Shown here: positions 1-34,737 of the stretch, in pieces
Layout of the letters: each line of letters begins with the position of its first letter
How positions within the stretch are numbered: the stretch's first letter is position 1
Origin: Deltaproteobacteria bacterium
GTDB lineage: Bacteria; Desulfobacterota; Syntrophia; Syntrophales; Smithellaceae
Length of the DNA stretch: 34,737 bases
Assembly: GCA_025361065.1 (NCBI GenBank)
Contig: JANYAY010000153.1
Span: 1-34,737 of the forward strand
Reading direction: 5' to 3'
Notes under the pieces: generated by a model
The model's database searches: none
Seen by the model: only the letters and a program-made list of their open reading frames with translations
Told to the model about the DNA's origin: nothing
Made by a program: the position numbers and the translations under genes

Positions 1-139
1 AGAAAAGGTAGCGTAAGTCCGCCGCTCGCCAAAATCGAAGTAAAGGGGCTTCCGGCTACGCCTTCAGCCCCTTTACTTAAGCATAGTAAAAGCGGACATA
101 TCATGTGCTACAAAATAGGACTTTTCTATTTGCTCCTAA
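1..139 (+). mobile_element. Right end of an IS element (partial; same family as the copy entering at 34601)
   Basis: Positions 92-112 are the reverse complement of a sequence matching 34627-34647 (TGTAGCACAT, four variable bases, TGTCCG). Positions 126-138 are the reverse complement of TAGGAGCAAATAG, which matches the TAGGAAGCAAATAG beginning at 34602. Together they give an imperfect terminal inverted repeat of roughly 45-50 bp. The rest of the left end (ribosome binding site and transposase start) is absent here, so this is the right (3') end of a copy in plus orientation. Inside it lies a hairpin at 38-78. No transposase reading frame can be assigned with confidence in the first 90 bases. 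The exact outer boundary, about 138-140, is inferred from the inverted repeat. Confidence 0.7.
38..78. repeat. 13-bp perfect inverted repeat near the IS end
   Basis: The arms 38-50 and 66-78 (AAGTAAAGGGGCT and its exact complement) enclose a 15-nt loop. There is no T-run directly after it, so it is not a textbook intrinsic terminator. It may end the transposase transcript or act as a structural element of the IS. Confidence 0.6.
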
Positions 140-350
140 CAGAATATTAAAATCCTATTATTGATGTTTTTTCCTGGCAATGATGATATGTATAAAAATA
201 TTGAGATCAGTTCTGCAACTGTCCGGAGCCGGTTTAAATAATATGGCATTACCGGAAAACTGCGCAGCAAAGCTAGGAAAAAACATAAACCAGTAACAGC
301 GGAATAAACTAATCTGTTCTATTAAACGAATAAAACAGGTGGTGCATTAA
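140..350 (+). other. Leader region of the amino acid ABC transporter operon
   Basis: This is an AT-rich stretch between the IS end and the binding-protein gene. A TATAAA-like -10 candidate lies near 191-196 but has no convincing -35 partner. A small stem (GCCGGT pairing with ACCGG) lies around 231-258. I could not match the leader to any riboswitch class I know. An IS end this close upstream could influence expression, but that is only a possibility. Confidence 0.3.
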
Positions 351-1157
351 ATGAAAAAAGTGTTGGCAATTTTTACGGCGGCATTAATTCTTTTTACATT
401 ATTTTCCCTTATCTCCTGCTCGGAAACAATTGATAGTAAATATCTGAAAATTGGTGTTGATGACAGTTATCCTCCGATGGAGTACAAGGACGATAAAGGC
501 AATACGATAGGCTTTGATATTGACATTGCTAAAGAAATAGCCAGGCGTTTAGGCAAAGAACCGCAATTTGTTTCAACGGCATGGGATGGTGTTTTTTTCG
601 CACTTAATACAAAGAAATTTGACTGCATTATTTCTTCTGTGAGTATGACTGCAAAAAGATTAAGTGAATTTACCTTTACCAAGGCCTATATTGCCAATTC
701 ACAAATGATAGTGGTCAAGCCTGGTGACAATTCGATTTCTAAACCAGAGGATTTAGCCGGCAAAAAGATTGGATGTCAAGTTTCGACCACGGCCAATGAA
801 TCGGCTACAAAACTACAGGAAAAAGGAACAAAATTTGCGGAGCTTAAAACCTATGACCAAGTCATTCAACCTTTTGCGGATATGAAGGCGGGCAGACTTG
901 ATGCAATTATTGCTGATGAAGTTGTCGGGCAATATTATATCGGGCTGGATAATGCTAATTTTAAAGCCGCTTCCGTTAAACTTACTAACGAGCCTATCGG
1001 CATTTGTTTAAAGAAGGGAAATAAGGTTTTGGCAGATAAAATTCAAAAAGCAATTGATGAAATGACAGCAGATGGAACAATGAAACAAATTTCCCTGAAA
1101 TGGTTCAAAACTGATTTAACAAGCAATATTGATACGGTTTTAAAACAAATGAATTAA
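351..1157 (+). CDS. Polar amino acid ABC transporter, substrate-binding lipoprotein
   Basis: This 268-residue periplasmic binding protein of the SBP_bac_3 family captures a polar or charged amino acid and delivers it to the permease encoded next. The N-terminus is a lipoprotein signal: Lys-Lys, a hydrophobic core, then a lipobox L-I-S-C with the modified cysteine at residue 23. The mature part starts with the family hallmark (LKIGVDDSYPPMEYKDDKG, residues about 29-47) and continues with GFDIDIAKEIARRLG and the hinge-region IISSVSMTAKR. The length is normal. The ATG follows a GGTGG purine-rich site. It is the first gene of a three-gene operon with permease and ATPase genes at short spacings. 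The substrate cannot be read from sequence; glutamine, arginine, histidine or cystine are all possible. Confidence 0.93.
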   Translation: MKKVLAIFTAALILFTLFSLISCSETIDSKYLKIGVDDSYPPMEYKDDKGNTIGFDIDIAKEIARRLGKEPQFVSTAWDGVFFALNTKKFDCIISSVSMTAKRLSEFTFTKAYIANSQMIVVKPGDNSISKPEDLAGKKIGCQVSTTANESATKLQEKGTKFAELKTYDQVIQPFADMKAGRLDAIIADEVVGQYYIGLDNANFKAASVKLTNEPIGICLKKGNKVLADKIQKAIDEMTADGTMKQISLKWFKTDLTSNIDTVLKQMN

Positions 1158-1191
1158 AAGAACTAATACATATTTCGGGAGTTGAAATGCT

Positions 1192-1842
1192 TTGGGCTTG
1201 CAAAAGATAATAACTGCAATGCCTGCATTATTGCAGGGTGCAGGACTTACTATTTTACTTACATTAGTGTCTATTTTTTTCGGGTTAATTTTGGGCTTGC
1301 TTTTAGCTCTGGGTAGATTATCAAAAAATGCTTTCTTTGATAGACTTTCGCAATTTTATATCTGGCTGTTTAGAGGAACACCTCTCCTGCTGCAAATATT
1401 TTTTATTTATTATGCTTTGCCTACCTTTACCCCGATTACCTTTGACGCACTCCCGACCGCATTTATTGCCCTTAGCTTAAATTCCGGGGCTTATCTTGCG
1501 GAGATTATAAGAGCAGCAATTCAATCAATAGATAAAGGACAGATGGAAGCTGCTAAGGCTTTGGGTATGAGGTACACACAAGCTATGAGAAGAATTGTTA
1601 TTCCTCAATCCTATCGTCGATTAATTCCCCCAACGGGAAATGAATTTATAGCTCTTTTAAAGGATTCTTCCCTGGTCTCAGTTATAGCAATGACAGAATT
1701 AATGAGAACCACCTCACTTTTGTCCAATTCTTCCGGTAATGCCGTCTATTACATACCCTGCGCCCTGCTATATCTGGCAATGACGACTATTTTTACATTT
1801 GTCTTTAGTAAATTAGAAAAAAAATATTCTATTTCGGAGTAG
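1192..1842 (+). CDS. Polar amino acid ABC transporter, permease subunit (HisM/GlnP family)
   Basis: This 216-residue integral membrane permease forms the transport channel of the importer. Five or so hydrophobic segments are visible. The cytoplasmic EAA loop that docks on the ATPase is clear (GQMEAAKALGMRYTQAMRRI, residues about 115-134), and RGTPLLLQIFFIYY (about 61-74) is typical of the HEQRo family. The start is a TTG at 1192 preceded by GGGAG at 1177-1181. An internal ATG at residue 10 is the alternative. The ATG at 1187 is in another frame and hits a stop at once. Only one permease gene is present, so the channel is presumably a homodimer. Confidence 0.92.
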   Translation: MGLQKIITAMPALLQGAGLTILLTLVSIFFGLILGLLLALGRLSKNAFFDRLSQFYIWLFRGTPLLLQIFFIYYALPTFTPITFDALPTAFIALSLNSGAYLAEIIRAAIQSIDKGQMEAAKALGMRYTQAMRRIVIPQSYRRLIPPTGNEFIALLKDSSLVSVIAMTELMRTTSLLSNSSGNAVYYIPCALLYLAMTTIFTFVFSKLEKKYSISE

Positions 1843-1854
1843 GATGCGGCCTAA

Positions 1855-2607
1855 ATGATCAAATTGGAAAATGTCTATAAATCCTTTGGCAAATTAGAGG
1901 TTTTAAAGAATATTAATTTAGAGGTTACAAAAGGTGAGGTCGTTTGTATAATCGGGCCCAGTGGTTCCGGCAAAAGCACACTTTTAAGATGCCTTAATCA
2001 TCTTGAGCGGATAACTGAAGGTAGGACTATCATTGACGGAGAGTTAATAGACGAAAAAGTAAAGGGAAAAGATAGCCTGAAAATATCTCCTAAAAAGGTA
2101 GCTTTGGTTTGTGCCGAGCTTGGCATGGTTTTTCAAAGATTTAATTTGTTCCCCCATTTAACTGTCTTAGAAAATATAATTGAAGCCCCTCTTACCGTAA
2201 AAAAAATTGCCAGAGAAATAGTTATGGAAGAGGCAACTCTGCTCTTGAAAAAGGTAGGGCTTGAGGACAAGAAAGACGAATACCCCTCAAGGCTTTCCGG
2301 TGGTCAACAGCAAAGGGTTGCCATAGCAAGAGCATTAGCTATGAATCCTAAAATTATGTTGTTTGATGAACCTACCTCAGCTTTGGACCCGGAATTAGTT
2401 GGAGAGGTTTTAGAAGTAATGAAACAGCTGGCAAGAGATGGCATGACTATGCTGGTGGTTACTCACGAAATGGGTTTTGCCAGAGAGGTTGCCAATCGAA
2501 TTATTTTTATGGATCAGGGGCAAATAATAGAGGACTCCTCTCCGGAAGAAATATTTTCCAATCCCAGGCAGGAGAGAACAAAATCGTTTTTGCAGAAGAT
2601 TTTATAA
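1855..2607 (+). CDS. glnQ: Polar amino acid ABC transporter, ATP-binding subunit
   Basis: This 250-residue ABC ATPase powers the importer encoded by the two upstream genes, and the gene begins 12 bp after the permease stop. It shows Walker [10 protein letters not shown] (residues about 34-42), the Q-loop FQRFNLFPH, signature [15 protein letters not shown], Walker [15 protein letters not shown], and the switch histidine in VVTHEM. The length and C-terminal [14 protein letters not shown] are typical of the GlnQ/HisP/ArtP group. The symbol is transferred by family resemblance; the true substrate is unknown. A short insert (roughly residues 68-88, between Walker A and the Q-loop) is slightly longer than in many GlnQ proteins and resembles HisP. 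Confidence 0.94.
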
Positions 2608-2673
2608 AATTCGCCGAATAAGCATCCCTGCCAGGTGTGCCGGCAAATTATAAAAAAGAATAATAAATTGGAA

Positions 2674-3258
2674 TTAGTATTCAATTCCGGCGCGGTCTTT
2701 GATTCCTGCGGCATAGTGATGTTTAACTTCTTTAATTTCGCTGACAGTATCGGCAAGCTTAATTATCTGCGGCGGAGCATAACGTCCGGTTAAGATCAGA
2801 TCAAGGCCTGCGGGTTTATTTTTAATCGTCTCGACGACTTCTTTTAAATCAAGAAGTTTAAAATCCAGTGCGACATTGATTTCATCCAGAATAATCATAT
2901 TATATTTGCCGGAGTTGATGCTTTTTTTAGCATAAGCAAAACCTTTTTGCGCCAGCTCAATGTCAACGGCAGCGGGATTATCACGCATGACGAAACTGTC
3001 CAAACCGCTAAGAAGGATAGTTAAATCGGGCAGATATTTTTTTGCGGCCTTAAATTCGCCGTATTTTCTACCTTTCATAAACTGAACAACCAAAACCTTA
3101 TATCCCTGGCCGACCGCGCGCAAAGCCTGGCCGAAAGCAGACGTAGTTTTACCTTTGCCATTTCCTGTAATAACAATCACTAAACCTTTGGTCTGCTGAT
3201 TGTTTTGGTCCGTTGATTTTTTTGCGGCGGTGACCATCTTTTTTTCGCCTGTTTTCAT
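2674..3258 (-). CDS. cobO: Cob(I)alamin adenosyltransferase (CobO/BtuR/CobA type)
   Basis: This enzyme transfers the adenosyl group of ATP to reduced corrinoid to make the coenzyme form of B12. The P-loop ITGNGKGKTTSAFGQALRA lies near residues 30-48. MKGRKYGEF and the Walker-B-like MIILDEINVALDFKLL are hallmark CobA/CobO segments. The C-terminus (LTGRYAPPQIIKLADTVSEIKEVKHHYAAGIKDRAGIEY) matches the family, whose products usually end KGIEY or AGIEY. Two nearby ATGs exist. The one at 3264 has AGGA only one base away, while the one at 3258 sits seven bases from the same AGGA, so 3258 is preferred. It converges with the ABC operon (67 bp apart) and has no cobalamin-related neighbour here. B12 enzymes are common in syntrophs. 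Confidence 0.93.
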   Translation of the reverse strand: MKTGEKKMVTAAKKSTDQNNQQTKGLVIVITGNGKGKTTSAFGQALRAVGQGYKVLVVQFMKGRKYGEFKAAKKYLPDLTILLSGLDSFVMRDNPAAVDIELAQKGFAYAKKSINSGKYNMIILDEINVALDFKLLDLKEVVETIKNKPAGLDLILTGRYAPPQIIKLADTVSEIKEVKHHYAAGIKDRAGIEY

Positions 3259-3363
3259 CTTCATGTCCTTTCATTATAATTGTGACTGGCGGCTATTATT
3301 CTCTTTCACCATCTCCCGCCACTTTTGCCGGTGACGCGGGCTTGCTCTCCGTATGGATAATAC

Positions 3364-3494
3364 GAGAGCTTTGCACAACTTCCTTTTCAGTCATTCCGGT
3401 GAAAACCGGAATCCAGAAATACTTGAAAATACTGGATACCGGGCTGCGCCGGTATGACAAAATTGATGGATTGGCCTGGTTGTGCAAAGGTCTC
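3364..3494. mobile_element. MITE-like element with 16-bp terminal inverted repeats and 5-bp direct repeats
   Basis: The left end GAGAGCTTTGCACAAC (3364-3379) and the reverse complement of the right end (3479-3494, GAGACCTTTGCACAAC) agree at 15 of 16 positions. The element is 131 bp and flanked on both sides by AATAC (3359-3363 and 3495-3499), as a target-site duplication would be. The interior carries the TCATTCCGG...CCGGAATCCAG palindromic core seen at several other places in the window. No gene is encoded. It fills most of the gap between cobO and the cold-shock gene. A transposase acting in trans is presumed but not identified. Confidence 0.8.
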
Positions 3495-3581
3495 AATACG
3501 TCTCGCCGACTCCTCCCGGCCGATGTTGATCCTGTGAACGCAGTATTGTATGAGTTGATATGACGGATATGTCAATAAAAA

Positions 3582-3619
3582 AACGCGCTCCTGCGCATTT
3601 ACATGTGCAGGAGCGCGTT
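3582..3619 (-). terminator. Intrinsic terminator of the cold-shock gene
   Basis: A perfect 13-bp GC-rich stem (3582-3594 with 3607-3619) and 12-nt loop are followed on the minus strand by six Ts (plus-strand A-run 3577-3583). It lies downstream of the minus-strand cold-shock gene. On the plus strand it is followed by TAATTTTTC, so it may work in both directions. Confidence 0.8.
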
Positions 3620-3639
3620 AATTTTTCAGGATTAATCCC

Positions 3640-3725
3640 GCTCACGCGGGACGAGTTTTAATTCTCGTGAGCGAGCTTGCGATATAATGATGTTCATTAC
3701 ATACTTCGACAGCGAGCTCGCGAGG
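3640..3725. repeat. Imperfect GAGCTCGC-rich inverted repeats in the cold-shock 3' region
   Basis: A small stem CCCGC...GCGGG lies near 3638-3651. Imperfect arms built on CTCGTGAGCGAGCTTGCG (3665-3682) and CAGCGAGCTCGCGAG (3709-3723) then lie about 26 bases apart. The composition looks like a dispersed repeat rather than a gene. Its function is unknown. Confidence 0.4.
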
Positions 3726-3732
3726 TGATTGA

Positions 3733-3933
3733 TTATACAGCTCTGACGTTTTCTGCTTCCAGGCCTTTTTTGCCCTGCTGAACATCGAAGCTTACTTGTT
3801 GTCCCTCGGCCAAAGTCTTGAAACCACTGCCTTGAATGGCACTGAAGTGAACAAAAACATCACTACCGCCGTCTTGCTCAATGAATCCGAAGCCTTTGCG
3901 TTCGTTAAACCACTTTACTTTTCCTTCTGACAT
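3733..3933 (-). CDS. Cold-shock protein (CspA family)
   Basis: This 66-residue single cold-shock domain is an RNA/ssDNA-binding chaperone of the cytoplasm. RNP1 is KGFGFI (residues 13-18), RNP2 is VFVHFS (26-31), and the family start [14 protein letters not shown] is intact. An upstream in-frame ATG at 3978 would add 15 residues. The start at 3933 is chosen because a strong AGGAGG lies just upstream (3943-3948) and all family members begin here. It is monocistronic, with a strong hairpin terminator downstream and a second hairpin (3996-4024) in or before its leader. Confidence 0.96.
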
Positions 3934-3990
3934 CGTATGAATCCTCCTTTCTCTGAATTTCCCAAGTCGAATTAACACGCTGCAGAACTA

Positions 3991-4024
3991 AAAAAGCCAC
4001 CAAGACTCTAAAGTACCTGGTGGC
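3991..4024 (-). terminator. Hairpin plus T-run between the ModE-like gene and the cold-shock gene
   Basis: Read on the minus strand, GCCACCA (4024-4018) pairs with TGGTGGC (4002-3996) and is followed by TTTTTT (3996-3990). This fits an intrinsic terminator for the ModE-like gene ending at 4078. Because the cold-shock gene starts only about 60 bp further on, it could alternatively be an attenuator in a cold-shock leader transcribed from upstream. Confidence 0.65.
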
Positions 4025-4077
4025 TAACCTTTGTGCTTCAATATGTCTAAATTCAACTCTCTTCCGTATTCCTTATG

Positions 4078-4656
4078 CTAAATAAACGTTAAGATTACAG
4101 AATTTGACGGCACCGTACACACAATATCAATTAATGTCAAGAAATATAAGCAGCCTACGCTTTTCAAAAAATCCTTTACATTTTCTCCTTTGCAGCGACC
4201 TTTAGGCGTATGTCTTTTAATGAGTTTCGCAATCTGAGTTCCTGGTTTAAGAAAAACAGACGGGCTGATCTTGGATGCTTTCCGATTAGCAATTTCATTG
4301 CCGGTTAAAACTTCATTTTCCACAGAGCTTTTTTTCAAAGCAGCAATTCTTTTTTCAGCATTTTGCAGAATGGGGGCGATTTCCTTTTCCAGGTCGTCAA
4401 ATATTGCCAATAATTCTCTGGCGCTGTTGGTCAAGTGCATCTTCTTTTCGCCTGGATTAATCTCCACCAGCGAAATGCCTAATCGCTCTTCCGCGACTTT
4501 TATTTTCCCCCACGCCAAACGATACGAGATATTCAGCTTTTTGGCTGCTGAATTCAGACTGTGGCATTCATCAATTTGTTTAAAGAATATATCGCGACCG
4601 GGCCCGAATATCGTTAACCCGTGTGCTTCAAACCATATCTTGTGTTTTATTTTCAT
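4078..4656 (-). CDS. ModE-type winged-helix (LysR-like HTH) transcriptional regulator with an unusual C-terminal tail
   Basis: This 192-residue protein is a DNA-binding regulator. Residues 1 to about 105 form a ModE N-terminal-like winged helix: FGPGRDIFFKQIDECHSLNSAAKKLNISYRLAWGKIKVAEERLGISLV is the HTH, followed by the wing (KKMHLTNSARELLAIFDDLE) and a dimerising helix. ModE family members sense molybdate through C-terminal MOP domains, but none is visible here. The tail is Lys-rich and then hydrophobic (CLYFLTLIDIVCTVPSNSVILTFI), so any ligand is unknown. The start at 4656 is chosen for AAAGGT seven bases upstream; the longer in-frame ATG at 4740 has no ribosome binding site. A near-consensus promoter lies at 4779-4807. 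It is divergent from the hydrogenase operon and is a candidate regulator of it (inference). Confidence 0.8.
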   Translation of the reverse strand: MKIKHKIWFEAHGLTIFGPGRDIFFKQIDECHSLNSAAKKLNISYRLAWGKIKVAEERLGISLVEINPGEKKMHLTNSARELLAIFDDLEKEIAPILQNAEKRIAALKKSSVENEVLTGNEIANRKASKISPSVFLKPGTQIAKLIKRHTPKGRCKGENVKDFLKSVGCLYFLTLIDIVCTVPSNSVILTFI

Positions 4657-4778
4657 TACATGACCTTTCCAATCTGCATATAACCCGGACGAGTATTTGC
4701 TCTGCGAATTTAAATATCCTGCGTGACCGTATCGCAACAACTGATGGAATTTATGAGAACTTAATTTTCCGGAAACCG

Positions 4779-4807
4779 AGTATAGGGAAACAGCCTTTGT
4801 CTGTCAA
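4779..4807 (-). promoter_or_regulatory. Sigma-70 promoter of the ModE-like gene
   Basis: On the minus strand a perfect -35 TTGACA (4807-4802), a 17-bp spacer and -10 TATACT (4784-4779) are seen. The transcript would start near 4772, giving a leader of about 115 nt before the chosen start at 4656. Confidence 0.75.
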
Positions 4808-5162
4808 TAAAAAACAGGCCACGGACGTCAAGACATATCGAATATCATTAAAAAATAACAGCAGTTATTTCCCGGAAAGGAAAATTAATATCAGATGAAA
4901 CATTAAAAATATCAGCTCAAGACAAGAGAAGAAAGATGACCGGTATCACAACAAGAGAAGGAGATTATTTATTGCCACTTTTATTAAAAATCTACTTTTC
5001 ACTATGATGTTTTTATGCTATTGACAGCACAATAAATTCTTCATATTGCAAAAATGCAAGGGACGAGCCGGCGGAAAAACACGACATCCGGAGATTGAAA
5101 AATAGTAAGCTCGGCATTTTTCGCCTCGGCGAATGGCCTTAAAATTATTGAAAGGAGTAAGT
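4808..5162 (+). other. Intergenic region upstream of the hydrogenase operon
   Basis: This AT-rich region separates the divergent ModE-like and hydrogenase transcripts. On the plus strand TTGACA (5021-5026) followed after 17 bp by TATTGC (5044-5049) is a weak promoter candidate for the hydrogenase. I saw no convincing sigma-54 site, FNR box or NikR operator by eye. The ribosome binding site AAGGAG lies at about 5151-5156. Confidence 0.4.
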
Positions 5163-6395
5163 ATGGCAAAAGGGAATAATTCTGGATACAAAAAGATGAT
5201 TGACAAGCAATACCAGGATTTGATGAAGCGCTGTCAAGTTCACATGGAACAACTCGAAAAAGATTTGCCTGAGCCGAAAGAAGATTTACATGAGCTGTTA
5301 AAGGATCGTGGTTTTACCAGACGAGATTTCATTAAATGGACTTCGGTAACGACAGCCGCCTTGATGCTGCCGCCGATTTTTCGCCCCATGGTGGCAAAGG
5401 CAGCGGAAAATTTCAGCCGCCTTCCCATAGTTTGGCTCCATTTCGCCGAATGCACCGGCTGCAGCGAAGCCTTTTTACGCTCTTCTTATCCTAATGTTGA
5501 TGATATTCTTCTGGATACCATTTCGTTGGAATATCACGAAACATTGATGGCTGCTTCGGGGTATCAGGCGGAACAGAATCTGGAAAAAGCTATACATGAT
5601 TTTGCGGGCAAGTTTATCTGTGTCATCGAAGGTGCATTGCCGCGTGGCTTGAATGGAAAGTATTTGACACTCGGCCCGAAGGGGAAAACCGGTATTGAAG
5701 TTGCCAAAGAAGTTACGTCCAAGGCGGCAGCTGTCGTCTGCATCGGCTCCTGCTCGGCATTTGGCAATATTCAGGCAGCGAAACCTAATCCGACTGATGC
5801 CGTAGGAATAAGTCAGGCCATTGGAATTAAAACTGTTAATATCGCCGGCTGTCCTCCTAATGCCGTTAATTTTACCGGGACCCTGCTGCATTATCTCCTG
5901 TTTGGTTCCCTGCCGCCTCTTGATTCTTTAGGCCGGCCGCTGTGGGCTTATGAAAAACGTATTCATGATTTCTGCGAAAGAAGACCGCATTATGACGCCG
6001 CTGAATTTGTTGAAGAGTGGGGTGATGACGGGGCGAAAAAAGGATGGTGCTTATATAAAGTCGGCTGTAAAGGCCCCTATACTTATGCCAATTGCAGCAA
6101 AGTCCGTTTTAATGACGGCATTTCCTGGCCGGTTATGGCCGGTCACGGGTGCATTGGTTGTACCGAGCCGGGATTCTGGGATACCATGGCGCCACTAGAA
6201 AAACCGATTGACGAAAAAACTTATGGTGGTGGTGAAAGAACAGTCGATAATATCGGTGTCATTTTAACAGGTGCAGCTGTAGCCGGAGTTGCAGTTCATG
6301 CCGCAGCGAGTGCAATCAGGCATAAAGGGAAAGATAAGGATTCATGTTGTCACAATGATGACCGGATGAACACTCAGGAGGAAAAACATGACTAA
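5163..6395 (+). CDS. hyaA: [NiFe] hydrogenase small subunit, Tat-exported, membrane-anchored (group 1)
   Basis: This 410-residue electron-transfer subunit of a periplasm-facing hydrogenase relays electrons from the Ni-Fe site through three Fe-S clusters. The twin-arginine signal TRRDFIKWT is at residues 52-60, after an unusually long, charged N-terminal extension of about 50 residues. Proximal cluster ligands are in HFAECTGCSEAF (C97, C100) and IGSCSAFG; distal cluster ligands are RIHDFC...GWCLYKVGCKGP; medial ligands are NCSKVRFNDG...HGCIGC. Glycine or alanine-type residues occupy the two positions where oxygen-tolerant hydrogenases carry extra cysteines, so a standard oxygen-sensitive cluster is expected. 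A C-terminal membrane anchor lies at about 363-385, then a short tail with a CC pair. ATG 5163 is chosen for AAGGAG six bases upstream. It overlaps the large-subunit gene by 8 bp. Confidence 0.96.
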   Translation: MAKGNNSGYKKMIDKQYQDLMKRCQVHMEQLEKDLPEPKEDLHELLKDRGFTRRDFIKWTSVTTAALMLPPIFRPMVAKAAENFSRLPIVWLHFAECTGCSEAFLRSSYPNVDDILLDTISLEYHETLMAASGYQAEQNLEKAIHDFAGKFICVIEGALPRGLNGKYLTLGPKGKTGIEVAKEVTSKAAAVVCIGSCSAFGNIQAAKPNPTDAVGISQAIGIKTVNIAGCPPNAVNFTGTLLHYLLFGSLPPLDSLGRPLWAYEKRIHDFCERRPHYDAAEFVEEWGDDGAKKGWCLYKVGCKGPYTYANCSKVRFNDGISWPVMAGHGCIGCTEPGFWDTMAPLEKPIDEKTYGGGERTVDNIGVILTGAAVAGVAVHAAASAIRHKGKDKDSCCHNDDRMNTQEEKHD

Positions 6396-8064
6396 AAGAA
6401 TTATTGTCGATCCGATCACCAGGATTGAAGGACATTTAAGAATTGAAGTGGAAGTTGATGATAAAAACGTAATTACAGACGCCTGGAGCAGCATCACTCT
6501 CTGGCGCGGCATTGAGACAATATTGAAAGGACGCGATCCGCGCGATGCCGGCCTGATTGTGCAGCGTTTTTGCGGAGTATGCACTTACGTTCATTATGAA
6601 GCCAGCATTTTAGCCTGCGAGGATGCCTTTGGGATTAAACCGCCGCCTAATGCCCGCATTATTAGAAATTTGATCGGCGCCTCGCTTTACCTGACTGACC
6701 ATGTCATGCATTTTTATCATCTGCATGGCCTCGATTGGGTCGATGTTGTCAGCGCCCTTTCGGCAGATCCGAAAAAAGCTGTGGACATGGCAAAAGCATA
6801 CAGCCCCAATCCCTACAACTGTTCGGCAACTCACTATAAGGCAGTTCAGGAAAGGCTTACCAAATTTGTCAAATCCGGCCGCCTTGGTCCTTTTGCTAAT
6901 GCTTACTGGGGTAACCCATCCTACAAATTGCCGCCGGAGGCAAACCTGATCATTCTTTCGCATTACCTCGATGCGCTGGCTATTTCCAAAGTCGGCGCCC
7001 AGATGATGGCTATTTTCGGCGGCAAGAATCCCCATCCGCAAAGCCTGGTTGTCGGCGGTGTAACTTCCGTTATGGATGCCCTTGATGCTGAACGCCTGGG
7101 TCAGTATTTATTCCGCTTTAAGGAAATGAAGAATTTTGTAGAGACGGCCTACATACCCGATGTTCTTCTTGCCGCGGCCTATTATAAGGATGAAGGCTTG
7201 AATGGAGTTGGCGGCGGCGTGAAAAACTATCTTTCCTACGGTGGATTTCCGCTGGACGATGATTGGAATAATCTGATGTTCCCCAGAGGAATTGTTAAAA
7301 ACAGAAATCTGGCGAAGCCCTTAAAACTGGATGAAGATAAGATTACCGAAGAAGCAACCCATTCCTGGTATAAGGGTTCCGAGCCTCAACATCCGTACAA
7401 AGGAACAACTGATCCCGAATACACCGGCTATGACAAAGATGGTCACGTTAAAGGAAACGAAAAATATACCTGGTGTAAAGCTCCGCGTTACGATGGTCAA
7501 CCTTATGAAGTTGGTCCCCTGGCCCGTTTCGTTGTTGGTTATGCTCAAGGGAATAAGGCCATCAAATCACTGGTGGACTCGACACTGAAAACTACCGGAC
7601 TTCCGGCAACTGTTCTCTTTTCGACTCTCGGCCGCACGGCTGCCCGTGCACTGGAAACCAAGCTTGTCGCCGACAACACGGAAGGATGGGTAAATGAACT
7701 CATCGGCAATATCAAGAAAGGTGATACGAGAACTTGGACAAGGTGTGACGTGCCCAAAAAACCGGCTCAGGGCCGCGGTATGACCGAACCGCCGCGCGGC
7801 GCTCTCGGCCACTGGATCAAGATCGAAAACGGAGTCATTGCCAATTACCAGGCTGTTGTTCCCTCAACCTGGAACTGTTCGCCGCGTGACAAAAAAGGCC
7901 TGCGCGGTCCTTATGAAGAATCTCTCATCGGAACAAAACTGGCCAATGTCAATCAGCCACTGGAAATTATCCGAACGATCCATTCGTTTGATCCCTGTAT
8001 GGCTTGTGCAGTGCATATTATCGATCCCAAAACCAATGAGATCAAAAAATATAAAGTGGCTTAA
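6388..8064 (+). CDS. hyaB: [NiFe] hydrogenase large (catalytic) subunit
   Basis: This 558-residue subunit carries the Ni-Fe(CN)2CO site that oxidises or evolves H2. The N-terminal motif is RFCGVCTYVH (C62, C65) and the C-terminal motif DPCMACAVH (C537, C540), giving all four metal-binding cysteines. RIEGHL (12-17) is also typical. Cleavage after H543 would remove a 15-residue C-terminal peptide, the job of the maturation protease encoded downstream. It is co-exported with the Tat-bearing small subunit and has no signal of its own. The start codon lies inside the end of the small-subunit gene and is preceded by AGGAGG, indicating coupled translation. The length is typical of group 1 membrane-bound enzymes. 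Confidence 0.97.
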   Translation: MTKRIIVDPITRIEGHLRIEVEVDDKNVITDAWSSITLWRGIETILKGRDPRDAGLIVQRFCGVCTYVHYEASILACEDAFGIKPPPNARIIRNLIGASLYLTDHVMHFYHLHGLDWVDVVSALSADPKKAVDMAKAYSPNPYNCSATHYKAVQERLTKFVKSGRLGPFANAYWGNPSYKLPPEANLIILSHYLDALAISKVGAQMMAIFGGKNPHPQSLVVGGVTSVMDALDAERLGQYLFRFKEMKNFVETAYIPDVLLAAAYYKDEGLNGVGGGVKNYLSYGGFPLDDDWNNLMFPRGIVKNRNLAKPLKLDEDKITEEATHSWYKGSEPQHPYKGTTDPEYTGYDKDGHVKGNEKYTWCKAPRYDGQPYEVGPLARFVVGYAQGNKAIKSLVDSTLKTTGLPATVLFSTLGRTAARALETKLVADNTEGWVNELIGNIKKGDTRTWTRCDVPKKPAQGRGMTEPPRGALGHWIKIENGVIANYQAVVPSTWNCSPRDKKGLRGPYEESLIGTKLANVNQPLEIIRTIHSFDPCMACAVHIIDPKTNEIKKYKVA

Positions 8065-8081
8065 GCTATAAGGAGGTAACA

Positions 8082-8750
8082 GTGGAAAAGATCGTTTGTA
8101 CAAAAGAATGGTCTGTAGCCATGCGGATTAACCACTGGGCTATGGCCTTATCTATATTAGTGCTGATTGTCACCGGTTTCTATATTGCCGATCCTTTCAC
8201 CGTGTATAAGGGTGAAACCGTCGATAAATTCCTGATGGGCAATATACGTTTTGTGCATATCCTGTTCGGTGTATTTCTCCTCTTTATTTTTCTCTGGAGA
8301 ATATATCTGGCGTTTTTTTCTCGATTTCATGCGGATTGGAAAGATTTTTTCGCCTGGATGGATTTCAAATGTACTTACGAGCAAATTAAATTTTACTTAT
8401 TGATTAGAAAAGACGCACCTGAACACACGTGCTTGTATGGACCCATGCAGTCATTGGCTTATGGTGGCCTGATGATCATGGTTTTTGTCATTGTAATAAC
8501 CGGTCTCATCCTGATGGGAGCAGGTTATCATGCCGGCCTTACCGCACTGATCTATAAAATATTGCGGCCGGTGGAAAACATAATGGGTGGTCTGGCCGTG
8601 GTTCGCTACATCCATCACGTTTTTACCTGGTTATTCATTTTGTTTATAGTAGCGCATATATACATGGCTGTCTGGTATGACGCCCTGCTGAATCAGGGAC
8701 TGATTTCCTCAATGATTAGCGGTAATAAATTTGAAAAGGTAAAAGAGTAA
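8082..8750 (+). CDS. hyaC: [NiFe] hydrogenase cytochrome b subunit
   Basis: This 222-residue integral membrane di-heme b-type cytochrome anchors the hydrogenase and passes electrons to or from the quinone pool. Four hydrophobic helices are visible. Candidate heme histidines lie in RINHWAMALS, FVHILFGVF and YIHHVFTWLFILFIVAHIYMAVWYD, the HyaC/HupC signature. The start is GTG at 8082 with AGGAGG at 8071-8076; homologues begin at the same place. The gene follows the large subunit by 17 bp and is the last structural gene, being followed by an intrinsic terminator at 8782-8812. In a syntroph the complex could run in either direction depending on H2 pressure. Confidence 0.95.
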   Translation: MEKIVCTKEWSVAMRINHWAMALSILVLIVTGFYIADPFTVYKGETVDKFLMGNIRFVHILFGVFLLFIFLWRIYLAFFSRFHADWKDFFAWMDFKCTYEQIKFYLLIRKDAPEHTCLYGPMQSLAYGGLMIMVFVIVITGLILMGAGYHAGLTALIYKILRPVENIMGGLAVVRYIHHVFTWLFILFIVAHIYMAVWYDALLNQGLISSMISGNKFEKVKE

Positions 8751-8781
8751 GAACAATTCTGCTCTTAACAGGCAATAACCG

Positions 8782-8812
8782 AAAAGGGGAGATGGACATC
8801 TCCCCTTTTTTT
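8782..8812 (+). terminator. Strong intrinsic terminator between structural and maturation hydrogenase genes
   Basis: A 12-bp perfect stem (8782-8793 with 8798-8809) with a 4-nt loop ends in seven Ts (8806-8812). It sits between the cytochrome b gene and the protease gene on the same strand. It should reduce read-through, so that structural subunits are made in excess over maturation factors, unless a separate promoter exists downstream. Confidence 0.88.
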
Positions 8813-8821
8813 ACTCAAATT

Positions 8822-9319
8822 ATGGAAGATAAAAATTTTGTTTCTATTTTAGGAATAGGTAATGTCCTGCTTGAGGATGAGGGCTTTGGCGTTCATTTTG
8901 TCCGCTGGATATCTGAACGCTATTCTGCTACTGAGGAAGTAAGAATAATCGATGGCGGAACGCTGGGATATGCTCTGCTGGATATTATCAGCAGCTGCCG
9001 GAACCTCATTGTCATTGATGTTCTCAAAGTGGATGACGCGCCCGGATCGCTTTATCGTTTTGACAAGCAGGAAATGGAAATTCATCTGCCTCCTCCCACC
9101 TCTGCTCATGAAGTTACTTTCTCTGACGTTCTGTTTAAAGTAGAACTTATGGATGAATCGCCGGAAGTGGTTTTTCTGTGCATCGTACCGGCGAAATACG
9201 GCGATATGGATATGGAAATGACACCCCTGATGCGGGAAAAATTCCCGGCTATGGAAGAGCTGCTGCTGGCGGAACTCTCCCGGTTAAATGTGAAACTGGA
9301 AGAAATTACGCATGCATGA
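8822..9319 (+). CDS. hyaD: Hydrogenase maturation endopeptidase (HyaD/HycI family)
   Basis: This 165-residue nickel-dependent protease clips the C-terminal peptide from the hydrogenase large subunit after metal insertion. The family opening ILGIGNVLLEDEGFGVHF is present. Probable nickel ligands are E20 (DEGFG), D44 (RIIDGGT) and H96 (SAHEVTFSDVL). An ATG at 8792 in the same frame lies inside the terminator stem and would add ten residues without homology, so ATG 8822 is preferred, although no clear ribosome binding site precedes it. It overlaps hypA by 8 bp. Its natural substrate is the DPCMACAVH-bearing large subunit encoded upstream. Confidence 0.93.
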   Translation: MEDKNFVSILGIGNVLLEDEGFGVHFVRWISERYSATEEVRIIDGGTLGYALLDIISSCRNLIVIDVLKVDDAPGSLYRFDKQEMEIHLPPPTSAHEVTFSDVLFKVELMDESPEVVFLCIVPAKYGDMDMEMTPLMREKFPAMEELLLAELSRLNVKLEEITHA

Positions 9320-9656
9320 ATTGTATCTGGCTGAAGCAGTTTTGAATATTGTGCAGGAATATGCTGCAAAACAACAATTTAGAAAAGTTAATTCCATCTT
9401 GTTGTCTTTTGGTCGTCTTTCCTGTATTGAGCCGAAATCATTGCAATTTGCTTTTGAAGTGCAGGCCAGGGAAACGCCGGCGGAAAACGCCGCATTGCAG
9501 TTTAAAATTCTTCCGTCAGTTATTCATTGCTTTTCCTGCGGCAGGGATTTAGAACTGGATATATATGAAGGAACTTGTCCCGAGTGCAAGGGTGAGGAAG
9601 TCATACTTGTCGGGGGCACGGAAGAGATGCAAATTATAGAAATGGATGTAGATTAG
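9312..9656 (+). CDS. hypA: Hydrogenase nickel-insertion chaperone HypA
   Basis: This 114-residue cytoplasmic protein hands nickel to the large subunit with HypB. It starts MHE, whose His2 is the nickel ligand in the family, and has a zinc site built from two CxxC pairs (HCFSCGRDLE and GTCPECKG) in the C-terminal half. The length is standard. The ATG overlaps the protease gene by 8 bp, implying translational coupling. It is the first of the contiguous hypA-C-D-B-F series. Confidence 0.96.
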   Translation: MHELYLAEAVLNIVQEYAAKQQFRKVNSILLSFGRLSCIEPKSLQFAFEVQARETPAENAALQFKILPSVIHCFSCGRDLELDIYEGTCPECKGEEVILVGGTEEMQIIEMDVD

Positions 9657-9665
9657 GATTTTTTT

Positions 9666-9896
9666 ATGTGCATTGGCTTTCCCGGAAAAATTATTTCGAT
9701 TGATAAAGACAACTACGCGATTATCGACATCAGCGGCACGAAACGAGAAGTTTGTCTCGATATAGTGGATGAACCGGTTCAGATAGGCGACTATGTGATC
9801 ACTCACGCGGGCTTTGCCATTCACAAAATCGATGTTGAACTGGCCCGGGAAAAACTCGCTATGCTAAAAGAGCTGATCGAAAATGAAATATATTGA
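9666..9896 (+). CDS. hypC: Hydrogenase assembly chaperone HypC
   Basis: This 76-residue chaperone works with HypD to build and deliver the Fe(CN)2CO moiety. The obligatory start MCIGFPGKI keeps Cys2, which binds iron after Met removal. GDYVITHAGFAIHKID is the second family signature. Spacing to hypA is 9 bp, and the end overlaps hypD by 14 bp. Confidence 0.97.
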   Translation: MCIGFPGKIISIDKDNYAIIDISGTKREVCLDIVDEPVQIGDYVITHAGFAIHKIDVELAREKLAMLKELIENEIY

Positions 9897-10971
9897 TGAA
9901 TATAGAGACCCTGCTTTGGTGCAGGGACTGCTGACGAAGATCAGGAAATCAGTGGGCCGTATTAATCATCCGGTTACAATAATGGAAATTTGCGGCAGCC
10001 ATACCTGCGCCATCGGCCGTTTCGGCATTAAAAAAATGCTGCCCGATAATATCAACTTGGTTTCCGGACCGGGTTGTCCGGTTTGTGTGACCTCTGCCCG
10101 GGATGTTGATATAGCTCTGTATTTAGCCTCGCAGGAGAATGTGATTTTTGCCACTTTTGGCGATATGCTCCGGGTTCCCGGATCAAACGGCAACAGTTTG
10201 CAGAAGCAAAGAGCCGAAGGCTGCGATGTCCGTATTGTCTCTTCCGCTGATGAGTGCATTGATCTCGCGCAAAATTTTCCGCAAAAAGAAATTATTCTGA
10301 TGGGTATCGGCTTTGAAACGACGACACCTACTGTTGCCGTCACTGTAGAGATCTGTCGAAAAAGAGGAATAAAAAACTTTTCGGTTTTTTCCGTGCATAA
10401 GATAGTTCCTCCGGCTATTCATGCCCTGATTACTGATCCCGGTTTGAATATTGATGGTTTCCTCTGCCCGGGGCATGTCAGTACGATGATCGGCTCCAAT
10501 GCTTATTCAATGATTCCCGCCGCCTCGTGTGCGGCCGTAATTACCGGTTTTGAGCCGGTGGATATTCTGGAAGGCATCTGGATGATTCTTACGCAAATCG
10601 GCAATAAAAAATTTGAGGTTGCTATTCAATATAGCCGCGGCGTGAAACCCGAAGGCAACCTCCTCGCCATGAAATTAATCGAATCCGTATTTAAAACAGA
10701 AACTGTGGAATGGCGTGGCATTGGCCTTATTACGGAGAGTGGTCTTGTTTTTCGGAAGGCTTATGCCGCCTATGATACGCTCGCAAAATTCACCGTGCCG
10801 GATATCAAATCCCTAGAGCTCAAAGGTTGTGGCTGCGGAGACATACTCCGGGGGATAAAATCACCCGATCAGTGCGCCTTGTTTAGAAAAGTCTGTACGC
10901 CGCAAAACCCCATAGGCCCCTGCATGGTTTCGAGTGAGGGGAGTTGTTCAACATACTATAAGTACTATTAA
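9883..10971 (+). CDS. hypD: Hydrogenase Fe-cyanide assembly protein HypD
   Basis: This 362-residue Fe-S protein is the scaffold on which cyanide and CO ligands are attached to iron. The conserved cysteine motifs are intact: MEICGSHTCAIGRFG, SGPGCPVCVT, FLCPGHVSTMIG, and the C-terminal GCGCGDILRG...DQCALFRKVCTPQNPIGPCMVSSEGSC that holds the [4Fe-4S] cluster. The start overlaps hypC by 14 bp, indicating coupled expression. Length and domain order are standard. Confidence 0.97.
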   Translation: MKYIDEYRDPALVQGLLTKIRKSVGRINHPVTIMEICGSHTCAIGRFGIKKMLPDNINLVSGPGCPVCVTSARDVDIALYLASQENVIFATFGDMLRVPGSNGNSLQKQRAEGCDVRIVSSADECIDLAQNFPQKEIILMGIGFETTTPTVAVTVEICRKRGIKNFSVFSVHKIVPPAIHALITDPGLNIDGFLCPGHVSTMIGSNAYSMIPAASCAAVITGFEPVDILEGIWMILTQIGNKKFEVAIQYSRGVKPEGNLLAMKLIESVFKTETVEWRGIGLITESGLVFRKAYAAYDTLAKFTVPDIKSLELKGCGCGDILRGIKSPDQCALFRKVCTPQNPIGPCMVSSEGSCSTYYKYY

Positions 10972-10981
10972 GGGAGGAAAA

Positions 10982-11637
10982 GTGAAGGTAACCGTCGTAA
11001 AAAATGTGCTCGATGCCAATGACAGAATTGCCGCTGAAAACCGGGCATTGTTTGATAAAAACGGGGTTTATGTAATTAATCTTATGAGCTCACCTGGCGC
11101 GGGAAAACGACGCTGGTGGAAAAAACAATTATGGCGCTGCAAGACAGATACCGGATCGCTGTGATTGAAGGCGATATTCAGGATACTTATGATGCCGACC
11201 GCATTGCCGCGCTTAACATTCCCGTGGTGCAGATTAATACGGGTGGCGCCTGCCACATCGACGGCAACATGATCCGGGAGGCCTTGCCTGCTTTTGATCT
11301 TGCTGTGATTGATCTGCTTATTTGCGAAAATGTCGGCAATCTGGTTTGCCCGGCCGAATTTAAAATCGGCGAAAATACCAAGGTTATGATTCTCAGCGCT
11401 CCGGAAGGCGCCGACAAGCCGGCAAAATACCCGTTGATATTTCAGGAGTCGGCGGTCATGGTTATCAATAAGATTGACCTGTTTCCGTATGTTGATTTTG
11501 ATTTGAATAAAGCCAGGCGTGACGCCCTTTCGATTAATCGTGATCTGCAAATATTTGAAGTATCCTGTAAGACCGGCGCGGGTCTTGATGATTGGATTTC
11601 GTGGCTTACGGATCGCATAGATGCTTTCAAAAAATGA
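10982..11637 (+). pseudogene. hypB: hypB, nickel-inserting GTPase, interrupted by a -1 frameshift in the P-loop
   Basis: HypB is the GTPase that loads nickel with HypA. Translation from GTG 10982 (GGGAGG just upstream) runs MKVTVVKNVLD...VINLMSSPGAGK and then leaves frame, stopping at about 11164. The rest of the protein is intact in another frame from the P-loop onward: TTLVEKT, the metal-binding GGACHIDG, NVGNLVCP, the guanine-specificity motif NKID, ending at 11637. Adding one A to the A-run 11104-11107 restores a 218-residue HypB with a perfect GAGKTT. No His-rich nickel store is present at the N-terminus. It could be a sequencing or assembly error, a real mutation, or programmed frameshifting: the site reads G GGA AAA, a -1 slippery pattern that would yield exactly GAGKTT. 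The gene is essential for nickel hydrogenases, so an error or a recoding event is more likely than loss. Confidence 0.9.
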
Positions 11638-11640
11638 CAA

Positions 11641-11756
11641 CCTCGTAAATAATCCGGATACTGCGTTGCGCTTCGGCCTTCGGCGTTGCGGCGTATGCGA
11701 AAAATACGCCTCACTTCTCAGGCCTTGCGCGCCTTGTCTGCGGCCTATTTACGAGG
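11641..11756. mobile_element. Palindromic repeat element between hypB and hypF
   Basis: This 116-bp element is bounded by 11-bp perfect inverted repeats, CCTCGTAAATA (11641-11651) and its complement (11746-11756). Further partial pairing outside them reaches into the hypB stop codon. The interior is GC-rich with several GCGTTGCG/CGCC-type sub-repeats and an internal GGCGTAT/ATACGCC pairing (about 11690-11709). No reading frame of interest is present. It resembles non-autonomous, MITE-type or REP-type repeats, and its ends share CTCGTAAA with the element at 28462-28613. Confidence 0.7.
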
Positions 11757-11777
11757 CCGTCGATAAATGTTGATGTT

Positions 11778-14219
11778 ATGACTTTTTACGAATCCAATAG
11801 AAATAAGGATGAGATCAAAAGAGTACGGTATCTGTTTTCCGGCATTGTTCAGGGTGTTGGTTTCCGGCCGTTTATTTATCGGCAGGCAATCCAGAACAAG
11901 CTGGGCGGTTTTGTGCAGAATCGTCCGGATGGAGTATTGGTGGAAGTAGAGGGCGCCGCTTCCGCTGTTGATTCATTTCTCGCCGGAGTTCGTGGCAACC
12001 TGCCGCCACTGGCCGATGTTACAAATATATCCGCCCTCGATATTGGAACAAAGCTCGATTGTGTCTTTCGGATTATTCCCAGCGATATTCGCGGTGATGG
12101 AGACGTTCACATCGCACCGGATGTGGCTGTTTGTCCGGAATGCCTCACAGAATTTTTCAATCCGCATGATCGCCGTTACCGGTATCCACTTATCAACTGC
12201 ACCAATTGTGGCCCCCGGCTGACGATTATTAAAGCAATTCCCTATGACCGCATTAATACATCCATGGCCTGTTTCCCTTTGTGTCCGCAATGCCAGTCTG
12301 AATATGAAAATCCTGCCGACAGGCGGTTTCATGCCGAACCTGATGCCTGCCCTGTGTGCGGTCCCCAAATGCAAATTCTCACAGGTGAAGGCAATGCAAT
12401 GGACACTGTTGATCCCATAGGGACTGCCATAAGCTTGCTCCAGGAGGGCAAAGTTTTAGCCATCAAGGGACTGGGCGGCTTTCATTTGGCGGTCGATGCT
12501 GCCAATGGTGAAGCAGTCGAGAGATTGCGGTCACGCAAATTCCGGGAAGAAAAACCGCTGGCGATCATGGTCCGGAATCTGGAAACTGTAAAACAGGTAG
12601 GTGTACTCAGTGATGAGGAAGAAAGGCTCCTTACTTCCCCGCAAAGGCCGATTGTTCTCATAAAGAAAAAAGGCAATAATATGATTTCCGCGCAGGTGGC
12701 GCCGGGTGTTCCCAATTTCGGTGTGATGCTTCCCTATACACCGCTGCATTATCTTCTGCTGGAAAATATTGCCGCACTTGTGATGACCAGCGCCAATCAA
12801 ATCGATGAGCCGATTTGCATCACCAATCGTGAAGCTGTTACCCGGTTGAAAGGAATCGCCGATTATTTCCTTGTCCATAATCGTGATATTCTGGTGCGCT
12901 GTGACGATTCCATCGTTATGATGGCCGGAAAGAAGCAACAGATATTACGGCGATCGCGCGGCTTCGTTCCCCGGCCGGTCGAACTGGCGGAATCTTTCCC
13001 TGATGTGCTGGCTCTCGGTCCGCAGATGAAAGCAACACAATGCATTTTGAAAGGCAGGTTTGCCTTTTTGAGTCCTCATATAGGGGATCTGGAAACGCCG
13101 CAGGCCCGGGATTTTTTTTCCGAGAGCCTGACTCTAATGAAAAAAATCACTGAATCCGATCCCATCGTAATTGCCTGTGATTATCATCCTGCTTACTATT
13201 CAACAAAAGTTGCTGCCGAACTCGACGGCGTAAGAGTTATTCCCGTTCAGCATCATCATGCCCATATTGTGAGTTGTATGGCGGAGAATCTGATTTCCGG
13301 AGATGTGATCGGTCTGGCTATGGATGGTACCGGCTTCGGTCTGGACGGCAATGCCTGGGGCGGAGAATTCCTGGTAGCCAGTGAAACGGAATTTAAGCGT
13401 CTGGGCCATCTGAAGTATTTTGTTTTGCCCGGTGGACAAAAAGCGATCCATGAGCCCTGGCGTATTGCAGCAAGTCTGCTGAAAAGCGCCTACGGCCCGT
13501 CCTGGCTGGAAATTGCCGCACAACTCGACATCATGCCAACCGGATTTGACAGCAAAGTACTCGACAAAATAATTGAAAACAAAATCAATAGTCCGCTTAC
13601 TTCGGGATTGGGCAGATTGTTTGATGGAGTGGCGGCGATTATGGGCTTGCGCCGGACTGTGAGTTTCGAAGGGCAGGCGGCGCTGGAGCTCGAAGGTCAG
13701 GTAACCGAAACTTCCGGTGTACCCTTTCCTTTTGAGATTCAGCGCGATGCGGAGGGATGTTTTATCCTGGATATGTCGGCGGCTATTCGATCTATTGTTG
13801 AGGAAGTATTGCAGGGGAAAAGCAAAAATGACATTTCCTCTTCTTTCCATTCGACGCTGGCCGCGGCTTTTGCCGCTATGGCCAATAAAATATTAATTGA
13901 TTCAAATTTATCTGCAAATCCGTCATTCCGGCGAAGGCCGGCATCCAGTGATTCCTGGATGCCGGATCATAACCTAAATGTCACGAGAGTCCGGCAGGAC
14001 AATACCAGTGCAAAGATTTTAAGAAAAGAAAAAGGAGTACTCAACCGTGTGGCGTTAAGCGGCGGCTGTTTTCAAAACAGAGTTCTTCTGGAAAGAAGTG
14101 TGGCCGAGTTGGAAAAAGCTGGCTTCACGGTTTATTGCCACAAGCAGGTGCCGGCCAATGACGGCGGTGTCTCTTTAGGACAGGCTGTCATCGCCGGAGC
14201 GATTGTAAAGATATCCTGA
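11778..14219 (+). CDS. hypF: Carbamoyltransferase HypF, with a repeat-derived in-frame insertion
   Basis: HypF makes the thiocyanate precursor of the iron cyanide ligands from carbamoyl phosphate, transferring it to the HypE C-terminus. This 813-residue protein has the full domain order: acylphosphatase-like (VQGVGFRPFIYRQA, residues about 29-42), two zinc-finger pairs (CPECLTEFF, CTNCGPR, CFPLCPQC, CPVCGP), a YrdC-like domain (LGGFHLAVDA, KPLAIMVR) and a Kae1-like domain (VQHHHAHIVSCMAEN, MDGTGFGLDGNAWGGEF, ALSGGCFQNR). Between the last two Kae1 motifs, about 40 extra residues (roughly 711-753) appear. Part is encoded by a dispersed palindromic repeat at 13921-13966 that stays in frame. Start ATG 11778 has no clear ribosome binding site. 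Normally hypE would follow, but here an unrelated block intervenes. Confidence 0.95.
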   Translation: MTFYESNRNKDEIKRVRYLFSGIVQGVGFRPFIYRQAIQNKLGGFVQNRPDGVLVEVEGAASAVDSFLAGVRGNLPPLADVTNISALDIGTKLDCVFRIIPSDIRGDGDVHIAPDVAVCPECLTEFFNPHDRRYRYPLINCTNCGPRLTIIKAIPYDRINTSMACFPLCPQCQSEYENPADRRFHAEPDACPVCGPQMQILTGEGNAMDTVDPIGTAISLLQEGKVLAIKGLGGFHLAVDAANGEAVERLRSRKFREEKPLAIMVRNLETVKQVGVLSDEEERLLTSPQRPIVLIKKKGNNMISAQVAPGVPNFGVMLPYTPLHYLLLENIAALVMTSANQIDEPICITNREAVTRLKGIADYFLVHNRDILVRCDDSIVMMAGKKQQILRRSRGFVPRPVELAESFPDVLALGPQMKATQCILKGRFAFLSPHIGDLETPQARDFFSESLTLMKKITESDPIVIACDYHPAYYSTKVAAELDGVRVIPVQHHHAHIVSCMAENLISGDVIGLAMDGTGFGLDGNAWGGEFLVASETEFKRLGHLKYFVLPGGQKAIHEPWRIAASLLKSAYGPSWLEIAAQLDIMPTGFDSKVLDKIIENKINSPLTSGLGRLFDGVAAIMGLRRTVSFEGQAALELEGQVTETSGVPFPFEIQRDAEGCFILDMSAAIRSIVEEVLQGKSKNDISSSFHSTLAAAFAAMANKILIDSNLSANPSFRRRPASSDSWMPDHNLNVTRVRQDNTSAKILRKEKGVLNRVALSGGCFQNRVLLERSVAELEKAGFTVYCHKQVPANDGGVSLGQAVIAGAIVKIS
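13921..13966. repeat. Dispersed TCATTCCGG palindromic repeat inside the hypF coding region
   Basis: It starts CGTCATTCCGGCG and contains an 11-bp perfect stem (13938-13948 with 13955-13965, CCGGCATCCAG and complement, 6-nt loop). The same core occurs in intergenic repeats at 3390, 18611, 19933 and about 28499. It is translated in frame as part of HypF (SFRRRPASSDSWMPD). Confidence 0.85.
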
Positions 14220-14586
14220 TCTGTATTTGATGGGACAACTGTAAGTCTTGTCTAATTACTACTTACACCTACTAATGTTCGGAAGCAAGCATGTAAATCT
14301 CACAAGAATTACGGGGAGAAATCTACAAGAATGATTTTAGGAAGTGCGGGAAAAAACATCCTAAAATCTAAAAATATTTGTTACATAAAAACGGCATGTT
14401 ATGGTACAAAAATCAGCGAGGATTTAACTAATGTTATATCCGCATAGCTAAACTAAGTATTGATCGGTCCGCTTGAAAATATCTTCCTGAACTGTTTTTC
14501 TTGATAACTTTTGCAGGTTATGCGAGATTACGAACAAGCGAATAGATAGCACGATAACCGCGCTACTTTCTCGAAAGGAAATTGCA
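14220..14586 (+). other. AT-rich intergenic region after hypF, with a 10-bp hairpin
   Basis: It contains a perfect inverted repeat, GATTTTAGGA (14333-14342) and its complement (14359-14368), with a 16-nt loop and only a weak T-tract, a possible terminator for hypF. Composition becomes visibly more AT-rich from here to about 17520. No gene was found. AAGGA at about 14574-14578 serves the next gene. Confidence 0.5.
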
Positions 14587-15702
14587 ATGAAGATAAAACA
14601 CTTTGAAGTAGTTGGATTCCTCGGAAGAGGATCCTCGATAACAATGCCGTTTAACGAGGACATTAATATTCTTACTGGACGGAATGGCTCCGGAAAGACC
14701 AATGTTTTAAAGTTACTTTGGTATATTCTTAGCGGCAATATTCATCTAGCACTAAGGGAAGTAAACTTCAAAAAAGCCACATTGTTGACATCAGAATATG
14801 AATGCACAGTATATCGGCTATCTTCCAATGAATGTCGCGTAGATTGGACAGTCAATGACGAAAAAACAGTATTCGAGGATGTAATGGATGATGAAGGGAA
14901 TGAAATCTTCTGTGCGGAGGATCAAGCAAATGATCTACTTTCAGGAATCGGATCATCTATATTTCTTCCAACATTCAGACGTATTGAAGGCGGATTTTCG
15001 ACAGAGGCGCGGAATCGAAATACTGTTACCAGAGCAAGAGGAGACATCGAGGAATCATTGATCTCTTTGTCAAAGAAACTCACAAATGGTTCTCATATAT
15101 TTGTTTCGTCACTTAGCACGAGTGATATTGTGACATTGTTGGTGCGGCAATATACCGATCTTTCAGAAGAATATAACCAGGTTCAGCAAAATACATCACA
15201 AGATATTATCGCAAAAATTAAGGATTTTAAGAAGGATATAGTTGGAGAGGACAAAATTGCTGAGGTCGCTAATTTAGTATTTGATGAGATTCGTGAACAA
15301 ATTGAAGGGATGGAGAAGTCTAGAGAAATCATTATGAAACCAATGGAGGCTATTAAAGCTCAAGTGTCGAATCTCTTCAAACATTCCGGAATCAAGCTAA
15401 CGAAATCACTCAGCTTTGGGGATGCTGCCAATGCTGTTAACTCAGATGCTCTATCAGCAGGCGAGAAGCAAATGCTAAGTTTTATCTCCTATAATGCTTT
15501 TTATAAGAATGCAGTTATCATAATTGACGAGCCGGAATTGAGCCTACATGTTGACTGGCAGCGCCAGCTATTTCCAATTCTGCGGGCCCAGCAGTCTTCA
15601 AATCAATTCGTTATTGCTACGCACTCACCCTTCATATATAGCAAGTACCCAGACAAAGAGATTCAAATCGATGCAGACCGCGGTGATGAGGCACGCAATT
15701 AA
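14587..15702 (+). CDS. AAA15/OLD-like ATPase of a PARIS-like defence pair (AriA-like)
   Basis: This 371-residue SMC/ABC-type ATPase has Walker A GRNGSGKTN (residues 31-39) just after an OLD-like N-terminus (IKHFEVVGFLGRG), a helical middle (about 190-260), an ABC-like signature LSAGEKQMLSF (about 289-299), Walker B IIIDEPELSLHVDW (about 314-327) and a sensor IATHSPFIY. The next gene, encoding a DUF4435/TOPRIM-like protein, starts on the base after this stop codon. That pairing is the architecture of PARIS (AriA-AriB), where the ATPase holds the TOPRIM effector until a phage anti-restriction trigger is sensed. The assignment rests on architecture; other AAA/DUF4435 pairs exist, and this ATPase is on the short side. 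AAGGA precedes the ATG. Codon use is AT-richer than in hypF. Confidence 0.82.
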   Translation: MKIKHFEVVGFLGRGSSITMPFNEDINILTGRNGSGKTNVLKLLWYILSGNIHLALREVNFKKATLLTSEYECTVYRLSSNECRVDWTVNDEKTVFEDVMDDEGNEIFCAEDQANDLLSGIGSSIFLPTFRRIEGGFSTEARNRNTVTRARGDIEESLISLSKKLTNGSHIFVSSLSTSDIVTLLVRQYTDLSEEYNQVQQNTSQDIIAKIKDFKKDIVGEDKIAEVANLVFDEIREQIEGMEKSREIIMKPMEAIKAQVSNLFKHSGIKLTKSLSFGDAANAVNSDALSAGEKQMLSFISYNAFYKNAVIIIDEPELSLHVDWQRQLFPILRAQQSSNQFVIATHSPFIYSKYPDKEIQIDADRGDEARN

Positions 15703-16467
15703 ATGAAATTGTCCCAACACAAACCCGATCTATCAATAGATGAAATTATTGCGTTGTTAAAGAAGACTTCACTCCCAACAATAATAGTTGAAGGAACCGA
15801 CGATATAATCGTTTACAGGCACATGGAGGAGAGTCTTTCAGCAATCGGCATTTCAGTTCTTCCCGTTGGTGGACGTAAAAATGTTCTTGGTGTTTTCTCT
15901 CGCCGAGGAGATTTACCCAAGGCTGTAACGATTGCATTCATCGCCGATCAGGATGTCTGGGTTCATATAGGAATTCCAGGTGAGTATATTGACGACCACC
16001 TTATATTCACAAGCGGTTATTCAATAGAGAACGATATTTACATTGATGGTGAGTTGTGGAAGCTTCTAATAAAGGATGAACTGACAAAATTCGAGGCGGA
16101 GGTAAGTGAGTTCCTCCGTTGGTACGCACTGGCACTTTCTAGACATCTTCAAGATCCTAGCAATAACATAAAATTACATCCAAACCATGTATTGAATCCT
16201 GACCAGCAACCTTCACTTTTGTCTCTTAGGTCTGGTGAGTCATATCCAAATGAACTATATGAAGCACTATCCAAAAACTACCAGAAGAATCTGCGGGGCA
16301 AATCGCTTATGGCTCTTCTTGTCCGCCATACTAGCTACAAAGGCCGTGAGCCGCATCATAACGATAAAGCATTGATGGAGATTGTTGCTAGCAGGCCGGG
16401 CCCTCTACTGGAAGCAATTTATTCTCGGGTTAAGGCATTATATTCTGATGCTAACCCCACACACTGA
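15703..16467 (+). CDS. DUF4435 (TOPRIM-like) effector of a PARIS-like defence pair (AriB-like)
   Basis: This 254-residue protein has the DUF4435 layout: a TOPRIM-type acidic start TIIVEGTDDIIVYRHM (catalytic-type Glu30), a strand-end acidic pair FIADQDVW (D82, D84), and the family block GYSIENDIYIDGELW (105-119). TOPRIM folds with E and DxD bind metal for nucleic-acid cleavage, and in PARIS the DUF4435 partner is a toxic nuclease released on phage sensing. The ATG directly abuts the ATPase stop codon, so the two are surely co-translated. The C-terminal half is helical and unrecognised. No terminator is obvious after it. The activity here is inferred from the family. Confidence 0.82.
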   Translation: MKLSQHKPDLSIDEIIALLKKTSLPTIIVEGTDDIIVYRHMEESLSAIGISVLPVGGRKNVLGVFSRRGDLPKAVTIAFIADQDVWVHIGIPGEYIDDHLIFTSGYSIENDIYIDGELWKLLIKDELTKFEAEVSEFLRWYALALSRHLQDPSNNIKLHPNHVLNPDQQPSLLSLRSGESYPNELYEALSKNYQKNLRGKSLMALLVRHTSYKGREPHHNDKALMEIVASRPGPLLEAIYSRVKALYSDANPTH

Positions 16468-16934
16468 ATAGGGGGAGCATCAAATTGGTGGAAGCATCAA
16501 TCAGTGCCGTGGTTGGCCAAAATAAGTACGCAGGTTAAGACAATTGGGTTATTGCTACAATTTAAAAGGGAGTCCGTGATATTTCTTAGGCTTGAAATCA
16601 TTTCTTTGGTGGATGAAGTCCACATAATGTCCAGTATCTGACAATGCCTGATAAAACCGGCCTTTATTTTTTACGCATCATTCATCTCTTTCCATTTGAA
16701 CTGTTGAATATCCAAGAAAAACTCAAGAATCACACTTTCAGGAAGAAAGCAGTGACTCGTAGAAAAAACGTAGAAAAAACGGGACAGGTTCAATTTTATA
16801 CAAAACCTGCCCGGCTTGATTCGGGCTGTTTACTAAGTCAGAGAGGAGAGAGGGGGAGCACTATAAACTTATTAACCTATTCAGTTATTAAACAATAAAT
16901 TGACAATGGTACCATTTAGTAGTACTCTATTTAC
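16468..16934 (+). other. Intergenic region between the defence pair and hicAB
   Basis: No credible gene was seen; an 84-codon frame at 16644-16898 looks random. A short tandem repeat TAGAAAAAACG occurs twice at about 16760-16781. It is followed by a bulged hairpin GGGACAGGTT/AACCTGCCC at about 16782-16813. Such GGGACAGGTT sequences often accompany REP-associated or transposase remnants (weak inference). The hicAB promoter and operator occupy the end of the region. Confidence 0.4.
16900..16928 (+). promoter_or_regulatory. hicAB promoter with palindromic operator
   Basis: The -35 TTGACA (16900-16905), a 17-bp spacer and -10 TACTCT (16923-16928) are seen. A perfect 12-bp palindrome AATGGTACCATT (16905-16916) fills the spacer, a natural operator for HicB autorepression. 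Transcription would begin at about 16935, on the GTG start of the toxin gene, suggesting a leaderless mRNA. Confidence 0.65.
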
Positions 16935-17189
16935 GTGAACAAACGACAACAAAAAACATTAATAGATATTTTTAAGAATCCAGTCCAATCCAATATTGTC
17001 TGGAATGATATTGAGTTTCTATTGATCGCACTGGGAGCAAAAATTACAGAAGGAAATGGTTCCCGAGTGCGAATAAAACTTAATGACGTTCGAGCCGTTT
17101 TTCATAGACCGCACCCGCAAAAGGAGAAAGATAAGGGTGTGATTATTTCGCTAAGACGCTTTTTAGAAAATGCGGGATTAAAGGGGTAA
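16935..17189 (+). CDS. hicA: HicA-like toxin of a type II toxin-antitoxin system
   Basis: This 84-residue protein matches the HicA (YcfA-like) mRNA-interferase family with a small dsRBD-like fold: WNDIEFLLIALGAKITEGNG (23-42), then GSRVRIKLNDVRAVFHRPHP (42-61) and the closing ISLRRFLENAGLKG. The usual catalytic position GSHH reads GSRV here, as in a HicA subgroup with the histidines in HRPHP, so catalysis may use those. The start is GTG with no ribosome binding site; the predicted transcript starts on this codon, which fits leaderless translation. It is immediately followed by the antitoxin gene (5 bp apart). Confidence 0.85.
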   Translation: MNKRQQKTLIDIFKNPVQSNIVWNDIEFLLIALGAKITEGNGSRVRIKLNDVRAVFHRPHPQKEKDKGVIISLRRFLENAGLKG

Positions 17190-17194
17190 AAACA

Positions 17195-17524
17195 ATGGAA
17201 TATAAGGGATACATCGGTGTTGTTGAATTTGATGATAAAGCAAAAATATTTCATGGAGATGTTATTAACACCAGAGATGTAATTACATTTCAAGGTAAAA
17301 CTGTTGATGAAATTGAAAGTGCTTTTCATGATTCAATAGATGACTATATCGCTTGGTGTGAACAGGATGGCGTTAATCCGGAAAAGCCTTATTCCGGAAA
17401 GTTTAATCTTCGTTTGTCACCGAGTCTTCATAAAGAAATAGCTGTAACTGCAAAAAAAATGAAGATGTCAATAAATTCTTTTGTCGAAAAGGCACTAATT
17501 GATGAAATCAATGTGCACAGGTGA
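17195..17524 (+). CDS. hicB: HicB-like antitoxin
   Basis: This 109-residue protein has the partial RNase-H-like HicB fold (YKGYIGVVEFDDKAKIFHGDVINTRDVITFQGKTVDEIESAFHDSIDDYIAWCE, residues 3-56) and a C-terminal ribbon-helix-helix DNA-binding segment (GKFNLRLSPSLHKEIAVTAKKMKMSINSFVEKAL). It neutralises the HicA toxin encoded just upstream and probably represses the promoter at the palindrome 16905-16916. AAGGGG precedes the ATG with good spacing, so the antitoxin has a strong ribosome binding site while the toxin has none, a common way to keep antitoxin in excess. Confidence 0.92.
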   Translation: MEYKGYIGVVEFDDKAKIFHGDVINTRDVITFQGKTVDEIESAFHDSIDDYIAWCEQDGVNPEKPYSGKFNLRLSPSLHKEIAVTAKKMKMSINSFVEKALIDEINVHR

Positions 17525-17557
17525 AAGGCAAGAGGTGACCCCTTGTAGTAATGTTAC

Positions 17558-17580
17558 GGTTCAACCTGCAAGGTTGAACC
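17558..17580. repeat. Perfect 9-bp hairpin between hicB and nfo
   Basis: GGTTCAACC (17558-17566) and its complement (17572-17580) enclose a 5-nt loop. The genes on both sides converge, so it may stop transcription in both directions, although no T-run follows. Confidence 0.5.
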
Positions 17581-17632
17581 AGCGAAAAGGGGCAGGCGAA
17601 GCGCGGCTAAATCGGCTTGTTACCAATATTGC

Positions 17633-18505
17633 TTATTCCGCGACCGACCTCAGCCACCTAATCTCTTCGGCCCAGGCCTTCTCATCGGGGGTTTCCAGAA
17701 TTAGCGGTATTCCGTCGAACCGGTGGTCTTTCATAATTCTTTCAAACACGTCGGCTCCCAGCGATCCTTTTCCCAGGAGTTCATGGCGGTCAACGCGGGA
17801 ACCCAACTCCTTTTTCGTATCATTGAGGTGCATCCCTTTCAGATAAGAAAAACCGATGACCGAATGGAAATGCTTCCAGGTTTGTTGATAGCCGTTGACA
17901 GATTTCAAATCGTAACCAGCCGAATAGGCATGGCAGGTATCGATACAGACTCCGACGCGCACTTTGTCTTCCACAAGGGAAATAATTGCTGCGAGCTGTT
18001 CTAAGGTATAGCCCAGATTGGTTCCCTGGCCGGCTGTGTTTTCAAGCACGGCGGTCACTCCATTGGTTTTATCCAGTACCCGGTTGATGCTCTCGGCAAC
18101 TGTTTTTAAGGCGCTATCTGCACTCGCTAAATTCAAATGGCTTCCCGGATGAAAATTCAGTCGGTCGAGGCCAAGTTGTTCGCAGCGCTTCATCTCCTCA
18201 AGAAAGGCTGTCCGGGACTTTTCCAGGGCGGATTTTTCTTGATGCCCCAGATTGATCAGATAGCTGTCGTGCGGCAGTATCTGGGCAGGAGTAAAACCAA
18301 GTTTCTCGCAGGAATTGCGGAATTTACGGATCGATTCTTTTTCCAGCGGTTTGGCCGTCCATTGCCGCTGGTTTTTGGTAAACAAAGCAAAGGCATTGGC
18401 TCCGATTGCAGCCGCATTGACCGGCGCATTTTCGACACCGCCTGATGCGCTGACGTGGGCTCCGATATACTTTCTGTTGTTTGTGGAAAAAGACTCTTTC
18501 TTCAT
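17633..18505 (-). CDS. nfo: Endonuclease IV (AP endonuclease)
   Basis: This 290-residue Zn-dependent apurinic/apyrimidinic endonuclease works in base-excision repair. The TIM-barrel metal-binding motifs are intact: [11 protein letters not shown] (residues 13-23), [76 protein letters not shown] and the final LILETPDE. The length is typical. The start at 18505 has no good ribosome binding site, but a TTGACA...TATAGC promoter ends seven bases before the ATG, so the mRNA may be leaderless. It lies antiparallel to the hyp genes, between the toxin-antitoxin pair and hypE. Confidence 0.96.
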
Positions 18506-18512
18506 GAAAGAA

Positions 18513-18541
18513 GCTATAGGAATTTAGCCTTTATATGTCAA
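18513..18541 (-). promoter_or_regulatory. nfo promoter
   Basis: On the minus strand a perfect -35 TTGACA (18541-18536), a 17-bp spacer and -10 TATAGC (18518-18513) are seen, placing the start of transcription at or next to the ATG of nfo (18505). Confidence 0.55.
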
Positions 18542-18610
18542 GAACATCCTGATACTTGTTAATTAAGATTAAAAGTGAATACTTAAAATACGACATGGTT
18601 TTTTCTCTTT

Positions 18611-18688
18611 TGTCATTCCGTACAAGCGAAGCGCGACACGGAATCCAGGAAAGAAAACTGGATTGTCGGGTCAAGCCCGACAATGACA
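18611..18688. repeat. Dispersed TCATTCC-type repeat upstream of hypE
   Basis: The ends TGTCATT (18611-18617) and AATGACA (18682-18688) are inverted. Inside lie two stems, one around CCGT...ACGG and one GTCGGG/CCCGAC. It carries the GGAATCCAG core shared with the other copies. It lies in the roughly 330-bp region between the divergent nfo and hypE, which otherwise shows no gene. Confidence 0.7.
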
Positions 18689-18838
18689 ACTAGGTTGATC
18701 ATCCGTTTGGCTATGATTTAGAAATGTAGTGAGATCAATAATGATTGCAACTGGTCAGATCAATTAAATTGTTGTAAATAATCGGCCAAAATATGATAGG
18801 TGAATGTAAATAATACAGACCATCTTAAAGGCAGTGCT

Positions 18839-19852
18839 ATGACAAAATACGACAAAATCCTGCTGGAACATGGCAGTGGTGGGTTGCTCAGCAATGAGCT
18901 GATTGCCCATATGTTTCTCCCTCACTTTAGCAATTCCTACCTGGATCGCATGGAAGACAGCGCGGTGCTGACTATCGGCAACCAGAAGTTTTGTTTCACG
19001 ACGGATTCTTATGTGGTCAGCCCGGTCTTTTTCCCCGGCGGCGATATCGGTTCGCTCGCCGTGCACGGGACAGTGAATGACCTGGCGGTATGCGGTGGAA
19101 AGCCGTTGTACATGAGTGCCGGATATATTCTGGAAGAGGGATTTTCCTTTGCCTCGCTTGAAAAAATTGTTCAGTCCATGGCGGATGCCGCAAAGCACGC
19201 CGGGATAAAAATAGTTACCGGTGATACGAAGGTTGTTTCCCGTGGTGCGGTTGACGGCATTTTTATTAACACGTCCGGCATCGGTATTATCGAATATGCA
19301 GGGTCTTTGTCGGTAAAGAGCATTGCGCCCGGCGATGTGATAATCCTCAACGGCACAATCGGCGACCATGGCGCCGCCATCATGCAAGCCAGAGAGAATC
19401 TGGGATTGGAAACGGACATTATCTCCGATTCCGCACCTCTTTCCGGACTCATAGCGGAAATCTTAAATGTAAGCTCTGATATCCACTGCATGCGCGATGC
19501 CACCCGCGGAGGCTTGGGGGCAATTCTCGCGGAAATTGCCCAAAATGCCAATATCCGCATCAATATTTCCGAGCAGTATATTCCGGTTGGCGAAAATGTC
19601 CGGGGTATTTGTGAAATACTGGGGCTTGATCCGCTTTTCCTAGCCAATGAAGGCAAGATGGTCTTATTTTGTCCCGCCGCAGAAGCTTCCAAAGTTCTTG
19701 CGGTTATGAAAGAACATGAATTCGGCAGGAATGCCGCCGTAATCGGCAATGTTGGGGAAAGCAGTCAGGGGCGGGTTGTGCTCAAAACTTCCATTGGCGG
19801 GGAAAGAATTGTTGATTTGCCGACGGGGGAACTGGTGCCGCGCATCTGCTGA
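18839..19852 (+). CDS. hypE: Hydrogenase maturation protein HypE (carbamoyl dehydratase)
   Basis: This 337-residue protein dehydrates the carbamoyl group placed on its C-terminal cysteine by HypF, making the thiocyanate that supplies cyanide ligands. The N-terminus has LLEHGSGGLLSNELI. FTTDSYVVSPVFFPGGDIGSLAVHGTVNDLAVCGG is the PurM-like ATP-binding signature. The protein ends LVPRIC, the required PRIC tail with terminal Cys. A GTG at 18800 would add 13 residues, but ATG 18839 has AAAGG seven bases upstream and matches the family start. It is separated from hypF by over 4.6 kb, yet intact, so it must have its own promoter. Confidence 0.96.
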   Translation: MTKYDKILLEHGSGGLLSNELIAHMFLPHFSNSYLDRMEDSAVLTIGNQKFCFTTDSYVVSPVFFPGGDIGSLAVHGTVNDLAVCGGKPLYMSAGYILEEGFSFASLEKIVQSMADAAKHAGIKIVTGDTKVVSRGAVDGIFINTSGIGIIEYAGSLSVKSIAPGDVIILNGTIGDHGAAIMQARENLGLETDIISDSAPLSGLIAEILNVSSDIHCMRDATRGGLGAILAEIAQNANIRINISEQYIPVGENVRGICEILGLDPLFLANEGKMVLFCPAAEASKVLAVMKEHEFGRNAAVIGNVGESSQGRVVLKTSIGGERIVDLPTGELVPRIC

Positions 19853-19932
19853 TTCCATTTCTCCATCTCGCGCTACCTTTGTTGATAGCGAGGACCGGTG
19901 TATGCCTAATTCGTCATTGTTCTTGCCGAGAT

Positions 19933-20001
19933 CAATCCGGCAATCCAGTATTACTTTTCTCTGGATTCCGGGTCGCGCTTCGCTTGCCCGGAATGACATT
20001 C
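19933..20001. repeat. Dispersed TCATTCCGG-type repeat between hypE and uppP
   Basis: It is in reverse orientation: CTGGATTCCGGG followed by CCCGGAATGACATT, preceded by CCGGCAATCCAG. The family is the same as at 3364-3494, 13921 and 18611. It lies in the 182-bp gap between convergent genes. Confidence 0.7.
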
Positions 20002-20034
20002 TTTGCTAAGGGCAGAAGCGTCAGGCAAATTGCT

Positions 20035-20826
20035 TTATCTAAAGAAGAGTACAATCATAATAACCACCGCGCCGAGAAGGAATCTATACCAGACAAAGGG
20101 CAGGAAAGTTTTAGTCTGCACATAGCGCAACAGGAATCCAATACCGGCAAGGCCTGTAATACAAGAAACCACCATGCCGATGATAAAGTTGCCTGTAATC
20201 AGGGATGGGTGGGAAATAACGTGGGGCAGCTTGACGACAGCGGCGCCGAAAATAATCGGGGCCGAAAGTAAAAACGAAAAGCGGGCGGCTCCTTCGCGGG
20301 TCATGCCCAGCAGCAAGCCCGTGGTCATGGTAATCCCCGAGCGCGAAACGCCGGGAATTATTGCCAGCGCCTGTGATAGGCCGATTAAAAAACTCGTTTT
20401 CAATGTTATATTTTTCGCATCAATATTTTTCGCGCCCCTCCGGTCAGCCCAGTACAAAATAACGCCGAGTAAAATCAGCATGGCGGCGATTAAAAGAGGA
20501 TTACGGAAAATTGTTTCGGCATGTTTCTCCAGCGCAAAACCGATGGCCGCCCCGGGAATTGTCGCCAAAACGAGATACCAGAACAACCGCCCGTCGGTAC
20601 TTTTTGTGTCTGTGAATCCCTTCGATAATAATCGCAGCCAGTCCCGCCAGAAGTAGATCGCCACCGCAATCAATGTGCCCAAATGCAGGGCGATATCAAA
20701 AGTAAGCCCGGGATCTTCCCATTTAAAAAGCCAGGGAATCAATACCAGATGTGCCGAACTGGATATGGGCAGAAATTCTCCCAAGCCTTGAACCAAACCC
20801 AATATTATTGCCTGTAACGTTGTCAA
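20035..20826 (-). CDS. uppP: Undecaprenyl-diphosphatase (UppP/BacA)
   Basis: This 263-residue multi-pass membrane phosphatase recycles the lipid carrier for peptidoglycan and O-antigen synthesis; overproduction gives bacitracin resistance. Active-site motifs are GLGEFLPISSSAHLVLI (residues 14-30) and PGVSRSGITMTTGLLLGMTREGAARFSFLLS. About eight hydrophobic helices are visible. The start is TTG at 20826 with GAGG six bases upstream. It is convergent with hypE, and nothing in the neighbourhood is functionally related. Confidence 0.96.
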   Translation of the reverse strand: MTTLQAIILGLVQGLGEFLPISSSAHLVLIPWLFKWEDPGLTFDIALHLGTLIAVAIYFWRDWLRLLSKGFTDTKSTDGRLFWYLVLATIPGAAIGFALEKHAETIFRNPLLIAAMLILLGVILYWADRRGAKNIDAKNITLKTSFLIGLSQALAIIPGVSRSGITMTTGLLLGMTREGAARFSFLLSAPIIFGAAVVKLPHVISHPSLITGNFIIGMVVSCITGLAGIGFLLRYVQTKTFLPFVWYRFLLGAVVIMIVLFFR

Positions 20827-21083
20827 TCTTCACCTCGTTATTATTGATATCATGCAATTATCTTAATATTGCCTGATTGTCTATATACTTTGTCAGGAAT
20901 CAGGAAGAAAAATATCGGCATAGGGATCACGCCTCAGCGACTATAAAATATATTGCATTTGGGTTGATAGGGTATGGAGCGCCGGGCATTGACACGAAGT
21001 GCCAACAATGCTAAATCAATGAAGCGTCGATATTATCTTTGATTCAGCAACAGTATAGGATGCCGGGGGGAGGGCAAGGTTGT

Positions 21084-21503
21084 ATGTCGGAACTGGTTCG
21101 CTTTGGTGTTTCACTGGAAAAAGAGCTTCTGCAAAGATTCGACGACCTGATCCGTCGCCGGAAATACACTAACCGCTCGGAGGCGCTCCGGGACATGATC
21201 CGCCAGGAGCTGATGAAGCAGGAGTGGGAGGCAGGCGGAGAGGTTGCCGGTGCCATTACCTTCATCTACGATCACCACACGAGAGAACTCTTAAGCAAAA
21301 TTACGGATATCCAGCACGACAGCCAGGAGGTGATTATTTCTACCTCGCACATTCATCTCGATCACGATCATTGCCTGGAGATCGTCGCAGTCAAAGGGCG
21401 CGTGAAGAAAGTGCTGAAACTTGCCGATTCATTGAAGGCCATCAAGGGCGTCAGGCATTGCGCGCTCAGTATGACCGGCAGCGGCGAAGAATCGGTAAAG
21501 TAG
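21084..21503 (+). CDS. nikR: Nickel-responsive regulator NikR
   Basis: This 139-residue ribbon-helix-helix repressor binds DNA when nickel is sufficient. The RHH domain is at residues 1-45 (LVRFGVSLEKELLQRFDDLIRRRKYTNRSEALRDMIRQ). The ACT-like domain carries the square-planar nickel ligands H78, H89, H91 and C97 in IQHDSQEVIISTSHIHLDHDHCLEIV, with the same spacing as E. coli H76/H87/H89/C95. ATG 21084 is chosen because homologues begin just before VRFGVSLE and AAGG lies upstream; an ATG at 21039 would add 15 unrelated residues. Its position 1.2 kb from hypE suggests it adjusts nickel import for the hydrogenase. No nickel transporter gene is in the window. Confidence 0.95.
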   Translation: MSELVRFGVSLEKELLQRFDDLIRRRKYTNRSEALRDMIRQELMKQEWEAGGEVAGAITFIYDHHTRELLSKITDIQHDSQEVIISTSHIHLDHDHCLEIVAVKGRVKKVLKLADSLKAIKGVRHCALSMTGSGEESVK

Positions 21504-21569
21504 ATCTTCGACGGTTTAAAGGAAAGATAATCCTTTTCCGGTTTTCAAGCTAATATTCCTTAAGTCTTG

Positions 21570-23405
21570 CTACATTTCAATCCGGGTGACGATCCCATGA
21601 AGTTTCTTCGGGGGCAGCCGGTAAAACTGCACAAAATTGGGAAAGACTCGCTTGAGAATGCTGAACACTTTCCATACCGGGTTTTTGGAGATAATATCTT
21701 CATCCCCGTAAAAGATGACCTTTTCCTTTATACTCTCTCTTTCCAGCAGTGCTTCCACATTAACGATAGTCATGTAACCTGCTCTGATCTCGAATGCATC
21801 AAGGCCTGTACCAATACCCTGATGGTATTTTGTTTTAAGTTCATATGGTTGATCAGTGCGGATAATGCTTGCCAGGATATTATGTTCAAAAATAATGTTG
21901 CTGTCCAATATACAGTGAACAATATACGGTGACACAATAGCGTGACTTCGGGTAAAAAAAAGCGCGGTGCCGGGGATATTTTTTCCGCGGGCGTAAATCT
22001 GTTCATAACTCGGAAGAAACGTGGCAATGTCCAGAGGCATCAGACGTTCAAAGAGCCGGCGATATCCCCTGATCCAAATTGTCATGAGGGTGAGGGGAAT
22101 CGCGGCGATGACCAAAGACCAGTAGGCGCCGTGAGGGATTTTATAAAATGTGGATGTCAAATACAATAAGTCGACAATCACAACGAGCGCCGCAATAGGA
22201 ACCTTCCACTTTTTCTGATGATAAAAGACTATCATCATAACAATGCCCGTTATTGTCATAGAGCCTGTAACGGCCATTCCATAAGCCGCTGCAAGATTCG
22301 ATGATTTCTGGAAGAGCAGCATCATCAGAAGAACACTCAGCATGAGAAACCAATTGACGACACTGATATATATCTGCGACTGGATCGAAGTGGATGTAAA
22401 TTCTATCTTCATCAGCGGCATGAACCGTGTTGTTATGGCTTGATAGACGACGGAGAAAACACCGCTGATCATTGCCTGGGAGGCGATGACGGTAGCCAAT
22501 ATCGCCAAGACAAGAAAAGGAATATAGAGCCAGACGAATTGTTCGTGAAACATGCCGAATATATAGTTACTCGCCTGAGGATGGTGCAGGGCATAGACGG
22601 CTTGTCCCATATAATTAATAATCAGAGCGACAAAAACAAAATACCAGGCATGGATGATCGGTTTTCTTCCCAAATGCCCCATGTCGGCATACAAAGCCTC
22701 GCCCCCCGTTGCGCATAAGATGACTTCGGAAAGAACAAAAAAACCGGAAATCCCGTTGTCATAAACAAATTTTACGGCATAATAAGGGTTTACAGCTTTG
22801 ATGATCTCCGGCATAGACAGAAGAGAAATCAGGCCGGAAACAGTCAAAGCAATAAACCAGATCAGCATAATGGGACCGAACATCCAGGCCAGCTTATTCG
22901 TTCCGCGTGATTGCAGCAGAAAGAGGATGATCGCAATGATCATGGCGATGACAAGCAGAAGATGGCCGCTTGTCTGCTCCATTCCCGGAATAACCATGAT
23001 ACCTTCTACGGCGGAAAGGATGCTGATAGCCGGGGTAATGACGCCGTCACCGAGAAGAAGTGAAACGCCGATCAGCGTGAGAACAGTTACGAAGGCAGTG
23101 ACACGACCGGATTTTAACAAAGGCAGCACGATCTCCCGAAGGACGATTGCACCGCCTTCCCCTCTATGCGACAGGCTGGTCGCGAGCCAGGCATATTCAA
23201 TGCTAACGAGGATAGTCAGGGTCCAGACAATGAGGGAGACGATTCCCAGGATATTATCCAGAGAGGGTTTCGTCAAAGCAAAGACAACAGCAAGCGTGTA
23301 TATCGGGCTAGTGCCGATGTCGCCGAAAACCAGTCCCATGGCCTTGACGATACCGCCCCCAAATGAATCGGATGTCTCTGTTTCCCTGATGAGATGTATT
23401 TTCAT
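21570..23405 (-). CDS. kup: Potassium uptake permease Kup (KUP/HAK/KT family)
   Basis: This 611-residue low-affinity K+ symporter has about 12 membrane helices. The opening LVFGDIGTSPIYTLAVVF and RGEGGAIVLREIVLPLL, then LLGDGVITPAISILSAVEG, are the family signatures. The C-terminal 150 residues form the hydrophilic cytoplasmic domain (LPSYEQIYARGKNIPGTALFFTR). The ribosome binding site before ATG 23405 is weak, but homologues start nearby. It converges with nikR (66 bp apart). Confidence 0.96.
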   Translation of the reverse strand: MKIHLIRETETSDSFGGGIVKAMGLVFGDIGTSPIYTLAVVFALTKPSLDNILGIVSLIVWTLTILVSIEYAWLATSLSHRGEGGAIVLREIVLPLLKSGRVTAFVTVLTLIGVSLLLGDGVITPAISILSAVEGIMVIPGMEQTSGHLLLVIAMIIAIILFLLQSRGTNKLAWMFGPIMLIWFIALTVSGLISLLSMPEIIKAVNPYYAVKFVYDNGISGFFVLSEVILCATGGEALYADMGHLGRKPIIHAWYFVFVALIINYMGQAVYALHHPQASNYIFGMFHEQFVWLYIPFLVLAILATVIASQAMISGVFSVVYQAITTRFMPLMKIEFTSTSIQSQIYISVVNWFLMLSVLLMMLLFQKSSNLAAAYGMAVTGSMTITGIVMMIVFYHQKKWKVPIAALVVIVDLLYLTSTFYKIPHGAYWSLVIAAIPLTLMTIWIRGYRRLFERLMPLDIATFLPSYEQIYARGKNIPGTALFFTRSHAIVSPYIVHCILDSNIIFEHNILASIIRTDQPYELKTKYHQGIGTGLDAFEIRAGYMTIVNVEALLERESIKEKVIFYGDEDIISKNPVWKVFSILKRVFPNFVQFYRLPPKKLHGIVTRIEM

Positions 23406-23479
23406 TGAAGATTCATATGACTAATGCCATCATTTTACATGAAAATTACGTTAGATGTTGATGATTATATGGAAAGAAT

Positions 23480-23504
23480 GACCCCGGAGAATGACTCCGG
23501 GGTC
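23480..23504 (-). terminator. GC-rich hairpin downstream of the helix-hairpin-helix gene
   Basis: A 10-bp perfect stem GACCCCGGAG (23480-23489) with its complement (23495-23504) and a 5-nt loop, followed on the minus strand by a loose T-rich stretch (ATTCTTTCC). It separates the HhH gene from kup. Confidence 0.65.
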
Positions 23505-23525
23505 TGGCTCTAAATTAAATCGACA

Positions 23526-23885
23526 TTATTTTTTCTTGGGTTCTTGTTTAGCGATGATCGCATCCTTGATTTTGTCATAGATTGCAGCGGGCAAAATCTT
23601 CTTTGATTTCAGTTGATCTTTCTTTGCATAGGGTCGTCCATCAATAATCTTCTGGGCATAAGTATCGCCAATGCCGGGAATGGATTTTAGTTGGTCTATT
23701 GTGGCTGTGTTCAGGTCAACAAGTTCTTTCTTTGCTTCCGGTTTGGCCGTCGCCTGTTTTTCGACTGCCGGTTTAGCAGGCGGTGCTGGTTTAGCCGGCG
23801 CTTTTGTGTCCGCGGCAAATCCCATTGTGCTTACAAAAATAAGTGCGACTGCAACGACTAATACTCTCGACAATGTTTTCTTCAT
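23526..23885 (-). CDS. Secreted ComEA-like helix-hairpin-helix protein
   Basis: This 119-residue exported protein begins with a Sec signal peptide (KKTLSRVLVVAVALIFVSTMGFA, residues 2-24), followed by a low-complexity Pro/Ala/Lys linker (about 26-53). It ends in a helix-hairpin-helix domain (VDLNTATIDQLKSIPGIGDTYAQKIIDGRPYAKKDQL). HhH domains of ComEA type bind DNA non-specifically outside the cytoplasm and support DNA uptake, but many deltaproteobacteria carry such small proteins with no known uptake machinery, so the role is open. AAAGGAG precedes the ATG. A hairpin terminator follows. Confidence 0.88.
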   Translation of the reverse strand: MKKTLSRVLVVAVALIFVSTMGFAADTKAPAKPAPPAKPAVEKQATAKPEAKKELVDLNTATIDQLKSIPGIGDTYAQKIIDGRPYAKKDQLKSKKILPAAIYDKIKDAIIAKQEPKKK

Positions 23886-24074
23886 AAAGTGACTCCTTTT
23901 ATTGTGGCATTGTTACGGATTTATACTGGAAATGAAATTAGTTGTCAATAGTAGGAGTCCATTATTGTCCATTATGAATGTTTCGGTTATATTACCGATT
24001 GCTGTCGTCATTAAAAAGTAGTATCCAACTACAAAAAATGAACAGCAAGATTATTTTATGCCTGAAGGGTGGAT

Positions 24075-24944
24075 ATGCCAAGCAAACTTAAACGAATGTC
24101 CCCAGGAACTGCCGGAACTTCAAAGCCGCAGAAAAGAAGCAGCCGAAAGACAACTGCAAAGCAAGATGTCGATCCTCGTTTTTGCGGACTGAGAGATGCA
24201 GTAACGCGTGGTTGGTATCGGTTGGAAACCGGAGAACTATTTGCTGGCTTTAAAATTACCCGGGCCGATATTGTTTTGGATGTCGGATGCGGCGAAGGTA
24301 ACGCCATCCTGTTTTGCGCCAAGCAGGGCGCTCACGTTGTTTTCTCTGATGTCGATGCGGCAAAAATTAAGGCGCTGACAGAAAAAGCCGGCAAGACCGA
24401 GGCAAGAAAAATCGAAGGTTTCGTCAGCAACACCACGCCATTGCCTCTGCCTAGCGAGTATGCAACAAAAATCCTGGCGACGGAGATGCTGGAGCACACG
24501 TCAAATCCGGAAAAAATTATGGCAGAGCTGGTCCGCGTAGGAAAACCGGGTGCAAAGTATCTGATCACGGTGCCTGATTCCCGATCGGAGATGCTGCAAA
24601 AACCTGTTGCGCAGCCAGTCTACTTTTCAGCACCGAACCACATTCAGATATTTGATAAAGAAAGTTTTATCCACCTGGTGGAAAAATCAGGATTAAAAGT
24701 GGAACAATATGATACTTGGGGTTTCTATTGGACTGTCTTTATGGCATTATTCTGGGTAGTTCACCAGGAGCAGAATTTTAACGGTGCCGTCCTGGAAAAT
24801 ATTAAGCCTCCCTATCATCCCGTCTTGCAAAGCTGGTCTAATACCTGGGCGGGATTGATGGAATTGAAAGGCGCGGAAAAACTTCTCGAGTCCTTCGATC
24901 AATACCTGCCGAAAACCCAGATTATCATCGCCGGAAAGGCTTGA
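24075..24944 (+). CDS. Class I SAM-dependent methyltransferase
   Basis: This 289-residue protein has a basic N-terminal extension (residues 1-35), then a Rossmann methyltransferase core: motif I VLDVGCGEGNAILF (67-80), the acidic loop VVFSDVDAAKI, motif IV-like ILATEMLEHTSNPEKIMAELVRVGKPG, and a post-motif sheet LITVPDS. It resembles the Methyltransf_11 group; its substrate is unknown. The C-terminal third (GFYWTVFMALFWVVHQEQNF) is aromatic-rich. ATG 24075 has GAAGGG five bases upstream, so it is preferred over GTG 24069. It is monocistronic with no telling neighbours. Confidence 0.85.
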   Translation: MPSKLKRMSPGTAGTSKPQKRSSRKTTAKQDVDPRFCGLRDAVTRGWYRLETGELFAGFKITRADIVLDVGCGEGNAILFCAKQGAHVVFSDVDAAKIKALTEKAGKTEARKIEGFVSNTTPLPLPSEYATKILATEMLEHTSNPEKIMAELVRVGKPGAKYLITVPDSRSEMLQKPVAQPVYFSAPNHIQIFDKESFIHLVEKSGLKVEQYDTWGFYWTVFMALFWVVHQEQNFNGAVLENIKPPYHPVLQSWSNTWAGLMELKGAEKLLESFDQYLPKTQIIIAGKA

Positions 24945-25060
24945 TGCGATTAATGAAATTCAGACAAAAGACTTACCTGGTTTCACTCGCATAACTACCA
25001 GAGCTAAGCGTAAAGCGCAGCGAGCCACTCAAATTTATGCCACCGTTAGACAATGGACTG

Positions 25061-25444
25061 CTACATTTTTTTGTAGGTTATGACATTAATCATGGCGCCC
25101 TGCGGGTCTTGAATCACGCAAAATCTCCCAACATTTGGAATGTCCTGCGGCTGCATATATATCTTGGCTCCAAGTTCTACCGCATTTTTCGCCGTTTTGT
25201 CAACGTCGTCCACAGTGACGTAGACGCCCCAAATCGGCGGCATTCCCTTGGCTTCTTGAGGAATCGGCATGATTCCGCCTATTCCTTCGCCACCCGCTTT
25301 TACTACAGTATAAGTCATCCCCGGCATTGACATATCTTCAGTATCCCAGCCGAATAATTTGGTATAGAAGGCTGTTGCCGCAGCCACGTCCGTTGTCATC
25401 AACTCACACCAACTGAATGCCCCATGTTTTGATTGCTCGTCCAT
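25061..25444 (-). CDS. VOC-superfamily (glyoxalase-like) protein
   Basis: This 127-residue protein of the vicinal-oxygen-chelate fold has two beta-alpha-beta3 repeats: FSWCELMTTDVAAATAFYTKLFGWDTEDM (residues 10-38) and VYVTVDDVDKTAKNAVELGAKIYMQPQDIPNVGRFCVIQDPQGAMINVI. It resembles the CFP-30B-like group of small VOC proteins whose substrates are mostly unknown. A strong AGGAGG is upstream of ATG 25444. It is a single gene. Confidence 0.87.
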   Translation of the reverse strand: MDEQSKHGAFSWCELMTTDVAAATAFYTKLFGWDTEDMSMPGMTYTVVKAGGEGIGGIMPIPQEAKGMPPIWGVYVTVDDVDKTAKNAVELGAKIYMQPQDIPNVGRFCVIQDPQGAMINVITYKKM

Positions 25445-25952
25445 TGCCTTTCCTCCTAAGGTTTAAATTAATTGCCCATCCATTACTTGGATCCGGAACA
25501 ATAGATGCCTTTTCTGTCGTCAAAAGGATCAACTCGTCATGTTTTGCCGGACTCAAATTAAACAGGCGTCGCCCTGATCAATCGTAACGATTGTGGAAAT
25601 AAAAATCAGTGCTGTCCATCGTCTGATCCGCCCTTATTCCCATTGTCCATGTTCCTTTTGCCAGCTGAATTATCAGGTATTATAATCTCCCCTTTATATT
25701 GCTGTCTGCAATGTTTTATCAAGTTGCATAGATACTAATGAATGTTCATGACGGAAACAACCGTAGTTATATCAATGAATATTGATAGGTCAACGCTATA
25801 ATTATGAATAAATATCGGTTATACGTTGAGAAAGCGACAACAACCCGGGCATGCTCGGGGTTGTCTCCCGGGCTGGGCTGATAATGAAAATAGTGCTTTG
25901 ATTTAGAAGAGGAATCAACCGGATGACTTGTTGATTATCTCGAGGTCCATTC
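25445..25952. other. Intergenic region without a recognised gene
   Basis: About 500 bp lie between a minus-strand VOC gene and a plus-strand fragment. A 7-bp stem ACAACCC (25840-25846)/GGGTTGT (25858-25864) is followed by a CCCGGGCTGGGCTG-rich stretch and may be a weak terminator or repeat. Nothing else was seen. Confidence 0.35.
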
Positions 25953-26180
25953 ATGAAGCTGCTTATCCGTGGTGGAAGTATTACTGCAGGCCCAGGTGCG
26001 ATCAAAAGTTATGCAGATATTCTGGCCGAATCCCTTCTCCGCAAAGGGATAAAAGTGATTAACCGCTCAAGGTATCAGGAGACCACCTTTGATGGTATCG
26101 GCAGGACATTGATTGCTTTGGGCCTACCTTCCTTAATTTTCATCCTTGTATATTCATTCATATATGTGTATTTTAAATAA
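25953..26180 (+). pseudogene. Probable truncated SGNH/GDSL hydrolase N-terminus ending in a membrane segment
   Basis: This 75-codon frame starts with KLLIRGGSITAGPGAIKSYADILAESLLRKGIKVINRSRYQETTFDGIG, which resembles the block-I region of SGNH hydrolases (G-G-S in place of GDS, the nucleophile Ser at residue 9). After residue 51 the similarity stops and a hydrophobic tail follows (LIALGLPSLIFILVYSFIYVYF). Either the hydrolase was truncated and the remainder replaced, or this is an unrelated small membrane protein. A GAGG lies upstream. No other hydrolase blocks are seen nearby. Confidence 0.4.
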
Positions 26181-26293
26181 CGATTTTGCCTGTTTTCGAG
26201 TTATGTCATCACCTCGGCAAAATCAACGCAGCAACGAAGCAAGCACAGTTGATTTATTTTCTAAACAATTTGATAAAATGGGTGAGGTAGATT

Positions 26294-26905
26294 ATGAAGG
26301 TAGTAGTGATTTTTTATTCAGCGTACGGCCATATCTACAAAATGGCGCAGGCTTTTGTTGAAGGTGTTAAAGAGGTTGATGGCGCGCAGGTTGAATTAAA
26401 ACAGGTTAAGGAACTGCTCGATCAGAGCACGTTGGAAAAAACCGGTATTGCCGAGGCCCGAAAAGCATTTTCGCACATACCCCTTGCCACTCTTGATGAT
26501 CTGGAGAAAGCCGATGCAATTATTATTGGGACACCGACGCGTTTCGGGAATATGTGCGCCCAGATGCGGGCATTTCTGGATTCAACCGGGTCTCTCTGGA
26601 TGAAAGGAACTCTGGTGGGCAAAGTAGGCAGTGTTTTTACATGTTCGGCAACACAGCATGGAGGACAGGAAACGACCATATTGAGCACCCATAATACACT
26701 TTTGCATCACGGTATGATTATTGTCGGTTTGCCCTATACATTTCAGGGACAGATGAGAATTGATGAAATAACCGGTTCATCACCCTACGGTGCATCAACC
26801 ATCGCCGGCGGACAGGGTGAAAGAATGCCCAGCGCCAATGAACTGGCGGCAGCACGTTATCAGGGAAGGCATGTAGCGAGTATCGCCACAAAACTGGTAA
26901 GCTAA
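26294..26905 (+). CDS. wrbA: NAD(P)H:quinone oxidoreductase WrbA
   Basis: This 203-residue flavodoxin-like FMN enzyme catalyses two-electron reduction of quinones. FMN-binding loops are [15 protein letters not shown] (residues 7-21, with S/T-rich variant SAYGHI), [18 protein letters not shown] and [27 protein letters not shown] and the closing [30 protein letters not shown] are strong WrbA signatures. GAGG is upstream of the ATG. The next gene, a patatin, begins 9 bp after its stop, so the two are probably co-transcribed. Confidence 0.95.
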
Positions 26906-26914
26906 AATTAAATT

Positions 26915-27811
26915 ATGATAACAACCGAAGCAGCGGAAGATGATACCATCAGAAAGAAGAAAACGGTCTTTGTGCTTTCCGGAGGAAGCGGCCTGGGATC
27001 TGTTCAGGTCGGCATGATCAGGGCGCTTTTCGAACAGGGGATTACCCCGGATTTTTTTGTCGGCACTTCTGTCGGAGCTATTAATTCAGCTTTCATGTGC
27101 GGTAATCCTACGCTGGAAGGTGTCCACGAACTGGAAAAAATATGGATGTCCGTACGTAGAGAGGATGTATTTCCTGTAGACGTCTTCAGCACCATCATCA
27201 GTATTTTCAAAAGAAAAAACTATCTTGTGTCCTCCCGAGGCCTGCGTAAGCTGCTGGAAAAAAATATCCGTTACAACACGCTGGCCGATGCCAGAATCCC
27301 CTGTCTGCTTATCGCCACAGACTTGATGACCGGTGAACAGGTTGTGCTTGCCTCGGGCAATGTGATCAACGCGGTGCTGGCAAGTGCCGCACTACCCGGT
27401 ATTTATCCACCTGTGGAGATGGCCGGGCGCTTTTTGGTTGATGGAGGCCTCTCCGGTAATACGCCGTTATCCGTAGCTGCGGAATACGGCGCTGAGGAAG
27501 TATTTATCTTATCTGCCGGATATCCCAAAACATTGGATCGAGTGCCTTCCGGATTAATCGATACTTTTGCTCATTCTTTAAATATACTGATTGAACATCA
27601 ATTTCTCCGGGACATTGAAATTTACCGGAAAGATATTTTAATTCATATTATTCCACCAGTCTTTGCTACAGGATATTCCTCCTATGATTTATCCAGAACT
27701 GCTGAATACCTGTCGCTGGCCTATGAAAGTACCAGGCGCTGGCTGCAAAGCGGAGGACTGCATATATTCGAGATTCCCGGAAGGATAGTTAAGCCTAATC
27801 AATGGCTATGA
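26915..27811 (+). CDS. Patatin-like phospholipase (RssA/YchK type)
   Basis: This 298-residue serine acyl hydrolase has the oxyanion hole SGGSGLG (residues 22-28), nucleophile elbow GTSVG (Ser52) and catalytic Asp in LVDGGLSGNTPL (D176), so the Ser-Asp dyad is intact. Family members hydrolyse phospholipid acyl chains; the physiological substrate is unknown. No signal peptide is evident, so it is cytoplasmic or membrane-associated. It sits in a run wrbA-patatin-DUF6125-like with short gaps, suggesting one transcript. Confidence 0.9.
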   Translation: MITTEAAEDDTIRKKKTVFVLSGGSGLGSVQVGMIRALFEQGITPDFFVGTSVGAINSAFMCGNPTLEGVHELEKIWMSVRREDVFPVDVFSTIISIFKRKNYLVSSRGLRKLLEKNIRYNTLADARIPCLLIATDLMTGEQVVLASGNVINAVLASAALPGIYPPVEMAGRFLVDGGLSGNTPLSVAAEYGAEEVFILSAGYPKTLDRVPSGLIDTFAHSLNILIEHQFLRDIEIYRKDILIHIIPPVFATGYSSYDLSRTAEYLSLAYESTRRWLQSGGLHIFEIPGRIVKPNQWL

Positions 27812-27823
27812 GGAGATAATTTG

Positions 27824-28345
27824 ATGAAATCCCTTGCTGAGATTACAAAAGAAGAATTGATTGATCTGGAGAGCAGATGCTGGATGACACATGACGGTAT
27901 GTGGTTTTTTATCTGTATGAACAATTTCGGTATTGAGCAAGCCAACAAACTTAATAAATCAGCGATCAGAGGGCTGGCACCATTTGAAATTGAACGAACA
28001 AAGAAAGTCATCGGTTATCAAGAAGAAAAAATGAAAAGTTTTCAGGAATTCAAAGATTATTTTACTATTGCCCAGAAATTGTTCATACCGCCCTTCATGA
28101 ATGCCACCATGAGTTTTCCCCAAGAGAACGTGATGCGCTGGGAATTTGCACCGGGGCAATGTTTTGCCTATAAAGGAATCAAACGAATCGGCGCAATTGA
28201 TCAGTATGAGTGCGGTGTTATCTATCGGATCGAATGCTGGTTGGACAGTCTCGGTATTAAATACAATACAATACCCAAAATTAATAAATGTCTGATGCAC
28301 GCAACCGGACAATGTTCAGGTGAGATAGAATTGACCTTTTCATAA
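27824..28345 (+). CDS. DUF6125-like protein of unknown function
   Basis: This 173-residue soluble protein starts KSLAEITKEELIDLESRCWMTHDGMWFFICMNNFGIEQANKLN, which I recognise as the DUF6125-type opening (E-L-x-D-L, then HDGxWF). The C-terminal half carries five cysteines (CFAYKG, ECGVIYRIECW, NKCLMHATGQCSG) that could bind a metal or cluster. The function is not known. ATG 27824 is preferred over the TTG at 27821 because AGGAG (27811-27815) is eight bases away. It follows the patatin gene closely and is last in that run. Confidence 0.75.
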   Translation: MKSLAEITKEELIDLESRCWMTHDGMWFFICMNNFGIEQANKLNKSAIRGLAPFEIERTKKVIGYQEEKMKSFQEFKDYFTIAQKLFIPPFMNATMSFPQENVMRWEFAPGQCFAYKGIKRIGAIDQYECGVIYRIECWLDSLGIKYNTIPKINKCLMHATGQCSGEIELTFS

Positions 28346-28385
28346 AACTTATATTGCAAAACCTGATTCTCTGAATCCACAAGAA

Positions 28386-28440
28386 GTAAATAGTGACGGG
28401 TAAATAGTGACGGGTAAAAACTTAACCCCCCCGTCACTAT
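28386..28440. repeat. Tandem 14-bp repeat and hairpin
   Basis: GTAAATAGTGACGG occurs twice in tandem (28386-28399, 28400-28413). The second copy pairs with CCGTCACTAT (28431-28440). A third, inverted copy lies at 28619-28636 on the other side of the element 28462-28613. Confidence 0.75.
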
Positions 28441-28461
28441 CCTTCGTTATTTGTCACTCGT

Positions 28462-28613
28462 GATGACCTCGTAAAAAATCGGAAAAGCCTCAGAATTGTC
28501 ATTCCGGTCTTGTGACCTTCAGGTTACGAAAGCCGGAATCCAGATATTTCAAAGACTTACAAAAAGCTGGACACCGGTTTTCACCGGTGTGACGGACTTT
28601 TTACGAGACCATC
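28462..28613. mobile_element. MITE-like element with CTCGTAAAAA terminal inverted repeats
   Basis: This 152-bp element begins GATGACCTCGTAAAAA (28462-28477). The right end (28598-28613) is its inverted copy, matching 14 of 16. It is flanked by ACTCGT on both sides (28456-28461 and 28614-28619), a possible target-site duplication, though the flanks are themselves repetitive. The interior carries the GTCATTCCGG...CCGGAATCCAG core seen in the other repeats. It lies between convergent genes; no gene inside. Confidence 0.75.
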
Positions 28614-28674
28614 ACTCGTTACTCGTCACTATTTACTATCTACTATTTACTATCCTTTATCCTTCCGTAAACGA

Positions 28675-29721
28675 TCAAACAATTTCTTTGATGTAATATT
28701 CTTCATACATATGCCAGACGGCCATGGCCAGCGACATGATAATCGGACCGATGATAAAACCGGTGAAACCGAAGACGATGATGCCGCCCATGATGGAGAG
28801 AAATATCAGCAGGGGGTGCATGGAGACGTCCTTACCCAGGAGTATCGGACGGAGAAAATGGTCCACCATGCTGATGACCAGAGAGCCAAAGGCCAGGATA
28901 AAGATACCTGTCCAGAGATGCCCCGTGATCATCATGAAAACGCCTGCCGGCGCCCAGACGAGGGCACAGCCGACAACGGGAACAACGGCGGTAATGATCA
29001 TTACCACTCCCCAGAGGATCGCTCCCTGGATACCTGTAAAAAGAAAAAGCAGCCCTCCGAGGGTTCCCTGGATACCGCCGATAATCAAGGTAACCTTGAG
29101 AGTCGAATTGGCGGTTTTCTGAAAATGCGCCAGGAGAATCCTGTCCCTTCCCTGTCCAAGAGGCAGCAGCCGCAGGATCGAATTGAGAAATTTCTCTCCA
29201 TCCCGGATGAAATAGAATAACGCATAGAGCATGACACCCAATTGAACCATAAATTGAATCGTATTTTTAGTAAAGCTTGTCAGATTTTCGAAAATATAGC
29301 CGGCCACATTTTTGGAAAGCTCCGTAATCTTCGCTATAAGGGCGGCATCGTCGAGATGGAAACGGTCCGTGTAGGGATTGTGTTTGATCAACTGGGTTAA
29401 TTGCTGAACATAGACATTGATCTGACTGTTGTCATTGGACAGGCCCTCGTAGATGTCCATAGATTCCGTAAGCAACAAGCTGGCAATGAAGCCAAAAGGA
29501 AGAATGAAAATGAGGCAAATCAAAATAAGAACAATCGTTGCGCTGACTGTGGGCCTGTGTAGTTTTTTCTCTACTTTTTTATACAGGGGCCGGAAGGTAC
29601 CGGCCAGGATAACCGCCCAGAAAAGGGCATAGATGAAGGGCTTGATGATGTAGAAAAACAAGACGGTAACGATCAGCATAATCGTAAAGAAAAGAATTGT
29701 CTGTGGTTTTGGTGTTTTCAT
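28675..29721 (-). CDS. AI-2E family transporter (PerM/YdiK-like permease)
   Basis: This 348-residue polytopic protein has about seven or eight helices. The N-terminal hydrophobic pair (ILFFTIMLIVTVLFFYIIKPFIYALFWAVILAGTFRPLYKKVEKK), a long soluble stretch (about 85-160), and the C-terminal block GGLLFLFTGIQGAILWGVVMIITAVVPVVGCALVWAP and DHFLRPILLG...LIFLSIMGGIIVFGFTGFIIGP are family signatures. Members export small molecules, peptides or ions; the autoinducer role is shown for only a few. It starts 35 bp after the polyferredoxin gene and may be the last gene of that operon. Confidence 0.9.
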   Translation of the reverse strand: MKTPKPQTILFFTIMLIVTVLFFYIIKPFIYALFWAVILAGTFRPLYKKVEKKLHRPTVSATIVLILICLIFILPFGFIASLLLTESMDIYEGLSNDNSQINVYVQQLTQLIKHNPYTDRFHLDDAALIAKITELSKNVAGYIFENLTSFTKNTIQFMVQLGVMLYALFYFIRDGEKFLNSILRLLPLGQGRDRILLAHFQKTANSTLKVTLIIGGIQGTLGGLLFLFTGIQGAILWGVVMIITAVVPVVGCALVWAPAGVFMMITGHLWTGIFILAFGSLVISMVDHFLRPILLGKDVSMHPLLIFLSIMGGIIVFGFTGFIIGPIIMSLAMAVWHMYEEYYIKEIV

Positions 29722-29756
29722 GTGAGGATGCGCCTTTCTCTTGATTGCGTTTGATA

Positions 29757-31307
29757 TTATGGCAGTAACAGCTGATTGTCTTTGGATCGCGATTCCCCGT
29801 TACTGGTTATATAAATTGCCGGTTGACCAAGAATGGGGCACTTGGCCTCGCAAAGCCCGCAGCCAATGCATAGTTCCAGATCAACGTGCGGCTGCTTTAA
29901 GTTCAATTCACTCCCGTTTCCATTCATCACTTTTGCTTTTTCCAGCCAGATAGCTTTCGCAGGCGTTGGACAAACCTCCTGACAAACAATACACGGTGTG
30001 GCGTGGGCATAGGGCAGGCATCGTCCTTTGTCAATCATCGCCAGGCCTATTTTCACTTTTTCTTTTTCCGGCAATTCCAGCTTCCTGATCGCTCCCGTCG
30101 GGCACACCTGACCACAAAGAGTGCAGCGATATTCACAGTAACCGATGCGCGGTATAAGGATGGGTGACCAGATTCCCTCCAGGCCTGCCTCCAGCAATGT
30201 CGGCTGAAGTCCGTTGGTAATACAGACCTTCATACATTCGCCGCATTTTACGCAACGGGTTAGAAATTGTTTTTCCTCAAGAGCACCCGGCGGCCGTATT
30301 AGTTTGGGCTCGGATGCCCCCGCCTGTTTGTTGATTCCGGTAATCCTCACCAGTGGAACGATGGTGATGCCGGATAAAATCATTCCGACAACCCTTCTTT
30401 TGCCGAGGTCAAGGGGAGCCGACTGCGTCTTTTGGAAAAATCCGAACCGGACGGAATCCTGAGGGCAGACATCGTCGCAGTTCATACAAAGCAGGCATTC
30501 CGTATGGTGCCATTTTTCTTTTAGCGCAGGAGCGGCACCCCCCTGACAGTCAAACGTGCAGGCGCCGCAGGAATTGCAGCCTTCGCTGACTGACCGCTGC
30601 AAAAAGGCAAAGCGGGAGAAAACGCCCAGAAGTGCGCCCAGAGGACAGAGATATTTACACCAGAAACGCTTCTCCAGAAGGTTCAGCCCCAGGATGATGA
30701 GAAATAATAATCCCAGAAAAGCACTCTGGAGAAAAAATGGCTGCTGGAAGGGAAGCCAGAGTTTTTTGAAAATCATATAGATAAATTCCGAAGCATTGAC
30801 CACAACAGGGATATTGAAATTAAAGATTGTGTCAAACACGGCTTTCGTGGCGTAGCTTACCGCCGGATAAACGGCCAACGAAAATGAACGAATCAAAAGT
30901 GCAATGGGGTCAAAAATTCCTGTCAGCTGTAAAGAAAAAAGCGACGCCACAATCAGAAAAATCAGGAGGCAATATTTCAGCCAATGTAGGCTTAAAGGGG
31001 CTCTTGGGGGACGGCGTTTTTGCAGTGCGCCAACCATATTGTTGAGCGTTCCCAGAGGACATACCCAGCCGCAGAAAACCCGCCCCAGAATAATGGTTGC
31101 AACGATCACCCCGACGGCCAGGGAAAATGTGTCATACCAGGCGTGGCTGGAAAAGATTGTCGTGATGAAGATCAGGGGGTCGGCGTCTAAAAATATTTTA
31201 ACGGGATAGCCGAGATCGTCAGCTCCTTTTGATTCCGTCTGCACGAAGAGCCATAAAAAAGTCAGTAAAAAAATCCCCTGCGCAGCGATGCGAATTTTTC
31301 TGATCAT
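29757..31307 (-). CDS. Membrane-bound polyferredoxin (NapH/NosR-like membrane domain plus NapG/MauM-like ferredoxins)
   Basis: This 516-residue protein probably moves electrons across or along the membrane. The N-terminal 230 residues hold about five or six helices and two CxxxCP motifs (FCGWVCPLGTLN near 76-87, FWCKYLCPLGALLG near 213-226), as in NapH and NosR. Cysteine clusters follow: CNSCGACTFDC, CLLCMNCDDVCP, CVKCGECMKVC, CEYRCTLCGQVCP, CIVCQEVCP and CIGCGLCEAKCP, enough for five or so [4Fe-4S] clusters. A helix at about 312-326 (VVGMILSGITIVPLV) splits the ferredoxin part, as in a NapH-NapG fusion. GGAAAG precedes the ATG. It lies downstream of two Tat-exported proteins that could be its redox partners. 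Confidence 0.88.
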   Translation of the reverse strand: MIRKIRIAAQGIFLLTFLWLFVQTESKGADDLGYPVKIFLDADPLIFITTIFSSHAWYDTFSLAVGVIVATIILGRVFCGWVCPLGTLNNMVGALQKRRPPRAPLSLHWLKYCLLIFLIVASLFSLQLTGIFDPIALLIRSFSLAVYPAVSYATKAVFDTIFNFNIPVVVNASEFIYMIFKKLWLPFQQPFFLQSAFLGLLFLIILGLNLLEKRFWCKYLCPLGALLGVFSRFAFLQRSVSEGCNSCGACTFDCQGGAAPALKEKWHHTECLLCMNCDDVCPQDSVRFGFFQKTQSAPLDLGKRRVVGMILSGITIVPLVRITGINKQAGASEPKLIRPPGALEEKQFLTRCVKCGECMKVCITNGLQPTLLEAGLEGIWSPILIPRIGYCEYRCTLCGQVCPTGAIRKLELPEKEKVKIGLAMIDKGRCLPYAHATPCIVCQEVCPTPAKAIWLEKAKVMNGNGSELNLKQPHVDLELCIGCGLCEAKCPILGQPAIYITSNGESRSKDNQLLLP

Positions 31308-31367
31308 ATAAAAGCTTTCCGGTCTTTATACCCTGAAGGGCACAAGTGAAATAGGGGAATCCATATC

Positions 31368-32270
31368 TTAAACATTAATTCTTTTAATTTTCAATTTAGC
31401 CAGGTCCATGGTTCCGAGTCCGGCTTTGTTTCCGGCGACGACACAGCCTATGTCTGAACCTTTCAAGCCAAAGAGGGTGGCGCCGTATGCGTCGACGGCC
31501 ACCTGATCCCTTCCCGCCACTACCGTATTGAGCAGCTTGACATCGGCAAGGTCTCCGCCCTGCGGCCCGTTTGCCGTCAGTATACGCACCGCATCAAGGA
31601 TGATCAGCGTGGGCGATACTTTCATGGCCAGATCGACGAGAGATCCGTCAATGCGCTGATGTATCCGGCCTCTTGAACTGCCCATGATTCCCATCAGGTT
31701 CTTCATCCCCAGGGTAAGCGTCGAAAGGCCATGGGTCTTGGCAATGGGAATATTAATGAACTTGTCTGCTTCGACGGCCTCGGTATAAAGGGGCCATGAT
31801 TTCAGGACAACACCGGGTAATTTCATATCACGGAATTTTCTTTCATCGATAAAGCTGACAATCCCGCCCGCGGCGGTGGCTGCCGCAGAAATGCCGCTTT
31901 GCTTATAACACCGCCGCGGATCGACGACACTATGGTCAAAAACCTTGACCTGCTTTGCCCCAGCCGCATAACATAAAGCAACCACTGTCGACACGACTTC
32001 CGGATTTGTCGTTGCTGCATATGCCGGAAGTCTGTCCCACCCGATATTCGGTTTCACGACAACAATATCTCCCCGGGAGATGAAAGATTTGATGCCGCCT
32101 AAGCCGTCAATGGCGGTTTTTGTAATTGCCGCAGGTGAAAGACCGTGGGCGGCAACAAGGTCCGTCTTCTCCGCAGCTTCCAGTGCCTTGATCAATGGGT
32201 TTGGACTGCCCGGCAGGGCAAAAGCTGCACCGGTGATAATAGTGGTTTTAAGAAAATCCCTGCGATTCAT
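31368..32270 (-). CDS. Tat-exported DUF362 domain protein
   Basis: This 300-residue protein begins with a twin-arginine signal NRRDFLKTTIITGAAFALPG (residues 2-21). The DUF362 core follows: VVVKPNIGWDRLPAYAATTNPEVVSTVVALCYAAGAKQVKVFDH, then INIPIAKTHGLSTLTLGMKNLMGIM and ILDAVRILTANGPQGG. Members are often fused to ferredoxin domains; this one is not, which fits its neighbour supplying clusters in a separate polypeptide. The biochemical function of the domain is unknown. Spacings of about 60 bp to both neighbours and the same strand support an operon. Confidence 0.9.
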   Translation of the reverse strand: MNRRDFLKTTIITGAAFALPGSPNPLIKALEAAEKTDLVAAHGLSPAAITKTAIDGLGGIKSFISRGDIVVVKPNIGWDRLPAYAATTNPEVVSTVVALCYAAGAKQVKVFDHSVVDPRRCYKQSGISAAATAAGGIVSFIDERKFRDMKLPGVVLKSWPLYTEAVEADKFINIPIAKTHGLSTLTLGMKNLMGIMGSSRGRIHQRIDGSLVDLAMKVSPTLIILDAVRILTANGPQGGDLADVKLLNTVVAGRDQVAVDAYGATLFGLKGSDIGCVVAGNKAGLGTMDLAKLKIKRINV

Positions 32271-32329
32271 GGCCTACCTATAAAAAACTTTTAGTAAATG
32301 TTCCGTACCTGGAATCAAGGGCGCCGGCC

Positions 32330-33340
32330 TCAGCTGCCCGCATCCGCGCTGATCCGTTTGTGCAACTCATCGAGGAGACGTTCGGCCAGAGAATTATTTT
32401 TGATCCGGACAAGGCCTGCAATATACCGTCCGGACTGCTCCATCTGCACACCGCCATACAACGGATCGACGGCAATAATCAGTCTTCGTGCCGCATTCTC
32501 GGTCAACTGGATGCCCTGTCCTTCCGCCTTCAGATAAGTATGATATTGATCAAAAGTCCTGCGGGCCTCGGCCTCCGTATCCTCGTGGATGACAAAAATC
32601 TGCATCTTTTCATCCTGCACCAGGGCATCCGCGATCATGCCCCGGCGAAAGAAGGCATAGCCAAGCAGGCCTTGCGCCAGATACCGTTCGCTCTTCGGCA
32701 CAAGCGCCGGAATCTTCAGAACGTCCAGTTCTTTGGGCGGACCGACACCCACCGGGAGGTTTTGGGAGATAGTACTGGCGCAGGCCAGCAATGTATCCTG
32801 AGGGAGATTAGTTTCTCCGGAGACTTGCAGCCGCACAAAATATCTGTCCTGATAGAACATTAACTGGGAGCCGGAGGCAAACCCCTCAGCGCCGATTGTG
32901 ACCCACGAATTATTTGCCTTGCGATAGTTGGCGTAAATTCCAAAGGCATCGAGCACAGACGCCATTCTGTAAACATCAGCAACAATGGATAAATCCTGAT
33001 TCTTCCTGTTAATATAATTTGCCGATGCCAGCGCATCAAAGCCATAGGGGAAGTAAAGCTCGGCTTCTCCATTGATATGATTAAACAGAGTATCTTTGTC
33101 GTAGAGTTCGACTTTTCCGTCAATAACCCATTCCTCGGTAAAGCCTTGTGCGGGGAGAATTTTCTGGATCGACACTTCAGCCGCCCGGGCCGGATTAGAT
33201 GTCATTATTATCAACAGGGTAAAGACAAAGGCGATGATTGTTGTGACGACAAGGGATCGTCTGCCGGATGATATCCAGCCGGCGCAGAGCCGCAGGCGAC
33301 AACAGACTAAAGACGCTCTGGGAGAAGAATAAGCGTGCAT
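32330..33340 (-). CDS. Exported DUF6599-like protein
   Basis: This 336-residue protein has an N-terminal signal or anchor (LVVTTIIAFVFTLLIIMTSNPARA, then AEV), after a basic segment, and an alpha/beta body with the block LYDKDTLFNHINGEAELYFPYGFDALASANY and SVLDAFGIYANYR, which I associate with DUF6599. It is found next to Tat-exported Fe-S proteins in deltaproteobacteria; its activity is unknown. The open frame extends upstream to 33616 inside the aldo/keto reductase gene, but that part has no homology. ATG 33340 has AGGGG just upstream and lies 7 bp after the reductase stop, so it is preferred. Confidence 0.78.
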   Translation of the reverse strand: MHAYSSPRASLVCCRLRLCAGWISSGRRSLVVTTIIAFVFTLLIIMTSNPARAAEVSIQKILPAQGFTEEWVIDGKVELYDKDTLFNHINGEAELYFPYGFDALASANYINRKNQDLSIVADVYRMASVLDAFGIYANYRKANNSWVTIGAEGFASGSQLMFYQDRYFVRLQVSGETNLPQDTLLACASTISQNLPVGVGPPKELDVLKIPALVPKSERYLAQGLLGYAFFRRGMIADALVQDEKMQIFVIHEDTEAEARRTFDQYHTYLKAEGQGIQLTENAARRLIIAVDPLYGGVQMEQSGRYIAGLVRIKNNSLAERLLDELHKRISADAGS

Positions 33341-33347
33341 GTTTCCC

Positions 33348-34496
33348 CTATGCCAATAATTTTCTGGCTCGCGCCATCTTTGCCGGAATATCCAGACCAT
33401 GGACACACTTGGCCAAACAGGTCTCACAATCCAGACATGCTGAGGCTCGGGCAGCCGCTGGAACTTCATTATAAGTTGTCCGGGATAGTTCCATGTTTTT
33501 GTAAGCTTCGGCATACATAACGCACCGGTTGATTGTGCCAATTGCCACGCCATTGGGGCAGGTGCCTTCACACTTTTCACAAAAGTGGCAATAGTAGGGC
33601 GAGACGGCAGCCCCATAGCGTTTCAGGATAAGCTCGTCGAGGTAACTTAATTTCAGACCCATCGCCCCTATGTCTTCCCGCAGCTCATTTAGATTGCGCA
33701 TGCCGGGGATGGCCGCCGTGATATTCGTATCCTGAAGAGCCCATTTGAGAGCAGCCCTATGGGGACTGATCGGTCCCAGTTGGTCCGTTACGTAACCGCC
33801 GGCTTGAGTTTTCATCGCAATGATGCCGATTTCTTGTCGTGCGGCTTTCGCGACAGCTTCCTTTAAATCGTTACCACTCTTGAAATTATAACCTACCAGA
33901 GCGGTATCAAAAAACCTGTCTTTGTCTTCCATCAAAGCGTTGAGCACTTGCACCTGGTTTGTGTGCGAGGTCACCCCGAAGAAGCGCACCTTTCCCTGCT
34001 CTCTCAGTCTGACCAGTGCCTCCCTGATCTCCGGAGAAACAATTCTGCCGCCGTCGGTAAGGTTGTGCAGTTGGATAACATCTACATAATCCGTTTCGAG
34101 GGTTTTCAGGCTTGTTTCCACATCCCGGAAAATGGCCTCTTTTGTTATGGAAGCAGGCTGGATCTTCGTTGCTACATAAACCCGATTGCGTCTGCCTTTT
34201 AATGCCCTGGCGACGATTTCCTCATTCCTGCCGCCCATGTATCGGCGCGCCGTGTCGACATAGTTGACGCCATGGTCAAAAGCGACTTCCATCACTTCCG
34301 TCTCCGGCGTCAGCATTGCCCCGAAGCTGACAATTGTAATCTTCAGGCCCGTCCGGCCAAGGGTTCTGTAAACAGGTGCGGGAAAAGTGAAGGGTTCCGT
34401 TGCTGCTTTTTGCAAAGTTTGGGCAAAAGCATTCGTCCCGATTAGAGTGGTTGTTGTTGCGACCAAACCAGACTTCAAGAACTCTCTTCTCTTCAT
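33348..34496 (-). CDS. Tat-exported aldo/keto reductase with C-terminal [4Fe-4S] ferredoxin domain
   Basis: This 382-residue protein begins with a Tat signal KRREFLKSGLVATTTTLIGTNAFA. The aldo/keto reductase barrel keeps the catalytic tetrad D81, Y86, K111 and H144 (VDTARRYMGG, VATKIQP, DVIQLHNLT). The C-terminus carries two cysteine sets, C303/C306/C309/C313 and C354/C357/C360/C364, enough for two [4Fe-4S] clusters. Such fused enzymes are usually cytoplasmic; export is unusual because NADPH is absent outside, so electrons may come through the clusters instead. It is the first gene of the operon, with AAAGGAG seven bases before the ATG and a consensus promoter upstream. Confidence 0.92.
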   Translation of the reverse strand: MKRREFLKSGLVATTTTLIGTNAFAQTLQKAATEPFTFPAPVYRTLGRTGLKITIVSFGAMLTPETEVMEVAFDHGVNYVDTARRYMGGRNEEIVARALKGRRNRVYVATKIQPASITKEAIFRDVETSLKTLETDYVDVIQLHNLTDGGRIVSPEIREALVRLREQGKVRFFGVTSHTNQVQVLNALMEDKDRFFDTALVGYNFKSGNDLKEAVAKAARQEIGIIAMKTQAGGYVTDQLGPISPHRAALKWALQDTNITAAIPGMRNLNELREDIGAMGLKLSYLDELILKRYGAAVSPYYCHFCEKCEGTCPNGVAIGTINRCVMYAEAYKNMELSRTTYNEVPAAARASACLDCETCLAKCVHGLDIPAKMARARKLLA

Positions 34497-34554
34497 TTCT
34501 GCGCTCCTTTCTTTTGGTTGTGCATAAAATGAGTGGAAATAGATAGGTAATTAA

Positions 34555-34583
34555 ATTATATGGAATGGATGTTTATTAGTCAA
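34555..34583 (-). promoter_or_regulatory. Consensus sigma-70 promoter of the aldo/keto reductase-polyferredoxin operon
   Basis: On the minus strand -35 TTGACT (34583-34578), a 17-bp spacer and a perfect -10 TATAAT (34560-34555) are seen. Transcription would start near 34548, leaving a leader of about 50 nt. The -35 box lies only about 18 bp from the end of the IS element. Confidence 0.8.
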
Positions 34584-34600
34584 TAAAAATAACTGCATAT

Positions 34601-34737
34601 GTAGGAAGCAAATAGTATGCCCGGTCTGTAGCACATAAACTGTCCGGTTAATAAGTTACCCAATAGGAGGTAACGGATGAAGCGGACAGAGATACTACAG
34701 GAGATCCGGAGGATGCGATTTGAAGAGGCATATGGGG
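34601..34737 (+). mobile_element. Left end of an IS element (partial)
   Basis: It begins with the inverted repeat GTAGGAAGCAAATAG (34601-34615) and continues to TGTAGCACATAAACTGTCCGG (34627-34647), which pairs with the element end at 92-138. It is followed by a ribosome binding site and the transposase start. The element runs off the window. Confidence 0.75.
34678..34737 (+). CDS. Transposase N-terminus (partial, runs off the window)
   Basis: ATG 34678 is preceded by AGGAGG. The 20 visible codons read MKRTEILQEIRR and then MRFEEAYG, which resembles the opening of a group of helix-turn-helix IS transposases (ISNCY-like, MRFEE-Y motif). The family assignment is tentative because only 20 residues are visible. 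It sits inside the IS end with matching inverted repeats. Confidence 0.6.

Follow-up and report, generated by a model that had tools for sequence, protein, structure and literature searches.

HypB is the GTPase of hydrogenase nickel incorporation (TIGR00073, SIMIBI/G3E class), and according to the accessible part of one report its hydrolysis of GTP is necessary for hydrogenase maturation, and an addition of nickel can relieve defects in this process (PMC3262836). The authors of GeneTack class a lone frame break in a gene that is otherwise constrained as an error or a recent indel, for singleton breaks validated by BLASTp they expect sequencing errors rather than genuine indels, and the known cases of programmed transcriptional slippage lie on A-runs longer than seven (PMC3711429). 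At the level of translation, a systematic study in E. coli found G_GG.A_AA.A among the good eukaryotic motifs that prove inefficient in this bacterium (PMC4066793), and in E. coli rpoB the spontaneous suppression of a new mutation on a heptamer reaches up to 5% (PMC7022156). In the accessible portions of the literature that names hypB together with frameshifting, no described case of a programmed frameshift in this gene was found.

Results

The window, by which we mean the whole stretch of 34,737 nucleotides that was analyzed, contains genes for the small and large subunits of a NiFe hydrogenase, a cytochrome b-like gene, a maturation protease, hypA, hypD, hypB and hypF, with hypE following after an insert. 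The large subunit gene (6388-8064, PF00374) and hypD (9883-10971, TIGR00075) are the only ones in the genome, and they share the plus strand with hypA (9312-9656, TIGR00100) and with hypF (11778-14219, TIGR00143) and hypE (18800-19852, TIGR02124), both intact. On the same strand hypB spans 10982-11637, starting from a GTG at 10982 that is preceded by AGGGAGG, and its place beside hypA, hypD, hypF, hypE, the hydrogenase protease gene and the NiFe hydrogenase genes is the one expected of a HypB.

From this GTG to the AAA at 11105-11107 the 0-frame translation is VKVTVVKNVLDANDRIAAENRALFDKNGVYVINLMSSPGAGK, running from VKVTVVKNVL to the P-loop Gly-Lys codons in MSSPGAGK (10982-11107). The codons at the break are GCG (11099-11101), GGA (11102-11104), AAA (11105-11107) and CGA (11108-11110), and GGGAAAA at 11101-11107 stands in X_XXY_YYZ register relative to this frame. 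The heptamer includes an A4 run (11104-11107) that has one base fewer than in all relatives, among them two genomes aligned to it, G003 and G008. Without a shift, translation continues into the out-of-frame tail RRWWKKQLWRCKTDTGSL (11108-11164) and ends at TGA 11162-11164 after 60 amino acids. The -1 frame from 11107 reads TTLVEKTIMALQ... and continues, from TTLVEKT to FKK, without further fault to the stop codon at 11635-11637; in a frame-restored HypB the peptide across the junction would span LMSSPGAGKTTLVEK. As assembled, hypB is thus a one-base loss. These frames bear out what the initial annotation had described, namely a break by one base at the P-loop, a G GGA AAA heptamer in the same register, and a -1 slip that yields the exact HypB P-loop and leaves the remaining protein undamaged. 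The truncated product that it described likewise follows from the unshifted frame, with the stop 18 codons past the heptamer and not about 19.

The two parts align to successive portions of the TIGR00073 profile (4-54 and 42-212), and the -1-frame part alone scores 205-217 bits against a curated cut-off of 121.2. With its GAGKTT P-loop, TGGACH, ENVGNLVCP and NKID the gene resembles HypB throughout, and all downstream nucleotide-binding and metal motifs are present. The difference lies in the one missing P-loop base: no single frame encodes the whole protein as assembled, and whereas all 90 relatives read the P-loop GxGKT[TS] in one frame with the remaining G domain, this gene does not.

The closest genome compared for this locus has 87% DNA identity and is a congener rather than a member of the same species (G003; contig CAIVQG010000009 of AlinenLipids_bin-4002, taken as G003:C9). 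Its hypB aligns with exactly one gap, of a single base at 11104, and the alignment to G008 also has exactly one, of a single base at 11107. Comparison with G003 revealed no other stop or indel in hypB beyond the missing base, and no frame-breaking gaps in the hydrogenase, hypA, hypD and hypE genes. Of the codons that differ between the two hypB genes, 59 are synonymous and 13 nonsynonymous, and by branch two nonsynonymous changes fall on that of the window genome and five on that of G003. By these counts the rest of the gene is under normal constraint, and the gene shows no decay.

We further surveyed the hypB site in whole-genome loci and in those of the GTDB contig collection, taking copies that contain both anchors, the P-loop and, downstream of it, ENxGNLV; 90 of these are distinct. 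The relatives are Syntrophaceae/Smithellaceae-type genomes, and the named ones are nearly all MAGs. A first, narrower pattern had left outside the window itself, one copy truncated where its contig stops and another with an in-frame GGGKTS. This is the comparison by which the initial annotation proposed to recognize a simple error, and as evidenced by all 90 other copies, nearest relatives included, the site is read in a single frame. Ten of the 90 have the identical G_GGA_AAA in frame, followed by one further A. Nearly every full-length match to hypB in 99 related genomes is a single open frame. Note that one other break was seen among these genomes, in a hypB (G094:C103:1629-2208) that is split elsewhere, between profile positions 121 and 140, and this would fit sporadic accidents in assembled genomes rather than a conserved signal.

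The heptamer was also placed in its genomic context. A sample of 423 ORFs from this genome, none overlapping another (518 kb), contains 1,173 in-frame X_XXY_YYZ heptamers (2.26 per kb, in 376 of the ORFs), of which 56 are G_GGA_AAA itself. Among 45 Walker A motifs in the sampled frames, five are written with G_GGA_AA[A/G]. When the loss of a single base was simulated in homopolymers of at least 5, an overlapping heptamer in register remained in 286 of 3,289 cases (9%). Because GCG (or TCG) GGA AAA ACN is the normal spelling of this P-loop, the heptamer occurs in intact relatives, and once one A is lost from GCG GGA AAA ACN, G_GGA_AAA arises automatically. It is thus the ordinary codon choice for the P-loop Gly-Lys, at a site that is not special. 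The exact fit to a slippery site, to which the initial annotation had drawn attention, holds as far as the register goes, but as a coincidence it weighs less, the motif being common in this genome.

Beyond the heptamer in register at 11101-11107, the marks of a programmed site were not found. Folding of the downstream RNA (11108-11187) was no more stable than that of shuffled sequences (z 0.23), and a wider stretch (11060-11200) likewise showed no unusual structure (z -1.31), both in a fold without pseudoknots. No stimulatory structure 5-8 nt downstream was seen in this fold, nor a purine-rich, SD-like or AGGAG-like element in the sequence 8-14 nt upstream of the heptamer, and the frame transition is conserved in 0 of 90 relatives. 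A rescue by re-start inside the gene, at GTG 11116, was rejected, as its product would be without the P-loop lysine. Rfam and tRNA scans of the window gave no matches, and a plasmid search gave distant hypB matches only.

The genome is a 3.95-Mb draft in 186 contigs, 97% complete with 3.9% contamination. Its general soundness was assessed by tblastn of G003 ORFs (619 kb of G003) against about 709 kb of this genome, which covered some 146 shared genes and 110 kb of alignment. The only convincing break in this genome was that in hypB; since the break was the reason for looking at this gene, an unbiased count has to leave it out and stands at 0 in about 145. Another three candidates, on contig C79, were rejected: they reflect an ECF transporter/bioY-like cluster that is degraded in G003 (L170, G003:C30, about 17,000-18,200), whereas the ORFs here are whole (L192 10471-12637). 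Longer A/T runs near the break are intact in coding sequence (A6 at 11120 and 10999, A7 at 10030), so that no homopolymer bias of the platform is evident; together with the lack of other breaks among the roughly 146 genes, this indicates that the assembly is not error-ridden.

The same genome holds a second, intact hypB of 223 amino acids beside a second hypA on contig C163, which brings its total to two hypB. The pair lies on the minus strand (L120, G000:C163, 2963-4176) with no other hyp genes adjoining. This second HypB belongs to another subtype, GSGKTSLIL, and similar second copies are found in many genomes of the order; it possibly serves a nickel enzyme other than hydrogenase.

Two further features of the cluster were observed. 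Between hypB and hypF lies an interspersed repeat of about 125 bases (11640-11765). This genome has 18 matches to it, and several genomes of the same genus, the same family and the same order have 9-16; in G008 a copy stands upstream of hypB instead, and the repeat looks like a mobile, REP/MITE-like element. The insert that parts hypE from hypF (14587-18505), two genes that are close together in G003, carries an AAA-type ATPase with a second protein, maybe its partner (14587-16467), a HicA/HicB-like pair (16935-17524) and, on the minus strand, an endonuclease IV-like gene (17633-18505), all named from reading their translations.

Discussion

The most likely cause of the break, to which we assign a probability of roughly 60%, is an error made in sequencing or assembling this metagenome-type draft. 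An otherwise normal hypB would accidentally lack one base in the A-run of its P-loop codons; the real gene of the organism would be a single open frame for an ordinary HypB GTPase, and this protein would deliver nickel to the single NiFe hydrogenase of the same cluster. The reads should then carry the extra base at the A-run. A missing A was also the explanation preferred in the initial annotation, and it fits the evidence, including the 90 of 90 relatives in frame. The soundness of the rest of the assembly neither requires nor excludes an isolated error of this kind, and the constraint on hypB together with the few changes on its branch speaks for an event that is either very recent or artefactual.

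Ranked second to an error, and put forward tentatively, is a real and recent one-base deletion in the strain or population, by which hypB would have become a fresh null allele with a 60-aa fragment as its product. The low rate of frame breaks elsewhere in the assembly is in line with it, as is the intact second hypB with its adjacent hypA on C163. Because of this pair the loss of the window hypB need not be lethal, which weakens the argument of the initial annotation from an essential maturation gene. The second HypB might substitute for the broken one, or the deletion is possibly tolerated where nickel is sufficient, since such maturation defects are, in the accessible part of PMC3262836, relievable by nickel supplementation. 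Nevertheless, decay is seen nowhere beyond the single base, the second protein differs in subtype (GSGKTSLIL) and may serve another nickel enzyme, and the cluster, intact in all other respects, contains the only hypD and the only NiFe large subunit of the genome, so that selection to keep it would be expected. If the base is truly lost, the protein made without a shift stops within the P-loop region and cannot act as a GTPase.

Recoding of any kind at hypB seems very unlikely to us. A base truly absent, with enough slippage at G_GGA_AAA for some full-length HypB, would make a recently arisen leaky frameshift allele, and this too has only a very slim chance of being correct. Slimmer still is that of programmed -1 ribosomal frameshifting at the heptamer, with full-length HypB as the outcome and the 60-aa product as a regulatory by-product; it would imply a hypB that requires recoding, and hydrogenase maturation controlled at the level of translation. 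The heptamer does have the right register, the slip does restore the exact P-loop, and the downstream frame does look constrained, but the two-frame arrangement recurs in none of the 90 relatives, the same G_GGA_AAA sits in frame in intact ones, such heptamers are commonplace in this genome, the motif is reported as inefficient in E. coli (PMC4066793), the downstream folding is no better than that of shuffles and the upstream SD-like element is absent at 8-14 nt. Programmed frameshifting, which the initial annotation had thought worth excluding, thus gained neither comparative nor structural support. Transcriptional slippage, by which part of the hypB mRNA would regain its frame, is hardly credible at all: the site is an A-run and one A gained would suffice, but the run has four bases only. 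For practical purposes the locus is best annotated as a hypB broken by one base, and it gives no ground for calling the organism hydrogenase-maturation-deficient.

With dnaX and the IS3-family transposases, the classical examples of programmed -1 frameshifting, the locus shares an X_XXY_YYZ heptamer at the frame transition; it differs from them as a singleton with a broken frame that is not conserved, no stimulator seen and a heptamer reported as inefficient in E. coli. The metal-chelatase subunits chlD/bchD resemble it in having a frameshift in a metal-insertion gene, which in their case is translational, but according to the accessible part of PMC9227772 they constitute a described family of frameshift genes, whereas the break in hypB is absent from all relatives. 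From the 'H-pseudo/Error' singletons of GeneTack (PMC3711429) we noted no difference: like these, the window hypB has a homology-validated break, confined to a single genome, in a gene that is otherwise intact.
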